From NCBI RefSeq assembly GCF_004375085.3, contig NZ_SNAQ03000015.1, forward strand, positions 62,001-126,000: DNA of 64,000 nucleotides, given 5' to 3'. Positions 1 to 64,000 of this stretch are shown here, one piece after another. Within the stretch, counting starts at the first letter, position 1. Each line of letters opens with the position of its first letter. The notes under the pieces are model-generated. The model was not told the origin of the DNA, did not search any database, and was given only the letters and a program-made list of their open reading frames with translations. The position numbers and the translations under genes were made by a program. The stretch is from Lewinella sp. W8. Its GTDB lineage: Bacteria; Bacteroidota; Bacteroidia; Chitinophagales; Saprospiraceae.

Positions 1-113
1 GATAGTGAGGCGGAAAAATTGGAGTATAGCAGCACTAAATGAGAATTTTTCCAACGAAACTAGCGCCCAAAAAGGCCAAATGGAGGCCGATTATTAAATT
101 ACAAACAAGCTCT
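1..113. repeat. Palindromic dispersed element, copy 1 (cut by window edge)
   Basis: This stretch closely matches 19585-19697 (same order of words such as GCACTAAATGAG, CCAACGAA, CTAGCGCC, AAAAAGGCCAAATGGAGG, ACAAGCTCT), with scattered substitutions. Only the right half is inside the window. It ends with an ACAAACAAGCTCT terminal arm a few bases before the yfcE-like gene. No protein is supported across it. I read it as a copy of a short non-coding mobile or MITE-like element; the complete copy is the one at 19.5 kb. Confidence 0.75.
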
Positions 114-118
114 CACCT

Positions 119-622
119 ATGCGCATCGGCCTCCTCTCCGATACCCATTCCTTCCTGGATCCCACCATCTTCGATCACTTCGCCGACTGCGACGAAATAT
201 GGCACGCCGGCGACGTCGGCGATGCCTCCGTACTGGACGCCCTCGAAGCCTTCAAGCCCCTCCGCGCCGTCTACGGGAACATCGACGATACGGTGGTCCG
301 CAGCCGATTACCCCTCAACCAACTCTTTACGGTGGAAGGACTCCGGGTACTCATCACCCACATCGGAGGCTACCCCGGTCGCTATACGGCCCGCGTCAGA
401 AAACTCATTCAGGAGGAGCAGCCCAACCTGTACGTTTGTGGCCACAGCCACATCCTGAAGGTGGTCCCCGATCAAAAAAACCAACTCCTGCACCTCAACC
501 CCGGAGCCTGCGGCAAACACGGATTCCACCGGATGCGGACCCTGCTCCGCTTTTCCGTCACCCAGGGAAAAATAGAACACCTGGAGGTCATCGAACTTGG
601 CCTCCGGGGAGCCATCGAATAA
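119..622 (+). CDS. YfcE/MJ0936-family metallophosphoesterase
   Basis: A 167-residue calcineurin-like phosphoesterase. All metal-binding blocks of the family are visible in order: SDTH near residue 7, HAGDVGD near 35, YGNIDD near 57, THIGGYPG near 84, CGHSHI near 107 and LNPGACG near 128. The length is that of the small YfcE/MJ0936 phosphodiesterases, cytoplasmic metal-dependent enzymes whose physiological substrate is usually unknown. The ATG lies about six bases after the end of a dispersed repeat, so the promoter probably lies in or before that repeat. It is not in an operon with the next gene, which faces it. The family call is firm; the substrate is unknown. Confidence 0.88.
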   Translation: MRIGLLSDTHSFLDPTIFDHFADCDEIWHAGDVGDASVLDALEAFKPLRAVYGNIDDTVVRSRLPLNQLFTVEGLRVLITHIGGYPGRYTARVRKLIQEEQPNLYVCGHSHILKVVPDQKNQLLHLNPGACGKHGFHRMRTLLRFSVTQGKIEHLEVIELGLRGAIE

Positions 623-763
623 ACACGGCTCTACCCCATCTACCCGGCACCTGCACGCGTTGCCCGGATGATCCGACTACGGTGTAGACTGCACTGCGCA
701 TCCTAGAACTTTCGTAAGCTAAGTAGAGCGTCAAACTATTTACCCCCTATTTTGCTGAGCGGT

Positions 764-815
764 CGTCCGACAAATTCTTTATTTCTGACGTAGTCAATAT
801 AAAGTTTGTCTGACG
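764..815. repeat. Nested palindrome between convergent genes
   Basis: The arms CGTCCGACAAATTCTTTAT (764-782) and ATAAAGTTTGTCTGACG (799-815) pair with one mismatch and one or two extra bases. The loop between them contains a second small palindrome, TGACGTAGTCA. It lies between the converging yfcE-like and CNNM genes, so it could be a transcription terminator or a remnant of a short palindromic element. There is no clear U-run. The rest of 623-867 shows nothing recognisable. Confidence 0.45.
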
Positions 816-867
816 AATCGCGGTATTAAAAGTACTCGCCGTTGACATGATACTTGGTATCAGCGCC

Positions 868-2016
868 CTACTCTTTCTCGGGTACTTCCGTACCGGAGTT
901 TGACGTCCGCTTGGGGAGATGGTCCACGTCGGCCAGATCAATCCCCATGGCCTTGGCCCGCTTGCGCCAGCGCTCCCGCGCCAGGTGCTGCATGTCCTTG
1001 GTATTGTCGGACTCGTCCATAATCTCCAGGCCCAGCAGAGTCTCCATGGCGTCTTCCATGGTCACCAGCCCCTCCATGCCGCCGAATTCGTCCACCACCA
1101 GGGCGATGGGTTCCCGGCGCTCCAGCATGAGGTCGATCAGTCGGTGCAGAGACGTGGTGTGGGGCACCAACAGCATTTCGCGCTTGAGGGCGCTGATCGG
1201 CTCCGTCTGCCGGCCGTCAATGATGGCCTTGTACATCATGTCCTTGAGGATGTAGCCCTCCACCTGGTCCCGGTTTTCCTTGAAGATCGGAAAGCGACTG
1301 AAGGGACTTTCGTCGTATTTCTCGTAGAAGGCTCCGATGCTCGTATCCGAGCGCTCGGCCAGCACCACCGTCCGCGGCGTCATCACGTCGTGTACCGTCA
1401 GGCTCTCGAAGGCCAGCAGGTTCCGCAGGATGCGGCCCTCCTCTTCCTTAAGCTGTCCTTCCTCCGTCTGGGCCTCGGCCATGGCCAGGAATTCCGTTCG
1501 GGTGAGGGCAGTGCCGTGGGGATCATCGCCCCGCAGTAACAATTTCTTGATCTTATTCGACAGCCAGATGAAGCCCGTCCAGGTAAAGATTTTCACCAGC
1601 ACGTTCAGCGCCTTTACGGTAAATGGAGCCAGCTGCTTCCAGTAGGTGGCCCCCAGGTTTTTCGGGATGATTTCCGAGAGCACCAGAATGGCCAATGTCA
1701 TGACCACGCTCACAATAACCTCGTAACTCAATTCAAATGAGCCAATCGTGAAACCTCCTTCTCCGAAAGCGGCACCGGTGCTGGCGCCCACCAGAATTGC
1801 CCCCACCGTATGCGCAATGGTGTTCAGCGAAAGGATGGCCGTCAGGGGCGCATTAACCTCCTGTTTAAATTCCTGGAGGAGTTTTCCGGTCTGAGTGCCT
1901 TCCGCAAGCTTGATCTTGACGTAGGAAGGCGTTACGGAAAGCAGAACCGCTTCCCAGATGGAGCACATAAAGGAAAAGGCGATGGAAAGCGTCGCAAAGA
2001 CGAGCAGTGTGGCCAT
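868..2016 (-). CDS. CNNM-transporter and CBS-pair membrane protein
   Basis: A 382-residue member of the HlyC/CorC/CNNM family. The first half (about 1-180) is the hydrophobic CNNM (DUF21) domain with three to four membrane spans and the family sequence SEIIPKNLGATYWKQLAP near residue 105. A CBS pair follows (about 200-330), including the block VVDEFGGMEGLVTMEDAMETL typical of the second CBS motif. The C-terminal CorC/HlyC domain of the longest relatives is absent; the protein ends in a charged tail. Relatives are linked to magnesium or cobalt efflux and resistance. It stands alone behind a terminator that closes the upstream LysM gene. Family firm, transported ion inferred only. Confidence 0.88.
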   Translation of the reverse strand: MATLLVFATLSIAFSFMCSIWEAVLLSVTPSYVKIKLAEGTQTGKLLQEFKQEVNAPLTAILSLNTIAHTVGAILVGASTGAAFGEGGFTIGSFELSYEVIVSVVMTLAILVLSEIIPKNLGATYWKQLAPFTVKALNVLVKIFTWTGFIWLSNKIKKLLLRGDDPHGTALTRTEFLAMAEAQTEEGQLKEEEGRILRNLLAFESLTVHDVMTPRTVVLAERSDTSIGAFYEKYDESPFSRFPIFKENRDQVEGYILKDMMYKAIIDGRQTEPISALKREMLLVPHTTSLHRLIDLMLERREPIALVVDEFGGMEGLVTMEDAMETLLGLEIMDESDNTKDMQHLARERWRKRAKAMGIDLADVDHLPKRTSNSGTEVPEKE

Positions 2017-2053
2017 AGGTGGGATTGCCGAATTTGAGGTACAAAGGTAGAAG

Positions 2054-2086
2054 AAAAACGGCGAAGGTTGTTGAAACCTTCGCCGT
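2054..2086 (-). terminator. Intrinsic terminator of the LysM gene
   Basis: Read on the minus strand, a perfect 12-bp stem (ACGGCGAAGGTT with AACCTTCGCCGT, 5-base loop) is followed by TTTTTCTTC. It lies about 40 bases after the LysM gene stop and upstream of the CNNM gene, so it separates the two transcription units. Confidence 0.8.
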
Positions 2087-2128
2087 ATCCCTTAAATGAA
2101 TCGATTGGCGTCCGTGTTCGCCGGGGCA

Positions 2129-4162
2129 TCAGTTGATGTACAACTTCTGGAAAGGCACGATGACGTCCGAGGGCTTCATGTTGTTCAGCGCCCGGAGTTC
2201 ATCCACCGTCAGTCCGTACCGACGCGAGATGGAAAATAGGCTGTCGCCCTCCTGCACGAGGTGGAAGGACCGGTTGGTAGGTTGTGCCGGGGTGGAGTAA
2301 TTAATGTTGGCACCGACCGGTGTGCCCATTACGTTGGGATCGGTGGGGATCGGCGTGGCGTTGTAGGTAGTGGGCGCGGACGCAGGTGCCGCGGAGGTCG
2401 GTGGGGCCGGGTACGATCCGTAGGTCGTGGGGCTGGGCGTGGAGTTAGTGGGCTGGGGCCGGCTTTCGAGGGTACCCATCGTAGCCGTCGGTGGCGCCGC
2501 GGCGTCAGTGACCACCTGTCCGAAGTTCGGACTGTTATTGATTACCGTCGGGCGCTCGGCGGGCGTCGTCACCTCGGCGGGCGTTGCCAGGCTGGGAGCC
2601 GAACCGTACGTCCGCGGCTGGTTCAGGGGTACTCCGGTAGTCGCCGTCGGTGCCTTTGGGCTCGTAGTTAACGCTGGGGTTGCCGTCCCCACCGTTGGCG
2701 TGGCCGGACGGTAGGGCTGAGGTGCCGGAGCGGTGGGTTGATAGGGCTCCGGAGCAGCCGGAGTCGTATTGTAGGCTTCGGGAGCCGCCACCGTGGGCGG
2801 TGGGCAATTACAATCGTCGATCTTCAGTCGCTGACCGACCTTGATGACCTCGCTGGCCCCCAGATCATTCATCTCCCGGAATTTGGCGGAGGTAAACCCG
2901 TACTTCAGGGCGACGCTGGCGACCGTTTCCCCGGGCTGAACGATGTGCAGGTTTTCCCCGTAAACGGCTTCCCCACGACTGGCCACATCACTGCCGTAGG
3001 CAACGGGGGCCGCCGGAGTGCCGGAGCCGTAAGTCGTTGGAGCAGCGGGAGATGGAGAAACTGCTTTGGGTGCCGGGGTGGAGAGGGTTGCCGTGGTGGG
3101 TGCCTGCACTTGTTGCAGCGTGGGCACCTGCAAAGATTGGTTAACGTAAACGGTACTGCCCGTCATGCCATTCTGGGCGCGGATGGCGTCCACGGAGGTA
3201 CCGTACTTCCGGGAGATCGCGTACAGGGTTTCTCCCTTGCTGACCGTATGGTTGACGATCACGGGCTGCGGTGCATTCGCCGCCGCGTAGGCGGCGGATT
3301 CCGGCTGGGGCTGCACCTGAGGCTGAGGGGTTACCGTCTGGGGGGATGCCGGAACGTAGGGCTCCGGAGCGTTGTAGGACTGGGGCGCGTTGTAGGTTCC
3401 CGGCGTTCCGTAGGGTTGCGGACTGGGCGTGGCCGCCGTAGGCGTTGCGCCACAGAGGTTATACAGGTAATTGAGTACCGGGTATCCGTTGACGGCCTTG
3501 GCGATGATGGTTCCGCCGGTGGTGCTGGAGTTATCGCTTCCCAAACGACGCTCCATCAGGCCCAGTTCCGGCGCCACCTTGTAGTCGATCACCGGATAGG
3601 AAGTCCGGGGATTCAGCTGCCGGAACAGATAAAACCCGGAACAGGGACTTTCTTCCCTGCCCTCAAAGTAGACTTTGGCACCATTATCGTTATAGGACAG
3701 GTTCACGCCGATGATGCTGTTCTCGGAATTGAACTGGAAGGCCGTCAGGCTGGAGTTGTAGGATAGGGTTTTGCCCACCCGCTGCAGGGAAGCCGCCATG
3801 ACTACGGGCTGAATCAGGTACTGCCCACTGTTGGTTGGCAGGAGGATGAATACCCGGTCTTCTCCGCTGTTTACGCGCGCTACCAGGTTGGCGTCCAGTC
3901 GTTGATCGCCACAGTACACGTAGCCCTGGGGCAGGTAGTTTTGTACGGTGGTTCCTTCGTTTCCGGTCTCCAAGATGAGCTTGTCCCCTCCGGTAAGCCG
4001 GAAGGTGTAGGCGAAGTAGTCGATGTTGGGTTGTTGGGCCACGGATTGCTCGTACCGTATGCGGTCACCGCAGTTGCCGTCGAACAGAACGAATAGCTGT
4101 TCGGCGTGCAGGTTTCCGGCACCCAGCAACAGCAGGGCGACCAGATAAATCAAAGATTTCAT
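2129..4162 (-). CDS. Secreted protein with three LysM domains
   Basis: 677 residues with an N-terminal signal peptide (MKSLIYLVALLLLGAGNLHA). Residues about 20-240 form a globular region that I do not recognise. Three LysM modules follow at about 306-348 (HTVSKGETLYAISRKYGTS), 407-449 (HIVQPGETVASVALKYGFT) and at the very C-terminus, about 633-677 (VQEGDSLFSISRRYGLT). They are joined by long Pro/Ala/Thr/Tyr-rich low-complexity linkers. LysM modules bind N-acetylglucosamine-containing polymers, so the protein most likely attaches to peptidoglycan in the periplasm. It has no catalytic domain that I can see. The gene is divergent from an M23 peptidase gene, which suits a cell-wall role. It ends at a good terminator. 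Confidence 0.85.
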   Translation of the reverse strand: MKSLIYLVALLLLGAGNLHAEQLFVLFDGNCGDRIRYEQSVAQQPNIDYFAYTFRLTGGDKLILETGNEGTTVQNYLPQGYVYCGDQRLDANLVARVNSGEDRVFILLPTNSGQYLIQPVVMAASLQRVGKTLSYNSSLTAFQFNSENSIIGVNLSYNDNGAKVYFEGREESPCSGFYLFRQLNPRTSYPVIDYKVAPELGLMERRLGSDNSSTTGGTIIAKAVNGYPVLNYLYNLCGATPTAATPSPQPYGTPGTYNAPQSYNAPEPYVPASPQTVTPQPQVQPQPESAAYAAANAPQPVIVNHTVSKGETLYAISRKYGTSVDAIRAQNGMTGSTVYVNQSLQVPTLQQVQAPTTATLSTPAPKAVSPSPAAPTTYGSGTPAAPVAYGSDVASRGEAVYGENLHIVQPGETVASVALKYGFTSAKFREMNDLGASEVIKVGQRLKIDDCNCPPPTVAAPEAYNTTPAAPEPYQPTAPAPQPYRPATPTVGTATPALTTSPKAPTATTGVPLNQPRTYGSAPSLATPAEVTTPAERPTVINNSPNFGQVVTDAAAPPTATMGTLESRPQPTNSTPSPTTYGSYPAPPTSAAPASAPTTYNATPIPTDPNVMGTPVGANINYSTPAQPTNRSFHLVQEGDSLFSISRRYGLTVDELRALNNMKPSDVIVPFQKLYIN

Positions 4163-4316
4163 CTTGGGACGTTTTGGTGTAGTAAGTTGGTAACGTATAA
4201 AAACTCCTTACAAATATAACCGAAAACCAGCGAACGGGTTCCCGGGCCTGGTTTGGGCCATTTGAATTACGGAACGGGCGAAATTGAGGGGGAAGTAATC
4301 CAAATAAATATTTGTC

Positions 4317-4324
4317 TATATTTG
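4317..4324 (+). promoter_or_regulatory. Putative -7 box of the M23 peptidase gene
   Basis: TATATTTG matches the Bacteroidota -7 consensus TAnnTTTG and is followed by CCCC. It lies about 80 bases before the M23 start. No convincing TTTG -33 element was found at the right distance, so this is moderate support only. Confidence 0.45.
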
Positions 4325-4403
4325 CCCCGAACCCCAGTCGGTTCGAAAAAAGAGCTTTTGACCTTCTGATTCCCTCAAGGGTCCAACGAAATACACTTCA
4401 AAC

Positions 4404-5768
4404 GTGAACTTACCGCATAGCATGCGGAAACTGCGACTACCCAGGGTCGCCATGGTTTCCGCCCTTTGCCTGGCCGTCTGTGGAGGAATTCTCTACTCGC
4501 TGGTCGCCATTGCGCCCGCCCCTCCCCCACCCAGCCTGACGGCCAACGCCTTTCCCATCGTCCCCCCCACCGTACGCTACGGCGTAGCGCTGGACACCTT
4601 CCAGCTAAGGGTCGACACCATCCGGGAAGGACAAACCCTTTCGGATATCCTCCTCGCCCTGGAACTGAACCACCAGGAAACCTTTGAGGCCGCCAACGAA
4701 TTCAACGACCTGCTCGATGTTCGCAACCTGAGGGCCGGCAGAACCTATCAGATCCTCGATGACCCCGATACCGATCGGGCGGACTTCCTGATCTACCATC
4801 CCTCCGTTTACGAGTACGTTCGCCTCGACCTAATGGGCGAACACCAGAGTGAGCGCATCAAGCTCCCCGTCGAGACCAAGGTCAATCTGGCGGCGGGTGA
4901 GATCGAAACCTCTCTCTGGAACGCCATGACCGGCAACGGGCTTTCCTACGCCCTGACCGACAAAATGGAGGACGCGCTGCAGTGGTCCGTTGACTTCTAT
5001 CACGTACAACCCGGTGATGCTTTCCAACTCGTTTACGAAAAAGATTACGTGGAGGGCGAGGCCGCCGGCCTCGGTCCGGTACTCGCCGCCCGTTACAGCA
5101 GCGACGGTAAGGACATCTACGCCTTCTGGTACGAAAGTCCCGATTCTACCTACCGGGGTTATTTCGGCCTCAACGGTGAGCCCATGAAGTCTACCTTCCT
5201 GAAGGCCCCCGTACGTTTCAGCCGCATCAGCAGCAAGTTCAATCTACGTCGCTTCCACCCCGTCCTGAAGCGCACCCGCCCCCACCTGGGCACGGATTAC
5301 GCCGCTCCCTACGGCACGCCCATCATGGCCGTTGCGGATGGCGTCATCGTCGAGCGGGGCCGTCGTGGCGGTAATGGTAACTTCGTGAAGGTTCGCCACA
5401 GCCAGCAATACACCACCCAGTACCTACACATGCAGCGTTTTCAGGAAGGGCAACGCGTTGGAAGCCGGGTCAGCCAGGGAGAAGTGATCGGCTACGTTGG
5501 TTCTACAGGACTGGCCACTGGCCCCCACGTTTGCTTCCGATTCTGGAAGGATGGCCGCCAGATTGATCACACCAAGTTGCAGTTTCCTCCGGCCAAATCC
5601 ATGCCGGACAGCTTGTTGCCAGAATTCATGGTCCTGCGTGATCAGTACCTGGCCCAGTTGAATTCCGTAGGAGCCCCCACCCAGGACACGGAACAGCAAA
5701 TCATCGACGAGAAAAAACTCATTGATGAGATGAAGGAGATTAAGGAGCAGTCAGCGAAGAAGAAGTAA
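4404..5768 (+). CDS. M23-family (LytM/MepM-like) peptidase
   Basis: 454 residues. One membrane span or uncleaved signal lies at about 15-37, then a LysM/OapA-like region (IREGQTLSDILLALELNHQ near 75). A peptidase M23 domain lies at about 290-395. It shows the zinc motif HLGTDYAAPYGTP and the YLHM block. The second half of the usual HxH motif reads GPHVCF, with Cys where the zinc-ligand His is expected. The C-terminus is a charged Lys/Glu-rich helix. Such envelope proteins cut peptide cross-links of peptidoglycan, or act as non-catalytic activators when zinc ligands are lost. An octamer repeat array starts two bases after its stop. Confidence 0.85.
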   Translation: MNLPHSMRKLRLPRVAMVSALCLAVCGGILYSLVAIAPAPPPPSLTANAFPIVPPTVRYGVALDTFQLRVDTIREGQTLSDILLALELNHQETFEAANEFNDLLDVRNLRAGRTYQILDDPDTDRADFLIYHPSVYEYVRLDLMGEHQSERIKLPVETKVNLAAGEIETSLWNAMTGNGLSYALTDKMEDALQWSVDFYHVQPGDAFQLVYEKDYVEGEAAGLGPVLAARYSSDGKDIYAFWYESPDSTYRGYFGLNGEPMKSTFLKAPVRFSRISSKFNLRRFHPVLKRTRPHLGTDYAAPYGTPIMAVADGVIVERGRRGGNGNFVKVRHSQQYTTQYLHMQRFQEGQRVGSRVSQGEVIGYVGSTGLATGPHVCFRFWKDGRQIDHTKLQFPPAKSMPDSLLPEFMVLRDQYLAQLNSVGAPTQDTEQQIIDEKKLIDEMKEIKEQSAKKK

Positions 5769-5770
5769 GT

Positions 5771-5827
5771 AGTCTGTTGGTTCGTTAGTCTTTTAGTTCG
5801 TTGGGCTGTTGGGTTCGTTGGCCTGTT
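5771..5827. repeat. Octamer tandem repeat array A
   Basis: About seven units of an 8-base repeat, consensus (A/G)GTCTGTT with variants such as GGTTCGTT and AGTCTTTT; one unit is nine bases long. It begins two bases after the M23 stop codon. The same repeat occurs at 9290-9377 and 32251-32314, each time directly behind a stop codon on the plus strand. Confidence 0.85.
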
Positions 5828-5949
5828 AGAACTGGCTTGCGTCGCAATCGTGTCGACCATCAGGCATTGATCGGCAATTGCTCTCCGGTTCTCGGCTGGC
5901 GTACTGGTATACTTCGGCGGGCATCGTCACTAGGGCGTAACCCCCAATC

Positions 5950-6759
5950 ATGATGCGCTACTTCCCGTTTGTTCTTTGCCTCTTCGGGCTGGGCTTCAGT
6001 GCCTGCTCCCCCAAAATCAGTCCCGCTCAGTCCGGACCGGTCCTCGTCTGGGCCGATGAATTTGACGGTACGGGGCTTCCCGATCCCGAAAAATGGAACT
6101 ATGACCTTGGTGGGCATGGTTGGGGGAACAATGAGCTGCAGCATTACACCAATCGGGAACGTAACGCCCGGCAGGAAAATGGCCACCTGATCATTGAGGC
6201 CCACCGCGAGGAGTACGAGAATCGGCAATACACCTCCGCCCGCCTGATCACCCGCGAGCGGGCTTCCTGGAACCGGGGCCGGGTTGCCGTACGGGCGAAA
6301 CTTCCCTCCGGAGTGGGTACCTGGCCCGCCATCTGGATGTTGGGTACCGACATTCGAAAAGTGGGTTGGCCCACCTGCGGCGAGATTGACATCATGGAAC
6401 ACGTGGGCTACGAACCGGACACCATCTACGGCACCGTGCACACCAGGGCCTACAATCATTCAATCGGCACCCACCTCAGCGACAACATTTACCTCCCCGA
6501 TGCGGAGTCCGCCTTCCACACCTACTCCGTAGACTGGCACGACGACCGGCTTGAATTTGCCTTGGACGGAGAAGTATATTTCACCTTCCGCAAGCAAGCC
6601 GGCGCCACCCGGGCCGAATGGCCCTTCGATCAGCCCCACTACCTCCTGCTTAACCTCGCCGTCGGAGGCAACTGGGGCGGCTCCCGGGGCGTCGACGAAA
6701 ATATCTGGCCCCAGCGGATGGAGGTCGACTGGGTGCGGGTCTACGACATGGGGAAATAG
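5950..6759 (+). CDS. GH16 family glucanase lipoprotein (laminarinase-like)
   Basis: 269 residues. The N-terminus is a lipoprotein signal with lipobox near residue 20 (LGFSAC). The rest is one glycoside hydrolase family 16 domain, with typical blocks VWADEFDGTGLPDPEKWNY near 35, NELQHYT near 60 and WPAIWML near 120. The catalytic motif GEIDIMEHVG is near residue 140; its two Glu residues act as nucleophile and acid/base. WPFDQPHYLLLNLAVGGNWGG is near 225. The sequence resembles bacterial endo-beta-1,3-glucanases, so storage or cell-wall beta-glucan is the likely substrate, acting at the cell surface or periplasm. It appears monocistronic, with a palindromic repeat directly behind it. Confidence 0.92.
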   Translation: MMRYFPFVLCLFGLGFSACSPKISPAQSGPVLVWADEFDGTGLPDPEKWNYDLGGHGWGNNELQHYTNRERNARQENGHLIIEAHREEYENRQYTSARLITRERASWNRGRVAVRAKLPSGVGTWPAIWMLGTDIRKVGWPTCGEIDIMEHVGYEPDTIYGTVHTRAYNHSIGTHLSDNIYLPDAESAFHTYSVDWHDDRLEFALDGEVYFTFRKQAGATRAEWPFDQPHYLLLNLAVGGNWGGSRGVDENIWPQRMEVDWVRVYDMGK

Positions 6760-6766
6760 TTACTTA

Positions 6767-6907
6767 ATATAGGGTGATGAAAATTCACTATTCTGACCAG
6801 GGTAAATCGTGGTCGGAAGCCTATTTAGCGAAGGCGTAGCCGAGTGAAATGGCGTCCGACCACGATTTGATCTGTAACTCAAGCGCGAAATTCATATCAC
6901 CCTATAT
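6767..6907. repeat. 141-bp palindromic element with terminal inverted repeats
   Basis: The ends are inverted copies: ATATAGGGTGAT at 6767-6778 and ATCACCCTATAT at 6896-6907. A second perfect 14-bp inverted pair lies inside: AAATCGTGGTCGGA at 6804-6817 and TCCGACCACGATTT at 6855-6868. Between these, ATTTAGCGAAGG...GAGTGAAAT continues the fold. It has no coding capacity and sits between the converging GH16 and GldM-like genes. Looks like a MITE or REP-type mobile palindrome, unrelated in sequence to the element at 19.5 kb. It could also end transcription from both sides. Confidence 0.75.
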
Positions 6908-6920
6908 CTAATGACTAATC

Positions 6921-7316
6921 TTACTTAATCTTAAAGTACAAAGTCCCCACGCTGCGGGCCTCCGTATCTCCGGTACACTTTACCATTACGCTGTTGAAAT
7001 AATAGAGGTCTCCGGTTTTCGCCCGTTGGACGAGAGAACGAGAAGCCGCCGTGTAATTTCCTCCCGGGTTTTTGCTCAAGACAGCATCGTTTTGTTTCGG
7101 AACCATCACCAGATCAAAGCTCGTAATCGCGCAGCTGGTTTTCTTTTCGTCGTAGACCAGGCTAAGGCCTTCTTCCGCAAGGAAAGTTTCGCGTTCGATT
7201 TCTCCTCCCTCGGACTCACCAAGCACAGGCACAATCGGATCAGAATGATCAAGGGAGACGGCACCGAAGGAAAGGGTAAATAGGCCGAAAGCAGCCAGGA
7301 CAGTCAGTTTTAGCAT
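6921..7316 (-). CDS. Short secreted protein related to the GldM C-terminal domain
   Basis: 131 residues with a signal peptide (MLKLTVLAAFGLFTLSFGA). The C-terminal 75 residues parallel the end of the next gene upstream: both have C-x-[IV]-x-SF in a beta-rich stretch, SRSLVQRAKTGDLYYFNSV against SRTLINRAKPGDLYLFEDV, then VKCTGD against VKCPGD, and both end in FKIK. This is the pattern of the last Ig-like domain of GldM, the periplasmic arm of the gliding/type IX secretion motor. The membrane helix and first GldM domains are missing, so it is not GldM itself. Probably a diverged tandem duplicate. Function unknown. Confidence 0.65.
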   Translation of the reverse strand: MLKLTVLAAFGLFTLSFGAVSLDHSDPIVPVLGESEGGEIERETFLAEEGLSLVYDEKKTSCAITSFDLVMVPKQNDAVLSKNPGGNYTAASRSLVQRAKTGDLYYFNSVMVKCTGDTEARSVGTLYFKIK

Positions 7317-7404
7317 TGGGCAGGTTTTAGTATCTCCTCAATAAACGCATACTTGGGCCCCACCTTGCCAGCAGATTTCAATTTAACGGCTTCGCAGTTG
7401 CCAA

Positions 7405-8229
7405 TCACTTGATTTTGAAAACCATGGCGTTGACCGTTCGGGAACCCGTGTCGCCCGGACATTTTACCCTGACGTCCTCGAATAAGTAAAGGTCGCCGGG
7501 CTTGGCACGATTAATCAGGGTCCGGGATTGAGATGAAAACCTGGCTCCACGATTAAGTGCCGGTATGGCATCTTGTCTATTGGCCAGGTAAGTCATTTTA
7601 AAACTGACCACATCGCATATTGTGTCAAAGTGAAAATCCTCAATCTCCACCTGAATACCGGCCTGCGCTCGAAATTCTCCACTCCCCATTAATCCACTTT
7701 GGGAACTTCCAAGTTTTGCTACGGGAGATGGAATGCGTTTGACCACAAACCGAAAATTATTTCTCGTTAATGACTGACCGGCCTGACGCACAATTAATTC
7801 GGCGGGACCAATTCGTTTTGGACTCCAGTAGTATTTGCCGTCCTCCGCTTTTGTAATTCGCCCATTCGAAGTTGTTAACAATACTTCTTCGGCATTTCCA
7901 ACTAAACCCTTTAATTCAATGGGGTTGTCAAGCCCCAAGTACACCACATTCATTTTAGTAGCCACGGGGGTTACTGCACCAAATCGCGTGGAAACAATGT
8001 CCTGATTCGCACCACGAGAAGGCTGCGGAGTCGTTCCTCCCGTTCCTTCTCTAGTGTTGGGGACCGTCTCCCGGTCCGGAATCCTCGTCGGGCGGGGAAC
8101 AGTGTCTCGTTCCATCAGGGCAATCCGATCATCAATTAAGGTCGAAGAAAGAAATTGACTGCTATTGGAAGCAGCGGATACACAAAGCAGGATCAGCAAA
8201 CCGCTGAAGAAGATATGGGTAAATTTCAT
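7405..8229 (-). CDS. Secreted protein with the last two GldM-like Ig domains
   Basis: 274 residues with a signal peptide (residues 1-21), then a Pro/Thr-rich spacer. From about residue 85, KMNVVYLGLDNPIEL opens a domain like the third GldM domain. RIPSPVAKLGSSQSGLMG near 165 opens a domain like the GldM C-terminal domain. It ends SRTVNAMVFKIK. True GldM is over 500 residues with an N-terminal transmembrane helix; here only the distal, PorN/GldK-contacting half remains, made secretory. The downstream 131-residue gene is a shorter paralogue 88 bases away. I infer an accessory or decoy partner of the T9SS/gliding complex, without proof. Confidence 0.7.
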   Translation of the reverse strand: MKFTHIFFSGLLILLCVSAASNSSQFLSSTLIDDRIALMERDTVPRPTRIPDRETVPNTREGTGGTTPQPSRGANQDIVSTRFGAVTPVATKMNVVYLGLDNPIELKGLVGNAEEVLLTTSNGRITKAEDGKYYWSPKRIGPAELIVRQAGQSLTRNNFRFVVKRIPSPVAKLGSSQSGLMGSGEFRAQAGIQVEIEDFHFDTICDVVSFKMTYLANRQDAIPALNRGARFSSQSRTLINRAKPGDLYLFEDVRVKCPGDTGSRTVNAMVFKIK

Positions 8230-8300
8230 CTGAGGGTGGATTGTCTACTAAAGATAGCGGAATTGCCGTCACGGTGTGGGACGCAGCGTATCTTTACCCC

Positions 8301-9278
8301 GTGCTACAGGATTCCCACGGAAGAAAAATAAGCTATCTACGACTCGGCGTTACGGACCGCTGTAACCTCCGGTGCCGCTACTGCATGCCCGCCGAGGGCA
8401 TCAACTTCTCCGATAAAAGCGAGTTGCTAACCTTCGAGGAAATCCTGTTCCTGGGCCGCGTCCTGAGAAAAATGGGCGTCGTCAAGGTGCGCCTCACGGG
8501 GGGAGAACCCCTGGTCCGCCGGGGCCTTCCCGAGCTGGTCCACGAACTGGGGCAAATCTTCCCTACCCTGGCCATGACCACCAACGGGGTTTTGTTACCT
8601 CCCGTTCTCGACACCCTGATTGAAAGTGGCCTTACCCGCTATAACCTCAGCCTGGACACCCTGCGTCCGGACCGCTTCGCCGCCATTACCCGCCGCGATG
8701 ATTTTACGGGAACCATGGCCGCTTTGGATGCCCTGCTCGAGCGTGGGGTCACCACCAAAATCAACGTTGTCGTCCTGAAGGGTACCAACGACGACGAACT
8801 GGTGGATTTCGTGGCCCTGACCAAAGACCGACAACTGGACGTCAGGTTCATCGAGGCGATGCCCTTCAACGATGACGACGGCAACCACCACCTGTTTCTT
8901 CCCTACCACGAGATGCTCGACCGGCTACGCGCATCTTATCCCGAGCTGACCCAAATTCAGGGAGAAAAGAACAGTAGTAGTATTACCTACCAGGTCCCCG
9001 GCTTCCGGGGAAACGTTGGCCTCATTCCGGCCTACAGCCGGAGCCTCTGCGGGAGTTGCAACCGCCTGCGCCTGACCCCGAAGGGAACGATGTTAAATTG
9101 CCTCTATTCCACGAAAGGACTGGAGCTCCGCCCACTGCTGCGGGGAGGAATCTCCGAGGACGAGCTTGAACAGCTAATCACCGATTTCGTTGCCACGAAG
9201 GAGATAGACGGTTTCGTTACGGAACGCAAGGAACAACAAGGTGGAGTTTTTGCCAGTATGACGAGTATTGGGGGGTAA
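8301..9278 (+). CDS. moaA: GTP 3',8-cyclase MoaA
   Basis: A radical SAM enzyme for the first step of molybdopterin synthesis, turning GTP into 3',8-cyclo-GTP. The N-terminal 4Fe-4S motif is CNLRCRYC. The C-terminal cluster motif is CGSC followed by C thirteen residues later (LCGSCNRLRLTPKGTMLNC). The chain ends in the Gly-Gly tail (SMTSIGG) that MoaA needs. I chose the GTG at 8301 because family members start just before DSxGRKxxYLR, giving 325 residues. An in-frame TTG at 8241 would add 20 residues unlike the family. moaC and a moeB-like gene follow on the same strand, separated by an octamer repeat array. Confidence 0.95.
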   Translation: MLQDSHGRKISYLRLGVTDRCNLRCRYCMPAEGINFSDKSELLTFEEILFLGRVLRKMGVVKVRLTGGEPLVRRGLPELVHELGQIFPTLAMTTNGVLLPPVLDTLIESGLTRYNLSLDTLRPDRFAAITRRDDFTGTMAALDALLERGVTTKINVVVLKGTNDDELVDFVALTKDRQLDVRFIEAMPFNDDDGNHHLFLPYHEMLDRLRASYPELTQIQGEKNSSSITYQVPGFRGNVGLIPAYSRSLCGSCNRLRLTPKGTMLNCLYSTKGLELRPLLRGGISEDELEQLITDFVATKEIDGFVTERKEQQGGVFASMTSIGG

Positions 9279-9289
9279 GGGGGTTTGTT

Positions 9290-9377
9290 GGTCTGTTAGT
9301 CTTTTAGTTCGTTGGACTTTTAGTCTTTTAGTTCGTTGGTCTGTTAGTCTATTGGTCTGTTAGTCTGTTAGTTCGTT
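9290..9377. repeat. Octamer tandem repeat array B
   Basis: Eleven uninterrupted 8-base units of consensus (A/G)GTCTGTT (variants AGTCTTTT, AGTTCGTT, GGACTTTT, AGTCTATT), with a partial unit just before. It begins 11 bases behind the moaA stop and ends about 70 bases before moaC. It is the longest of the three arrays in the window. Confidence 0.9.
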
Positions 9378-9446
9378 GGCCAATCGATTTCCGGCGGAGT
9401 AGTTTTGGCCCGAGAAAAGTTATCCTGTCTAAAAAAGATTCTTTTT

Positions 9447-9935
9447 ATGCCTTTGACGCATTTAGATGAAACGGGCAAGCCCGGCATGGTTGATGTCTCC
9501 GATAAGGAAACGACGGCGCGCGTAGCGGTAGCCAGTGCGAAGGTGCTGCTCGGGCCGGAGGTCGGTAAGTCCCTGGCCGAGGCCAATTACCAGAATCACA
9601 AGGGAAGCATCTTCCAGACGGCGATTCTGGCCGGCACCATGGCCGTCAAGCAGACCTGGTCGGTCATTCCGCTCTGTCACGCCATTCCCGTCAGTGGGTG
9701 CAAAATCAGCGTGGAACCCAGTGAAGACGGGACGACTTTGCACCTGCGCTGCCGCGTCAAAACGATGGCCCCTACGGGCGTGGAAATGGAAGCCCTGCAC
9801 GGCGTGAGCGTAGCCGCCCTGACCATTTACGACATGTGCAAGGCCCTGAGCCACGACATTCGCATTACGGACGTGCAGCTGGAGACCAAAACGGGTGGAA
9901 AGTCAGATTTTCATCGCTCCGAAACGCCTTCCTGA
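9447..9935 (+). CDS. moaC: Cyclic pyranopterin monophosphate synthase MoaC
   Basis: 162 residues. MoaC rearranges 3',8-cyclo-GTP to cPMP, directly after MoaA. Family blocks are clear: MVDVSDKxxTxRxAVAS near the start, KGSIFQTAILAGTMAVKQT near 50, LCHAIPVSG near 77 (usually LCHPLxL; the His is kept) and GVEMEALHGVSVAALTIYDMCKA near 115. The ATG at 9447 is preferred over a TTG at 9405 because MPLTHLDETGKPGMVDVS matches the family N-terminus. It ends two bases before the moeB-like ATG, so the two are surely co-transcribed. Confidence 0.95.
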   Translation: MPLTHLDETGKPGMVDVSDKETTARVAVASAKVLLGPEVGKSLAEANYQNHKGSIFQTAILAGTMAVKQTWSVIPLCHAIPVSGCKISVEPSEDGTTLHLRCRVKTMAPTGVEMEALHGVSVAALTIYDMCKALSHDIRITDVQLETKTGGKSDFHRSETPS

Positions 9936-9937
9936 TC

Positions 9938-10981
9938 ATGGATCGCTACCAAAGACAACGGGTGCTACCCGAAGTGGGAGATGACGGCCAGGCGCGCCTG
10001 GGGCGCGCCCGGGTAGTGATCATCGGTTGCGGCGGACTCGGCAGCCCGGCTGCCGCCTGGCTGGCCGGCGCCGGCGTGGGCCACCTGAGCCTGATCGACG
10101 GCGACACCCCCCACCCCACTAACCTGCACCGGCAGGTGTTTTTTGCCGACGGTCAGTCCGCCCCCAAGGCGGAACTCCTCGCAGACCACCTGCGGAAACT
10201 GAACCCCGACATTGAGATTCGCCCGCAGGTCACCTATCTGGAAAAACACAACGTCCGGGAGTTGCTGGAGGGGGCTGATCTGGTCCTGGAGTGCACCGAC
10301 CACGCCGCCACCAAGCACCTCGTCAGTGATGCCTGCCATCTACTGGGCATTCCCCTGGTCTACGCGGCCGTACATAAATACGAGGGCTACGTGGCGCTGT
10401 TCCCCCACGAATCCTCCGAGGACATCCACCTCCGGGACCTGTTTCCCGCCCCGGATCCTACCCTCCCCGACTGCGCTACCGTAGGCGTTTTGCCCACTGC
10501 CGTGGGTCTGGTGGCGCTGCTGCAGGCCACGGCCGCCCTCAACTTCCTGCTGGGTATCGGTCGGCCGCCGGTCCGGGAACTCCTGACCTACAATGCGCTG
10601 GATCACCGCCAGATGCGGATGAAACTCACCAAAAATTATCGGGAACCGGTAATCGCCCCCTGGGCGGAACAACGGTCGCCTACCCGGACCGAACTCGAGG
10701 TGGGACGGGAAACCCTGGAGGACCCGTCGCGCTTCGGTGCCGTCTTCAGCATGCTGACCGAAGCACAGGAGCCGGACTTACCCCCTGGCGCCATCCGGCT
10801 CACAAAACGTAACCCACTCGGACAGGTAATGCAGCTTGCCCGGGCCGGAAAGGAATACCTGATCTACTGTAAATCCGGCAAACTCAGTCTGGTCCTGGCC
10901 GCCGAAGTTCGTAAGGCCAACCCCGAGGTAAAGGCCTTCAGCTTGCGGGGAGGAAAACCCCTGGAGAAGCCTTCCGTCTAG
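9938..10981 (+). CDS. MoeB/ThiF-family adenylyltransferase with rhodanese-like tail
   Basis: 347 residues. The E1-like domain (about 1-245) has the nucleotide loop GCGGLGSPAAAWLAGAGVG, the NLHRQVFF block with the conserved Arg, and LECTDHAATK for the catalytic Asp. The last about 90 residues look rhodanese-like, with a persulfide-loop candidate YCKSGKLSLVLAAEV. By family and position it should adenylylate the C-terminal Gly-Gly of the adjacent MoaD and help load sulfur. Unlike E. coli MoeB, neither zinc-binding CxxC pair is visible: PDCATVGVLP lacks the preceding pair and NYREPVIAPW stands where the second is expected. It starts two bases after moaC, and its stop codon shares the bases CTAG with the stop of convergent moaE. 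Confidence 0.88.
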   Translation: MDRYQRQRVLPEVGDDGQARLGRARVVIIGCGGLGSPAAAWLAGAGVGHLSLIDGDTPHPTNLHRQVFFADGQSAPKAELLADHLRKLNPDIEIRPQVTYLEKHNVRELLEGADLVLECTDHAATKHLVSDACHLLGIPLVYAAVHKYEGYVALFPHESSEDIHLRDLFPAPDPTLPDCATVGVLPTAVGLVALLQATAALNFLLGIGRPPVRELLTYNALDHRQMRMKLTKNYREPVIAPWAEQRSPTRTELEVGRETLEDPSRFGAVFSMLTEAQEPDLPPGAIRLTKRNPLGQVMQLARAGKEYLIYCKSGKLSLVLAAEVRKANPEVKAFSLRGGKPLEKPSV

Positions 10982-11394
10982 GGACGGGCGTTCACCCAGT
11001 AGCTACCGTCGGGACGGAACTCTTTTTTCCAGATGGGGACGTCCTTTTTGAGCTCATCGATAATCCATTCGCAACCATCGAAGGCGGCGGCCCGGTGGGC
11101 GGAACTCACCGCGATGATCACCGCAATGTCGCCGATGGCCAGCTTACCTACCCGGTGGTGCAGCACGACGGAAGTCAGGCCGAATTGTTCTTTTGCCTGG
11201 CCGGCAATCCGGCGCATTTCCTTCAGGGCCATTGGGGCGTAGCTGTCGAATTCCAGCCGTACTACGGGCTCGCCTTTACTGTGGTTTCTGATGGTGCCCA
11301 CAAACAGGCAAATACCCCCACAACTGGGGTCCTGCACTTTGCCGTAGCAATGATCAACGCTCAGGGGAGAATCGGAAAGGTCAATGTCCAGCAT
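10978..11394 (-). CDS. moaE: Molybdopterin synthase catalytic subunit MoaE
   Basis: 138 residues. MoaE forms a heterotetramer with MoaD and puts two sulfurs into cPMP to make molybdopterin. Visible blocks: GGICLFVGTIRNHSKG near 27, LEFDSYAPMALKEM near 50, HRVGKLAIGDIAVIIAVSSAHR near 80 and the catalytic lysine segment KKDVPIWKKEF near 118. It starts nine bases after moaD ends, and its stop overlaps the moeB-like stop from the other strand. Confidence 0.95.
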   Translation of the reverse strand: MLDIDLSDSPLSVDHCYGKVQDPSCGGICLFVGTIRNHSKGEPVVRLEFDSYAPMALKEMRRIAGQAKEQFGLTSVVLHHRVGKLAIGDIAVIIAVSSAHRAAAFDGCEWIIDELKKDVPIWKKEFRPDGSYWVNARP

Positions 11395-11403
11395 AACTGA
11401 GAA

Positions 11404-11676
11404 TTATCCTCCGCTTACGGGCGGGATGATGGCCAGGACGTCGGTTGCAACCACGGGGTCGGCATCCCGGGCGTAGGCTTCGTTACGGGCGATGGCAAAG
11501 CTGACCAGGTCGCCAAAGGCCGGATAGCTCTCCAGCAGGGCCTTACGGACGTGCGCAATGGTCAGAGGATCGTCTGGGCGTGACCGCAGGTGCAGCGTAA
11601 TTTCCGGGGCAGCCGTGAGGTCACGGGCGATACCGAAACACAGTAATTGAATGGCGATGGTTGGCGTTTCCGTCAT
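11404..11676 (-). CDS. moaD: Molybdopterin synthase sulfur carrier MoaD
   Basis: 90 residues with a beta-grasp ubiquitin-like pattern. The chain ends VLAIIPPVSGG; the terminal Gly-Gly is the site that is adenylylated and turned into a thiocarboxylate. It lies directly upstream of moaE (nine-base gap) and 24 bases downstream of a TauE/SafE gene, forming a three-gene minus-strand unit that converges on moaA-moaC-moeB-like. Confidence 0.93.
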   Translation of the reverse strand: MTETPTIAIQLLCFGIARDLTAAPEITLHLRSRPDDPLTIAHVRKALLESYPAFGDLVSFAIARNEAYARDADPVVATDVLAIIPPVSGG

Positions 11677-11700
11677 CGGGGAGGAAGTTAGCGTGCAAAG

Positions 11701-12483
11701 TTACCAAACGCCGAAGTGGCGCGCCAGGAGCCGGAGTGCGACCAAAAAAATCAGGGTAGCGGCAATGCGTCGGATGCTGGCCGGTTTCAGGCGGTTCAGG
11801 CTTAGCCGGGTGCCCATTTGTCCGCCCATAAAAACGGCCAGCATCAGGCTCCCCACCAATACCCACTGCACCTGCGCTCCGTCGCCAAAAGCGGAATACT
11901 GCCCGGCAAGACCCGCCAGAGAATTAACGAAAATGAAGAGGCTCGTCACGGCCGCAATGGAGCGGGCGGCGGCCCACTGCCGGAGGAACAGGACCGGCGA
12001 CAGGAAAATCCCCCCGCCGATGCCCACCAATCCGGCCAGAAAACCCAGTCCCGCTCCCAAAAAGCCCGCACCGGCCAGGTCACTGGTTGGCGACTTGAGT
12101 TGAGCAGCATTGGAGGGCTTAGGTTGCCCGGTGGTTTGCCACCACATGGCACCGGCCGCAAAGATGAGAACCAGGGCCAGGAGCAAGAGAAATTGGTCCC
12201 GGGGCAGGGTCACGCTGCCCCCCAGGAAAGCCGCCGGCACACTCAGCAGCACGAGTGGCATCGCCCGCTTCCAGGGCATTTTGCCCGCACGGGAGAAATG
12301 CCAGACGCCGCCACCGGCCACCACCAGATTGCACAGCAGGGCCGTAGCCCGCATTTCCAGGGTGGGTAATGCGGTAAGGGCAAGGAGCGCCAGGTAGCTG
12401 GAACCGCCGCCGAACCCCGCCATGGCGTAGGTGAAGGCCACCAGGAAAAATGCCGGTAAAAGCCAGTAAATCTCGGATATCAT
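11701..12483 (-). CDS. TauE/SafE-family sulfite/anion exporter
   Basis: 260 residues and about eight hydrophobic segments. It shows the two family half-motifs: AGFGGGSSYLALLAL near residue 22 and AGLVGIGGGIFLSPVLFL near 150. TauE/SafE proteins export sulfite, sulfoacetate or other organosulfonates across the inner membrane. It is first gene of the tauE-moaD-moaE unit. The link to sulfur insertion into molybdopterin, or to a molybdenum enzyme handling sulfite, is inference from position. No oxidoreductase using the cofactor is in the window. Confidence 0.88.
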   Translation of the reverse strand: MISEIYWLLPAFFLVAFTYAMAGFGGGSSYLALLALTALPTLEMRATALLCNLVVAGGGVWHFSRAGKMPWKRAMPLVLLSVPAAFLGGSVTLPRDQFLLLLALVLIFAAGAMWWQTTGQPKPSNAAQLKSPTSDLAGAGFLGAGLGFLAGLVGIGGGIFLSPVLFLRQWAAARSIAAVTSLFIFVNSLAGLAGQYSAFGDGAQVQWVLVGSLMLAVFMGGQMGTRLSLNRLKPASIRRIAATLIFLVALRLLARHFGVW

Positions 12484-12525
12484 TGCGGCATAAACTTACA
12501 ACGTATATCCCGAGTAATGGGCAGA

Positions 12526-13083
12526 TCAGAGGATGGTGTCGTCCTTATTCTTATGGTAGGTCTTCACCATAAATTCCTTTTTACGTTCGGCCTCTTCACA
12601 GTACTTACCCTCCGTCGTACAGAATTGCTCCAGCGTCTGGGCGACCCCCAAATGCGCTTCCTTGCCATCCAGTTTTATCTGAAGCGCCTGGTTAAATTCC
12701 AGGTAGGCATTTTTCAATATTCCCCGTTCAAAATTCCGCCAACCGCTCGAGACCAGGTAGTCGTAAGCCTCCTCTTCCTCCGCCGTGTATGCGGGGACTG
12801 CGGCCGCCTTCCAGGCGCTGGAAACGTAATTTTCGCCAACTCCCAGCAGCAGGGCCCCAAAAAAGTAGAGACCGCCGGCACAGAGCGCGGTGAGTAAAAA
12901 GCCCGGCACCCGGCCCGATGGCCGGGTGGACGTCATCCGGTAAGCCTCATCAGGAGAGCGATGATTTCCTCCTTCGCGGCGAGCGTCCCTGCCCCTTTTC
13001 CAACGCCGTAATGCCGCAAAGGCTTTACGATGCTTATGGTCCGTTCCGCTATGACCGGGGTTCTTTCCTTGTCCTAACACCAT
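12526..13083 (-). CDS. Hypothetical single-pass membrane protein
   Basis: Not recognised. 185 residues from the ATG at 13083; an ATG at 13101 or one near residue 50 are alternatives. The first about 55 residues are basic and His-rich. One transmembrane segment follows (VPGFLLTALCAGGLYFFGALLLG), then an acidic stretch (YTAEEEEAYDYLVSSGW). The last part, NAYLEFNQALQIKLDGKEAHLGVAQTLEQFC, resembles a single TPR-like helical hairpin. Two nearby Cys (FCTTEGKYCEEAERKKEF) end the domain. It does not appear to share an operon with tauE. Codon use is normal for the window. Confidence 0.6.
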   Translation of the reverse strand: MVLGQGKNPGHSGTDHKHRKAFAALRRWKRGRDARREGGNHRSPDEAYRMTSTRPSGRVPGFLLTALCAGGLYFFGALLLGVGENYVSSAWKAAAVPAYTAEEEEAYDYLVSSGWRNFERGILKNAYLEFNQALQIKLDGKEAHLGVAQTLEQFCTTEGKYCEEAERKKEFMVKTYHKNKDDTIL

Positions 13084-13370
13084 GATGCAGTTCGTTTCCA
13101 ATTAGATAACGGCTGGTTGGTCCAAAACGGCGCTTGGGAGAACGGAAAAATTCGATCATTTGAAAGCCCCGGGCCTGAAGGAAAAAGCCTCAGCGACCTG
13201 GAAGTCCCGGCCGATAAGACCAGGACAAAGGTCAGGGCTAACCCCCTGAGCATCAGCATTGGATACCAATCTACCCTTAAGGTAAGGAGGTAGCGGATTC
13301 CTTTTCGCCCCTTCGGACGAAGGTTGGATATTTATCGATTAACGGCGGCGTCACCCCCGAGCAGTGATCA

Positions 13371-13643
13371 CTAAACGACCACCGTAGCGTCGCAGTGTTG
13401 CACGGCGTGAACGATCAGGTTGAGGATGAGGATGAGTCCCATCAGGAGCGCAAGAATCCCAATCCAGCAAAGCGTAGTATCGTAGGCCGGTTTGCCATAA
13501 ACCGGAACTTCAGCCTCCGAAATAGGCGCTTTGGCGGGCGATTGATCAAGAGTAGTTTCGGTCGTGGACCGAAGAGAAAATGTGCGGTAGTTTCTATGGG
13601 CTTTACGGGCCTGGCCAGAAACAGGATAATGGCCGGGTGACAT
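13371..13643 (-). CDS. Small hypothetical membrane protein
   Basis: Not recognised. 90 residues. A basic N-terminal third, a linker rich in Pro, Ala and Glu, and one strong transmembrane helix near the C-terminus (TTLCWIGILALLMGLILILNLIV). The hydrophobic segment and an ATG start favour a real gene, but no family is evident. The 110 bases before it (13260-13370) and the AT-rich 13650-13810 hold nothing else I can name. Confidence 0.4.
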   Translation of the reverse strand: MSPGHYPVSGQARKAHRNYRTFSLRSTTETTLDQSPAKAPISEAEVPVYGKPAYDTTLCWIGILALLMGLILILNLIVHAVQHCDATVVV

Positions 13644-13814
13644 GGTTGTTTTGTTTGAACCAAATGTCGTCTGGGGCCCATAGCGGAGGAAGCTTTGTCG
13701 ACGAACCGAGAAGGAATCTCGATTAATTTCAATCGTTAAGAAAGATTTAAAAAATCTGTAAAAAATTGATTTACAAACTTTTAAACCAAAATTTCCTTCG
13801 CTACCGTATTGCCG

Positions 13815-14276
13815 CTACTCCATCAAGACATTGTCGTAAACCTGCACCCGGCCGAATTTGGCTTCCTGCTCTTCGACGAACTTCAGGTGGATGGGGTGTT
13901 CCTGATAAATATCGTGACCGGCAACGTCATCAAACCACACGATGAGGGCGTAGTCGAAGGAATTATCCACCACACCGCGCGAGGGCGTAGCGGCCGGCGG
14001 ACCAAAGAACATGCGCTTTACGGAAGGAATGCCCTCCAGGCTCCAGACCCCTTCCTCAAAATCCTTGGCGGAGGCTTCGTCCACGTCCTCGTTCAGCCAG
14101 AAATACACGGTATGGACCAAACCCGGCTCGGCGTCACCATCGATGACCCGTTCAATTTCGACCTCCTTGACTTCTTCCGTGGTTTTATTGCAGGAGTACA
14201 GGCCCGTGGAAAGCAGGGCCAACGTCAGGATGATCAATTGGGGAGAAACGGAAATGACCGAAGTAGGCTTAAACAT
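13815..14276 (-). CDS. Dabb (stress-responsive A/B barrel) domain lipoprotein
   Basis: 153 residues. A signal sequence ends in a lipobox-like LLSTGLYSC near residue 29. The remainder is one Dabb domain: VHTVYFWLNEDVDEASAKDF near 53, then a beta-alpha-beta barrel with FDYALIVWFDDVAGHDIYQEHPIHLKFVEE near 108 and an ending VYDNVLME. These dimeric alpha-beta barrels are common in Bacteroidota; a biochemical role is rarely known. The gene is divergent from the rhomboid gene. Confidence 0.85.
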   Translation of the reverse strand: MFKPTSVISVSPQLIILTLALLSTGLYSCNKTTEEVKEVEIERVIDGDAEPGLVHTVYFWLNEDVDEASAKDFEEGVWSLEGIPSVKRMFFGPPAATPSRGVVDNSFDYALIVWFDDVAGHDIYQEHPIHLKFVEEQEAKFGRVQVYDNVLME

Positions 14277-14341
14277 CTGAGTAGTATTGGGTGAGTGATG
14301 GAAAAGGCGGGGCCCCGCCCCGCCGTCCGGCCAAGATAGCT

Positions 14342-14349
14342 TACTTTCG
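14342..14349 (+). promoter_or_regulatory. Putative -7 box of the rhomboid gene
   Basis: TACTTTCG, one base from TAnnTTTG, lies four bases before the ATG at 14354. This implies a very short or absent leader and argues against the longer reading frame opening at a GTG at 14291. A G+C-rich palindrome (GGCGGGGCCCCGCC) lies just upstream. Confidence 0.45.
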
Positions 14350-14353
14350 CCTT

Positions 14354-14992
14354 ATGAATTTCACGTTGATCCTGATTGCCCTGACGGTACTGATTTCTTA
14401 CCAGGCATTTAATAACCCCCAACTGCGGGGAAATATGCTCTTCATTCCCACCGCCGTAAAGAATCAGGGGCAATATTATCGCTTCTTGACCCACGGATTC
14501 ATTCACGCGGACTTCAATCACCTCCTGCTGAATATGTGGGCGCTGTACATTTTTGGTCCCACCGTAGAATCCATCTTTTCGGCCTACATCTTCGGTCCTA
14601 CCTTCGGCAAGCTGATGTTTTTGGTCTTTTACTTGCTGGCCTTGGCCGCCAGCTCCCTGCCGGACTACTTCCGCCACCAGGATAACCGGGCCTACGCCAG
14701 CCTGGGTGCTTCCGGAGCGGTGGCCGCCACGATGTGGCCCTACATCATGATCGATCCCTGGAACTGGTTCATCTTCCCTCCCCTGCCGGCCTTCATCCTG
14801 GGTATCGGATACATTGCTTACAGCCACTACGCCGATAAACGGGGAGGTTCCAACGTGGGCCACAACGCTCACCTCTGGGGGGCCATTTTCGGGCTCGTCA
14901 TCTACGTGGCCATCAGTTGGTTCGCGGCTCCGGAAATCCTGGAGACCTTCTTCAATCGTTTGTTTGAACCCCGCGGCCCCGCTTTCCTGTAA
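14354..14992 (+). CDS. Rhomboid-family intramembrane serine protease
   Basis: 212 residues and six or so membrane helices. The family signals are visible: HxxxNHLLLNMWALYIFGPTVE near residue 58, the catalytic serine motif GASGAVAATMW near 117 and the catalytic His in HNAHLWGAIFGLVIY near 178. Rhomboids cut transmembrane substrates within the membrane. The ATG is chosen over an upstream GTG because of the adjacent -7 box and because LILIALTVLISYQAF fits an N-terminal helix. No partner gene is evident. Confidence 0.9.
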   Translation: MNFTLILIALTVLISYQAFNNPQLRGNMLFIPTAVKNQGQYYRFLTHGFIHADFNHLLLNMWALYIFGPTVESIFSAYIFGPTFGKLMFLVFYLLALAASSLPDYFRHQDNRAYASLGASGAVAATMWPYIMIDPWNWFIFPPLPAFILGIGYIAYSHYADKRGGSNVGHNAHLWGAIFGLVIYVAISWFAAPEILETFFNRLFEPRGPAFL

Positions 14993-15053
14993 CCCGATTG
15001 CGGTGATATCAATCTGGTGCCATTTCCGCGCTTCAAAACCACGGGAAAAGGAT

Positions 15054-15061
15054 TACCTTTG
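15054..15061 (+). promoter_or_regulatory. Putative -7 box of ychF
   Basis: TACCTTTG is a full match to TAnnTTTG, about 60 bases before the ychF ATG. No clear -33 element is visible. Confidence 0.5.
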
Positions 15062-15120
15062 CGCCCCGGAACGGGCCCGATGGCCCAACGATCCTTTGAA
15101 TAGCAGAAAGAATATTCCCC

Positions 15121-16218
15121 ATGGGACTTAAATGTGGCATCGTAGGCTTGCCCAACGTCGGCAAATCTACTCTCTTTAACGCCCTGACTTCGGCCAAGGC
15201 CCTGGCGGCCAACTACCCCTTCGCCACCAAGGAGCCCAACGTGGGCGTCATTACCGTCCCCGATCCCCGGCTGGACAAGCTGGAGGAACTGGTTAACCCG
15301 CAGAAAAAAATCCCCACGACCGTTGACATCGTTGACATTGCCGGGCTGATCAAAGGCGCCAGTAAGGGGGAAGGACTGGGCAACCAGTTTCTCGGCAACA
15401 TCCGCGAGACAGACGCCATCATTCACGTCGTGCGCTGTTTTGAGGATGACAACGTCGTCCACGTCGACGGGTCCGTAGACCCCGTGCGGGACAAGATGAT
15501 CATCGATACCGAACTCATCTTCAAGGACATTGAAACGGTAGAGAAGCGGATTGATAAATTCCGCCGCATCGCCAAAAGCGGCGACAAGGAAGCCGTCAGA
15601 ACGATGGAGGTCGGTCAGGCGCTCCTCGAACACCTCGAGGCCGAAAAGCCCGCTCGCAGTTTCGAGACTTCGGAGGAAGGTCAGGAGGTAGTGGACAGCC
15701 TCATGCTGCTGACCGCCAAACCCATCCTGTACGTTTGTAACGTGGATGAAGACAGTTTCCCCGACGGCAACGAACACACCAAAGCGTTCCGGGAAGCGAT
15801 CAAGGACGAAAAGGCAGAGACCATCCTGGTCTCCGCCCAGATTGAAGCCGAAATTGCCGAGCTCGACACCAAGGAGGAGCGCGACATGTTCCTGGAGGAA
15901 ATGGGGCTGGCTGAACCCGGAGTTAACCGGGTGATCCGGGCCAGCTACCAGCTGCTCAATCTACTGACCTACTTCACCGCCGGAGAGAAAGAAGTCCGTG
16001 CCTGGACCATTACCGAAGGAACCAAAGCACCGGGAGCCGCCGGTGTGATCCACACCGATTTCGAGAAGGGCTTCATCCGGGCCGAAGTGATCCACTACGC
16101 GGATTTCGTGACCTACGGATCAGAATCCGGTGCCCGGGACAACGGCAAGCTGAACGTGGAAGGAAAGGAATACGTCGTGCAGGACGGCGACGTAATGCAC
16201 TTCCGTTTTAACGTGTAG
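15121..16218 (+). CDS. ychF: Redox-regulated ATPase YchF
   Basis: 365 residues, full family length. An Obg-class P-loop protein with GLPNVGKSTLFNALT near residue 9, DIAGLIKGASKGEGLGNQFL near 70 and the YchF-type NVDED block (in place of NKxD) near 206, which confers ATP preference. The C-terminal TGS-like domain ends VQDGDVMHFRFNV. YchF binds ribosomes and is linked to stress and translation control. It has its own promoter and is separated from neighbours by more than 100 bases. Confidence 0.96.
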   Translation: MGLKCGIVGLPNVGKSTLFNALTSAKALAANYPFATKEPNVGVITVPDPRLDKLEELVNPQKKIPTTVDIVDIAGLIKGASKGEGLGNQFLGNIRETDAIIHVVRCFEDDNVVHVDGSVDPVRDKMIIDTELIFKDIETVEKRIDKFRRIAKSGDKEAVRTMEVGQALLEHLEAEKPARSFETSEEGQEVVDSLMLLTAKPILYVCNVDEDSFPDGNEHTKAFREAIKDEKAETILVSAQIEAEIAELDTKEERDMFLEEMGLAEPGVNRVIRASYQLLNLLTYFTAGEKEVRAWTITEGTKAPGAAGVIHTDFEKGFIRAEVIHYADFVTYGSESGARDNGKLNVEGKEYVVQDGDVMHFRFNV

Positions 16219-16385
16219 ACAGATTAGCTTCCCGTAGTGGAAACTTTTGGCGCCCTGCTCCGGTTTGGCGGGTGAGTTTTCCTTGTCCGGGATTCCGGTA
16301 AGGCTAGTGGGACAAAATATGTCTGCACCGGCTGAGCCGAATATTCCGGTTCACCTCACGCTTGCGTCCAAAGCTAACCCCCACC

Positions 16386-17054
16386 ATGGCAAGATTCGCA
16401 ATCTCTGATCTTCACGGATGCCGCCAGACCTTTCTGGCCGCGCTGGATACCATCGGTCTGAACAAGGACGATGAGCTTTTCCTCCTCGGGGACTACATCG
16501 ATCGTGGCCCCGACAGCAAGGGCGTGATTGATACCATCTGGGAGCTTGAGCGTGATGGGTACCGGGTGCAATGTCTGAAGGGCAACCATGAACAAATGTG
16601 CCTGGACGGAACCAAAGACCCAAATTGGCTACCAATCTGGTTAAAAAACGGTGGCCGCGAAACCATGGGCAGCTTTGGTGACCATATGCCCGATGAGCAA
16701 CACTTGCAATGGATGGAAGCCCTCCCCCACTACCTGGAAACTCCCGGATACATTCTCACGCACGCCGGCCTCAATTTCCGTAGGGCCAATCCGATGGAAG
16801 ATCAGGATGCCATGCTCTGGATCCGGCGATGGAGTCAGGAGGTCGACCGCGACTGGCTGAACGGGCGGATCATCGTGCACGGGCATACTCCCCGGACCCT
16901 GTCCGAAATTAAAGAAAACCTTGCTTATCTCAACCACCTCCCCGTCATGAACATTGACGCCGGATGCTGCTACGATTTACCCGGTCGGGGGAATCTTTGC
17001 GTCTTTCATCTGGACGATCAGCGGGTGACTTTCATGCCTAACCGGGACCGATAA
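16386..17054 (+). CDS. PrpA-like serine/threonine metallophosphatase
   Basis: 222 residues. Calcineurin-like phosphoesterase of the bacterial PP1-like group: SDLHGCRQTF near 6, LLGDYIDRGPDSKGV near 34, LKGNHEQM near 63, THAGLNF near 131 and VHGHTP near 170 supply the metal and phosphate ligands. It may dephosphorylate proteins or diadenosine polyphosphates; the sequence does not decide. The ATG at 16386 fits the family start better than a TTG eight codons upstream. Confidence 0.88.
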   Translation: MARFAISDLHGCRQTFLAALDTIGLNKDDELFLLGDYIDRGPDSKGVIDTIWELERDGYRVQCLKGNHEQMCLDGTKDPNWLPIWLKNGGRETMGSFGDHMPDEQHLQWMEALPHYLETPGYILTHAGLNFRRANPMEDQDAMLWIRRWSQEVDRDWLNGRIIVHGHTPRTLSEIKENLAYLNHLPVMNIDAGCCYDLPGRGNLCVFHLDDQRVTFMPNRDR

Positions 17055-17076
17055 GCGGCTTCTCAAGCCGGAGGAC

Positions 17077-19446
17077 TCATTCCAACTCCAGGGTGTCACC
17101 GGCCGAAATCATCCATTCCTGCCCTTTCCAGGAGAATACTACGGGTGTATTTCCGGCGGTGACGGTCCCCCGGATGCCGGAAGTCCCTTGCCGCATCAGG
17201 CGAAACTTAACCCCGTTTTCCGGGCCACGCACCGGAACGAAACCCTCCATGCTGGTCAGATGACCAAAGGTGGGGGACATCCGGATCGGCCCTTCGTGAC
17301 GCTCGTAATCAATCCCCGCCAGCATACCGTAGGCAAACAGCACCGGACTTGCCCCCCAGGGGTGCGCCTCGGAACGGGTCGGCTTAATCGGGCTCTCCAG
17401 ACGCTCAACGAGGGTCGTAGCTCCCAGCGCCACCAGTTCCCGCCAGGGGCGAAGTGCCTCCCGAAAGAGGTCCGGACGTTTGGCTTCACGCAGGGCGGAA
17501 AAAAGGTAATAGCGATAGTAATAGGTGGCCTGCCCCAGTTCGGGGTCCCGGAGAAGGCGTTCAAGCGCGGCATCTACGTCTTCCGGTGGGATTACGTCCA
17601 GCAATACGCCCAGAATGGAACTGTGCTGATCGAAGTAATCTTTGGCGGGTCGCTCGGCCAGGAGCTTTCGCTCCGGCACGTAACATTGGTCTCTGATTGA
17701 ACTCTGGATCGACGCCAACCGCCTTTCCCAATCCTCCGTGTCCTTCGCGTCACGTAATTCTTCGTGCAGAGCAATGGCACTCCGCAGGGCGTGGGCGTAG
17801 TGCAACGTAACGGGGACCGAAGCGGCGGGATCCGCGCCCGGCGCGATACCCATCGTGCGGGAGTTAACGTACCAGTCGATGAAGGGACGGTAGGGCATTT
17901 CCCCCAGGAAGCCGGAACCCTCGTCGAAATACCGATCAAAGTAGGCCAGGGTATGCCGGACACCCGGCAGAAACTCGCGAACAAACTCCGCGTCTCCGGA
18001 GCGGCGGTAGTAATCCAGCAGCATGTCGATCCAGACCAGCGAATAGGTGGAATGATAAAACTGATAACGGTTGGGGTAAGCCGACTTCAGGACTCCGTCG
18101 GGGTTCCGCCCCCGGTGAAAATCCCGCAGCGCGTTGCGGGTGTGCCGACGATCACCGGTGAGCAATTCCCATACCGGAGCCTGAATCTTGGTATCGCCGA
18201 TATACTGCATCGTTTCGTAGTAGGCGTCACTCAGAAAGTAGTCCTGGGTGCACAATTCCACCGTGCGCTGGCTGATGGCCATTATTTCGTCCAGTTCCGG
18301 ATCATCACTCGACCAGGTCGCCACCACCGGGATGCTGCTGGTCACTCGTTGAAAGGTCGGTGCCAGGAGTTCAAGCGGCTCCCGACCGGTATGGACCTTA
18401 ATTTCCAGGTACCGGAACGTCCGGTACCACGACGGGACGTACTTTCGGTTTTTCCCACCGTCGGAGTAAACGGTATCAAAATACCCCCTGACCATCGTCC
18501 CCCGGACCGTGTCGCGATGGGTCTTTTCTCCGTTGGGCAGAAAGAGGTTTTCCGCCCAGGTGAAGACCATTTTCGTCCCCCGGCCGCCGCTCCACTGCAG
18601 CGTGGGGAACCCAAGGGTAACCTCCCCCATGTCAAGCAAAAACCGGTAACTCCCATTAGCGGGCAGTGTAACGGATTGCCTGCCCAGCCACCACCCTTTC
18701 GGCAGGGCCGGTGATTGGCTCTGCCGGAGGGTTTTAAAGGACTGCCGGGACCGCACCATGGGCGGCGTATTTCGGGGCTCCAGCAACCATAGAAACCCAC
18801 CACCATTCGCGGCCAGGTGCCCCCATTCCACGAAGACGGGCTCCTCCCAGGCGCCATCGCTGTAGTCCGGCTGTTCCCAGCCCCAGGGGTAAGCGGGGCC
18901 GACGACGATGTCGGTGGGGTTATTGGCGTACAGCCCGCCGATAATGTCCCGGTCGCTCTGGCGCCAACGAATCTGCTGGGTTCGGTAGCCGGGTTTGATT
19001 CGGCAGCGGTAATTTGACTGGTCTCTCCTGGTCGTCAAAACCTCACTGGCACCATATCCCTGCACCAGCAGGGCGGTGTGTACGGACTCCATGCCAAAGA
19101 AGCGGTACTGGCCCCAATTGAAAACCTCAATGGCCACCACGTTACGTCCCGGCCTGAGGTAAGAGCTCAGGTCGTGATGATCGTACCTCCAGTGCTGAAT
19201 ATCCCCCAGTTGTGGCCCCCAGGCCACCCATTCTCCGTTTACGTAGAGCCGGAAGTGGTTGTCTGCCGTCAGGTCAACGGGAAAGCTATCGGGAACGGAA
19301 GCCAATTCGAATTCCGTCCGGAAGAGGACCACGGCGGACTCCGTGCTCCCCACGTCCGGGTGGGAGATCCATTCCGCCGACCACTGCGCCGCGAGGGGGA
19401 CACTCAGCAACACGCTAAGGAGAAAAAAGAAAATAGAACGTCTCAT
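17077..19446 (-). CDS. Secreted alpha-L-rhamnosidase-like (GH78-type) glycosidase
   Basis: 789 residues from the ATG at 19446, which begins a clear signal peptide (MRRSIFFFLLSVLLSVPLAA). The frame stays open upstream into a dispersed repeat, but that extension looks non-coding. Beta-sandwich domains occupy the first half (AEWISHPDVGS, LTADNHFRLYVNGEWVAWGP). A six-hairpin catalytic region follows from about residue 400, with YYETMQYIGDTKIQAP and SLVWIDMLLDYYRRSGD as in bacterial rhamnosidases. The C-terminus is a beta-domain. A role in plant or algal polysaccharide breakdown in the periplasm is likely. Exact specificity cannot be read by eye. Confidence 0.8.
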   Translation of the reverse strand: MRRSIFFFLLSVLLSVPLAAQWSAEWISHPDVGSTESAVVLFRTEFELASVPDSFPVDLTADNHFRLYVNGEWVAWGPQLGDIQHWRYDHHDLSSYLRPGRNVVAIEVFNWGQYRFFGMESVHTALLVQGYGASEVLTTRRDQSNYRCRIKPGYRTQQIRWRQSDRDIIGGLYANNPTDIVVGPAYPWGWEQPDYSDGAWEEPVFVEWGHLAANGGGFLWLLEPRNTPPMVRSRQSFKTLRQSQSPALPKGWWLGRQSVTLPANGSYRFLLDMGEVTLGFPTLQWSGGRGTKMVFTWAENLFLPNGEKTHRDTVRGTMVRGYFDTVYSDGGKNRKYVPSWYRTFRYLEIKVHTGREPLELLAPTFQRVTSSIPVVATWSSDDPELDEIMAISQRTVELCTQDYFLSDAYYETMQYIGDTKIQAPVWELLTGDRRHTRNALRDFHRGRNPDGVLKSAYPNRYQFYHSTYSLVWIDMLLDYYRRSGDAEFVREFLPGVRHTLAYFDRYFDEGSGFLGEMPYRPFIDWYVNSRTMGIAPGADPAASVPVTLHYAHALRSAIALHEELRDAKDTEDWERRLASIQSSIRDQCYVPERKLLAERPAKDYFDQHSSILGVLLDVIPPEDVDAALERLLRDPELGQATYYYRYYLFSALREAKRPDLFREALRPWRELVALGATTLVERLESPIKPTRSEAHPWGASPVLFAYGMLAGIDYERHEGPIRMSPTFGHLTSMEGFVPVRGPENGVKFRLMRQGTSGIRGTVTAGNTPVVFSWKGQEWMISAGDTLELE

Positions 19447-19512
19447 GGCAACCGGTTTACTGTTCCTTAGACGGCGGCCATAGCGTACCATCAGTACTTG
19501 GCCGGGGCGATT

Positions 19513-19697
19513 AGAGCTTGTTTGGATTTTGGTCATCTGGCCGAATTTGAGAATTTTTTGGTGGTAGCAAGGCGGGAACCACGAAGTAGCCGCGAAGCGA
19601 AATCGGAGTATTGCAGCGCTAAATGAGGATTTCCCCAACGAAGCTAGCGCCAAAAAAGGCCAAATGGAGGTCGATCATTAAAGTCCAAACAAGCTCT
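19513..19697. repeat. 185-bp palindromic element with terminal inverted repeats, copy 2
   Basis: The left end, AGAGCTTGTTTGGATTTT, and right end, AAGTCCAAACAAGCTCT, are inverted copies (14 matching bases, then drift). The palindrome continues inwards imperfectly (CTGGCC...TTTTTTGGTGGTAGC against GCTAGCGCCAAAAAAGGCC). Taking GAGCTTG and CAAGCTC as the ends, TTA flanks both sides, which could be a 3-bp target duplication. It is non-coding and lies between the rhamnosidase-like and DUF5996 genes. It shares its right half with 1-113. I read it as a MITE-like element. Confidence 0.8.
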
Positions 19698-19700
19698 TAG

Positions 19701-20624
19701 TCACGGAGCTGGTCGTTCTAGCGCTTTCCGGTCCCACTCGCCGGTATTTGCGGCTGCCGCGTAGGTACTTTCCAGAAAATCCATCAACACCCCGGCGGGA
19801 TCATCACTGGCGACCACGTCCGAGTACTTCAGGAAAAACTCCCCCATCTCCTCGCTGTAAAATGCCGCTTCGGGCAGCACTCCCTGTTTACTAAATGCTT
19901 CCGGAGTGGGGTAACAATAAGCGTAGAAAACCGGCTCCGGGAAAGTATCCGCCCCCGGCCAGAAACCGGCACTGGACACTTCGTGGGAGTAGGCCTCCTG
20001 CATTACGTCCAGCGGCATGTTGGGCATCCCACCGGGATGCAGCGGGGCCGGCCGACCGGAAAACCGGGTGACCGCCAGATCGAAAGCACCCCAAAACAGG
20101 TGTACCGGGCTACACTTACCGATAAACTGGCTCCTGAATTGCGTGAACACCTCATTGATCTTGATCATGGCCTCCCAGAAATTTTTCACCGCAGGACCAT
20201 CGTAGTGCGCATTCTTTTCGTTGAGGTGAAACGGTATGGCCTCCTCGAGCTCGTTCGGGCTACCGTGAATCTCCACCGGGATTTCGGCGCGATCCAGCAA
20301 GGTAAAAAGCTCCTCGTGGAAGCTGGCCACCGTGCGGGGAAAGAGGTTCATCGATTGGTCCGGGTGGTGAGTAGACTGCAGCGTCAGCCGATGGTTGATG
20401 AAGTCGAAATCCAGTTGGAAGGCTGCGCCCCGGTACGGAATGGAACCCGTCGTAAAGCCTCTGGGGGAAACGTAAAGCGTGGCGTGCCAGGAATGGTTCT
20501 GCCAGGGCATCGTCCGCAGACGGATTTTCCCCACAATCTGAATCCACTGGTGTAAGGTGGCCAAAGTATCCTTCCAGGAATGATAGTCCAGGGATGGCCA
20601 CTGGGTGGGGGCGGAAGTCAGCAT
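19701..20624 (-). CDS. DUF5996 family protein
   Basis: 307 residues from ATG 20624. That start puts WPSLDYHSWKDTLATLHQW near the N-terminus as in the family, and a TATCTTAG -7-like box lies just upstream. An ATG at 20651 is an alternative. The segment IVGKIRLRTMPWQNHSWHATLYVSPRGFTTGSIPY is typical, as is VHLFWGAFDLAVTRFSGRPAPLHPGG. The family is a single uncharacterised domain with many conserved Trp and His residues; no function is established. It appears monocistronic and divergent from the SDR gene. Confidence 0.85.
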   Translation of the reverse strand: MLTSAPTQWPSLDYHSWKDTLATLHQWIQIVGKIRLRTMPWQNHSWHATLYVSPRGFTTGSIPYRGAAFQLDFDFINHRLTLQSTHHPDQSMNLFPRTVASFHEELFTLLDRAEIPVEIHGSPNELEEAIPFHLNEKNAHYDGPAVKNFWEAMIKINEVFTQFRSQFIGKCSPVHLFWGAFDLAVTRFSGRPAPLHPGGMPNMPLDVMQEAYSHEVSSAGFWPGADTFPEPVFYAYCYPTPEAFSKQGVLPEAAFYSEEMGEFFLKYSDVVASDDPAGVLMDFLESTYAAAANTGEWDRKALERPAP

Positions 20625-20723
20625 ACCTTTTTCCCCTAAGATACGGTACATCGCGGGCAGGCAGAGCCTTACAGCTCCACCCCGCCGAACACTTTCCCCT
20701 TCCGGCAGTTACTTGAGAAAAGT

Positions 20724-21524
20724 ATGGACCTGAATTTAAGCGGGCAAGTAGCCATCATCACCGGATCCAGCTCCGGAATCGGTCGGGCCTGCGCCATCGC
20801 CCTGGCCCGGGAGGGGGTGAAGGTGATCATCAACTACCACAGCGATGCCGAGGGAGCGGAAGCGGTACGTCAGGAAATCACCCAACGGGGAGGCGAAGCC
20901 ATTAGCGTTAAGGCCGACGTCAGTAAGGAAGAGGACGTTGAGGATTTGGTGGAGTCTTGTGTGCAAGCCTACGGCCATCTCGACATCATGGTCGCCAATG
21001 CCGGCCTGCAGGCCGACGCGGCCTTCACCGAAATGACCCTGGAACAGTGGAATAAGGTCATCAACGTCAACCTCACCGGGCAATTCCTTTGCTGCCGGGC
21101 GGCAGCTCGAATCTTCCGTAAGCAGGGAGTCCACAAACACGGCCGGGCGGCCGGTAAGATCGTCTGCATGAGTTCCGTCCACGATGAAATCGCCTGGGCC
21201 GGACACGTAAACTACGCCACGGCCAAGGGCGGCGTCAAAATGCTTATGGAAAGCATGGCCCAGGAACTGGCCCAGGACAAAATCCGCGTCAACGCCATTG
21301 CCCCCGGAGCGATTAAGACCGACATCAACAAGGACGCCTGGGAAGACGAAGAAAGCCTGGAAAAACTCCTCACCCTGATTCCCTACGGCAGGATCGGGCA
21401 GGGAGAAGACGTAGCCAAGGTGTGTGCCTTCCTGGTCAGCGACGCGGCCGATTACATTACCGGAGCAACCCTCTACGTGGACGGAGGGATGATGCTCTAT
21501 CCCGGATTCCGGGATAATGGCTAG
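20724..21524 (+). CDS. SDR-family oxidoreductase, glucose 1-dehydrogenase-like
   Basis: 266 residues, a classical short-chain dehydrogenase. It has the cofactor motif TGSSSGIGRA near 14, the NAG block VANAGL near 92 and the catalytic Ser (SSVHDE) with YATAK near 165-170. The end, GATLYVDGGMMLYP, and PGAIKTDINKDAW resemble Bacillus glucose 1-dehydrogenase. It likely oxidises a sugar or polyol with NAD(P)+; the exact substrate is unproven. Confidence 0.88.
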   Translation: MDLNLSGQVAIITGSSSGIGRACAIALAREGVKVIINYHSDAEGAEAVRQEITQRGGEAISVKADVSKEEDVEDLVESCVQAYGHLDIMVANAGLQADAAFTEMTLEQWNKVINVNLTGQFLCCRAAARIFRKQGVHKHGRAAGKIVCMSSVHDEIAWAGHVNYATAKGGVKMLMESMAQELAQDKIRVNAIAPGAIKTDINKDAWEDEESLEKLLTLIPYGRIGQGEDVAKVCAFLVSDAADYITGATLYVDGGMMLYPGFRDNG

Positions 21525-21638
21525 CCTAAGGTTATTTAGTCCTCTTATAAACTACACAAAATCAGCGCAATACCCGAACTACCATAGCGTCGACTGTCTT
21601 ATAGTTGTAGTATTCAATCAAATAAAAACACACCAAAC

Positions 21639-21818
21639 ATGGAAGGTACCTGCAACAGCTGCAACCACTGGGAAGCCCAGGAACAGGAAGATTTGGGGCA
21701 ATGTGACGTCCTCAGTCAGAGCGAAATGAAGTTCGTTCTCCCCGTCATCCAGAACGAAACGACGTCTACCAAGATCGTCACCAAAGCCGACTTCGGGTGT
21801 AACCAGTTCGAGGCCTAA
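21639..21818 (+). CDS. Small four-cysteine protein
   Basis: 59 residues, too short for most gene finders: starts MEGTCNSCNHWEAQEQEDLG and ends with FGCNQFEA. It has CxxC near the N-terminus and two further Cys at about 22 and 54, a spacing that could hold zinc or an iron-sulfur site. It has an ATG start and ends just before a strong bidirectional terminator, which supports a real transcript. The family is not recognised by eye; similar small Cys proteins exist in Bacteroidota. Confidence 0.7.
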   Translation: MEGTCNSCNHWEAQEQEDLGQCDVLSQSEMKFVLPVIQNETTSTKIVTKADFGCNQFEA

Positions 21819-21838
21819 GCCCGGACTTACCCCAAGGC

Positions 21839-21875
21839 AAAAGCCCCGGTCCTCATTACGAAGGCCGGGGCTTTT
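21839..21875. terminator. Bidirectional intrinsic terminator
   Basis: An 11-bp perfect stem, AAAAGCCCCGG with CCGGGGCTTTT, and a 15-base loop. The A/T ends give a U-run on both strands. It separates the small Cys protein (+) from the end of the aromatic amino-acid operon (-). Confidence 0.92.
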
Positions 21876-21899
21876 ACGTAGTCAGCAATCGGGATCGCC

Positions 21900-22985
21900 T
21901 TAGGCCATCTTCTTGTTGACGATGGCGTCCTGATGATCAATAGACTCCTGGTGAATGGCCCGGAGGTACCTTTCCATAAACTCTGCGCTGAGGCCCTGCA
22001 ACTTCCCCTTCTGGGTAGCGGCCCGCAGAATTTCATCCCAGCGGTCCTCCTGTAAAACGGCCAGGTTGCGTTCTGCTTTAAATTCTCCGATGGCATCCGC
22101 CAGCCGCATCCGCCGGCCGATCATCCCCAGGATGTCGTTGTCCACCTCGTCAATTTGCCGGCGCAATTCGGTCAGCTTGGCCATTTCCATTTCGTTGGCC
22201 GTTGGCTTCCGCAGGCGGAGGTTCTCGATCAGTTCCCCGAATACGGCGGGGGTGATCTGCTGCTTGGCGTCACTCCAGGCTTCGTCCGGACGGGGATGTA
22301 CCTCCGTCATCAGGCCATCGTAGTTGAGGTTGAGGGCTTCCTGGGCAACTTCGGCCAGCAAATCCCGCCGACCGCAGATGTGGCTGTTGTCCACGATCAT
22401 CTGCACCTCGGGGAAGCGGCGCTTCATCTCAATGGCCAGCTGCCACCGCGGCACGTTACGGTAAATGGTTTCTCCGTGGTAGCTGAAGCCCCGGTGAATC
22501 AGTCCGATCCGGGTGATGCCCGCCTTGTAGATGCGCTCCATGGCACCAATCCACAGCCCCAGGTCGGGGTTGATGGGGTTTTTGATCAGTACGGGGATAT
22601 CCGTTCCCTTGAGCGCATCGGCCACCTCCTGGACGGAGAAGGGATTGACGGTAGTCCGGGCGCCCAGCCACAGCACGTCGATTCCGGCCTTCAGACAATC
22701 GTAAACGTGAGCGGCTTTGGCCACTTCCGTCGTGGTCTTCAGGCCGGTTTCCGCCTTCACCCTTTTAAGCCAGGCCAGACCCTCGGTCCCTACCCCTTCA
22801 AAACTTCCGGGGCGGGTACGGGGCTTCCAGATACCGGAGCGAAAGAGGTCTACCTGTCCCAGTGCGGCCAACTCTTTGGCCGTCTGCATCACCTGACCTT
22901 CGGTCTCGGCGCTACAGGGGCCGGCGATAACGACGCCGCGTCCCGGCGTAGGTTCAATTACCTTGTTGATTTCCATTTCTTCCAT
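21900..22985 (-). CDS. Bifunctional DAHP synthase / chorismate mutase
   Basis: 361 residues. The first 255 or so form a type I-beta DAHP synthase: VIAGPCSAET near 19, KPRTRPGSFEGVG near 54, LWLGARTTVNPFSVQE near 105 and DNSHICGRRDL near 199. The last about 90 residues form an AroQ-type chorismate mutase helix bundle (LTELRRQIDEVDNDILGMIGRRMRLADAIGEFK). The protein thus opens the shikimate pathway and also makes prephenate, as in other Bacteroidota. It is the last gene of pheA-aminotransferase-tyrA-DAHPS/CM. The 160 bases before it show no second leader peptide. Confidence 0.95.
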   Translation of the reverse strand: MEEMEINKVIEPTPGRGVVIAGPCSAETEGQVMQTAKELAALGQVDLFRSGIWKPRTRPGSFEGVGTEGLAWLKRVKAETGLKTTTEVAKAAHVYDCLKAGIDVLWLGARTTVNPFSVQEVADALKGTDIPVLIKNPINPDLGLWIGAMERIYKAGITRIGLIHRGFSYHGETIYRNVPRWQLAIEMKRRFPEVQMIVDNSHICGRRDLLAEVAQEALNLNYDGLMTEVHPRPDEAWSDAKQQITPAVFGELIENLRLRKPTANEMEMAKLTELRRQIDEVDNDILGMIGRRMRLADAIGEFKAERNLAVLQEDRWDEILRAATQKGKLQGLSAEFMERYLRAIHQESIDHQDAIVNKKMA

Positions 22986-23146
22986 CGTTGAGGATTATTT
23001 TCTTAGTGTTTAAAAATGTTGGGCGAGCCAGGAAAAGCTGCTGGGCGACGGTCCCGAGTTACCTGAGGCTCGTCGGGATCACCGATTCAAAGAGAATGCG
23101 GCGAAGCGCAGGTGCAGACTTCTTCGGAATGGCCGTGCCCCATAAT

Positions 23147-23989
23147 TCAGTTGAGTATTTTTTTGATCTGGTTGGCCCGCTCGATGCGTTCGTAGAAGCC
23201 ATCAAAATCCCGTTTGATGAGCTGCGTCCGGAAGCGGGATAATTGCTCAATGTGTTCGTCCAGCACATCCAGCACGTGGTCGCGGTTTTGCCGGAAGATG
23301 GGTACCCACATATCCGCCGAACTTTTGGCCAACCGGACGGTACTCCCGAATCCGGAGGACGCCAATTCGAAGATGCGCTGCTCATCGTGTTCTTTCTCCA
23401 GCACGGTCAGCGCCAGGGCAAAACTGGCGATGTGGCTGATGTGGCTCACGTAGGCACAGTGGAGGTCGTGGTTCTTACGGTCGAGTCGGCTGAGTCTCAT
23501 TTCACAGCTCTGGAACATTCGTCGCGCGGTTTCCAGCGCATCCGGTGCGCTCAGTTCTCCGTCCACGATGACGCAGGTCTTATGGCTGAACAATTCCGGT
23601 ACGGCCGCCTCCGGGCCGCTGAACTCGGTGCCCGCCATGGGGTGAGCTGCCACGAAACGGCTGCGGTTCGGGTGGTCGTCCACCAGATTCAAGAGCAACT
23701 CCTTGGTGGAACCTACGTCCACCACCGTTTGGTGGTCGCCCACCTGATCCAGGATCTGGGGCAGCAATTTGAGCATTACGTCTACGGGGGTCGCCAAAAC
23801 GATCACCTCCGAAGCAGCAATGGCCGCGTTCAGTTCCATCGTCTCGTCCACCAGTCGACGACGGATGGCCTTATCACAATTATCGGAACTGCTGTCCACG
23901 CCGATGGTCCGGGTGGCAAATCCGTTCTCCTTGAGCGAGATCGCGAGCGATCCTCCAATGAGTCCAATTCCGATGAAACAAATAGTCAC
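23147..23989 (-). CDS. tyrA: Prephenate dehydrogenase TyrA
   Basis: 280 residues. An N-terminal NAD-binding motif FIGIGLIGGSLAISLKENG is followed by ATPVDVMLKLLPQI near 66, VDVGSTKE near 91 and the conserved HPMAGTEFSGPEAA near 116 with the catalytic His. It oxidatively decarboxylates prephenate to 4-hydroxyphenylpyruvate for tyrosine. No ACT or chorismate mutase domain is attached. Third gene of the operon, 32 bases after the aminotransferase. Confidence 0.95.
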   Translation of the reverse strand: MTICFIGIGLIGGSLAISLKENGFATRTIGVDSSSDNCDKAIRRRLVDETMELNAAIAASEVIVLATPVDVMLKLLPQILDQVGDHQTVVDVGSTKELLLNLVDDHPNRSRFVAAHPMAGTEFSGPEAAVPELFSHKTCVIVDGELSAPDALETARRMFQSCEMRLSRLDRKNHDLHCAYVSHISHIASFALALTVLEKEHDEQRIFELASSGFGSTVRLAKSSADMWVPIFRQNRDHVLDVLDEHIEQLSRFRTQLIKRDFDGFYERIERANQIKKILN

Positions 23990-24021
23990 TGCTACTAAAA
24001 ACTTTACGATCTGACAATGAA

Positions 24022-25200
24022 TTACCGCAGGCGCGCCAGCGCCCGCTCGAGGGTGGGTACGTCGCTACAGAGCGAAATCCGTACGTAGTGCGTCCCCTCT
24101 TCTCCGAAGATGCCCCCCGGCGTGAGGAAAACGTTCTGGTCGTAGAGGGCGCGGTCACTGACCTCATAGCCGCTCGTCCCCGCCGGCGTACGGGCCCAGA
24201 CGAACATGCCTACCTGGTCTTCCCGGTACGTACAATCGAGGGCATCCATGATTTGCCGCGCCACTACCCTCCGCTTCCGGTATTCGGCGTTGAGGGCTTC
24301 GTACCATTCGGGGCCGAGCGTCAGGGCTTCCACGGCCGCCACCTGCAGCGGCATGAATTTGCCACTGTCCATGTTGGACTTAAAGCGCAGCACCGTTTTC
24401 AGGTAAGGAGCGGCTCCGGCCATTACCCCTACCCGCCATCCGGCCATGTTCTGGGCCTTGCTGAGGCTGCTCAGTTCCAGGGCCACTTCCCGGGCACCGG
24501 GAATGGACAATATGCTCTGCACCGTATCGGTGAGGATGAAGGCGTAGGGATTATCGTTTACCAATAGTATACGGTTCCGGCGGGCGAAATCGACCAGTTC
24601 CCGGTAAAAATCCGGTGGGGCCGCCGTGCCCGTCGGCATGTGCGGGTAGTTTACCCACATGATCTTTACCTTCTCCAGGCCTTCCCGCTCCAGGGTTTCG
24701 AGATTGGGTAACCAGCCGTGGGCCTCCTTCAGGTGATAGGGGCGCACGGTCCCTCCGGCCAGCTCGGTGGCCGAGCGGTAGGTAGGGTAACCCGGATCGG
24801 GCACCAGCACCTCATCACCGGGATCGAGAAAGGCCATGCTGATGTGCATGATGCCCTCTTTGCTGCCAATGAGCGGTAAAATTTCTCCGGCGGGGTCAAG
24901 GTCTACCCCAAAGTAGCGCCGGTACCAGCCGGCGTAGGCCTCCCGGAGCTCCGGTCGTCCGGCGTAGGGCTGATACCCGTGGGTGTCGGCGCGGCTGGCG
25001 GCCGCCGTCAGGGCCGCGATGACTTCGGGCGCGGGTGGAAGGTCCGGACTTCCGATGCCGAGATTAATGATGTCGTGGCCGAGTTTACGCAGTTCGGCAA
25101 TCTCCCGCAACTTGGTGCTAAAGTAGTATTCCTTGGTTTCTCCCAGTCGCCGGGATGCCTTGATGATCGGCTCGATGGCCGCCGGTGTCGTCGTTTCCAT
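24022..25200 (-). CDS. PLP class I/II aminotransferase, probable aromatic
   Basis: 392 residues, fold type I. Visible: INLGIGSPDLPPAPEV near 45, GYQPYAGRPELREAYAGWY near 75, the PLP lysine in SLSKAQNMAGWRVGVMAG near 244 and the conserved Arg near the end (YVRISLC). The sequence resembles LL-diaminopimelate/aspartate aminotransferases. In its place between pheA (two bases away) and tyrA, it most likely transaminates phenylpyruvate and 4-hydroxyphenylpyruvate to Phe and Tyr. That substrate is inferred from context. Confidence 0.92.
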   Translation of the reverse strand: METTTPAAIEPIIKASRRLGETKEYYFSTKLREIAELRKLGHDIINLGIGSPDLPPAPEVIAALTAAASRADTHGYQPYAGRPELREAYAGWYRRYFGVDLDPAGEILPLIGSKEGIMHISMAFLDPGDEVLVPDPGYPTYRSATELAGGTVRPYHLKEAHGWLPNLETLEREGLEKVKIMWVNYPHMPTGTAAPPDFYRELVDFARRNRILLVNDNPYAFILTDTVQSILSIPGAREVALELSSLSKAQNMAGWRVGVMAGAAPYLKTVLRFKSNMDSGKFMPLQVAAVEALTLGPEWYEALNAEYRKRRVVARQIMDALDCTYREDQVGMFVWARTPAGTSGYEVSDRALYDQNVFLTPGGIFGEEGTHYVRISLCSDVPTLERALARLR

Positions 25201-25202
25201 GC

Positions 25203-26066
25203 TTAGACTGGTTTTTGTCCTTTGGCGTATACTCCGAGCACCCGTAGCTCACTACAGATGGGTCGGATGGCTTCCAGGGCCTGCGCTAATCCGATGTGTC
25301 CCTCCAGCAGAAAATCCACGTGAAAGCGGTATTGCCAGGGTCGTCCAATGATTGGTGCACTTTGGATCTTGGTGAGGTTAACCTTATAGGCGGCCAGCAC
25401 CATCAGCACCTGGTACAAACTCCCCGGCTCGTGGCTGGTCGCGAAGCTCAGACTTACTTTGCTCCCCAGGTCCTCATCGTACCTGCGCCCGCGCCGCAAA
25501 ACGAGAAAACGGGTGTGGTTCAACTTATTGGTCTCAATGCCGGGCGCCAGGATTTCCAGGCCATAAAGGTCCGCCGCTACCGTACTCGCAATCGCCCCTC
25601 TCGAAGGGTCCTTTTTTTCCTGCACCTCCCGGGCACTCAGTGCGGTGTCCACCGCTTCGATCAGCTCAATGTGGGGGTAATCGCGGAAAAACTCCCGGCA
25701 TTGTACCAGGGCTACCGGATGAGAATACACCTGACGCAGATCCTCCAGCCGGGTGCCGGGCAGCGCCATGAGATTCTGCCGGATGCGGAGGTAAACCTCC
25801 GCCGTAATGCGAAGATTAGAGCGCTGCAGTAGGTCATAATTGGCCATCAGGCTACCCGCCAGGGTATTTTCGATGGCCATCAGCCCTACGTCCGATTCTC
25901 CGCCTTCTACCTGCTCCACTACCTCCGCGAAGGTGTGGGCGGGAACGGTATAAACCCTTGAGGCACCGAAATGCGCCCGGGCGGCGGCCTCGTGAAAGGC
26001 CCCGGCATAGCCCTGAATACTTACCCGGAGTTGATCTGTATCGGTCGAAATGGTGGAGGTGGTCAT
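25203..26066 (-). CDS. pheA: Prephenate dehydratase with ACT domain
   Basis: 287 residues. The PDT domain (about 12-185) has QGYAGAFHEAAA near 18, GLMAIENTLAGSLMANYDLL near 61 and the catalytic TRF in LNHTRFLVL near 183. The ACT domain (about 200-285) reads EPGSLYQVLMVLAAYKVNLTKIQSAPI, where the usual ESRP becomes QSAP, a Bacteroidota-type variant of the Phe allosteric site. It makes phenylpyruvate. First gene of the operon, preceded by a transcription attenuator with an aromatic leader peptide. Confidence 0.95.
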   Translation of the reverse strand: MTTSTISTDTDQLRVSIQGYAGAFHEAAARAHFGASRVYTVPAHTFAEVVEQVEGGESDVGLMAIENTLAGSLMANYDLLQRSNLRITAEVYLRIRQNLMALPGTRLEDLRQVYSHPVALVQCREFFRDYPHIELIEAVDTALSAREVQEKKDPSRGAIASTVAADLYGLEILAPGIETNKLNHTRFLVLRRGRRYDEDLGSKVSLSFATSHEPGSLYQVLMVLAAYKVNLTKIQSAPIIGRPWQYRFHVDFLLEGHIGLAQALEAIRPICSELRVLGVYAKGQKPV

Positions 26067-26093
26067 GGGAAAAAAACTTGCTGACGGAAGGGG

Positions 26094-26132
26094 TTAAAAA
26101 GCAAGTGGCCCCGGAGTTACTCGGGACCACTT
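26094..26132 (-). terminator. Attenuator terminator before pheA
   Basis: On the minus strand, the arms AAGTGGTCCCG and CGGGGCCACTT pair (one mismatch) and are followed by GCTTTTTAA. It lies between the leader peptide and pheA, about 28 bases before the pheA ATG, so read-through is needed for operon expression. Its 5' arm, AGTGGTCCC, can instead pair with GGGAC(GCT)CACT at 26157-26168, immediately after the leader stop codon. That is the mutually exclusive anti-terminator expected of classical attenuation. Confidence 0.8.
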
Positions 26133-26156
26133 TTATTCGTTAGCAATTTACCAATG

Positions 26157-26168
26157 AGTGAGCGTCCC
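26157..26168 (-). promoter_or_regulatory. Anti-terminator arm of the pheA leader
   Basis: GGGACGCTCACT, read on the minus strand, starts at the base after the leader TAA. GGGAC and CACT pair with GTCCC and AGTG of the terminator 5' arm (nine pairs, three-base bulge). A ribosome finishing at the stop codon would cover this arm and allow termination; one stalled upstream at Phe/Tyr codons would leave it free. Confidence 0.7.
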
Positions 26169-26225
26169 TTACCGTCGGCGGTAAAAGTAAAAGTCAGCCC
26201 AGAAGTAAAAATTGCGGTTAATCAT
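26169..26225 (-). CDS. Aromatic leader peptide of the pheA operon
   Basis: An 18-residue frame from ATG 26225: MINRNFYFWADFYFYRRR. Four Phe, three Tyr and one Trp make eight of 18 residues aromatic, with the Phe/Tyr codons in two clusters. It is preceded by a full-consensus promoter and followed by overlapping anti-terminator and terminator arms before pheA. The frame is also open further upstream, but the promoter position makes this ATG the sensible start. I infer a translation-coupled sensor of charged Phe-tRNA and Tyr-tRNA. Confidence 0.82.
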   Translation of the reverse strand: MINRNFYFWADFYFYRRR

Positions 26226-26261
26226 TGTTTTACGTTGCGCAACCAAAGCTGCGTTCACCAG

Positions 26262-26293
26262 CAAACCTACGGCGATAGTTTCACTTAGCAAAA
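26262..26293 (-). promoter_or_regulatory. Promoter of the pheA leader
   Basis: Minus-strand TTTTG (26289-26293) and TAGGTTTG (26262-26269), spaced by 19 bases, match the Bacteroidota -33/-7 pattern (TTTG, TAnnTTTG). Transcription would start near 26255, giving a leader RNA of about 190 bases before pheA. Confidence 0.65.
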
Positions 26294-26377
26294 TGTTGTT
26301 TGGGCAACGATCAGGATTTACGGCCACCCACCGATAACCACACCGCCGTGATTCCGCTTTTTCCGGGACCGACAATC

Positions 26378-27136
26378 CTAATCGAGCGCCTCCTCCAGGA
26401 TGGTGATTTTTTGGGCCGGACGACCGAGCTCCGTCCAGCGGACCAGTCGAATCACCGTTCGCTCCACCCAGCCCGGTGCCAAAATCACCCGTACCAGGCG
26501 GGCAATTTTCTGGTCCCGATTCCTGATCGCCGCCGGTCGCCGATCGGCCCTCTCGGCGTTTAGCTCCCGGGCAAACTTCCAGGCGCCATCCCGGGCCACC
26601 TCCATGCTGAAGTCCACGATCAGGTCATCGGCCCGCCGCGTAAGTTTCAGGATCCAGACCAGTCCCGGCCAGATCCGACTCAGGCATCCCTGAATGTCTT
26701 CGACCAGGGACGACAATATGCTATTGATCTTATTAAAATCATTATGAAGCCCCTCCAGGTCGTCGTCCCCGGAAACCTCTACGGCCGCAATGCCCAGGTC
26801 CAGGTTGATGTGGGCGTTCATCCCCAGCAGAAGGTGCTGCAGAACAATCAGCTTTGGGTTTTTTCCGGAGACAAAGGCCTCCCGCCAGGCGTCCGTGGTG
26901 GGTCGTCCGGACTGGTACGCGGCGTAGGCTTCCAGATAGCGATTGGCAAAGATGACGTCCAGTCGCTCCATCCGCGCCCCGTCGTCGAAGTAGCCTTCCG
27001 CGATTTTTTCCTTCACCCGGATGGTGACCTTTCGGTAAAGCGCCGCGAAGTAGCCGAGCGGGTTCTCCGTTTCCTTGGCGGAGCGGATAATCTCGTCTAG
27101 TGCGGCAATGACTTCGTCAATCGTGGTGGCGGTCAT
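26378..27136 (-). CDS. DUF5995 family protein
   Basis: 252 residues from ATG 27136 (MTATTIDEVIAALDEII); an ATG 19 codons upstream is possible. Mostly helical. The block LQHLLLGMNAHINLDLGIAA near 105 is the family hallmark, followed by DFNKINSILSSLVEDIQGCL. The conserved His/Asn residues in HLLLGMNAHINLDL could bind a metal, but no activity is established. It sits upstream of the pheA promoter with 150 bases between; no shared role is evident. Confidence 0.82.
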   Translation of the reverse strand: MTATTIDEVIAALDEIIRSAKETENPLGYFAALYRKVTIRVKEKIAEGYFDDGARMERLDVIFANRYLEAYAAYQSGRPTTDAWREAFVSGKNPKLIVLQHLLLGMNAHINLDLGIAAVEVSGDDDLEGLHNDFNKINSILSSLVEDIQGCLSRIWPGLVWILKLTRRADDLIVDFSMEVARDGAWKFARELNAERADRRPAAIRNRDQKIARLVRVILAPGWVERTVIRLVRWTELGRPAQKITILEEALD

Positions 27137-27229
27137 TCGAAGGATGGTGGGTGTGGAGAAACCAAGGTAAGGATAAACAACTTCTTCCCGCATTGGGAAA
27201 GATTCTCTGGCAAGGAAATAGCCCCCGGT

Positions 27230-28054
27230 TTATAGCAGCCGGTCTCCGACGAGTGCGCGTTCGAGTTCACTCCGCTGCGCGCGACTCACGGGCAGCAGCG
27301 CCTCACCGATGCGCACCTGATTGCCCTCCAGAGCCGTCACCGCCCCGAGACGAACCAGATAGGAGCGATGAATCCGGAAAAACTTCGTCGTCGGGAGCGC
27401 GGCTTCCAGATCCTTGAGGGGAAGGAGCGGCAGGTAAGTACGCACGGCGGTATGAATCTTGCAGTAATTCTGCATGCTTTCCGCAAAAAGGATATCCTGC
27501 ACCATGACCCGCTCTACCCGTCCCTCTTCCCGGATGAAAATATCCGCGGGGCCGCCATTTGCTGCGGGCGTCCGTTCGTTTTGGCGATGGTTCCGATTTC
27601 CGCGAAGCTCATCGGCATCTTCAATTACAGGGGGATTGCGACGAAGCGCAGGTGCCGGCATTTCCGGAGTGGTCGGGATTGTCGATTCCGTGGGTCGCAG
27701 CCTATCCACGGCCCGTTGGGCCGCCCGCAGAAAACGGGTAAAGGGGATGGGCTTCAGTAAATAATCCACCGCTTCCAGTTCAAACCCCTCCACGGCAAAG
27801 CTGGGGTGGGCGGTGGTGAAGATCACCAGCGGTGGTTTTCTTAATCCCCGTAATAACTCCACTCCCGAAAGTCCCGGCATCTGTACGTCCAGCAGCATCA
27901 GTTCCACGGTCTTGCTCTGCAGCAGGTTCAGGGCTTCCAGGCCGTCACGGGCCTGCCCCACTTCGGTCAGGTAGTCAAGTCGGTTGAGGTAATCGCTCAT
28001 GCCGGTGCGGGCCAGCGGCTCGTCGTCCACGATCAGGGTCCGGATGGGTTCCAT
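27230..28054 (-). CDS. LytTR-type response regulator
   Basis: 274 residues. A receiver domain (about 5-120) has DDEP near 11, the phospho-acceptor in LMLLDVQMPGLSGVELL near 56, and a TTAH and KPI block. A linker rich in Pro, Thr and Arg (about 125-170) is followed by a LytTR DNA-binding domain with ILFAESMQNYCKIHT and FFRIHRSYLVRLGAV. It starts one base after the kinase gene ends, so the pair form one two-component system. The linker is longer than usual. Confidence 0.93.
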   Translation of the reverse strand: MEPIRTLIVDDEPLARTGMSDYLNRLDYLTEVGQARDGLEALNLLQSKTVELMLLDVQMPGLSGVELLRGLRKPPLVIFTTAHPSFAVEGFELEAVDYLLKPIPFTRFLRAAQRAVDRLRPTESTIPTTPEMPAPALRRNPPVIEDADELRGNRNHRQNERTPAANGGPADIFIREEGRVERVMVQDILFAESMQNYCKIHTAVRTYLPLLPLKDLEAALPTTKFFRIHRSYLVRLGAVTALEGNQVRIGEALLPVSRAQRSELERALVGDRLL

Positions 28055-28055
28055 A

Positions 28056-29114
28056 CTACCGGGGGATGTTAAGTACTACGGAAAAATGCTCCCCTTCCTG
28101 CCGGGTGTCCAGCTGATGGTCATCCGGGAAGAGCAGGGCCAATCGGCGGCGAATATTGTGCAGTCCGATCCCCCCGCTGTCCGCATCCGAACGGTCCACG
28201 GCCAGGCCAATCCGGTTTTCCAACATGAACTGCATCCGCCCCTCCACCAACTGTAGGGATGCCGTGACCCGTCCGCCCTGGGTCGGGCTGTACTTTATGG
28301 CGTTCTCCAGAAGTGGCAGCAATAACATGGGCGGGATGGTTACCCCTTCAACATCGTCGGGTTCCGCAAACTGAAAAATGAAATCTTCCTCCAGTCTCAG
28401 GCGGCTCAACTCGGCAAACTTCTTCAGTTGCTGGAGTTCCTGCGCCAGGGGCACCAGGGGTTGCTCCGATTGGTAGAGCTGGTAGCGCAGGAGGTCCGAA
28501 AAGCCACTCAGGGCAAGCTGGGCGGCGTCGGGGTCGCGGGGGATGAGGACGTAAATGCTGTTCAGGGCGTTGAACAGGAAGTGGGGGTTCAGCTGTCCGC
28601 GCAGGAAGGCCAGCTCGGTTTTAATGCGGTTGGTTTCCAGTTCTTTTTCCTGCTTGTCCCGCAGGCGGCGGCGACCAAACAGACTGATGGCACCGGTGAG
28701 CGCCACGGCCATCCCCATCCCTCCCAGTAAGGCCGGAACCCAGTAGTCATAAAAGGTGTCGAGGAAGCGCTGAGTTTCCGCTTCTCCGGCGAGGCCCCAG
28801 AACAGGAGGTAAATCGTGGTGCCCGAACAGGCCGAGAAAAAGAGGACGATAAGTACGGTCAGGAGTCCGTAGGGCAGGAAGCCCAGTTTTCCGCCGTAGC
28901 GCAAGCGGAGGGGCCAGGCCAGGTGCAGATAGGAAGCAACGGCCTGCCAGAAGGTTAGCTCGGCCGTAAACATCATATTCCCCGGATCAAAGGGGGTCGG
29001 CGCAAAAATGACGTGCATGACCAGGGCGTAACCCAACCAGAAGAGGACATCAACGCGCCAGCCACGCTGAAAAACGGTAGGGATGGTTCCGGAGGAGGTG
29101 GTCATGAAGGACAT
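28056..29114 (-). CDS. LytS-type sensor histidine kinase
   Basis: 352 residues. Four membrane helices in the first 155 residues and no extracellular sensor domain of size. Then the His_kinase domain with LRGQLNPHFLFNALNSIYVLI near 180 (phospho-acceptor His) and an HATPase region with LLLPLLENAIKYSPTQGG and SGGIGLHNIRRRL. This design is typical of Bacteroidota partners of LytTR regulators. Ligand unknown. Confidence 0.92.
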   Translation of the reverse strand: MSFMTTSSGTIPTVFQRGWRVDVLFWLGYALVMHVIFAPTPFDPGNMMFTAELTFWQAVASYLHLAWPLRLRYGGKLGFLPYGLLTVLIVLFFSACSGTTIYLLFWGLAGEAETQRFLDTFYDYWVPALLGGMGMAVALTGAISLFGRRRLRDKQEKELETNRIKTELAFLRGQLNPHFLFNALNSIYVLIPRDPDAAQLALSGFSDLLRYQLYQSEQPLVPLAQELQQLKKFAELSRLRLEEDFIFQFAEPDDVEGVTIPPMLLLPLLENAIKYSPTQGGRVTASLQLVEGRMQFMLENRIGLAVDRSDADSGGIGLHNIRRRLALLFPDDHQLDTRQEGEHFSVVLNIPR

Positions 29115-29322
29115 AGGTTTTAGGTGTCCATTTCCGTACCTAAAGGTAGCCCATCCGGGCTGGAATCCGGCCGCGCCTTGATGAGTGGTCGTATTCCCTT
29201 GACGAATGGTTCCCTCATCGTGATCGGCAGCCCGTCAAGCTGGCCCGACCGTTCGTCAATCGAAGTTGAAGCCTGCCTCTGCTGGCCCCGTATTTGTGGT
29301 CACTAACCATAAATACAACACC

Positions 29323-30051
29323 ATGATGCGTACCTTTTTAATGCTGCTGCTTTCCCTCCCTATCTACCTCTTCGCTCAGTGTGAACCCGGCGATTACGCC
29401 AGCTTTGCCCGCCAGGGCTACCTGCAGAACGACTTCGCCGCCTGGGATGCCGCCATCCAGGAAATCATGAAACTTCCGGAAGGCCCCGAACAGAACTACC
29501 TCCTGGCCCGGACCTCCTTCGGTGCCCTGGGCACCGGTTTTGCCACTGAGTCCGAAGATAAGATGGAGGCCTATCTGAACCTGATGGAGACGGCTCTGAA
29601 GGCCCTGCTCCGGGAGCAACCCAAACACGCCGGCGGCAACGGTTTGTACGCGGGCATGCTGGGCATGAAAATTGCCCTCTCGCCGGTAAAGGGCATGCTG
29701 CTGGGCGGTAAGTCCGAGCGCTACGCCCGCAAGGGTATTCAGTACGGTGCGACGGACCCCATTGCCCAGTACCAGGCGGGCTCCCGCTTTCACTACACGC
29801 CCGAGATGTGGGGAGGCGACGGCAAAAAGGCCGTAATGCACCTGGAGAAGGCGCTGGCCGCATTCTCCGCCGAAGAAAAGACCTGCGACTGGTTCTACCT
29901 GCAAACCTACGCCCTGCTCGGACAGGCCCAGGCCGCCATCGGGGAGCTGGAAGCCGCGCGGAACACCTACCTGCAGGCGCTGACGGAAGAGCCCAACTTC
30001 GGCTACGTGAAATACCTGCTGCTGCCCGAACTCGAAAAGCGCGGCAAGTAA
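29323..30051 (+). CDS. Secreted TPR-like protein
   Basis: 242 residues with a signal peptide (MMRTFLMLLLSLPIYLFAQ). The rest is helical, with TPR-like pairs, the clearest at the C-terminus (DWFYLQTYALLGQAQAAIGELEAARNTYLQALTEEPNF). It lies 60 bases ahead of a TonB-dependent receptor gene and divergent from the LytS/LytTR pair, suggesting a shared locus. A periplasmic helper for the receptor is only a guess. Confidence 0.78.
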   Translation: MMRTFLMLLLSLPIYLFAQCEPGDYASFARQGYLQNDFAAWDAAIQEIMKLPEGPEQNYLLARTSFGALGTGFATESEDKMEAYLNLMETALKALLREQPKHAGGNGLYAGMLGMKIALSPVKGMLLGGKSERYARKGIQYGATDPIAQYQAGSRFHYTPEMWGGDGKKAVMHLEKALAAFSAEEKTCDWFYLQTYALLGQAQAAIGELEAARNTYLQALTEEPNFGYVKYLLLPELEKRGK

Positions 30052-30111
30052 ACCGATTATACAAGGGTCGTCCGTGTCACGACGCCTGCCCAAACCCAAA
30101 ACCCTGAACCC

Positions 30112-32247
30112 ATGCGGAAGCTCCAAACTACTTTGCTCTTCCTGATCTACCTGGGCACCTCCGCGCTGTCGCCCACCGGCCACGCTCAGGCCTTCAGCCT
30201 GACGGGGCAGATCGTGGAAGCCGGCAGCGGAGAGCCACTCGTGGGGGCGTACGTCTATCCGCTGGCGAACCCCGGCCAGGTGCAGACGACGGACCCCAAC
30301 GGCCAGTTCACCCTCGAGTTAACCACCCCCGATTCCCTACGGGTCAGCTACCTGGGCTACGTCACCCTAACGCAGTGGATTAGTGGGGCTAGAGATTCCC
30401 TCCTCCTCTCACTGCGCCCCACCGCAGCGGCCTCCCTTGAGGGCGTTACGGTACGGGCCGCCAAGATTGCCTACGGAGAACTGGCCAGCACCCGGATCAA
30501 TCAGCTCGACGTCTACCTCAACCCCGCCGCCAAGGCAGACCCTCTACTGGCGGTAAACAGTCTGCCCGCCGCCACCAATCCCGACGAGACGGCCAACGTC
30601 AGTTTGCGCGGTAGCCCCAGCGAGGCGACCGGCATCTTCCTGAACGACGTCCCCATTCGCTCAGCCGTACGGATTGACCAAAGTAATGGAGTGGGGCAGT
30701 TCAGCATCTTCGGGCAAATTCCCCTGCGGGACGTCCGGGTGTATTCGGCCAACCCACCGGTTAATTTTTCTCAGTCCAGTGCGGGAGCCGTGGCGCTGTA
30801 CACCAGTCCGGAACTCCCCAACAGCACCACCTACGGCCTTTCGCTCAACCTGGCGGGGTTCGGACTGGCCCACGCCCGGCCCATCGGCCAGAAAAGTGGC
30901 TTGCGGGCCTTCCTGAACTTCTCCAACCTGGCGGCCTTCCGGGGCATTAACGCCACGGGTTTGCCCGAACTACAAGCCTCCCGGGCCATAGACGCCGCCC
31001 TGCAGTTTGTGCACCAAACGGGGGATGACGCTCACTTACAGGTTTTCTACCTGGGCTTTGACGAACGCTACCGGTTTACCACCCAGACAACCTACTACGA
31101 GGGGGAATTTTCCCAGCACAAACCCCGCCACCTCGGCATCGTCAACTGGACCCGGAAACGGGGCAACTGGACCTGGACGCTGAACCAGTCCGTCGACTGG
31201 GAGCACGCAGATTTTTCCCTGGGCAACATCGCTACTTCGCCCCGCAGACGGAGTGTGCATACCGCGCACCACGGCCGACTGGAACGGCCCGGGTTTACCT
31301 TTCAGCACGGTACCCTCCTCAACGCCTACGACGACAAGGTATTCGGTACTTTCCCCCTGCAGGATCACCGCATCGCCCCCGAAGACGAATTCGGAAGCTA
31401 CCGGACGCAGACCGCGAATCAGGTGCTGGAAACCTACGTCTACGGACAGTGGCGGCTCGGGGAGCGGTGGCTGTGGGGGGCGGGCGCCAAACTGCTGCGT
31501 CGGCTCAACACCGGGGTCTCGCGGCCCGTCTTGCAGTCAACCCTCCGGTACCGTCCCGGTGAACACCACCGCTTCAATCTGGGAGGCGGGTACTTTTCTC
31601 AGCTGCTGAGTCCGGGGCCGGAAGTCCGGGACTGGCAGTGGCTCAACCTCCGACAACTGGTGCTGGAATACCAGTATGCGCGGGACAACTGGACGGTGAA
31701 TGCGGCCACTTACGCCAAGCGCGAGCAGTACGGCGTGCTGGACGACGTGGGGGTCCGGGGAGCGGAGGCCAGCGTTCAATATCGCGACGGAAGCTGGATG
31801 GGTTGGCTGAGTGGGGCTTTGGTCCGCAGCCGGGAATTGACCAGCTCCGCGCCCACGGCCCGGGATTTGCCCTGGCTGGTGCGTGCCCAGCTACAGTGGA
31901 AAAATCCCGATGGGTGGACGCTGGGGGTGGCGGGTAACTTCCGGCGCGGTAGTTTTTTCCTCCCGGTCATCGGTACGACGCCGATTCCGGGTACGGCGGG
32001 GTGGCAATCGCCCATCCTGGGCGGGCCGGCCGCAGGCCGGCGTTACCCGGACTACGCCCGGGTGGACGCTTCCCTCTCCCGCGTCATCATCATCGGGAAG
32101 AGCCAGCTCATTCTCTACGCTAACGTCAACAACCTACTGAACCGGGAAAACATTCGTGCCTACCGCTATGATCCCAGCTTTAGCGAGCGGAATGCGGAAG
32201 TGTACAGTAGAAGGCTGGTGTTCTTTGGGGGCGTGTGGCGGAGGTGA
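30112..32247 (+). CDS. TonB-dependent receptor with carboxypeptidase-like N-domain
   Basis: 711 residues. Signal peptide 1-25, then a CarboxypepD_reg-like domain (FSLTGQIVEAGSGEPLVGAYVYPL, SYLGYVTLTQWI), a plug domain near 135-250 (NVSLRGSPSEATGIFLNDVPI) and a beta-barrel ending ...YSRRLVFFGGVWRR. It is shorter than SusC proteins (around 1000 residues) and has no SusD neighbour, so it is more like a metal or small-molecule receptor. TonB supplies energy from the inner membrane. Substrate unknown. An octamer array begins just after the stop. Confidence 0.92.
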   Translation: MRKLQTTLLFLIYLGTSALSPTGHAQAFSLTGQIVEAGSGEPLVGAYVYPLANPGQVQTTDPNGQFTLELTTPDSLRVSYLGYVTLTQWISGARDSLLLSLRPTAAASLEGVTVRAAKIAYGELASTRINQLDVYLNPAAKADPLLAVNSLPAATNPDETANVSLRGSPSEATGIFLNDVPIRSAVRIDQSNGVGQFSIFGQIPLRDVRVYSANPPVNFSQSSAGAVALYTSPELPNSTTYGLSLNLAGFGLAHARPIGQKSGLRAFLNFSNLAAFRGINATGLPELQASRAIDAALQFVHQTGDDAHLQVFYLGFDERYRFTTQTTYYEGEFSQHKPRHLGIVNWTRKRGNWTWTLNQSVDWEHADFSLGNIATSPRRRSVHTAHHGRLERPGFTFQHGTLLNAYDDKVFGTFPLQDHRIAPEDEFGSYRTQTANQVLETYVYGQWRLGERWLWGAGAKLLRRLNTGVSRPVLQSTLRYRPGEHHRFNLGGGYFSQLLSPGPEVRDWQWLNLRQLVLEYQYARDNWTVNAATYAKREQYGVLDDVGVRGAEASVQYRDGSWMGWLSGALVRSRELTSSAPTARDLPWLVRAQLQWKNPDGWTLGVAGNFRRGSFFLPVIGTTPIPGTAGWQSPILGGPAAGRRYPDYARVDASLSRVIIIGKSQLILYANVNNLLNRENIRAYRYDPSFSERNAEVYSRRLVFFGGVWRR

Positions 32248-32250
32248 GTT

Positions 32251-32314
32251 GGTCTGTTGGTTCGTTAGTCTGTTAGTCTGTTGGTCTGTTGGTCTGTTAG
32301 TACGTTAGTCTGTT
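32251..32314. repeat. Octamer tandem repeat array C
   Basis: Eight exact 8-base units in phase, all of the form (A/G)GTCTGTT except GGTTCGTT and AGTACGTT. It begins four bases behind the TonB-dependent receptor stop codon. It matches arrays A and B in unit and strand. Confidence 0.9.
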
Positions 32315-32469
32315 GGTGGGCCGGTAGGGCTGGATGGCGAGAGCCAGAAAAACCGGAAACGGGATCAAATTTGGGGGGCTCAGGGGCAAGCAACGGACGC
32401 CCCTAGTTGCGAAAGCGTGGCGGAAGTAATAATTTCCGCTAGTTTTAAGGAAAACAAACCACCACTACT

Positions 32470-32976
32470 ATGACTTGGCCCCTTTATTTTCTCGTCGCGC
32501 TGATCCCGCTGATCGTCGGTGCGGTTTACTATAACCCCAAGGTCCTGGGCACTGCCTGGCAACGGGAAGCGGGCGTGACCGACGAGCAGCTACAGAACGG
32601 CAACATGCTCAAAATTTTTGGGCTGGCCTACGTATTCTCCATTTTCGTGGCCATCGTGCTGAGTATGCTGGTCATTCATCAGACGGCCCTGAGCGGGCTG
32701 TTCGGCATGATGCCGGAGTTCGGGCAGGAGGGCAGCGAACTGATGAACGACCTGAACGCGCTGGACGAAAAGTACGATTTGTACTCCCGCCACCGCCACT
32801 TCGGGCACGGTGCCCTGCACGGTGGGCTGGTGGCCATCTTTTTCGCCGGCACCCTCATTGCCATCAATGCTTTATTTGAACGGCGCAGCTGGAAGTACAT
32901 CCTCATTCACCTCGGCTACTGGTTCATCGCCATGACGCTGATGGGCGGCATCCTGTGTCAGTTCCTCATTCTCTGA
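32470..32976 (+). CDS. DUF1761 membrane protein
   Basis: 168 residues. Four membrane helices: 5-22 with the family YYNP motif (PLIVGAVYYNPKVLG), about 49-70, 115-135 and 145-165. A charged loop, SRHRHFGHGALHGG, separates the second and third. DUF1761 proteins are small inner-membrane proteins without known function. The next gene starts ten bases on and is probably co-transcribed. Confidence 0.85.
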   Translation: MTWPLYFLVALIPLIVGAVYYNPKVLGTAWQREAGVTDEQLQNGNMLKIFGLAYVFSIFVAIVLSMLVIHQTALSGLFGMMPEFGQEGSELMNDLNALDEKYDLYSRHRHFGHGALHGGLVAIFFAGTLIAINALFERRSWKYILIHLGYWFIAMTLMGGILCQFLIL

Positions 32977-32986
32977 TTGCTTCACC

Positions 32987-34336
32987 ATGGTAGCACGCCA
33001 CCGCATCGGAGCCTGGCCCCGGCACCAAAGACTTGGACTTTTTGCCCTGCTCTGCGTAGCGGTGGGGTGCTGCTACTGGTGGTCTCCCGCAAGGTCGACC
33101 CCTCCGGAAAACGAAGCGTACCTGCGGGCGCACGCGTTCCTGCTGGCGGAGTGGGAACGGAGGGAAGCCATCACGTCCGTGGAGCCGGCTTCCTTTCCCT
33201 TCGACCCCAACACTGTTTCCCCAGAAAAGCTGATGGAACTGGGCCTGAGTGAAAAACAGGCGGCCAGCTGGATCAAATTCCGGGGAAATCGGTCAGGCGC
33301 CTTTCGCGGGCCGGAGGACATCCGCAAGCTTTACGTACTGAGTGAAGCGGATAAGGACCGACTCGTGGAGCTGGCGATATTTGGGGAAAGCAGGGCTTAT
33401 TTGGCGTCACCGCAGGTGCAAAGTTTTCCCTTTGATCCCAATACCGTGGGCGTTGTTGATCTGCGAAAGCTTGGCCTGAGTAAAAAGCAGGCCGCCGGAT
33501 GGATAAAATTCCGGGGGGATCGAAGGCGGGCCTTCCGCAGCGCGGAGGATATCCGGAAGTTGTACGTACTCAGCGAGGCGGATAAAGACCGGTTGGTGGC
33601 CCTGGCGGTAGTTGAGGACTACCCCACTACCCCACCCGCCCGACAGCGGGAACGGTTCTCCTGGGATCCAAACCGCACGCCGGGCGATAGTCTCGCCCGA
33701 CTAGGTTTTCTGCCCCACGAGGTCCGGGCGCTGGAGCGCTACCGGGCGGGTCGGGAGATTACCTTCCGCTACCCCGAAGCGGTGCGCCGGGTGAACACTC
33801 TGGATTCCGCCTTTCTCACCGAGGTGATTCCCCTGATTCGCCTGGCCCTACCGGACGACGCGGCACCTGCGGCCCCTCGCCCCTACGACCACTCCGCCAC
33901 CCCCAAAGCTTACGCCACAAAAAAGGCAACACCGCCGCCGGCCTCGTTCGACGTCAACCAAAGTACGGCGGCCGACTGGGAGACGCTACCCGGCATCGGC
34001 CCCTACCGGGCCAAACGGATCATCCGCTTTCGGGATGCGCTCGGCGGCTTCCGGGACATCCACCAGATTGCCGACACCCACGGCCTGCCAGATTCTACCT
34101 TCCAGCGCATCCGGCCCTGGCTGAAGGGCAGTCCCGTGACCCGCAAACTGGACCTTAACCGGGCGACGGTTGACGAGCTTAACCGCCACCCCTACATCTC
34201 GCGAAAGGTGGCCAACAACATCGTCAGTTACCGGCAAAAGCACGGCCCCTACCGCTCGGCCGAAGATTTGCGACCGCTCCGACTGCTCACCCCCGAGAAT
34301 CTGGAGCAGCTCCTCCCCTATTTGAGCTTTGAATAG
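32987..34336 (+). CDS. Multi-helix-hairpin-helix (ComEA-like) protein
   Basis: 449 residues. An N-terminal anchor (LGLFALLCVAVGCCYWW) is followed by two nearly identical 65-residue repeats at about 60-125 and 140-205 (FPFDPNTV, LGLSEKQAASWIKFRG or LGLSKKQAAGWIKFRG, AFR, EDIRKLYVLSEADKDRLV), then a diverged one. Classical HhH modules follow (FDVNQSTAADWETLPGIGPYRAKRIIRFRDALGGF, LDLNRATVDELNRHPYISRKVANNIVSYR). HhH modules bind DNA backbones; ComEA proteins do this in DNA uptake. A membrane-anchored periplasmic DNA-binding role fits, but no other competence gene is present. Confidence 0.85.
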   Translation: MVARHRIGAWPRHQRLGLFALLCVAVGCCYWWSPARSTPPENEAYLRAHAFLLAEWERREAITSVEPASFPFDPNTVSPEKLMELGLSEKQAASWIKFRGNRSGAFRGPEDIRKLYVLSEADKDRLVELAIFGESRAYLASPQVQSFPFDPNTVGVVDLRKLGLSKKQAAGWIKFRGDRRRAFRSAEDIRKLYVLSEADKDRLVALAVVEDYPTTPPARQRERFSWDPNRTPGDSLARLGFLPHEVRALERYRAGREITFRYPEAVRRVNTLDSAFLTEVIPLIRLALPDDAAPAAPRPYDHSATPKAYATKKATPPPASFDVNQSTAADWETLPGIGPYRAKRIIRFRDALGGFRDIHQIADTHGLPDSTFQRIRPWLKGSPVTRKLDLNRATVDELNRHPYISRKVANNIVSYRQKHGPYRSAEDLRPLRLLTPENLEQLLPYLSFE

Positions 34337-34433
34337 GGTATTTGTCGAATCTTCCTTTGCGCTTGTAAAAACGGGTTGGTGGTGCGGTCATTTCGGGTAA
34401 TGGTGAGGGCGAGATTGGAATAAGGGAAGGCTA

Positions 34434-34447
34434 ACGTATAGATACGT
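34434..34447. promoter_or_regulatory. Small palindrome upstream of cysM
   Basis: ACGTAT-AG-ATACGT is a perfect 6+6 palindrome about 140 bases before cysM, in a 248-base gap. A weaker hairpin (AACCTG/CAGGTT, 34541-34563) lies just before the gene. Either could be regulatory; support is positional only. Confidence 0.3.
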
Positions 34448-34584
34448 CTAAACGTCAAAATTTACTACACTTGCCGACCGCATGTCCAGGAATACCAAAG
34501 CCTGATGATCGTTAGGTAGGGCCACAAAAACATTTGCTAAAACCTGCGGCCATCGTACAGGTTATTTGAAATAAAACTCCCCCC

Positions 34585-35463
34585 ATGACTGACCTTTTCT
34601 CCCTCATTGGCAACACTCCGCTCGTTGACCTATCGTCGCTTCAGGACAATCCCGACGTCCGGATATTTGGTAAGCTGGAAGGTCAAAATCCCGGCGGGAG
34701 CGTGAAGGACCGGGCGGCCTACGGCATGATCATGGGCGCCAAAGAACGCGGGGAGCTGGACGGTGGTCGTCGAATCGTGGAAGCCACCAGTGGGAATACG
34801 GGCATTGCCCTGGCCATGATTGCCGCCAGGCTCAAGGTTCCCATCTCCCTGATCATGCCCGAAAGTGCTACGGCCGAGCGGGTCGGGACCATGCGCGCCT
34901 ACGGCGCGGAAGTCATCCTGACGCCGGCCGAAAAGACCATTGAATACAGCCGGGAGCTGGCCCAGGAGATGGCCGACCGGGAGGGCCACCTGCAGCTCAA
35001 CCAGTTTGCCAACCCCGACAACTGGCGGGCCCACTACCGGACCACCGGTCCGGAAATCTGGCGGGACACCCAGGGGAAGGTCACCCACTTTGTGTCCAGT
35101 ATGGGCACCACGGGCACCATCACCGGCACGGGCCGCTACCTGCACGAACAATCGGAGGCGGTGCAAATCGTGGGCGTGCAGCCTACGGACGGCAGCCGTA
35201 TTCCCGGTATCCGACGGTGGAGCCCGGAGTTTTTGCCCAAAATTTACGACGACAGTGTAGTGGACCGCAAAATTGACGTGAGCCAGGACGAGGCCATTGC
35301 CACCATGCGGCGGCTCGCCGCCGAGGCCGGCGTGTTTGCCGGAATGAGTTCCGGTGGGGCCACGTTCGCGGCCCTGAAGCTGGCCGCCGAGCTGGAGGCG
35401 GGACTGCTGGTGTGCATCATCTGTGACCGGGGGGACCGGTATTTGTCGAGTGGGATATTCTAG
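34585..35463 (+). CDS. cysM: Cysteine synthase (CysM/CysK family)
   Basis: 292 residues, the short length of CysM-type O-acetylserine sulfhydrylases. IGNTPLVDL near 8, the PLP lysine in PGGSVKDRAAYGMI near 38, the asparagine loop EATSGNTGIALAMIA near 68, STMGTTGTITGTGRYL-like block near 173 and SSGGATFAAL near 255. It joins O-acetylserine with sulfide (or thiosulfate) to make cysteine. Monocistronic. Confidence 0.93.
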   Translation: MTDLFSLIGNTPLVDLSSLQDNPDVRIFGKLEGQNPGGSVKDRAAYGMIMGAKERGELDGGRRIVEATSGNTGIALAMIAARLKVPISLIMPESATAERVGTMRAYGAEVILTPAEKTIEYSRELAQEMADREGHLQLNQFANPDNWRAHYRTTGPEIWRDTQGKVTHFVSSMGTTGTITGTGRYLHEQSEAVQIVGVQPTDGSRIPGIRRWSPEFLPKIYDDSVVDRKIDVSQDEAIATMRRLAAEAGVFAGMSSGGATFAALKLAAELEAGLLVCIICDRGDRYLSSGIF

Positions 35464-35546
35464 GCAGGTCGGCCTTTGGCCGAGCATTACGGAAGCCTCA
35501 TCGAAAAGATGTGGCTCATCCGTAGTTACACCACTATATTCTTGGC

Positions 35547-36101
35547 ATGAAAAAGACCATTAGTAAAGAAAACCAAGCATTTTTTCGACTGGGCATGAAA
35601 CTTGGCCTCGTCTACCATAAGGGTAATCATCAAGATGGCCGGGCCAGGCACCTCGCGGAGGAGTACCTGATCATGGCCCGGAAACATCCGGACAGCTGGA
35701 ATTACGGCAACGCGATTCATTGCGCCAATACCGTTTTGGGGCTGCTGGCGCTGGAAAACGGACGAACGGACGAAGCGGTGGTTTACCTGCACCGGGCGGG
35801 GGCTACCCCCGGCTCCCCGCAGTTGAACAGCTTCGGTCCCAATATGCTGCTGGCCAAAGAGCTAATTGAGGCGGGCCGGGTAGAATCGGTACTGGCCTAC
35901 CTGGAACAGTGCCGCAAGTTTTGGCGAGGTCCGATGGTTGAAAAAATTGCTGAGTGGCACCTCGCGCTGCTGAACGGGGAAGAACTGGACTATGCGGGCC
36001 ACCTGAAATACCATCTCAACGGATTTAGAATGCCGATTTCTGAGGTAGTAAAAGCTTTTTGGAAAATCACTAAGGCAAACGGAATTTTTAGTTGGAATTA
36101 A
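35547..36101 (+). CDS. Hypothetical helical protein (TPR-like)
   Basis: 184 residues, cytoplasmic, no signal or membrane segment. Helical pairs resemble degenerate TPRs (NAIHCANTVLGLLALENGRTDEAVVYLHRAG; AKELIEAGRVESVLAYLEQC). Not assigned to a family. Base composition in the N-terminal 40 and C-terminal 30 codons is more AT-rich than in neighbours. It is a single gene between cysM and the GH3 gene. Confidence 0.7.
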   Translation: MKKTISKENQAFFRLGMKLGLVYHKGNHQDGRARHLAEEYLIMARKHPDSWNYGNAIHCANTVLGLLALENGRTDEAVVYLHRAGATPGSPQLNSFGPNMLLAKELIEAGRVESVLAYLEQCRKFWRGPMVEKIAEWHLALLNGEELDYAGHLKYHLNGFRMPISEVVKAFWKITKANGIFSWN

Positions 36102-36161
36102 AATTTCCATCAGGAATCAACCCAACCAATACCTTACCTGAATTTGCGACCGCCAGCGGTT

Positions 36162-38573
36162 TTACTCCCCGATAGTGATCCTTTCGGTCAGCAGAATATT
36201 CCTGGAGGATGCACCTACCTGAATTTCGTAGTCGCCCTGCTCCAACGTCCACTGCGCATCCTGCTCTGACCAGTATCTTAAGTCGGATACCGGAATCCGC
36301 AAACTTAGGGTCACCGATTCTCCCGCGGCAAGGCTGGGGGTTTTGCTGAAGGTTTTGAGTTCCCTGACGGGGCGGTCGATTTTCGTATCGGGCACGGAGG
36401 TGTACACCTGAACGACTTCCTGCCCCGCGGCATTTCCGGTATTGGTAACCGTAAGCTGGGCGGTGATGGTATCCTGATTTAGGGTTACCGTTAAATCATC
36501 GTACGCAAAGCTGGTATAGCTCAACCCGTAGCCAAAGGGATAGGACACCGGTAGTTCGGCCTGGTCAAAATGCCGGTAGCCCACGTAAATACCCTCTTCG
36601 TAGTTGGTGTAATCCTTGTTTTTGATTTTTTCTTCCTGGGGGATATCGTCATCCGATTTCCACATATCCATGATGTTGATGGGGTCTCCATCTAGGGGGA
36701 AGTTTGCATTGGCTGCGTGATCATTGAGGTTGACGGGGAACGTCATGGGCAGTTTTCCACTGGGGTTGATATCTCCACTCAGAATATCTGCTACCGAGTT
36801 GCCTCCCTCCTGTCCGCCCTGCCAGGCCAGGAGGATGGCGTCTGGTTGGGACTTCCACGATGCGGTTTCGATTACCCCGCCGATGTTCATGACCACCACG
36901 ACCTTCTTTCCCGCAGCGTGAAAAACTTCGCAGGTATTACTGATCATTTCCCGCTCTTTTTCGGTCAGCAAGAAGTCGTCCTTTTCGACCCGATCTCCTC
37001 CTTCGCCACTGTTTCTACCGACGGTAATGATCGCTAAATCAGCGCTTTCCACGATGGTTTGCAGTAATTCTTTGTTGTAGTCCAACTCCGGTGGGCTGTA
37101 GGGGGAGAACATGGCGTTGATCCCTTCGGGCTTGTCGAAGGCTTCGAGATTATTCGATTTGTGGGTTTCGTAGGTGTACTTAGCGGCTTCATTGATGACA
37201 AACCCGGCGTTGGTCAGGCCCTCCTCCAGGGAAACCGTATAGGCTTCGTTAACGTCACCCGATCCCGTGCCACCGGCGATGAAGTCGTAGGAAGTTACCC
37301 CCAGCAACGCAATGTTCCTGGCGTTCCGGATGGGGAGGGTAGCATCATTTTTCAGCAACACCATTCCTTCCGCGGCCGATTGGCGGGTAATTTCCGCGTG
37401 GCCGTCGAGATCCGGGTCATCGCTGTATTGATAGCCCTCCATCTTTTTTGACTCGATGATCAGCTTCAGGATGCGCCGCACGGAGCGGTCAATTTCTTCC
37501 TCCGTGAGGCTACCGTTCGCTGCGGCTTCCTTCAATGCCTTCCACTGCCGGTTCGTCCCGGGTTCCAGCAGGTCATTCCCCGCGGCGACCATGGCCGCGG
37601 CATCACGCCCGCCAAACCAGTCCGACATAACCAGACCGTCAAACTCCCAGTCGTCCCGAAGGATATCCGTGAGCAACTCTTTGCTCTCTGAAGTGTAGGT
37701 ACCGTTCACCTTATTGTAGGAGGACATAATGGTCCAGGGCTGCGCCTCCCTTACGATAATTTCAAAGCCTTTGAGGTAAATTTCCCGCATGGCCCGATCG
37801 GATACAATCGCGTCATTAAAGTTTCGGTTGGTTTCCTGATTGTTCGCCACGAAATGCTTCACGGAAGTGCCTACGCCCTGGGATTCGATCCCGTTCACCA
37901 TGGCCGCACCGATGAAGCCCGTCAACAGCGGATCTTCCGAGTAGTACTCGAAATTCCGGCCACAGAGGGGATGCCGGTGAATGTTTGCTCCGGGGCCCAG
38001 AATTACGTCAATACCGTATTCCCGCGCTTCGTTACCCATGGCCAGACCGACTTTGTGCACCAATTCGGTATTCCAGGTGGAAGCGAGGAGCGTTCCAATG
38101 GGGAAAGCGGTTGCGTAGTACGTTCGATCTTCGCCCTCCCGAGTGGGCTCAATCCGCAATCCTGCGGGGCCATCGGAAAGGTAAATGGTGGGTATCCCCA
38201 AACGGGGGGTAGGAACAATGGTGCCAACGGCACCAGCTACGGCGGAGTTACCCGTCCCCATTGCCGAGGCCAAACCGGAACCCTTGAGGAGGTGGATTTT
38301 CTCTTCCAGCGTCATTTGCGACAGCAGGTCCTCTACCCGCTCCTGGGTGTTTTTCCGGTCGTCCTCGTAAACGTCCAATTGCCCGTTGCCGTTGCGGTCT
38401 AAAAAGGTATAGCCGTCGATGGTTAGTTCCGCAATGTCCGTTTTTTCCTCGTAACCTTTTTCAAAGCTCAGGAAGGTAGCGTTTAGGTACCACCAGACCC
38501 CAACGCCCGTGATCAGTAGCAGCAGTACCAGAACCCCCAGTACCTTCAGCGAAATCTTCAGAAATTTTCCCAT
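36162..38573 (-). CDS. GH3 beta-glycosidase, membrane-anchored
   Basis: 803 residues. An N-terminal membrane anchor (LKVLGVLVLLLLITGVGVWWYL) and a Ca-binding-like DRNGNGQLDVYEDD segment near 60 precede the GH3 N-domain with the nucleophile region GLVMSDWFGGRDAAAM. The C-domain follows (LLKNDATLPI), then a fibronectin-III-like domain (LTVTNTGNAAGQEVVQVYTS). It should remove glucose, xylose or arabinose units from oligosaccharides outside the inner membrane. Start at 38573 is preferred over one eight codons upstream, which runs into the operator. Divergent from the NUDIX regulator, with which it shares operators. Confidence 0.93.
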   Translation of the reverse strand: MGKFLKISLKVLGVLVLLLLITGVGVWWYLNATFLSFEKGYEEKTDIAELTIDGYTFLDRNGNGQLDVYEDDRKNTQERVEDLLSQMTLEEKIHLLKGSGLASAMGTGNSAVAGAVGTIVPTPRLGIPTIYLSDGPAGLRIEPTREGEDRTYYATAFPIGTLLASTWNTELVHKVGLAMGNEAREYGIDVILGPGANIHRHPLCGRNFEYYSEDPLLTGFIGAAMVNGIESQGVGTSVKHFVANNQETNRNFNDAIVSDRAMREIYLKGFEIIVREAQPWTIMSSYNKVNGTYTSESKELLTDILRDDWEFDGLVMSDWFGGRDAAAMVAAGNDLLEPGTNRQWKALKEAAANGSLTEEEIDRSVRRILKLIIESKKMEGYQYSDDPDLDGHAEITRQSAAEGMVLLKNDATLPIRNARNIALLGVTSYDFIAGGTGSGDVNEAYTVSLEEGLTNAGFVINEAAKYTYETHKSNNLEAFDKPEGINAMFSPYSPPELDYNKELLQTIVESADLAIITVGRNSGEGGDRVEKDDFLLTEKEREMISNTCEVFHAAGKKVVVVMNIGGVIETASWKSQPDAILLAWQGGQEGGNSVADILSGDINPSGKLPMTFPVNLNDHAANANFPLDGDPINIMDMWKSDDDIPQEEKIKNKDYTNYEEGIYVGYRHFDQAELPVSYPFGYGLSYTSFAYDDLTVTLNQDTITAQLTVTNTGNAAGQEVVQVYTSVPDTKIDRPVRELKTFSKTPSLAAGESVTLSLRIPVSDLRYWSEQDAQWTLEQGDYEIQVGASSRNILLTERITIGE

Positions 38574-38579
38574 AGCATA

Positions 38580-38600
38580 TTTGTGACAATCTGCCACAAA
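38580..38600. promoter_or_regulatory. Operator 1 of the NUDIX-HTH regulator
   Basis: A perfect palindrome of the form TTTGTGnCAnnnTGnCACAAA, ending seven bases before the GH3 start codon. Its left edge on the minus strand overlaps the GH3 -7 box (TATATTTG, 38597-38604). The same core occurs again at 38620-38638. Confidence 0.75.
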
Positions 38601-38604
38601 TATA
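38597..38604 (-). promoter_or_regulatory. GH3 promoter -7 box
   Basis: Minus-strand TATATTTG matches TAnnTTTG. A TTTG lies 21 bases upstream, inside operator 2. Both elements are thus covered by operator sequence. Confidence 0.55.
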
Positions 38605-38619
38605 GAGTCCCAAAGTTAA

Positions 38620-38638
38620 TTGTGGCAAAGTGTCACAA
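38620..38638. promoter_or_regulatory. Operator 2 of the NUDIX-HTH regulator
   Basis: TTGTGnCAnnnTGnCACAA again, with centre 39 bases from that of operator 1. It contains the probable -33 elements of both divergent genes and ends seven bases before the -7 box of the regulator gene, so binding would block both promoters. Confidence 0.75.
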
Positions 38639-38645
38639 AATAAAT

Positions 38646-38653
38646 TACTTTTG
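38646..38653 (+). promoter_or_regulatory. -7 box of the NUDIX regulator gene
   Basis: TACTTTTG, a full match to TAnnTTTG, four bases before the ATG at 38658. Transcription would begin at or very near the start codon, so the mRNA may be leaderless. Confidence 0.55.
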
Positions 38654-38657
38654 CCCC

Positions 38658-39368
38658 ATGCAGATTAAAGAAGTAGTAGCATTTGGACACCGCCATTTTC
38701 TTCCGAACCTATCGATTGACCTGGTCATCATTGGCTACGGAGACGATGCGCTTCAGTGCCTACTGCTTAAAGTCGGTGACAAGTGGTTGCTTCCGGGAGG
38801 CTACGTGAAGCGGGAGGAGTCGGTAGAGGAAGCAACGGTAAACATTCTCAGAACCCGTACGGGGCTAGAGGATACCTACCTGAAGTTTTTAGCCGTTTTT
38901 GGTGGCAAGGACCGTCAGTTCTCTGAAGTTTCCCGGGAGTTCATGCAAAAACTGGGAATGGAGTGGTCGGAAGATTACTGGATGAACAACCGTTTTGTCT
39001 CTCTGACCTATTATTCTTTGGTCAACAAGGAGAAGACCCACCCCAAAATAAGTTTTGTTGATGAAGCTTTTGCCTGGTTTGATTTTGATGACCTTCCGGA
39101 AATGTGGATGGATCACCGGGACATTGTACTCACTGCCCGCGAACAACTGACCAGAGATGCCCAGCGAGAATACTCGGCCCACAATCTTTTACCGGAGGTG
39201 TTTACGATGCCGGACCTACACCGGCTACATCAAGCCATCGTAGGGAGTAAGGTTGACCGTAGCAGGTTTCAAAAGACGATGCTCGCGACCGGCTTATTTG
39301 AGCGACTACCCCGGGTACAAAAAACTACCCCGGGACGTAACCCCTATCAGTATCGTCTCAAAAAATGA
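38658..39368 (+). CDS. NUDIX-domain transcriptional regulator (NrtR/AraR type)
   Basis: 236 residues from ATG 38658; the frame is open upstream through the operators, but promoter position excludes that. Residues about 15-145 form a NUDIX fold (VIIGYGDDALQCLLLKVGDKWLLPGGYVKREES). The catalytic box is lost: where REUxEExGU is expected one reads NILRTRTGL. The last about 80 residues look like a winged helix ending in RNPYQYRLKK, a usual end for this family. NrtR-type regulators bind ADP-ribose or, in Bacteroides AraR, arabinose. Placed divergently from a GH3 gene, it is likely a sugar-responsive repressor. Confidence 0.88.
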   Translation: MQIKEVVAFGHRHFLPNLSIDLVIIGYGDDALQCLLLKVGDKWLLPGGYVKREESVEEATVNILRTRTGLEDTYLKFLAVFGGKDRQFSEVSREFMQKLGMEWSEDYWMNNRFVSLTYYSLVNKEKTHPKISFVDEAFAWFDFDDLPEMWMDHRDIVLTAREQLTRDAQREYSAHNLLPEVFTMPDLHRLHQAIVGSKVDRSRFQKTMLATGLFERLPRVQKTTPGRNPYQYRLKK

Positions 39369-39476
39369 CCCGAAACTTCAATTAACGATCAAAGGTTCAC
39401 CACCTTCCCGTTGGATTTAGCCCCAGGAAGGCCCCGCCGCCGTAGCGCTCCGTTTACTGATAGTAAAGCAAGACCA

Positions 39477-40895
39477 TTATTCGGGTTGCTTTACGCCTTC
39501 ATCCATTACCCAGTCTTTCCTTCCCCACCATTGCCATTCGGTGGTGGCCAGGTCCACTTCGGGGTCAATGAACTGATGCCGGGAGCGGCCGTTGAGTCGA
39601 ACCCGAAACCGGCCGTAGACCGCCACCTCCTGGCCCGCTGCTGCGCGTTCGTCACGCAGATAGTGGGCGTACTGCAGGATCATGTCCGGATGGGTACTCA
39701 TCTTCTGGTACTGCCGCCGGGTAAGCCGGTTCTTGGGCCGGACAATTTCCTCCGCGCCGGTGGCGCGGTCGACGAGCAGGAAGGTTCCCAGGCCCTGCTT
39801 GCTCCGCAACATCATCCGCCAGCTATAGCGATGGCCCTCTTCCGTCCAGGCCACGTCCCCGGGAAAGAGCCAGTGTCGGAAGGGGAGGTAACCATGGATG
39901 GCCAACAGTATCATTCCGGCCGCCAGGAGTAGCCGGACCGGGGCCACGGGAATCTCCGCCGGCTGCTGAAGATGGGGCGCCACTCTGCGCTGCCACCTCG
40001 CCCGCCAGGCTTGCACCTGCGCTTGCGCCCAACTAAAGGTGCCCCGAAAAATACTACCGTCCGCCAGCCATTTGACGAAACGTTTGGGCCAGTCCGGGGC
40101 GAAGAACATGCTCGTCAGGACCATAGACAGGTAGGGGAAAATGCCGATGTTGAAGATCAGATGGTTGGTGGCATGGAAAAACACCAGAAGCCCCAGGGCT
40201 ACCCACCGCAGGCGCTTGTGGAGCAGGAGAAATGCGGCCGACAGGTCGAGTAGCATGCCGCCCCAGGCCATCAGGTAGGCCGTGATTTCTTTGGTCCAGA
40301 TGGGGCCAATCAGGGGCATATCGGCGTGAGCGGACAGCCAAAGTTTGAGGGGCATGGCGTGGAGTAACCAGTCAGCGTTCAGTTTAGCGATTCCGCCGAA
40401 GAAATAGACCAGTCCCATGAGCGCCGGAAAGAGGTAAACGGCCCAGGCCGGTGCTACCGGTGACCAGCGTTCCGGCCGCCGCCAAACGTCCAGGGACCAT
40501 TCCCGACATGCGGGGGTGAGGGGTAACAGCCACACCAGCCAACAAAACAGGTAGGCGTGGTTGAGGTAATGTGCTTTTTCGAGCAGAAAAAGGTAGGAGA
40601 AAAAGACCGCAAAGAGCGGAGCCGTGACCCGAAACCGCCATCCGGCCGCCACGGCCAGGCCCAGCAGGAAGCCAATGACAAAGTACAGGGAGAAGAATGG
40701 TTCGGGAAGCGGTTGCACCCACTCGAACCCGTAATAAGGGAAGGTGAATCCGTCAAAATCTCCCCGGTACCAGTGGTGGTAAATTCCGTTTCCCAAAATA
40801 TCCCCTCCGCCCAGTAAGCCCATGGCAATCCGTAGCCATACCAGGGTATAGATCGGTACGGGCCGATTAAGGACACTTAGCGACGGAGTGGGCAT
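39477..40895 (-). CDS. HTTM-domain (vitamin K-dependent carboxylase-like) membrane protein
   Basis: 472 residues from ATG 40895. Ten or so hydrophobic segments in the first 330 residues; the domain opens YTLVWLRIAMGLLGGGDIL. The family block EKAHYLNHAYLFCW near 105 carries the Lys/His residues conserved with gamma-glutamyl carboxylase. PALMGLVYFFGGIAKLNADWL near 160 and HATNHLIFNIGIFPYLS near 240 are also typical. The C-terminal 130 residues are a soluble domain. Bacterial members have no proven substrate. Monocistronic. Confidence 0.88.
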   Translation of the reverse strand: MPTPSLSVLNRPVPIYTLVWLRIAMGLLGGGDILGNGIYHHWYRGDFDGFTFPYYGFEWVQPLPEPFFSLYFVIGFLLGLAVAAGWRFRVTAPLFAVFFSYLFLLEKAHYLNHAYLFCWLVWLLPLTPACREWSLDVWRRPERWSPVAPAWAVYLFPALMGLVYFFGGIAKLNADWLLHAMPLKLWLSAHADMPLIGPIWTKEITAYLMAWGGMLLDLSAAFLLLHKRLRWVALGLLVFFHATNHLIFNIGIFPYLSMVLTSMFFAPDWPKRFVKWLADGSIFRGTFSWAQAQVQAWRARWQRRVAPHLQQPAEIPVAPVRLLLAAGMILLAIHGYLPFRHWLFPGDVAWTEEGHRYSWRMMLRSKQGLGTFLLVDRATGAEEIVRPKNRLTRRQYQKMSTHPDMILQYAHYLRDERAAAGQEVAVYGRFRVRLNGRSRHQFIDPEVDLATTEWQWWGRKDWVMDEGVKQPE

Positions 40896-40950
40896 AGCGT
40901 AAAAATAGCTAAACCAACAACCAGGCAACTCACAACCAGTAACAAGCTCC

Positions 40951-41823
40951 CTAGATATGCTTCTCGGCGTGGTAGCTGGACCGGACCAGCGGGCCGCTTT
41001 CCACGTAATCGAAGCCCTTTTCGAGCCCCATAGCCTTGTAGTGGGCGAAGGTATCCGGAGTGACGAATTTTTCCACGGCCAGGTGCATGGCGGTGGGTTG
41101 CAGGTACTGTCCGATGGTTACAACGTCCACCCCGACTTCCCGCAGGTCGTCCAGAATTTTTTCTACCTGATCGTCCGTTTCGCCGAGGCCCACCATGAAT
41201 CCGGTCTTGGTCCGGTGACCGGCCTCCTTGATGCGACGAAGCTCTTCAAGACTACGATCGTATTTCCCTTGGGGGCGCACCTTGCGGTAAAGTTCTCTGA
41301 CCGTTTCCATGTTGTGGCTCACCACCTCCTGGCCTCCCTCGATCATTCGGTAGAGGGCATCCCAGTTGGCGCGCACGTCGGGGATGAGGGTTTCGATGGT
41401 GGTCTGTGGCGTTCTTTCCTTTACCGCCCGAACGGTCTGGTACCAGATTTCGGCACCACGGTCCTTGAGTTCATCGCGGTTGACGGAGGTAATCACGGCG
41501 TGCTTGACCTGCATGAGGTCGATGGCCTCGGCCACCCGCCGGGGTTCATCGGTATCGTATTCCGTTGGGCGCCCGGTTTTTACCGCACAGAAGCTGCAGG
41601 AGCGGGTGCAGGTATTACCGAGGATCATGAAGGTCGCCGTTCCGGCTCCCCAGCATTCTCCCATGTTCGGGCAATTACCACTCTGACAGATGGTGTGTAG
41701 CTTGTACTCGTCCACCAGTGCCCGGACTTTCTTGTATTCCGGGCCAATGGGGAGTTTGACGCGCAGCCAGTCCGGCTTGCGTTGACGTTCTTTTTTCGAG
41801 GATGCTACGGGAAGATCGATCAT
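40951..41823 (-). CDS. lipA: Lipoyl synthase LipA
   Basis: 290 residues from ATG 41823. A radical SAM enzyme that inserts two sulfurs into protein-bound octanoate. The auxiliary cluster motif [12 protein letters not shown], the SAM cluster motif CTRSCSFC, and the C-terminal RSSY ([12 protein letters not shown]) are all present. Not in an operon with neighbours; no lipB is visible in the window. Confidence 0.97.
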
Positions 41824-41948
41824 ACTCAGTAGGGGTTGCCAATACAATACAAAGGTAGCCGGATTGGGTTGAAGGAGGACGATAATTTGACATTTGTTGT
41901 GGCGATGATCCGACTCTCCCTGGCCGTAAACCCGAAATGTCCCTCTGC

Positions 41949-43034
41949 TTACCGGCGCTCGTATTCCCCAACCTCCAGTTCAAGCCAGGTCCATTCCTTA
42001 CCCTCTACTTCCCAGCTTGCGCGGCAGCGGGTGGGAATACGCACGCCACTTCGCCACTCGGTCCGATCACAACTGACTCTCCAGGGCAGGCGTGGTGCGT
42101 CGTCGGTGGTTTCCTTGAACCGCAGGGCCGTAAACTCGCGGAAGTTGTACTCGTCGTCAAAACAAAAGAGACCTTCACCCCTGACTTCCCCGTGGGTATA
42201 AATGGCCCGGGCGCAATGATCGTCGACGGGTACCCACGCCAACTCCGGACTGAGGGCCAGCGAGGGGCACCAAACGATTTCGGCCAGGAACCGCTGAAGG
42301 GCCGCCTCGTTGATTTGTGGGTTCGGCCCCTCCTTGACCACGGGTATTAGCCCAAGGAGTTTGATCAGCATGTAGCCCTCACCATCTGACCACTTATCTC
42401 TTCCCATGAAGCCCATCAGGGCGTTGAGCCGGACGTCCACGGACCAGTGGAAAGCCGGCGGATTACTGTAGATGCGCTGGGCGGCGCTTCCCTCTGACCA
42501 TTGGGATTGGTCCGGCTTGAGTTTCATTTTCAGGGACTGGGTCAGCCGGACTTCCTGGATGGGAGCTTTTCCCACAAGTCCCGTTCCCATCAACCAATTT
42601 TTCACCGGGAGTGGTAATTCCTTGAGGTCGTCCTGCCCAATTACCCCAGTTACCGACGTGACGGAAGCAGAAAGCTCCTCGGATTCGGCGCTGACCATTA
42701 ACCGGAATTCCTGCTGAGCGAAATACACCACCGACAGCAACAGTATCAACCCGTTGACCAGAGTCCCCGGCCAGGCCACCTTCCAGGCGAGGATAATAAG
42801 GACCTGAGAAAGAATCACGGCCACAAAGGCTCCTACCGGCCAGCGTGGATAATCGGCCCAGAGAAGCACCAGCGTCCCCGCAAACAGGATGCCCGCGAGC
42901 ATCCAGCAAACCCCTTCCCATCGACTTAATTCTAGTGGAAGGTGGACGGCCCCCAATAAATCGTTCGATAGCAGGAAGCCCAAGGTGTGGAGGACAAAGT
43001 GCAGCATTAACAGGATGCTTACGACCGTTTTCAT
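41949..43034 (-). CDS. DUF6544 (DUF6920-like) membrane protein
   Basis: 361 residues from ATG 43034. Four membrane helices (about 1-125), then a soluble domain opening [21 protein letters not shown], the family signature, with [39 protein letters not shown] and RWS-type strands. Function unknown. It is a typical stand-alone gene in Bacteroidota. Confidence 0.82.
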
Positions 43035-43128
43035 CAGCAAACATGAAGTTTGATCATCAGCACCAAAATAGGGAGCCCCAACCCTGCGGCGAACTTCAAC
43101 CGTCAACGCAGCAATTGATTATGATCAC

Positions 43129-43626
43129 CTAGTCCATGACGCTTACGACCGCGAAATCCGCCAGTCGCCAAAACCCATCTTCCATGGCCCGTTCCTGCCG
43201 GTAGCCCACCGGAACGGTGGCCAGGTTGTTTTTTTCGTCGCGTAGTCTAACCCCCACGGTATACGTTCCTTCGGGGAAGTCGGCCGGCACCACAAAGCGG
43301 TGGCTTAACCAGTTGTTAAGGTGCAGCTCTCCTACCGTGTTGGCGGAAGAGGCAACGGTGTAATCCTTGGTGGCCGGACCCGAAAAACGAATATCCATCA
43401 CGTAGCGGGCGTTGGGGTCTACGCTTCCGGCGGTGCGCCACTCCATCTGGATGTCCATGGGCCGACCGGCCTCCACCCGCTCCGGCAGGGAAAGGGCGTA
43501 GACATAGTGGCCGATACCGTCAACGGGGCGTTCCGCCACGGCGTCACTCAGGTCAATATTCTGGCGGCCTTCGGAACCGTAGCAGGACCAGAGGCCCCCT
43601 AAAAGTAGTAGAAGAATCAAGCGCAT
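43129..43626 (-). CDS. Hypothetical lipoprotein
   Basis: 165 residues with a lipoprotein signal (MRLILLLLLGGLWSC). The mature part is beta-rich (LPERVEAGRPMDIQMEWRTAG, HRFVVPADFPEGTYTVGVRLRDE), like an Ig-type or carbohydrate-binding sandwich. Family not recognised. It lies about 95 bases upstream of the DUF6544 gene on the same strand. Confidence 0.72.
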   Translation of the reverse strand: MRLILLLLLGGLWSCYGSEGRQNIDLSDAVAERPVDGIGHYVYALSLPERVEAGRPMDIQMEWRTAGSVDPNARYVMDIRFSGPATKDYTVASSANTVGELHLNNWLSHRFVVPADFPEGTYTVGVRLRDEKNNLATVPVGYRQERAMEDGFWRLADFAVVSVMD

Positions 43627-43806
43627 AAATCAAGCGGGCTTTTTCAAGGAAAGGTGATACTCCCCAATAAGTTCGGGCGGGATGCTCCTAGGGTTGGAAC
43701 CGTTACCGGGCGTAATCTGACGTAATGATCATTTAAAGAGGCCGTATGGAGGTGGGGGCGAACAACACTTCTTAGCGCCCAACAATAATACCCTACGAAA
43801 AATGGT

Positions 43807-43814
43807 TACTTTTG
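43807..43814 (+). promoter_or_regulatory. -7 box of the PPIase operon
   Basis: TACTTTTG fits TAnnTTTG. It lies inside the reading frame that opens at 43802, so translation must start later, which supports the ATG at 43856. Confidence 0.55.
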
Positions 43815-43855
43815 CGGTCCCGAAAGGGACTGATTCGGATGAATTGAAACCATGC

Positions 43856-45823
43856 ATGAAGATGATTAAACACTTCATTTTACTGGCCATTTTTTTGGTA
43901 GGCGGCACCACGCTTACCGGTCAAAAAGATAGTGATATCCTGTTTACCGTCGCCGGAGAACCCGTCACGGTGGAGGAGTTCACCTATATATACGCCAAGA
44001 CCAACGGAGACGATGCGGACTTCAGCGAAAGCAGCATCAAAGAGTACCTGGACCTGTACCAGCGCTTTAAACTGAAGGTGGTCCGTGCCAAATCCATGGG
44101 CCTTGATACGGTTGCTGCGTTACAGCAGGAACTGGCGGGCTACCGGCGGCAGTTGGCCGATAACTACCTCGTCAACCGTCAGGTGACCGATCGACTGATC
44201 CAGGAGCTGCATGAACACCAGCAGCAGGACATTGAAATTCAACATATCCTCTTTCAGTTTCGGGGTAATCCGCGTCCGGAGGATACCCTCCGGCTCTTCA
44301 AGCTGGCCAACAGTGTCCGGCAAACCGTGACCATCGACAACTTCGCGGAAAAGGCGCAGCAGTACAGTCAGGATAAGTACAGTAAGGACAAGGGAGGAAA
44401 AATTGGTTTCGTTACCGCTCCCTTCCCGAAAGGATTACACAACCTGGAAGCCGCACTCTACGAAGCACCGGTCAATACCGTAGTGGGTCCCATCCGCACC
44501 GAAGCGGGGTACCACCTGGCCGCCAAAACGGCCAGCCGTCCGGCCCGCGGAGAAATTGAAGCGGCCCACATCATGGTACGCAAACCCGAATCGGGAGATC
44601 CTGCCTCGGTCATTGGCAAGATCAACAAGGCCAAGCTGCTGCTCGACGACGGTACCGATTTCGGGCAGGTGGCCGCTACCTTCAGTGAAGACGACAAGAC
44701 TAAGGACAACGACGGTTACATCGGGTTCTTTGGCATCAACCGCTACGAGCGGGCCATTGAGGATGCGGCCTTTGCCCTCGAAGCCGATGGCGATTACTCC
44801 GATGTCGTGGAAAGTAAAGTCGGCTACCACATCATTAAGCGGATTTCCCGGAAGGGAATACAACCCCTCAACGATGTGCGCGCTCTTTTGGAGAGTAAGA
44901 TCAAGGCCGACGGCCGGTTTGCTGACGCCGAACAACGTATGCTCAATAAAATCAGGACAGGCGATAACGTTACGGAAAATAAGGCTGCCTTCGGTCGCTA
45001 TGCCGCGACCCTGGTGGACTCCACGTTCTTTAACTTTCGCTGGACGCCCATGGCGGTCAAGGGGGAAGTAAGCCTACTCAAGATTGAGGACGACTTCAAC
45101 CGGACCCTAACGGACTTTCAGGAGTACCTGACCAAAAACACCCGCAAGCGGGTTGGTATGGGTCGGACGATGAATGCCTACTCCGTGGCCAACAATCTCT
45201 ACGAGAGTTGGATCGAGGAGCAACTGATGGAATACGCCGAATCCCGTCTGGAAAAGGATTATCCGGAGTTTCGTGCCCTGATGCGGGAATACCGTGAGGG
45301 CATCCTCCTGTTCGAAGCTACCAAGATGGAGGTGTGGGACCGGGCCAGCGAGGATACGCTTGGCCTCCAACAATTCTTCGAAGAACACCGTGAGGATTAC
45401 CGCTGGGGAGAACGGGCAGAAATCACCTCCTACGTCGTCTCTACCGCCGGTGGCCTTGACCCCAAGTCGGTGTACGAGTACGCCCGGACCCACGGTCCGG
45501 ACGCCACCCAGGACGAATTTGGCCGGGCCAGCATGGAGGTGACCACGCGCCCCTACGAACTGAACCGGATGGTGGAATTTGAGGGACTGGAGGCCAAGAA
45601 GGGCAGCCTGACCAAACTCACCAACGACCTGCGGAAGAACCAGGCAACTTTCCACAAGGTGGAGCGGCTCCTTCCCCCCAGGAACAAAGAACTGCGGGAA
45701 GCCCGTGGATACGTGATTGCGGACTTTCAGGACGCCCTCGAAAAGCAGTGGGTCGAAAACCTTCGCAAACAGTACCCGATTAAAGTCAACAAAAAAGCGC
45801 TTGCTAAACTGATCAAATCGTGA
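43856..45823 (+). CDS. Periplasmic PpiC/SurA-type peptidyl-prolyl isomerase
   Basis: 655 residues from ATG 43856. Signal peptide (HFILLAIFLVGGTTLTGQ). Two parvulin domains lie at about 125-225 (EIQHILFQFRGNPRPEDTL, DKGGKIGFVTAPFPKGLHNLE, EAGYHLAAKTASR) and 235-340 (EAAHIMVRKP, DNDGYIGFFGINRYERAIED, KVGYHIIKRISRKG). A long C-terminal half follows. It should fold outer-membrane proteins. First of three co-directional genes; its stop overlaps the next start (GTGA). Confidence 0.9.
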   Translation: MKMIKHFILLAIFLVGGTTLTGQKDSDILFTVAGEPVTVEEFTYIYAKTNGDDADFSESSIKEYLDLYQRFKLKVVRAKSMGLDTVAALQQELAGYRRQLADNYLVNRQVTDRLIQELHEHQQQDIEIQHILFQFRGNPRPEDTLRLFKLANSVRQTVTIDNFAEKAQQYSQDKYSKDKGGKIGFVTAPFPKGLHNLEAALYEAPVNTVVGPIRTEAGYHLAAKTASRPARGEIEAAHIMVRKPESGDPASVIGKINKAKLLLDDGTDFGQVAATFSEDDKTKDNDGYIGFFGINRYERAIEDAAFALEADGDYSDVVESKVGYHIIKRISRKGIQPLNDVRALLESKIKADGRFADAEQRMLNKIRTGDNVTENKAAFGRYAATLVDSTFFNFRWTPMAVKGEVSLLKIEDDFNRTLTDFQEYLTKNTRKRVGMGRTMNAYSVANNLYESWIEEQLMEYAESRLEKDYPEFRALMREYREGILLFEATKMEVWDRASEDTLGLQQFFEEHREDYRWGERAEITSYVVSTAGGLDPKSVYEYARTHGPDATQDEFGRASMEVTTRPYELNRMVEFEGLEAKKGSLTKLTNDLRKNQATFHKVERLLPPRNKELREARGYVIADFQDALEKQWVENLRKQYPIKVNKKALAKLIKS

Positions 45824-46671
45824 GCAAAGCAACTCTGGCGGCGGTAGCCGCTCTGCTACTGGCAACGGCCTGTGGCGGTATTGAAACGGAAGAAGCTGAC
45901 CCCCTGCTTGCCAGGGTACACCAGCGGGAACTCCGGCTTTCCGAACTGGAAGGCATGTTCCCCGCCTCAGCCGACGCCAAAGACAGTTCCAGAATCATCA
46001 CCGCCTTCGTAAACCGGTGGACCAAGGACGCCGTTCTCCAGTGGGAGGCCGAGCGTAACCTCCCCACCGACGCCGGCATCGACCAGCTCGTGCGGGATTA
46101 CCGGGCCAGCCTGGTACGCAGCAACTACGAAGAAGTGTTGGTCAGCATGCGGCTGGACAGCACGATCTCTCAGGAGCAGCTGCAGGAATATTACGAAGCC
46201 AACAAAAACCAGTATCAACTGGAGCGGCCGATCGTGCGTTGTTTCTTTTTACGGGTGCCCTACCCCACTCCGGAAGAAGCTTCGCTACAGGACCTTTGGG
46301 ACAACGGCAAAATCGCCGATACCATGGCCCTGAAAAATTACAGCGAGCGGTTTGCGGAAGTCTCCCTGCTAGATCCGGACGCCTGGTACAGCCTGGACGA
46401 TATTGCCGATCAACTCCCCGAAGGAACCCTGACGGCCAATAACGTGAACTCAAAAAGGGAGTTTTCCCAGCAGGATGGCAGCTTTCGGTATTACTTTCGC
46501 CTTCTGGAACTAAAGCCACGGCTGGAAATTGCTCCCCTGGATTACGTAAAAGACCAGGCCACCAAGGTGATTTTACACAGCCGAAAAATGCGGGTTATTC
46601 AAGAAGCCCGCGAAGAAATATTTGAGCGCGAACTGCGCCGCAACAGCATTGAAACCTTTACCACCTGGTAA
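45820..46671 (+). CDS. SurA-like chaperone lipoprotein without parvulin domain
   Basis: 283 residues from GTG 45820, which overlaps the preceding stop by four bases. Lipobox AALLLATAC near residue 14. RELRLSELEGMFPASADAKDSSRIITAFVNRWTKDAVLQWEAERNL is the N-terminal chaperone part of SurA-like proteins. No parvulin domain is evident. It lies in the middle of the PPIase operon, ten bases before the third gene, and probably acts with the two isomerases in the periplasm. Confidence 0.8.
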   Translation: MSKATLAAVAALLLATACGGIETEEADPLLARVHQRELRLSELEGMFPASADAKDSSRIITAFVNRWTKDAVLQWEAERNLPTDAGIDQLVRDYRASLVRSNYEEVLVSMRLDSTISQEQLQEYYEANKNQYQLERPIVRCFFLRVPYPTPEEASLQDLWDNGKIADTMALKNYSERFAEVSLLDPDAWYSLDDIADQLPEGTLTANNVNSKREFSQQDGSFRYYFRLLELKPRLEIAPLDYVKDQATKVILHSRKMRVIQEAREEIFERELRRNSIETFTTW

Positions 46672-46681
46672 AACAGCATTC

Positions 46682-48094
46682 ATGAAACATTGTATAGCCT
46701 CCTTCGTAGCGATTTTATTCCTTGCTCTTCCCTTGAGCATTCAGGGGCAATCTGCGGTCATCGACCAGGTAATTGCCCGCGTAGGTGGGGAATACATTTT
46801 GCTTTCCCAGCTCGAGGAGCAATTTGCCCTGGCCTCCAGCCAGAGTAACACCCCCCTGCCCCCCGAGGCCCGCTGCCAGATGATGGACCAACTCCTGGTG
46901 GGTAAACTCCTTTATAACCAGTCGAAGCTCGACAGTATCGAGGTCGGAGACGCCGAGGTAGAACAGCAACTCAACGCCCGGATTGACCGTATTCTCGGAT
47001 ACATGGGTGGCAGCATCGAACAGTTCGAAGATTACTACGGACAAACCATTACGGCCACCAAAGAGCAGTTCCGGGAAGACCTCCGGGAACAACTCGCCGT
47101 GGACCGGATTCGGGGCTCCGTCGTCAGCCAGGTGAAGGTCACGCCCGCCGAGGTGATGGCTTTCTTTAACGAGATTCCGCGGGACAGCCTGCCCTACTTC
47201 AACAGTGAGGTGGAAGTTGGGGAAATTGTGGCCATGCCGGAGCCTAACGCAGAGACCAAGGAAGTTACCATTGCCAGACTGGAGGAAATCCGAGAAATGA
47301 TCGTTTCCGGGGAACTGACGTTTGAGGAAGCTGCCAAAAAATACAGTTCGGACGGTTCCGCCCGTGGTGGCGGAGATCTGGGCTGGACCAAACGGGGTAA
47401 GTTCGTTCCCGAATTTGAGGCCGCTGCCTACAACCTGGATCCGGGAGAAATGAGTGGCGTGGTCGAATCCGAATTCGGCTACCACCTCATCAAACTTCAG
47501 GAGCGTCGGGGTAACTCCATCCGGGTCAGCCACATCCTGCTGCAGGCGCCCGTACTGGACGAGGACGTCGAAAAATCCAAGATGTTCCTGGACAGCATCG
47601 CCAACCTCATTCGCGTAGACAGCTTTTCCTTCAGCTTTGCCGTTAAGCGCTTCGGCTTCGACAAGGTCCAGAGTTTCAACAACGACGGACGGATGTCCAA
47701 CGCCGCCAGCGGCAACACCTTCTTCGAAATTGGGGACCTGGACCCCGACATTTACTTCACCATCGACGATATGGAAGTCGGTGACGTAAGTGAAGCCCTG
47801 GAATACAAGGGCCCACGGGGTGAAAAGATGCTGCGCATCATCCAGCTTCAGAGCCGCACGGCGCCGCACCAGGCGACCCTTAAACTTGACTACGCCAAGA
47901 TTCAGGAAGCCACCAAGCAGGCCAAGCAACAGCAGTTCCTGAGTGACTGGATTGAAGAGACCATCGGAAAAACCTTCGTCAAGATCGACGAGCGTTACCA
48001 TCCCTGTCCGTCGGTACAAAACTGGCTCAACGACAGCCGGCAGATCACCGTTGGAAAAGACGGGGATACCATCACGGCCGGAGAAAAACGGTAA
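46682..48094 (+). CDS. SurA-type peptidyl-prolyl isomerase
   Basis: 470 residues from ATG 46682. Signal peptide ends near SIQGQS; then SAVIDQVIARVGGEYILLSQLEEQF, a good SurA N-terminal start. Parvulin-type domain at about 175-285 (LEEIREMIVSGELTFEEAAKKYSSDGSARGGGDLGWTKRG, ESEFGYHLIKLQERRG), then a second, more diverged one (SHILLQAPVLDEDVEKSKMF). Last gene of the operon, closed by a strong terminator. Confidence 0.92.
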   Translation: MKHCIASFVAILFLALPLSIQGQSAVIDQVIARVGGEYILLSQLEEQFALASSQSNTPLPPEARCQMMDQLLVGKLLYNQSKLDSIEVGDAEVEQQLNARIDRILGYMGGSIEQFEDYYGQTITATKEQFREDLREQLAVDRIRGSVVSQVKVTPAEVMAFFNEIPRDSLPYFNSEVEVGEIVAMPEPNAETKEVTIARLEEIREMIVSGELTFEEAAKKYSSDGSARGGGDLGWTKRGKFVPEFEAAAYNLDPGEMSGVVESEFGYHLIKLQERRGNSIRVSHILLQAPVLDEDVEKSKMFLDSIANLIRVDSFSFSFAVKRFGFDKVQSFNNDGRMSNAASGNTFFEIGDLDPDIYFTIDDMEVGDVSEALEYKGPRGEKMLRIIQLQSRTAPHQATLKLDYAKIQEATKQAKQQQFLSDWIEETIGKTFVKIDERYHPCPSVQNWLNDSRQITVGKDGDTITAGEKR

Positions 48095-48118
48095 GCGAAA
48101 CCGAAAAACTGATCTTGC

Positions 48119-48162
48119 ACCGTGGGGTGCCCGTGAACTCCGCGGGCACCCCACGGTTATTT
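48119..48162 (+). terminator. Terminator of the PPIase operon
   Basis: A perfect 15-bp stem (ACCGTGGGGTGCCCG with CGGGCACCCCACGGT) with a nine-base loop, followed by TATTTAGG. It lies 24 bases after the last PPIase gene. Confidence 0.85.
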
Positions 48163-48181
48163 AGGAAACCACCCCTGAGAA

Positions 48182-48703
48182 ATGTCCAGCACTCCCGCTG
48201 CCCTGGAAGCCCTACTCGCCGACCCCGCTCGCTACCTGGCGGGTACCAATCTCAACGTCCGGCTTCCGCTCGGCCAGGGCCTACTCAATACCGTTTTGGA
48301 CGCCCGTCCGGACGACGTTCCCGTAGAGCATTTATCCCTTGAGCCCCTCGGCCACAATCAGTTCATTTTACACCTTGAGGTACAGGCCCCCGTCGTTGGT
48401 CGGGTTCGCCGGGCCATCACCTTTTCCTCCACGGGGACCGTTTCCTTTCCCGATCAGCCCTGGCTCCACCTCGACATCGTGGATGGTTTCAAACTGTTTG
48501 ACAAGCCCATCCTGAAACTCCTCCACGGTCAGCTCGCCGAACGCCTGCCCAAGGGCGTTGAACTGACGACCGATTACCTCCGGGTGCACGTGCCAGCCTT
48601 ACTGACGGCCGCCGACCAGCAGGGGTTGGTGCCGCTCATTCATCAGCTCGCCCTGCGTTCCGAGCCACAGCAACTGATTGTCTCCTTACAGATTAAAGCA
48701 TAA
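48182..48703 (+). CDS. Hypothetical protein
   Basis: Not recognised. 173 residues, no signal or membrane span. Amphipathic beta-strands dominate (HNQFILHLEVQAPVVGRVRRAITF, PWLHLDIVDGFKLFDKPILKLLHGQLAERLPKGVELTTDYLRVHV), with ends reminiscent of lipid-binding or BPI-like folds, though I cannot assign it. It precedes an equally unknown 101-residue gene by six bases; the two form a small operon. Confidence 0.7.
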   Translation: MSSTPAALEALLADPARYLAGTNLNVRLPLGQGLLNTVLDARPDDVPVEHLSLEPLGHNQFILHLEVQAPVVGRVRRAITFSSTGTVSFPDQPWLHLDIVDGFKLFDKPILKLLHGQLAERLPKGVELTTDYLRVHVPALLTAADQQGLVPLIHQLALRSEPQQLIVSLQIKA

Positions 48704-48709
48704 CCCACC

Positions 48710-49015
48710 ATGGCAGACGTTCATCCCGTACTCCAGTACCTGATCCAATCAGAATTTCGTGACCTGGAAGGGGCCAAAATCGAGGGCCAATTGTGCCTCA
48801 CCGACGAAGCGGTCAATCTTGGCCTTGGCGATGTGGTTAGCGGTTTAAAGGCCGGCGGGGTTTCCGGCGGCGACGCTGATCAGGGAGGTTCAGGCAGCGC
48901 ATCTCCCCTACCCGACCCCGGTGTGTTCACCAAAAAAATCCGGGTTTCCAGGTTGAACTACCGGACGGAGACGGGCAAGACGATTGTGGAAATTGAGGCG
49001 GGGATAGAGAAGTAG
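48710..49015 (+). CDS. Hypothetical protein with Gly/Ser-rich linker
   Basis: Not recognised. 101 residues. Two short structured parts, LEGAKIEGQLCLTDEAVNLGLGDVVSGLK and IRVSRLNYRTETGKTIVEIEAGI, are joined by a Gly/Ser/Asp linker of about 25 residues. Six bases after the 173-residue gene and convergent with the RavA-like gene. Confidence 0.65.
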   Translation: MADVHPVLQYLIQSEFRDLEGAKIEGQLCLTDEAVNLGLGDVVSGLKAGGVSGGDADQGGSGSASPLPDPGVFTKKIRVSRLNYRTETGKTIVEIEAGIEK

Positions 49016-49146
49016 GTCACTACGACCGTGTTTATGGCCGCAGGCAGGTGCCTGGCTCATTACGTGGGTGCCGGCACCTGGGCTCCGCCCCCAAACCATC
49101 CTTCGCAAAGGCCAACCAATATTCGGTCATCGCAGGCCGATCGGGA

Positions 49147-50715
49147 TCAGGCAGTGCGATCCGCGTAGGCAAAATGCAATTTCTCCAGCCGCAGGCTAAG
49201 GCCCGCCAATGCTTCCCGCACTTCCTCCAGATTGGCCCGAACCGCCGTGGCGTAGGCTTCCTCAACGAAGAGGTGGGATTCGATGTCCCGCAACTCCTCC
49301 GGACCATTGCTCGCAATGGCCTCCTGCTGCCCGGCAATGTAGGTATTGAGTCGCTCCAGGCGCTCATCCCAGAACTTTTCAAGGATGCGGTGGGGGCGCT
49401 TACGGATCACTTCGGTTCGTTCCACCAGGTGCGTTTTCAGGCGAAAAACCTGATCGGTTCCGTTGAAATTCACCTCAATCGTGTTTTCCCGCGGTCCCTT
49501 CCGTGCCCGGATACGGTTGACCAGGTTTTTATCTTCATCGTAAAAGTTGACGCTACTGAACTCGTCGTTCGTCAGGTTCCGGAACTGGTCAATGGAGACC
49601 AACACACCCCGGAATTGACTCAAATCCTTCTCCAGCTGGTAGTAGCTCTCCGCCACGGGCAGCAACTGTTCCTCCTCAATGGTGTGGCGGATGCGGATTT
49701 CCTGCTCCACGTCCCGTTCAAACTCCCGGACTTCCCGCTTGAGATTTTGCAGGTTGACGGCCACGGAGTAGCCGTGCTTACGAACGGATTCAACGAGCAT
49801 TTCCCGGATGACTTCCTGCTGCTCCGGATTATTCCACAGGCAGTGCTCCATGAGAAAGCAGTCCATGAGGTTGACCCGGTCGCGTCCGTGGAGGAAGGCG
49901 GAGGCCCGCAGGAGTCGGACGACCTTTTTCCAGCGGCGATCGTAAATCCGGATCTGGTTGGCCGCATTATTGGGCTGCTCGTTGTACTGTTCGATCTTGT
50001 ACAACATGAGTTGCAGGGTATTCAGCACCTCCGCCGGCACCTCGACTTCGTCGATCATGGCGGACCAGTCCTCGAGTTCCCGCTCGGTGAGCTTGGTTTC
50101 TTCGGGGATGTCGTCCTGGTAAACGTCTCTGGTGTCGACCACCATTTTGACGAAGTTCTCGTACCGTTTGATGTTGCCCAATTCGAGTCGGATGAGGAAG
50201 CGGTCCCAGATGGGCGCCAGGTTGGCACTGCGGGCGGGCAGTTCGTTGGAGGCCGTGATGATCCCCCGAATTTTCACCTTAATGTCCTCATCTCCGTTGC
50301 GATAAATCTTTTCGTTCAGGATGGTCAGCAGGGCATTCTGGATGGCCGGACCGGCCTTCCAGATTTCGTCGAGGAAAACAATGTTGGCTCCGGGCAGGTA
50401 GCGCTCGGTGAGCCGTTCGTACTTATCCTCCTCCTTGAGTTTTTTGATGGAGATGGGGCCAAAAACCTCGTCGGGGGTAGAGAATTTCGACATGAGGTAC
50501 TCGAAGCTTACTCCATCGCGGAAAGCGTACTTCAATCGGCGGGCGATGAGGCTTTTCCCGACGCCGGGAGGTCCCAGCAGGAAGATGCTTTCTCCCGCCA
50601 CGGCACTCAGCAGGGCGAGGCCTACGGCCCGCTCACGTTCGTAGAGGCCGGCCCCGAGGGCCTCCAGCAGGGATTCCGTGCGCCGACGGAGCGAATTGGT
50701 TGGGGAGGTTGTCAT
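49147..50715 (-). CDS. ravA: RavA-like MoxR-family AAA+ ATPase
   Basis: 522 residues from ATG 50715. Walker A GPPGVGKSLIARRL near 49, Walker B NIVFLDEIWKAGP near 108 and sensor 1 ITASNELPAR. The C-terminal region contains the LARA-like and helical parts of RavA, rich in charged coiled-coil (REVREFERDVEQEIRIRHTIEEEQ). The E. coli partner is ViaA, a VWA protein; no VWA gene is in the window. The gene is converged on by two unknown small genes. Confidence 0.9.
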   Translation of the reverse strand: MTTSPTNSLRRRTESLLEALGAGLYERERAVGLALLSAVAGESIFLLGPPGVGKSLIARRLKYAFRDGVSFEYLMSKFSTPDEVFGPISIKKLKEEDKYERLTERYLPGANIVFLDEIWKAGPAIQNALLTILNEKIYRNGDEDIKVKIRGIITASNELPARSANLAPIWDRFLIRLELGNIKRYENFVKMVVDTRDVYQDDIPEETKLTERELEDWSAMIDEVEVPAEVLNTLQLMLYKIEQYNEQPNNAANQIRIYDRRWKKVVRLLRASAFLHGRDRVNLMDCFLMEHCLWNNPEQQEVIREMLVESVRKHGYSVAVNLQNLKREVREFERDVEQEIRIRHTIEEEQLLPVAESYYQLEKDLSQFRGVLVSIDQFRNLTNDEFSSVNFYDEDKNLVNRIRARKGPRENTIEVNFNGTDQVFRLKTHLVERTEVIRKRPHRILEKFWDERLERLNTYIAGQQEAIASNGPEELRDIESHLFVEEAYATAVRANLEEVREALAGLSLRLEKLHFAYADRTA

Positions 50716-50817
50716 GCCGCTTAAACGCAGGAGCCTCCATTGGGTTTTACGGTTGGGCCGTTCATCTTGCCCTGAGTAGGTGGGTAAGGGAATTTGTATC
50801 GTTACGGGGACAAACAG

Positions 50818-50858
50818 AAAAACGGCTACGGGAGGATGTACCTTCCCCGTAGCCGTTT
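50818..50858 (-). terminator. Terminator of rpsU
   Basis: A 13-bp stem (AAACGGCTACGGG with CCCGTAGCCGTTT) ends on the minus strand in TTTTTCTGTTTG. It lies about 50 bases after the rpsU stop. Confidence 0.85.
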
Positions 50859-50908
50859 CAGACGGCAAAACGCCGAACGGCGCCCGTCAAATATTAAAGC
50901 GCGTGTCT

Positions 50909-51097
50909 TTAGCTCTGGCCGTACTTCTTCAGACGGTAAGCTGCTTTGAGCTTCTCCTTACGGCGCTTGACACTGGGCTTTTTAAACTCCCGACGGTTAC
51001 GCAGTTCACGAATAACGCGGGTGTTGATAGATTTACGCTTGTACCGCTTCAGTGCGCGGTCGATGTTTTCTCCTTCACGGACGTTGATGATCAGCAT
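50909..51097 (-). CDS. rpsU: 30S ribosomal protein bS21
   Basis: 62 residues, very basic. VREGENIDRALKRYKRK near the start and REFKKPSVKRRKEKLKAAYRLKK are the family sequence. bS21 helps recognition of mRNA at initiation; in Bacteroidota it is linked to the masking of the anti-Shine-Dalgarno sequence. Own terminator; single gene. Confidence 0.96.
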   Translation of the reverse strand: MLIINVREGENIDRALKRYKRKSINTRVIRELRNRREFKKPSVKRRKEKLKAAYRLKKYGQS

Positions 51098-51181
51098 TAA
51101 CTACTCCTATTTTTAATTGGAGCGCAAAGATAAGACTAAAATTTCCGTCGGCCAAGCCCATCCACAACTTCCTGCGTTAAT

Positions 51182-53134
51182 TTATCTTTCCCGATAGGCC
51201 AACAGGCGTAGGGCGTTGAAGACGACTACCAGGGTGGAGCCTTCGTGGGCGACTACCGCCGGTCCCATACTGGCGACGCCAAAAAGGGTCAGGGGCACCA
51301 GAATGGCCACCATACCCAGGCTGATGAAGACATTTTGCACGATGATCCGGCGGGCCTTTCGGCTCAGGCCCACCACGAAGGGTAATTTATCCAGTTTATC
51401 GGCCATCAGGGCCACGTCCGACGTTTCCAGCGCCACCGCCGAGCCCGCTGCTCCCATCGCGATACTGACCGTGCTACGGGCCATGGCCGGAGCATCATTG
51501 ACCCCATCGCCGATCATGGCTACCTGACCGAGCTCCCCCTTCAGGTGCTCGACAATGGCCACCTTGTCTTCGGGGAGCAAGCCTCCCATGGGGTCCGTAA
51601 TACCCAGCTGCCGCGCTACCGCGTCGGCCACGAGCTGATGATCGCCGGTAAGCATTACCAACCTTTCCAGGCCCAGTTCCGTAAGTTTTTGGAGGGTGGG
51701 CCTGGCCTCCGGTCGGGGGACGTCCATCACCGCAATGATCCCCACGTATTCCGCTTCCCGGAGCAGCAGCATCACGGTGTTGCCCCGGCTTTCCAGGGCA
51801 GCCATTTGGTCGTCAACTGATTTTGGCACTTTTCTTCCGGTGATTTCGGTGGCCAGGCGGCGGTTTCCGAGGTGAAACCTGGCTTCTTCCACCCGGGCGC
51901 GGACACCCCGGGCGGTGAGGGCCTCGATGTCCTGGGGTTCGGGGAAGGCGTAGTCTTCCCCCAGGCGTTCCCGCCCGCCGGTTACGATGGCGGCCGCCAG
52001 GGGGTGATCGCTCAGGGATTCCACCGCTACGGCGGGGCGCAGCACGGATTCCTCCGTATGATCTCCTAGGGGAATAACCTCCGTCAGACGGGGTTTTCCC
52101 TCGGTGAGGGTGCCCGTTTTATCGAAGGCGATGGCGCGGAGTGTACCCAGGTTTTCCAGTGGTTTCCCTCCCTTGATGAGTACGCCACCCCGGGCGGCCC
52201 GGGCGATCCCGGCCAGGACGGCACTGGGCGTGGAAATTGCGAGGGCACAGGGAGAGGCCGCTACCAGCACGGCCATAGCCCGGTAAAAGCTGCTGGAGAA
52301 AGGCTCGTCAATGACCAGAAAAGCAAAGAGTAACAACACCACAAAGACCAATACTACGGGAACAAACACCCGTTCAAAGCGGTCCGCAAAGCGTTGGGTT
52401 GGCGACTGCTGCTCTTCCGCCTCCCGTACCAACTGAATCAAGCGGGACAAGGTAGAATCCTCCGGCAACCGGGCCACCTCAATTTCCAGTGCTCCGGACC
52501 CGTTGATGGTGCCCGAAAACACCTGGTGAGCGGGTGGGATCCGGGAAAATTCTTCGGATAGGGTTCCGTCGAGGGGATACTTTTCTACGGGAATACTTTC
52601 TCCGGTGATGGAGGCCTGATTGACGGCGCTCTCCCCCTCCCGCACCACCGCATCTGCGGGAATGCGGGAATTGGGTTTTACGTAAACCCGGTCGCCGGGC
52701 TTGAGGGAATCCGCGGGCACTTCCACCAATTCTCCCCCCTGACGAATGAAGGCGGTTTCTGGCGCGATCTCGGAGAGGGCGTCGATTGATTTACGGGCGC
52801 GTTGCAGGGCGTGGTGTTCCAGGGCGTGGGCCAGGCTGAACAGAAAGAGCAGCAGGGCTCCTTCCGACCAGTTGCCGAGCGCCGCCGCGCCAGCGGCGGC
52901 CACCAGCATGAGGAAATCGATTTCGAAACGACCGTGACGCAGGGCCTCGAAAGCCTCCCCGACGGTAAAGAAGCCACCCAGGACGATGGCGGTGGCAAAC
53001 AAGCCCGTGGGCAGGAGGTTACCGCCCCACCCCATTAGCCCGACGAGTAGTCCGGCGCCCCAAAACAGGCCGCTACCGATGGCGACCGCCAGTTCGACTT
53101 TACTGTTATCCGATGAATGATCGTGTGCCTCCAT
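51182..53134 (-). CDS. P1B-type (P1B-4-like) metal-transporting ATPase
   Basis: 650 residues from ATG 53134 (an upstream TTG is possible). Six or more membrane segments, A-domain TGES in ASITGESIPVEK, phosphorylation motif FDKTGTLTEGKPRL, and TGDHQLVADAVA, GDGVNDAPAMA. The metal-site motif is SPC (VAASPCALAIS) rather than CPC, and HEGST occurs in the last helix (VVAHEGSTLVVVFNALRLL); together these mark the P1B-4 class that exports Co2+, Zn2+ or Fe2+. No N-terminal HMA domain; a short His/Asp-rich N-terminus instead. Confidence 0.9.
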   Translation of the reverse strand: MEAHDHSSDNSKVELAVAIGSGLFWGAGLLVGLMGWGGNLLPTGLFATAIVLGGFFTVGEAFEALRHGRFEIDFLMLVAAAGAAALGNWSEGALLLFLFSLAHALEHHALQRARKSIDALSEIAPETAFIRQGGELVEVPADSLKPGDRVYVKPNSRIPADAVVREGESAVNQASITGESIPVEKYPLDGTLSEEFSRIPPAHQVFSGTINGSGALEIEVARLPEDSTLSRLIQLVREAEEQQSPTQRFADRFERVFVPVVLVFVVLLLFAFLVIDEPFSSSFYRAMAVLVAASPCALAISTPSAVLAGIARAARGGVLIKGGKPLENLGTLRAIAFDKTGTLTEGKPRLTEVIPLGDHTEESVLRPAVAVESLSDHPLAAAIVTGGRERLGEDYAFPEPQDIEALTARGVRARVEEARFHLGNRRLATEITGRKVPKSVDDQMAALESRGNTVMLLLREAEYVGIIAVMDVPRPEARPTLQKLTELGLERLVMLTGDHQLVADAVARQLGITDPMGGLLPEDKVAIVEHLKGELGQVAMIGDGVNDAPAMARSTVSIAMGAAGSAVALETSDVALMADKLDKLPFVVGLSRKARRIIVQNVFISLGMVAILVPLTLFGVASMGPAVVAHEGSTLVVVFNALRLLAYRER

Positions 53135-53283
53135 CCCCGGCAAGGTAAGTATCTTGTGGATAAACCGGGTAGGCTGGCACCCGGGAATTTGTTGGCACCT
53201 GCTTCGCCAAAAAACAGATTAAAATTTCCCGGTCAATGCGTTATATCTCCGGGGAAGGCAAACGATGAAAATCGTCAATTCCC

Positions 53284-54333
53284 CTAAGCCTTTGCCAGGG
53301 TGATGCCAAAAGTACTGCCCAGGCCGGGGGTAGACCGTACGTTGATCGTTTGCTGGTGGGCTTCCATGATGTGTTTCACGATGGCCAGGCCGAGGCCGCT
53401 TCCTCCCTTTTGCCGGCTGCGGCTTTTGTCCACCCGGTAGAAACGGTCAAATACGTGGGGCAGGTGCTTTTCGGGAATGCCGATACCGTCGTCCGCCACT
53501 TCGCAGAGGATGTAGGATTCCATGTCGTAGAAGCCAAATTTCGTGGCGCCTCCGGCGTTACCGTACTTGATGGAATTGGTCACCAGATTGACCAGGACCT
53601 GGCGAATGCTCTCGCGATCCGCTCGCACCAGAAAGCCCAGGTCGGCACCGGGTTTAAAGGTGAGGGTAATTCCCGCGTCGCGGCTTTTCAGGTCCATTTC
53701 CTCAATGACTTCCTGGGCCAGCGCCTTGATGTCGAACTCCTCGTAGTCCAGAATCAGGTCGCCACTTTCGAGGCGGCTGATGGCGCTTAGATCTTCCACG
53801 ATGGTCTGCAGCCGTTCGACGTTTTTGGCGGCTTTCTTGAGAAAGGACAGGGAGACACTTTCGTCGTGGTAGCCTCCTTCCAGCAGGGTGTGCAAATATC
53901 CCTGGATATTAAAGATCGGCGTCTTCAGTTCGTGGCTGATGTCACCGACGTACCGGCGGCGGTACTCCGCAAAGCGTTCGTACTGCTCCAGTTGGGCCTG
54001 TTGTTCCGTGGCCCATTCGGCGACTTCCTGTTCGACTTCCTCGATGATGGGCTGGTCCATGTCCACGCCCTCTCGCTTGATGTCCGTACTCACCTTCTGG
54101 TTGTGGATCGTCTTGTAGATCAGCTTGATTTTCCGGTAGATGTATTTATCCAGGTAAATCAGGATGACGTAATAGCTGATGGCGGAGCTCAGCAGGAAGA
54201 AAACCGGAAAAATCCACCACTTAAACTCAAAGGACATGGCGCCCATCAGCAGGAACAGGCTGATGATGTTGGCCACGCCCAGGGATAATCCGGCGCGGAT
54301 GGCAATTTGTCTTGGGGTCTTATTCTTCAGCAA
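53284..54333 (-). CDS. Sensor histidine kinase (PhoR/RprX-like)
   Basis: 349 residues. Two membrane helices at about 13-62 with almost no periplasmic loop, a linker region, then HisKA with VGDISHELKTPIFNIQGYLHTL near 130 and HATPase_c with NLVTNSIKYG, DDGIGIPEKHLPHVFDRFYRVDKSRSRQKGGSGLGLAIVKHI. Pairs with the regulator gene six bases upstream. It converges with no near gene. Confidence 0.92.
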   Translation of the reverse strand: MLKNKTPRQIAIRAGLSLGVANIISLFLLMGAMSFEFKWWIFPVFFLLSSAISYYVILIYLDKYIYRKIKLIYKTIHNQKVSTDIKREGVDMDQPIIEEVEQEVAEWATEQQAQLEQYERFAEYRRRYVGDISHELKTPIFNIQGYLHTLLEGGYHDESVSLSFLKKAAKNVERLQTIVEDLSAISRLESGDLILDYEEFDIKALAQEVIEEMDLKSRDAGITLTFKPGADLGFLVRADRESIRQVLVNLVTNSIKYGNAGGATKFGFYDMESYILCEVADDGIGIPEKHLPHVFDRFYRVDKSRSRQKGGSGLGLAIVKHIMEAHQQTINVRSTPGLGSTFGITLAKA

Positions 54334-54338
54334 GGGAA

Positions 54339-55019
54339 CTAAAATTCAAATTTGTATCCAATACCCTTAATGGTCTTGATGTAGTGATCACCGAGCTTCT
54401 CCCGCAGCTTGCGGATATGCACGTCAATGGTACGGTTACCGACGATGACGTCCGTGCCCCAAACCTTGTTAAAGATCTCGTCACGGCTGAACACCTTGCC
54501 GGGTTTGGAGGCCAGCAGTTTGAGGAGATCAAACTCTTTCTTGGCCAGTTCAATGCGTTCCTCGCCGCGGAGAACGACAATCTGCTCCAGGTCGATGACG
54601 ATGTCTCCGATGGCAATGGAGGTAACTTCCTCCTGCTCTTTACGTTCGCCACGTCGCAGCAGGGCCTTTACCCGGCTGAGGAGTACGCGGGGCCGGATGG
54701 GTTTGGTGATGTAGTCATCACCGCCGGTATCCAGGGCCGCAATCTGGCTATAGTCTTCTTCCCGGGCGGTAAGGAAAGTAATGACGGTATTGTCGAATTC
54801 TTTTCTGGCGCGCAACTGGCGGCAGACTTCCACCCCGTCCATGATGGGCATCATGATGTCGAGGATGATGAGGTCCGGCCGCATTTCCTCTGCTCTCCGC
54901 AAACCTTCCTCACCGTTATCGGCGGTGGCGACTTCGTAGCCCTCCCGACGAAGATTGTATTCCAGGATCTCAAGAATATCGGGTTCATCGTCGACCAGTA
55001 GTATTTTGGCGGAATTCAT
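54339..55019 (-). CDS. OmpR/PhoB-family response regulator
   Basis: 226 residues. Receiver domain with DDEPDILEIL, LIILDIMMPIMDG (phospho-acceptor Asp near 54) and a TAREE/KPI block, then a winged-helix with NKVWGTDVIVGNRTIDVHIRKLREKLGDHYIKTIKGIGYKFEF. Strongly like the RprY/PhoB-type regulators of Bacteroidota. First gene of the two-component operon. Confidence 0.94.
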   Translation of the reverse strand: MNSAKILLVDDEPDILEILEYNLRREGYEVATADNGEEGLRRAEEMRPDLIILDIMMPIMDGVEVCRQLRARKEFDNTVITFLTAREEDYSQIAALDTGGDDYITKPIRPRVLLSRVKALLRRGERKEQEEVTSIAIGDIVIDLEQIVVLRGEERIELAKKEFDLLKLLASKPGKVFSRDEIFNKVWGTDVIVGNRTIDVHIRKLREKLGDHYIKTIKGIGYKFEF

Positions 55020-55117
55020 GGGGAGTTGCCGTTTAATTCAAATAAAGTGCAAAATTAGTCTAAAAGCGTCTGCAAACGGTTAACTCACCGTTAAGAGCAT
55101 GTACATTTACCCCCCTT

Positions 55118-55615
55118 ATGAAAAGCCTGTTCTTCATTCGTCACGCTAAGAGTTCCTGGGCAGAACCTTACCTGAGCGACCACGAGCGCCCACTGAACAC
55201 CCGTGGCCGTAGAGATGCCCCCCTCATGGCCCAACGACTGCTATCCACCAAGATAAGTCCGGATGGTTTAATGGTTTCTTCCGCCAAAAGGGCAAAGAAA
55301 ACGGCCAAATACTTCCGCGATGCCTTTTCCATCGATAAGGATCAGGTGCTCATTCAGGACGAGCTGTACCACGCCAGTCCGAAGACCATCGAAAGGGCCA
55401 TTCGCCAGCTTCCGGACAAGTGGTCAACGGTGCTCATTTTTGGCCACAACCCCGGGTTCACGGACGTGGCCAACGCGCTGAAAAACGACCAATACATCGG
55501 TAACGTTCCGACCTGTGGCATCGTTGGTGCAACGATTGACGTTAAGAAATGGAAGGATTTTGAACTCGAAAAGGCCAGGCGTACGGCCTTTCTGTACCCC
55601 AAACAAGTGACATGA
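55118..55615 (+). CDS. sixA: SixA-like phosphohistidine phosphatase
   Basis: 165 residues. RHAKSSW near 8 is the catalytic RHG-type motif; MVSSAKRAKKTAKYF near 50 and IFGHNPGFTDVANAL near 107 (second catalytic His) complete the site. In E. coli SixA dephosphorylates histidine phosphotransfer proteins. It overlaps the next gene by four bases (ATGA). Confidence 0.9.
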   Translation: MKSLFFIRHAKSSWAEPYLSDHERPLNTRGRRDAPLMAQRLLSTKISPDGLMVSSAKRAKKTAKYFRDAFSIDKDQVLIQDELYHASPKTIERAIRQLPDKWSTVLIFGHNPGFTDVANALKNDQYIGNVPTCGIVGATIDVKKWKDFELEKARRTAFLYPKQVT

Positions 55616-55947
55616 AACAATTAATGTGGTCCGTACTGCTGGCCACCGCTTTCTGGTCCTGTGCCCAAAACGGCCCCGGACTTCCCCCCGTCGACCTGGA
55701 CGAGATGGCGCCCCTGATTGCCGATTTGCAACTGGCGGAAGCCCTCACGGGTGAGGTTCCCGTGATGGTCCGGGATTCCATGCGGGACGTTTACATGCTC
55801 TCCATTTTAGCAGAATACGATCTCACCCAGGAAGAATTTGATAGCGTAATGTGGCTGGTTCGCCAGGAACCCGTCTGGATCGACTCCCTCTACTCAAAAG
55901 CGGGGGAAATTGTTTCCCGCAGACAGGTAAAACGGTCTGAAAACTAG
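55612..55947 (+). CDS. DUF4296 lipoprotein
   Basis: 111 residues. Lipoprotein signal (QLMWSVLLATAFWSC). The domain LDEMAPLIADLQLAEALTGE...LAEYDLTQEEFDSVMWLVRQEPVWIDSLYSKAGEIVSRR is the DUF4296 pattern, widespread in Bacteroidota and of unknown function. ATG overlaps the sixA stop. The 200 bases after it show no gene I can support. Confidence 0.85.
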   Translation: MKQLMWSVLLATAFWSCAQNGPGLPPVDLDEMAPLIADLQLAEALTGEVPVMVRDSMRDVYMLSILAEYDLTQEEFDSVMWLVRQEPVWIDSLYSKAGEIVSRRQVKRSEN

Positions 55948-56150
55948 GCTTAGCTTACGGTACTTTGCTTCGACCACTGAGGCGACCTTATGAATAAACA
56001 AGGTGCCGTCATCAGGGAACAAATTCGAAGTATCTCCCCTCCTCCATCCGCCCAAATAGCCTTTCCCGCCGCTGATTTTTTCAAATTCATCGGTAGGCAG
56101 AAAATCGTGTATCTTCGCCAATAGCCGTTTCTTTTCTCTCTAGAACTCCC

Positions 56151-58700
56151 ATGTCCACACCTTCCGATTCGGATCAGCAAAATATGGCCCAGCGCGCGAC
56201 CTTTGACCTGGTCGGAGAAGGGGTGTTGTGGATTGACCAGCAGGGTAAAATTGCGGAGGCAAACACTGCGGCCGCCCAAATTCTCGGATACGCCAAAAAA
56301 GACCTGACCCAAAGCTCCTACTTTGAGATCAATCCTCACTTCAGTCTGTTGGGGTGGAGGAAGTACTGGAAGCAACTCCTGGAACTAGGCGGCGAGCGAC
56401 TGGAAACTGAATTCGTCAACGCCGACGGGAAGCTCTTCAACGTGCGGGGGAGAGTTAACTTCGCCAGCTCCCAGCAGGTTCACGCTACCTGCGTGGTGGT
56501 ATTTTCTTCCACGGAATCCGTCCAGCGCGAGGCGGACCTACTGGAACTGGTACAGGATCACGGCGACATTGCCGGTTGGGAGTGGAATCTCATCACCGGT
56601 CAGGTGTTCATCGCGCCGCCGCTGCGGCGGTGGCTGGCCCTTTCTCCCGAACGGGACTACTACCCCGCGGCGGAATTTGCCGAAATATTGCGGGGATTGT
56701 TGAGCGACCGGGAACTTTCGGGAGCAAATAGTAATCTGGAACAGGTGTTGCACTCCGCCAAGACCTTTGACCGTATCGTTGAAGTTACCCTGGCCGACCA
56801 GCCGACCCTTTCCCTCCGGGTGAGGGGGAAATCGGTAGAGAATGAACTGGAGGTTTACAAAGTCTACGGTAGCGCCGCGCCACCGATTGACCGTAGCCCC
56901 CAGGTCGGGCTGGATGACCAGGCCGAAGCTCTGGCCTTTAGTCTTGACCGCAGCCAGGATACGGTCTACTGGGTGGACATGGAGGGAGGCAACATTATCT
57001 ACGCCAACGCACACGCCCTGGAAGCGACGGGGTATAATCGCCAGGAACTGCTCCGAAGTCGGGCGGTCGACCTCGTCCCGGAGGAAGACCGGGAACGATT
57101 TGCGGAGCTCGTGAAAGAACTTCCCCAAACGGATTTCCTGGAATTCACCTCAGAAACCCTCTGTAAGGACGGACGGAAATTCCCCAGCCGGGCCGTCCTG
57201 CACTTTCGCGAATCGGGTGACCGTAAACTGATGGTGGCGGTGGTTCAGGACCTCAGTCAGCTCCGAGAAGACCACGAGAACCGGGAGCTGCACACCACGA
57301 CCCTGAACAGCCTGCAAGAATGGGTGATCTGGCTCGACGCCAATAACCGGCTGGTGATGCTCAATACCGCCGCCCGCAAGAAGCTGAGTCGTAAGACCAG
57401 CCTGGAACTCATCGGCCAGGATATTGCCGGGCTGATGCCGGATCTGGAAATCCCCCCGCTCGCGGAAATCAGGGAGGAGCAACTCGATGGCCGCCAACGG
57501 GCGGCCGTCGATTACGTCTTCGCTACGGCCAGCGGGGATCAGCGGAGTCTGCAAATCCGGTTTGCACAGGTGGCGGCGGGCAATCAACTGTTTCTGTGCC
57601 TGCTGTGCCGCGACGTTACCGCCGAATACAACAACCGACGCCGCTTACAGCAAACCAAACGCCGGGTAGATGAACTGCGCAAACAGCTGGAAAGCGAAAA
57701 TGAAGCGCTGAAGGAGAAAATTGAAACGGCGGAAGCCACGGGGCCCATCATTACCGTTTCCACCAAATACCAAAGAATCCTGGCCCAGGTGGCTCAGGTA
57801 GCGGACACCGACGCAACCGTGCTCATCACGGGGGAAACGGGAACCGGTAAAGAATTGCTCGCCCAGTCCATTCACCAATTCAGTAACCGCAGCAGTCGCC
57901 AGATGGTGAGCGTGAACTGCGCCGCCCTGCCGGATAACCTCATCGAAAGTGAGTTGTTTGGCCACGAACGGGGGGCCTTCACCGGTGCCTTCGCGCAAAA
58001 GAAGGGCAAGTTTGAAATCGCGGACGGTGGGACCATCTTCCTGGATGAGATCGGCGAACTCCCACTGGACATGCAGGCAAAAATTCTGCGGGCCCTACAG
58101 GAGGGAGAGATTCAGCGCATCGGCGCTACCGAAAGCATTAAAGTGGACGTCCGGGTGGTGGCCGCCACCAATCGTGATCTGGAATCCATGATCAATGATG
58201 GTTCCTTTCGGGAAGACCTTTACTACCGACTCAACGTCTTCCCCATTCATAACCTGGCGCTGCGCGAGCGCCGGGAGGATATTCCCGTATTGGTGAAACA
58301 CTTCACCAAGCTATACGCCACTAAAATGGGGCGTCCCATTACCCAGATCAGTCAGCGCGACCTGGAGAAATTACAGGAATACGATTTCCCCGGCAACGTG
58401 CGGGAGTTGATCAACCTCGTTGAACGTGCCGTGATCACCTCCAATACCTCCACCCTGAATCTGGGCGCCAGCCTGCGGGCGCTGCGCCGGGCGGACCGCA
58501 GCGAGGGGCTGCAACTGGGTGGAGACCGACTGGTAAGCTTTGAAGAAATGCAGCGGCAGTACATCGTGGAGGCCCTGCGGCGAACCAAGGGAAAGGTTAC
58601 CGGTCCGGGCGGGGCCGCTGAGTTGCTGCAACTCAACGGCCGCACCCTGCTCAGCAAAATGAACAAGCTGGGCATTGACCGGAACGAATTCACGCGCTAA
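56151..58700 (+). CDS. Multi-PAS sigma-54-dependent activator
   Basis: 849 residues. Three or more PAS-like regions lie in the first 500 residues (EGVLWIDQQGKIAEANTAAAQILGY; VYWVDMEGGNIIYANAHALEATGYNRQELL; WVIWLDANNRLVMLNTAARKKLSRK), then a coiled coil (RVDELRKQLESENEALKEKIETAEA). The AAA+ domain follows: Walker A GETGTGKELLAQSI, the sigma-54 contact loop GAFTGA, Walker B GGTIFLDEIGEL, and DFPGNVRELINLVERAV. The end is a Fis-like HTH (LLQLNGRTLLSKMNKLGI). No receiver domain. It likely senses a small molecule or redox signal and opens sigma-54 promoters. A TATCTTCG box lies shortly before it. Confidence 0.93.
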   Translation: MSTPSDSDQQNMAQRATFDLVGEGVLWIDQQGKIAEANTAAAQILGYAKKDLTQSSYFEINPHFSLLGWRKYWKQLLELGGERLETEFVNADGKLFNVRGRVNFASSQQVHATCVVVFSSTESVQREADLLELVQDHGDIAGWEWNLITGQVFIAPPLRRWLALSPERDYYPAAEFAEILRGLLSDRELSGANSNLEQVLHSAKTFDRIVEVTLADQPTLSLRVRGKSVENELEVYKVYGSAAPPIDRSPQVGLDDQAEALAFSLDRSQDTVYWVDMEGGNIIYANAHALEATGYNRQELLRSRAVDLVPEEDRERFAELVKELPQTDFLEFTSETLCKDGRKFPSRAVLHFRESGDRKLMVAVVQDLSQLREDHENRELHTTTLNSLQEWVIWLDANNRLVMLNTAARKKLSRKTSLELIGQDIAGLMPDLEIPPLAEIREEQLDGRQRAAVDYVFATASGDQRSLQIRFAQVAAGNQLFLCLLCRDVTAEYNNRRRLQQTKRRVDELRKQLESENEALKEKIETAEATGPIITVSTKYQRILAQVAQVADTDATVLITGETGTGKELLAQSIHQFSNRSSRQMVSVNCAALPDNLIESELFGHERGAFTGAFAQKKGKFEIADGGTIFLDEIGELPLDMQAKILRALQEGEIQRIGATESIKVDVRVVAATNRDLESMINDGSFREDLYYRLNVFPIHNLALRERREDIPVLVKHFTKLYATKMGRPITQISQRDLEKLQEYDFPGNVRELINLVERAVITSNTSTLNLGASLRALRRADRSEGLQLGGDRLVSFEEMQRQYIVEALRRTKGKVTGPGGAAELLQLNGRTLLSKMNKLGIDRNEFTR

Positions 58701-58716
58701 CGAACACCCGGGGATG

Positions 58717-59214
58717 CTAGGGTAAGCCTCCCCAATTCGTCCAACGGCCATCGAGGGTCTCGTACTCGATCGGCCGGGTTGGGACGATCACAATCCAGCC
58801 CAGACAGGGACAGGATCCGTCACATTGTTTGGCCTGCCCGTTGGGAGTGGCCTTTGACACGGGGGTGCAACCACACTGATAACAGCGGAGTTCGGCGTTG
58901 GGGCCGAGGCTTCCGGGGCCTTTCCCCAGCAGGCGAAAGGCCTCCTTGAGTTCGAGTCCCTTATCTGGCGTGCCGATAATGAGGCGCTTGAATTTCTTGG
59001 AATAAAAGATGCGGTGTTTGCCCGCCGGGCGAACGACTCCCTTGCGGTCTACCGTAACGAGGCTGGGAACCGTTCGGAAAGCCTTGAGCATGATGGTGTC
59101 ATTGAATACCATAGCCTTCACTTCTCCAAGATCGGCAAAGGAACGCTGGGCCTCGACCAGCGAGGGTAACCCGAAGGCCAGCAGGCAGAACAAAAAGCAA
59201 CGAAAGAGCAACAT
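58717..59214 (-). CDS. Hypothetical secreted Cys-rich protein
   Basis: 165 residues from ATG 59214, which starts a signal peptide (MLLFRCFLFCLLAFGLPSLVEA). The mature N-half is beta-rich and basic. A cysteine cluster follows near residue 110-140: CYQCGC then KQCDGSCPCLGW, seven Cys in about 35 residues, likely disulfides or a metal site. Family not recognised. It converges on the sigma-54 activator gene with 16 bases between stops. Confidence 0.72.
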   Translation of the reverse strand: MLLFRCFLFCLLAFGLPSLVEAQRSFADLGEVKAMVFNDTIMLKAFRTVPSLVTVDRKGVVRPAGKHRIFYSKKFKRLIIGTPDKGLELKEAFRLLGKGPGSLGPNAELRCYQCGCTPVSKATPNGQAKQCDGSCPCLGWIVIVPTRPIEYETLDGRWTNWGGLP

Positions 59215-59365
59215 AAAAGCAGGATTTAGGGTGACGTAAAACGGGTACAGTACCCGTGATTTTGCCGTAGGGACGATGGGCCCGGAGAAATTCCACACGG
59301 CCCCTCCCAGCTTTTTATTTCACCCTTCGGTCCTTACCTTTACGCGTAGCACATAAAGGAATTCT

Positions 59366-61102
59366 TTGTCAAATTTCGTCGTCTCCGCCCGTAAGTACCG
59401 CCCCGTCCGTTTTGACGAGGTCGTTGGTCAGCAGCACGTCTCGCAGACCCTCAAGAATGCGTTGCAAACGGACCACCTCGCCCACGCATTCCTGTTCTGC
59501 GGTCCGCGGGGGGTGGGGAAAACCACTTCGGCGCGGATCCTGGCGAAGGTTCTTAACTGCCAGAACCGGACGGAGGATTTTGAGCCCTGCAATACGTGTG
59601 ACAGCTGCGTGGCCTTCAACAATAACGCCAGCCTGAACATCACGGAACTGGATGCGGCCAGCAACAACTCCGTAGACCACATCCGGGCGCTGACCGAGCA
59701 GGTGCGGTTCCAGCCCCAGCAGGGATCCTTCAAGGTGTTCATCATCGATGAGGTTCACATGCTGAGTCAGGCGGCCTTTAACGCCTTCCTGAAAACCCTC
59801 GAAGAGCCCCCACCCTACGCCATCTTCATCCTGGCGACCACGGAGAAGCACAAAATCATTCCGACGATCCTTTCGCGGTGCCAGATCTTTGACTTCAAGC
59901 GGATTCAGCCCTCCGACATCATCGGCCACCTGGAGGGCATCTGTGCGCAGGAAGGCATCGAGGCCGATCCCGACGCTCTGCACATCATCGCCCAGAAGGC
60001 CGATGGCGCCCTGCGGGATGCCCTTTCCATCTTCGACCGCATCGTCTCCTTCAGCGGAAAGAAAATCACCTACGAGGGCGTAATCGAGAACCTCAACGTG
60101 CTCGATTACGATTATTTCTTCCGGGCGGTCGACTTCATCCTGACCGAAGACCGGGCGGGCATGATGTTGCTCTTCGACGAGGTGCTCCGCAAGGGATTCG
60201 ACGAGGACTTATTCCTCAACGGCATGGCGGCCCACATCCGGGACCTACTGGTTTGTAAAACGCCCGATACGCTAAAACTACTGGAGGTGGGCGACCGTCT
60301 CCGGGAGCGCTACCACCAGCAGGCGGCCCTCAGTCCGCCGGACCTGTTACTCACCGCCCTGGACATCGCCAACGACTGTGACCTGGGCTTCCGCCTGGCC
60401 CGCAACAAGCGACTCCACGTGGAGATGAGCCTGCTCAAAATGGTCAGCATCCGCCGGGCCTTCCGCAATACCCCCGTCGTCGTGGCTTCTGCGGATTCCG
60501 CCACGGCACCTGCGGTCACGCCCCCGGAAAAAAAAAGTCCTGAAGTAAGCCCTCCTGAACCGGAGGGCCCCGAGCTGCCGGAAGACTCCGCCCCTCCGGC
60601 GGAGCCCGACGCCGAGCCCGCTCCCGCAGCCCCCAGTCCAGACGTTGCGCCCGCTTTTCAGAGCCTCGACCTCAACAATATGCTGGCCGAGATCGAGGAG
60701 GAGGATGCCGCGGAGGAAGCGGCCGAAGAGCTCCCGCCGCTGGACGAAGCGGGACTGCACGAATCCTGGGCGGCCTTTCTGGAATTACAGGGCAGTTCGA
60801 CCCTGGGGCTCCACCTGAAAATGGCCAAACCCACCCTGGAGGCCGAAGAAGTCGTGGTGCGCGTGGGCTCCCAGCGGGTGATGGCCTCGCTGCGGGAGGA
60901 CAATTCCCTGATCCAGCACCTGCGGGACCACTTTCAACGGCCCGGACTGATCATGCGCCTGGCCGTGGACGAAAGCCTGCGCCCCGCCAAAACGGCGGTA
61001 AAAAAACGCCTGACGGCCAAGGATAAATTCCTGAAGATGCGGGAGAAGAATCCCGCCATCGACGATCTGCGCAAACGGTTTGATTTGCGGCCGGAGGAGT
61101 AA
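59366..61102 (+). CDS. dnaX: DNA polymerase III gamma/tau subunit
   Basis: 578 residues, start TTG 59366 (no suitable ATG; SNFVVSARKYRPVRFDEVVGQ is the family start). Walker A GPRGVGKTTSARIL near 45, four-Cys zinc module (LNCQNRTEDFEPCNTCDSC), DEVHMLSQAAFNAFLKTLEEPP and the SRC sensor (TILSRCQIFDFKRI). An acidic Pro/Ala/Glu linker (about 370-450) leads to a C-terminal domain V-like. Loads the sliding clamp during replication. Confidence 0.95.
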   Translation: MSNFVVSARKYRPVRFDEVVGQQHVSQTLKNALQTDHLAHAFLFCGPRGVGKTTSARILAKVLNCQNRTEDFEPCNTCDSCVAFNNNASLNITELDAASNNSVDHIRALTEQVRFQPQQGSFKVFIIDEVHMLSQAAFNAFLKTLEEPPPYAIFILATTEKHKIIPTILSRCQIFDFKRIQPSDIIGHLEGICAQEGIEADPDALHIIAQKADGALRDALSIFDRIVSFSGKKITYEGVIENLNVLDYDYFFRAVDFILTEDRAGMMLLFDEVLRKGFDEDLFLNGMAAHIRDLLVCKTPDTLKLLEVGDRLRERYHQQAALSPPDLLLTALDIANDCDLGFRLARNKRLHVEMSLLKMVSIRRAFRNTPVVVASADSATAPAVTPPEKKSPEVSPPEPEGPELPEDSAPPAEPDAEPAPAAPSPDVAPAFQSLDLNNMLAEIEEEDAAEEAAEELPPLDEAGLHESWAAFLELQGSSTLGLHLKMAKPTLEAEEVVVRVGSQRVMASLREDNSLIQHLRDHFQRPGLIMRLAVDESLRPAKTAVKKRLTAKDKFLKMREKNPAIDDLRKRFDLRPEE

Positions 61103-61131
61103 GTTTTAGGGGTAGGTGCCAGGGCAAAGGT

Positions 61132-61830
61132 TTAGCAAGTAAACAGCTGAAGGTTCTCTTCCTTTTCCAGCAGTTCCCTCCCCAGATTACACCAGGCACC
61201 GCAGTGATCGAGTACCCAGCTGTCGGAGCTGACGATGACTACTTCATCGGGCAGGGCCACGAGGTCACGGTCGGGGTTGTGTACGAGTTCCACCGTCCAG
61301 TCGTATCCCCTTGCTTCGCCGATTTCCCGCAGGATCGTTTTGAGCCGCCCGCTGTTCGAGACGGGGGCATCGAAGTACCAGGTGACGGCGGCCGCGGGCC
61401 GCAGGGCCTCCCCCACCCGATGGATGGATTCCTGCGTTTGTCGGACCCGCTTGTAGCTACCGTGTACGCTCGACAGGTCGCGGTAGGTGCCGTCCTTGCC
61501 GCAGAAGAGGTACCCGCCGCTCAGGGCCGTTTCCAGGAGAATGAGGAGATTAAACCCGTCAATGGCTACCTGCCGGTCCGGTATGTCCGCCAGAGGTAGG
61601 CTTCGGGCCCACCGGTTGGCCACGGCGGCGGGAGCCGCCGCCATCCGGGCTACGGCCTGCCGCTGCCGTTTGTTGAGCCGGTAGCGGTTGCCCACCAGTT
61701 GCAGGGCCGAGTCCACGCCGTAGGCGCGTTCCAGAAGCCAGGAGAGATCATCGGTGGCCGCGCCCAGCGCGGCGTGGTGCCGCTCGGCAAATAGCTTATC
61801 GTCGTTGGGTTGGGGACCGCGATTGCGCAT
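61132..61830 (-). CDS. DUF434/DUF5616 protein
   Basis: 232 residues. N-terminal DUF434 (RGPQPNDDKLFAERHHAALGAATDDLSWLLERAYGVDSALQLVGNRYRLNKRQRQAVARMA) followed by DUF5616 (VAIDGFNLLILLETALSGGYLFCGKDGTYRDLSSVHGSYKRV, ...VSSDSWVLDH). The second part looks like a PIN/nuclease-like fold with conserved Asp residues; activity unproven. The first 70 codons are repeated almost exactly at 62861-63097. Confidence 0.85.
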   Translation of the reverse strand: MRNRGPQPNDDKLFAERHHAALGAATDDLSWLLERAYGVDSALQLVGNRYRLNKRQRQAVARMAAAPAAVANRWARSLPLADIPDRQVAIDGFNLLILLETALSGGYLFCGKDGTYRDLSSVHGSYKRVRQTQESIHRVGEALRPAAAVTWYFDAPVSNSGRLKTILREIGEARGYDWTVELVHNPDRDLVALPDEVVIVSSDSWVLDHCGAWCNLGRELLEKEENLQLFTC

Positions 61831-61935
61831 GCTACTGGTTGGTCATTTAATTACGGGGGACGGATTGGTAGTCGGCAAAGCACTCCTACCTCATTCCCGA
61901 GTCCCTCGCCGATGAAGCTAAGGCAATCTCCTTAT

Positions 61936-62772
61936 TTACCGGTCCCGGATTTCGCCCTCCACCAGGACCTCTCCGTTCTCGGCAACCAGTTTAAAGGTAG
62001 TCAATGGTCCCAGGGAAAGCTGGTTAGATAGTACCTTCTCCTGGTATCGATTACGCAGTTTGAAGGGTACTTCCCGGATGAAGGCACCGGTCTCATCGTA
62101 CAGTTTCAGCACGACGTTTTGCTTGACGTAACTATCGTATTTGACCGCGAGAGTGGTCCGTTCATAATCGTAGTCAAAACCAATTTCAATGTTTTCATCA
62201 GCCGAAAGGTAAAATGAAGGTACTGGTGCACTACGTTGGGGCTCCTGCTGGCGCGTAGGGGAGTAATTCCGGGGTTTATATTCCTCTGGTTGGCCGGTAG
62301 TTTGATCTAATTTGAATTTGATGGGCAAATTAAATTCAACCCTCACCGGTTGACCGTTCTTCAGGCCCGGAACCCAGATCAACTTTTGGTCGATCATTGC
62401 CTTCACGGTATTCAGTGCGGATTCCGCAAAATCGTTACGTCCAGCCTTTCTTACCACCTGTGCCCCGGATAAACACCCGGAGGGTTCTACAATAAAGGAC
62501 ACAATGGTCATCCCCTCGGCCTCGTCCCGCACGGCCTTAAAGGGATATTCACGATGTGCATAGATGAAGTCCAGCATGGCCTTATCCGCCCTTGCCTTAG
62601 CGACTGCATAGTCTTCATCCGCGCACCCAGCACAGGGGAAAAGTGGCATTTGTTCCACGACCTTGTATACTTCAAGATGGTCTTCGGGGGGACAAAATGG
62701 GTTAACAATTTCCTGGCCGAAAAGGGAAGGAAGGCTGAGCAACATAAGGGTAAAAGTTGCAAGTAGTCGCAT
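61936..62772 (-). CDS. Periplasmic TonB C-terminal-domain protein A
   Basis: 278 residues with a signal peptide (MRLLATFTLMLLSLPSLFGQ). KVVEQMPLFPCAGCADEDYAVAKARADKAMLDFIYAHREYP near 35 leads into a TonB_C domain (MTIVSFIVEPSGCLSGAQVVRKAGRNDFAESALNTVKAM...VPGLKNGQPVRVEFNLPIKFKL). The last 80 residues form a further beta-domain. Without a membrane anchor or Pro-rich arm it is not a classical TonB. Paralogue at 63185-63988. Confidence 0.82.
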   Translation of the reverse strand: MRLLATFTLMLLSLPSLFGQEIVNPFCPPEDHLEVYKVVEQMPLFPCAGCADEDYAVAKARADKAMLDFIYAHREYPFKAVRDEAEGMTIVSFIVEPSGCLSGAQVVRKAGRNDFAESALNTVKAMIDQKLIWVPGLKNGQPVRVEFNLPIKFKLDQTTGQPEEYKPRNYSPTRQQEPQRSAPVPSFYLSADENIEIGFDYDYERTTLAVKYDSYVKQNVVLKLYDETGAFIREVPFKLRNRYQEKVLSNQLSLGPLTTFKLVAENGEVLVEGEIRDR

Positions 62773-62860
62773 AGGTGGTAATAGGTAGTGTAGTAATCAG
62801 GTGTTCCCGGGCACTCATCGTGTCCAAGGTACGACAATATGAAATACTCGCTTCAGCACT

Positions 62861-63097
62861 TCAGCGGCCCGCAGATATCCGGGCAGCCCCCTTCCCGGGA
62901 GCCGCCGCCATCCGGGCTACGGCCTGCCGCTGCCGTTTGTTGAGCCGGTTGCGGTTACCCACCAGTTGCAGGGCCGAATCCACGCCGTAGGCCCGGGCCA
63001 GGAGCCAGGAGAGATCATCGGTGGCCGCGCGCAGCGCGGCGTGGTGCCGCTCGGCAAATAGCTTATCGTCGTTGGGTTGGGGGCCTCGATTGCGCAT
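62861..63097 (-). pseudogene. Truncated copy of the DUF434 N-terminus
   Basis: 78 residues: the first about 67 match the intact DUF434/DUF5616 protein nearly residue for residue (RGPQPNDDKLFAERHHAAL, ALQLVGNRNRLNKRQRQAVARMAAAP), then GKGAARISAGR and a stop. At DNA level 62897-63099 and 61630-61832 differ at about ten of 203 bases. DUF5616 is missing. Almost certainly a duplication remnant, though it could still be translated. Confidence 0.85.
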
Positions 63098-63184
63098 GCT
63101 GGGCTGTTGGGGATGTGGGTACTTTAGTCCTACCGATTAGGTCGCCGGACAAGATATAACACTTCTTCCTGGCAACTTCTCCGG

Positions 63185-63988
63185 TCAGTACACCAGCACA
63201 ACTCCTTCCACCAGCAATTGACCGTCTTCGTTAACCAGTTTGAAATTAGACGGCCGCTCGATGAATAGCTTGCCGTCGAGCACTTTCTCCTGATTGCGGT
63301 TCTTTAGTTTAAAGGGAATCTCTTTGAGGAAGACTCCGTTCCAATCGTACAGTTTCAAGATCACGTCCTCCTTTACGTAGCTGTCGTAGTACACCTTTAG
63401 AACCAGCTCCTCGTAGTCGTAACTAAAACCGATTTCAATCTCTTCGTCATCGGATAAGTACATTTCAGGTTCTCGCTCCGTGGGTGCATTTCGGTTGCGA
63501 CTTTTCCAGGGGTATTGGTCCAACTTGAATTTAATGGGAAGATTGAAAACCACTCTGACGGGTTCTTCATCCTGCCTGCCGGGTAGCCAAATGACCTTTT
63601 CCTCAATCATGGCTTTCAGAATATCCAGCGCCGCCTGGCCAATATCTTCCCGTCCAACATCCCGGACTACTTTTGCGCTGGAAATGCACCCGGAGGGTTC
63701 AATGTAAAAGCTCACCACGGCCATTCCCTGGGCGCCGTCTTCAACCGCTGTTTCTGGATACTTAAGGTGACTGTAAACAAAATCCAGCATGGCTTTATCG
63801 GCCCTTGCCTTGGCGGCCCCGTAATCAGGTTCCTCGGCACACCCCTCGCACGGAAAAATGGGCATCTTTTGCACCACCTTATAAATATTCAGGCTGGTGT
63901 CGGGCGGGCAATCGGGGTTCGTTATCTGCTGGCTTAATACAGTGCTAGAGGCGAAAACCAACAGGGCAATCGTGAGCGAAATTCTCAT
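63185..63988 (-). CDS. Periplasmic TonB C-terminal-domain protein B
   Basis: 267 residues from ATG 63988. Same plan as protein A: signal peptide (SLTIALLVFASSTVLSQ), IYKVVQKMPIFPCEGCAEEPDYGAAKARADKAMLDFVYSHLKYP, TonB_C domain (MAVVSFYIEPSGCISSAKVVRDVGREDIGQAALDILKAM), and a C-terminal beta-domain (DSYVKEDVILKLYDWNGVFLKEIPFKLKNRNQEKVL). By eye a little over half the residues match A. The CxxC in PCEGCAEE is shared. Upstream sequence lies outside the window. Confidence 0.82.
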   Translation of the reverse strand: MRISLTIALLVFASSTVLSQQITNPDCPPDTSLNIYKVVQKMPIFPCEGCAEEPDYGAAKARADKAMLDFVYSHLKYPETAVEDGAQGMAVVSFYIEPSGCISSAKVVRDVGREDIGQAALDILKAMIEEKVIWLPGRQDEEPVRVVFNLPIKFKLDQYPWKSRNRNAPTEREPEMYLSDDEEIEIGFSYDYEELVLKVYYDSYVKEDVILKLYDWNGVFLKEIPFKLKNRNQEKVLDGKLFIERPSNFKLVNEDGQLLVEGVVLVY

Positions 63989-64000
63989 GTAAAACAATAG

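Follow-up and report, generated by a model that had tools for sequence, protein, structure and literature searches.

The region ahead of pheA on the minus strand of the 64,000-nt stretch of Lewinella sp. W8 DNA analysed here (hereafter the window, numbered from its first base) is very probably a ribosome-mediated transcription attenuator of the classical leader-peptide kind that controls a Phe/Tyr operon. Its elements, the mutual exclusivity of its folds and their conservation are present in the sequence itself. A first-pass annotation of this DNA had proposed the same reading, and the relatives that we compared keep both the leader frame and the hairpins.

On the minus strand, the leader ORF is preceded by a Bacteroidota-type promoter (26293-26262) with the -33 element TTTTG (26293-26289), a spacer of 19 nt and the -7 element TAGGTTTG (26269-26262); CATTTTG is also found in the aligned upstream regions L013-L021. 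Because the sigmaA consensus TAnnTTTG of Flavobacterium psychrophilum is reported at -12 to -5 (PMC9723704), the transcription start is predicted at about 26257, roughly 32 nt 5' of the leader ATG. The leader ORF MINRNFYFWADFYFYRRR runs from the ATG at 26225 to the TAA at 26169 (stop included) and encodes 18 residues, eight of which are aromatic (F6, Y7, F8, W9, F12, Y13, F14 and Y15). The sequence GGGACGCTCACT begins at 26168, the base directly 3' of the TAA. Further downstream lies the terminator hairpin, in which the 5' arm AAGTGGTCCCG (26132-26122) and the 3' arm CGGGGCCACTT (26113-26103) enclose a loop of 8 nt; GCTTTTT follows directly after the 3' arm, and the hairpin ends 36 nt 5' of the pheA ATG (26066). 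Reading the sequence placed the promoter, the 18-residue leader with its eight aromatic residues, the GGGAC element after the stop and the terminator where the first-pass annotation had put them. Upstream of the attenuator, a 271-aa protein is encoded on the same strand (27193-26378) and has no NCBIfam match.

The gene behind the terminator, pheA (26066-25203, minus strand), encodes a prephenate dehydratase of 287 aa that matches NF008866 (E 4.5e-60) and NF008865 (E 5.5e-59), both below their curated cut-offs. It is followed on the minus strand by a PLP-dependent aminotransferase (25200-24022; best match NF006756, below cut-off), a prephenate dehydrogenase of the tyrA type (23989-23147; NF006307, above cut-off) and a DAHP synthase/chorismate mutase fusion (22985-21900; family matches below cut-offs). 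An aminotransferase match occurs somewhere in 97 of 117 pheA loci, our own included, and a tyrA-type match in 43 of the 117, most of which hold just 1500 nt behind pheA. A four-gene Phe/Tyr/DAHPS operon is plausible, with the membership of the fourth gene uncertain because a gap of 161 nt (22986-23146) separates tyrA from the DAHP synthase fusion. A minus-strand scan of this gap for promoters and terminators found none, by a method that does not cover Bacteroidota promoters, and inspection by eye revealed no TAnnTTTG there. The gap holds a short ORF, MGHGHSEEVCTCASPHSL, just 3' of the tyrA stop, and the hairpin-like sequence GATCCCGA...TCGGGACC.

Folding of the minus-strand RNA identified all four segments of an attenuator, with the alternative pairings 1:2, 2:3 and 3:4. 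Segment 1, CUUUUACCG (26187-26179), carries the last Phe/Tyr codons and pairs with CGGUAAGGG (26174-26166), the 3' arm of the 1:2 hairpin, so linking these codons with the stop codon and with bases 1-3 of segment 2; this hairpin was absent from the first-pass annotation and was added by our folding analysis. Segment 2, the antiterminator 5' arm GGGACGCU (26168-26161), was delimited by folding and genus comparison. Segment 3 is the terminator 5' arm AAGUGGUCCCG (26132-26122), of which AGUGGUCCC (26131-26123) is common to terminator and antiterminator, and segment 4 comprises the terminator 3' arm CGGGGCCACUU and the GCUUUUU tract (26113-26096). With a folding energy of -20.2 kcal/mol (z -3.8), the terminator segment has a stability matched by 0 of 200 shuffles, and the fold of the whole leader RNA (26252-26103) likewise has a z of -3.8, with 0 of 200 shuffles as stable.

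Between segment 2 and a point just beyond segment 3, the best fold pairs GGGACGCU with AGU(G)GUCCC. The earlier claim that the arm after the stop codon pairs with the terminator 5' arm, making the two folds mutually exclusive, stood, but the CACT arm that had been proposed is not conserved in the genus; on the basis of the genus alignment and folding we replaced it by GGGACGCU:AGY(G)GUCCC and close variants. The 2:3 pairing of the window is not significant by itself (shuffle p 0.065), and 19% of the region-2 stretches taken from other units out-pair the window's own segment 2 on its terminator arm; its support thus comes from conservation in relatives. Over 100 units, the shuffle p of the 2:3 pairing is at most 0.05 in 81, and arms pair with their own terminators at -13.5 kcal/mol as opposed to -8.9 kcal/mol for swapped arms, a mean gain of 4.6 kcal/mol.

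From this arrangement we infer leader translation, ribosome stalling, the efficiency of termination and a response to starvation. RNA polymerase would start near 26257, and a ribosome would load on the leader without a Shine-Dalgarno (SD) sequence. When charged tRNA-Phe and tRNA-Tyr are plentiful, this ribosome would reach the stop codon and cover segment 2, allowing the 3:4 terminator to form and transcription to end before pheA. When either charged tRNA is short, it would stall in the FYFY run and cover segment 1, leaving segment 2 free just past its leading edge; 2:3 would then form, 3:4 would be blocked, and transcription would run on into pheA and the genes that follow. With no ribosome on the leader, 1:2 would form and transcription would terminate. 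Were the ribosome to stall earlier, at codons 6-9 of the first aromatic cluster, the core of 1:2 should stay intact and termination be favoured, and therefore the eight codons cannot all act alike.

To assess conservation, we used 20 assessable pheA loci of the genus, our own included, for which, as for the source organism, we adopt the name Neolewinella as probably the appropriate one; L003, cut at a contig edge, was left out. All 20 keep an F/Y-rich leader and a terminator, that of our own locus being counted by the strict hairpin rule. The 1:2, 2:3 and 3:4 folds, computed piece by piece, are present in 19 of 19 genus sequences (L020 was left out), and the antiterminator is kept as GGGACGCU with AGU(G)GUCCC or a close variant. 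The alignment of the upstream regions thus showed the leader frame, in its aromatic codons, and the hairpins to be maintained among relatives. In L006 the 1:2 helix is changed on both sides by a compensatory A-U to G-C exchange, in which UGC replaces the Tyr codon UAC and CAA replaces the stop UAA; the compensation costs the stop codon, and the reading frame is longer. In several species, the AGC Ser codon that separates the two aromatic clusters is a further pairing partner for the GCU of segment 2, perhaps the reason why the aromatic run is interrupted there. One of the promoter motifs TAGGTTTG, TACGTTTG or TAGCTTTG lies within 80 nt 5' of the leader ATG in 19 of the 20 loci, L022 being the exception. 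For nine of these relatives (L013-L021) the -7 element is just 7-10 nt before the leader ATG used, and a 5' UTR may be all but absent from their leader mRNA.

A leader ORF could also act on translation, by changing access to the pheA start codon or by coupling through reinitiation, and upstream leader ORFs have indeed been linked to reinitiation as well (PMC4833913). We consider this very unlikely here: a U tract follows the hairpin, whose end is 36 nt from the pheA ATG, the conserved pairing involves the terminator arm, and the leader and pheA starts are 159 nt apart.

For a wider view of the proposed attenuator we compiled 117 pheA loci, made up of the best 80 of at least 592 confirmed by PheA similarity and 37 from relatives; a few of the records are titled Chlorobi or Lentisphaerae. 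Requiring at least 150 nt of upstream sequence left 112 (the short loci L003, L032, L056, L095 and L116 were dropped), of which 97 have an F/Y-rich leader; a leader followed by a terminator was found in 72 by a strict hairpin rule and in 90 by a fold-based rule. We removed L092, in which a long ORF gave a false leader, the duplicates L039 (=L020) and L042 (=L025), overlapping-frame calls in L045 and L046 and a terminator-less ORF in L109, and added the terminators of L002 and L063 by hand from the strict rule, since the tail pattern had overlooked GCTTTTT. Among 110 distinct loci, 94 have the leader and 90 both leader and terminator; 16 lack such a leader by the rules used, and four more lack the terminator. 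Control regions upstream of other biosynthetic genes, from our own genome and relatives, rarely contain an F/Y leader with terminator: 1 of 18 for hisG, 1 of 26 for ilvD and 0 of 20 for trpE, together 2 of 64 as against 72 of 112 for pheA, under nearly the same strict rule and with a window of 700 nt instead of the 600 nt used for pheA (the short control loci L122, L131, L192 and L197 were dropped).

Since these pheA loci had been chosen by similarity, we added an even draw across the phylum of 118 genomes, 102 of which have a prephenate dehydratase, and took one locus from each (the L326 locus spans only 251 nt, and for G088 the first of two matches was used). The script found a unit in 22 of 102, or 23 with our own locus, whose terminator it missed. 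The units are present in 21 of 25 genomes of the window's class, which we take to be Bacteroidia in GTDB, and in 2 of 77 genomes of other classes. The trait thus appears to be largely confined to this class, and a phylum-wide distribution, our first reading of the 110 loci, was abandoned given the bias of that sample and the 2 of 77 outside the class.

The constant quantity in these units is the distance between codons and arm. In 100 non-redundant units the median distance from the last aromatic codon to the start of the antiterminator arm is 12 nt (sd 2.8), and 98 of them fall within 6-17 nt, compared with 24% in shuffles; the value for the window is 11 nt. The search covered only the sequence from the last aromatic codon up to the terminator and so is partly conditioned on the architecture, the shuffles being equally restricted. 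A position 12 nt past a codon is just beyond the leading edge of a ribosome waiting there, as known from toeprint geometry. Judged from sequence, the constant distance from last aromatic codon to arm is a ribosome-edge ruler. By contrast, the position of the stop codon relative to the arm is variable (sd 12.4), and 50 of 100 units have an arm whose first base falls within the leader frame, over 2 nt 5' of the stop codon. The idea that a ribosome at the stop codon hides the arm, put forward in the first-pass annotation, fits our model of the window; as a general rule we rejected it because the arm is inside the frame in half of the units, the fixed quantity being the distance from the last aromatic codon to the arm. 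The stop codon is at least 15 nt clear of the terminator in 99 of 100 units, whereas shuffled sequence fails this in 40%.

These comparisons bear on two further explanations, both still less probable than an action on translation. One holds that the terminator is a constitutive intergenic or partial one next to an aromatic ORF that arose by chance. Terminator-like patterns are common, with four between 25500 and 26800 against 1.7 in shuffles, but the F/Y leader is found in all 20 genus loci and in 94 of 110 overall as opposed to 2 of 64 control regions, and the ruler between codons and arm also counts against it. The other takes the leader to be a riboswitch or the target of an RNA-binding repressor, to which the peptide would be incidental; for F. 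psychrophilum, 64 structured 5' regions with a probable regulatory role have been listed (PMC9723704), yet at gathering score no Rfam family matches the window and 20 varied loci returned one tRNA only, and what is constant is the placement of aromatic codons at ribosome-edge distance from the arm rather than a conserved RNA core.

Returning to leader-peptide attenuation, we addressed which amino acids are sensed. The residues of 100 leaders comprise 24.9% F (521), 16.9% Y (354) and 1.4% W, and the W site of the window is occupied by Y or E in some sister species of the genus alignment. The single Trp had raised the question of a third sensed signal. With W this rare, its site varying between W, Y and E, and a separate trp leader in the genome, we found no ground for it; a triple sensor of Phe, Tyr and Trp was rejected, Trp codons being neither enriched in the 100 leaders nor conserved in the genus alignment. 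The likely signals are therefore Phe and Tyr, in keeping with an operon that contains pheA, aminotransferase, tyrA and DAHP synthase/chorismate mutase. A scan of our own genome with the pattern TTYTAYTTYTAY gave 14 matches, several in short aromatic frames, versus 25 for the reversed control; among these 14 places with FYFY codons, only the pheA leader combines a start codon with six or more aromatics in 10 codons and a terminator no more than 200 nt away.

The same genome contains several enteric-like amino-acid leaders, as observed here in one member of the Bacteroidota. The trpE leader MTNKNWWWLQRTFRVT (L193) contains WWW, and the ilvD leader MSQLLVIVVLIVLVVGEPINSRKAA (L157) is rich in Ile, Leu and Val; each is followed by a terminator by the strict rule. 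The hisG leader MTNFLHHHHAAMSCPVGER (L137) is His-rich, and no terminator was found after it by the strict rule. Upstream of thrA in our own genome and five relatives (L207-L212), no Thr/Ile leader was found by the rule used, unlike in enterics.

The weakness of SD initiation that the first-pass annotation had assumed was borne out for the pheA leaders. An SD-like motif occurs in 3 of 100 leaders versus 6.4 in shuffles, and A is enriched at -14 to -10, -6 and -3 of the leader starts. This is the non-SD, A-rich start context measured in Flavobacterium johnsoniae, and Flavobacteria and Bacteroidota are reported to initiate translation generally without SD pairing (PMC6847099). Ribosome-mediated attenuation requires a first ribosome close behind RNA polymerase. 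In the papers found on runaway transcription and attenuation in Bacteroidota, titles and abstract openings do not address how tightly transcription and translation are coupled there.

Two leader-plus-terminator units lie in series in 15 of the 110 distinct pheA loci (L023, L024, L027, L040, L041, L043, L045, L059, L072, L073, L076, L079, L088, L105 and L106), none of which is of the genus; the window and each of the 20 genus loci have one unit only. Four of these have a weak point, namely L059 (second arm p 0.4), unit 2 of L106 (the stop touches the terminator), and unit 2 of L073 and unit 1 of L088 (terminator by the strict hairpin rule only). In the even draw, double units occur in 3 of 102 loci (L307, L317 and L322), the first unit of L307 being doubtful. 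Of the 15 tandem loci, 13 have a -7 motif in the 80 nt ahead of the first unit and one has such a motif ahead of the second, and therefore the second unit is probably reached only through read-through of the first. The tail of the second leader after its last aromatic codon is longer than that of the first in 12 of 15 loci. Tandem attenuators of Salmonella mgtCBR, which have been called a singular example, likewise place two successive leader ORFs on a single leader RNA but answer different signals, ATP and proline, whereas both units of the pairs described here carry Phe/Tyr codons (PMC3641672). Among the papers found on tandem attenuators with leader peptides, none concerns an amino-acid biosynthetic operon by title and abstract opening, though subscription papers may hold more.

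In enterobacteria, the Phe-rich leader peptide pheL precedes pheA together with competing antiterminator and terminator, and the trp attenuator of E. coli and the his attenuator of Salmonella follow the four-segment logic of 1:2, 2:3 and 3:4 pairing. The element described here resembles pheL in its Phe-rich leader and in the competing antiterminator and terminator ahead of pheA, but differs in its interleaving of Phe and Tyr codons, the absence of SD motifs from the leaders, the place of the stop codon within the 1:2 helix, and the presence of tyrA and DAHP synthase/chorismate mutase among the genes downstream. With the trp and his attenuators it shares the four-segment logic, in another phylum and with other signal amino acids, and segment 2 starts inside the translated leader in half of the units. 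The Bacteroid-trp motif (RF01692) also acts as an attenuator, of trp and not phe, and an Rfam scan found no match to it in the window or at the trpE locus of the same genome (L193). This motif is listed for Bacteroidetes with a name that points to trp genes, and the same source lists, in a row without an Rfam number, a candidate RNA motif for Actinobacteria that is named for pheA (PMC2864571). Attenuation of pheA in E. coli and S. typhimurium has been named, and control codons and release at the stop codon have been discussed (PMC1183508).

Within the phylum, the view that such a case is little described was only partly upheld. The F. psychrophilum transcriptome study reports clues to leader-peptide attenuation and a conserved 5' element upstream of pheA, shared with other genera of the Flavobacteriaceae, that has no Rfam match (PMC9723704), and short ORFs reminiscent of attenuation leaders have been noted in Bacteroides thetaiotaomicron (PMC7366714). 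The Flavobacteriaceae elements upstream of pheA and hisG thus share with ours the phylum, the pheA gene, the clues to a leader peptide and the lack of an Rfam match; they were reported within one family (PMC9723704), whereas we see the trait over much of the class.

The kind of switch is known from enterics; of interest here are its extent across a class, the quantitative rulers it follows, the doubled versions found in some relatives and what all this suggests about coupling where translation is initiated without SD pairing. We are evenly divided on a broader reading, in which the element of the window would belong to an old, class-wide family of Phe/Tyr attenuators with no Rfam match so far, operated by non-SD ribosomes. 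The ruler and the repeated doubling, with a second unit usually lacking a promoter motif, would then imply a leading ribosome that stays close behind RNA polymerase, and doubled units that act as two multiplied Phe/Tyr gates, giving sharper or deeper repression. The doubled units of relatives are natural tests of such serial gating, and the phe, his, ilv and trp leaders of a single genome would be native reporters for transcription-translation coupling.
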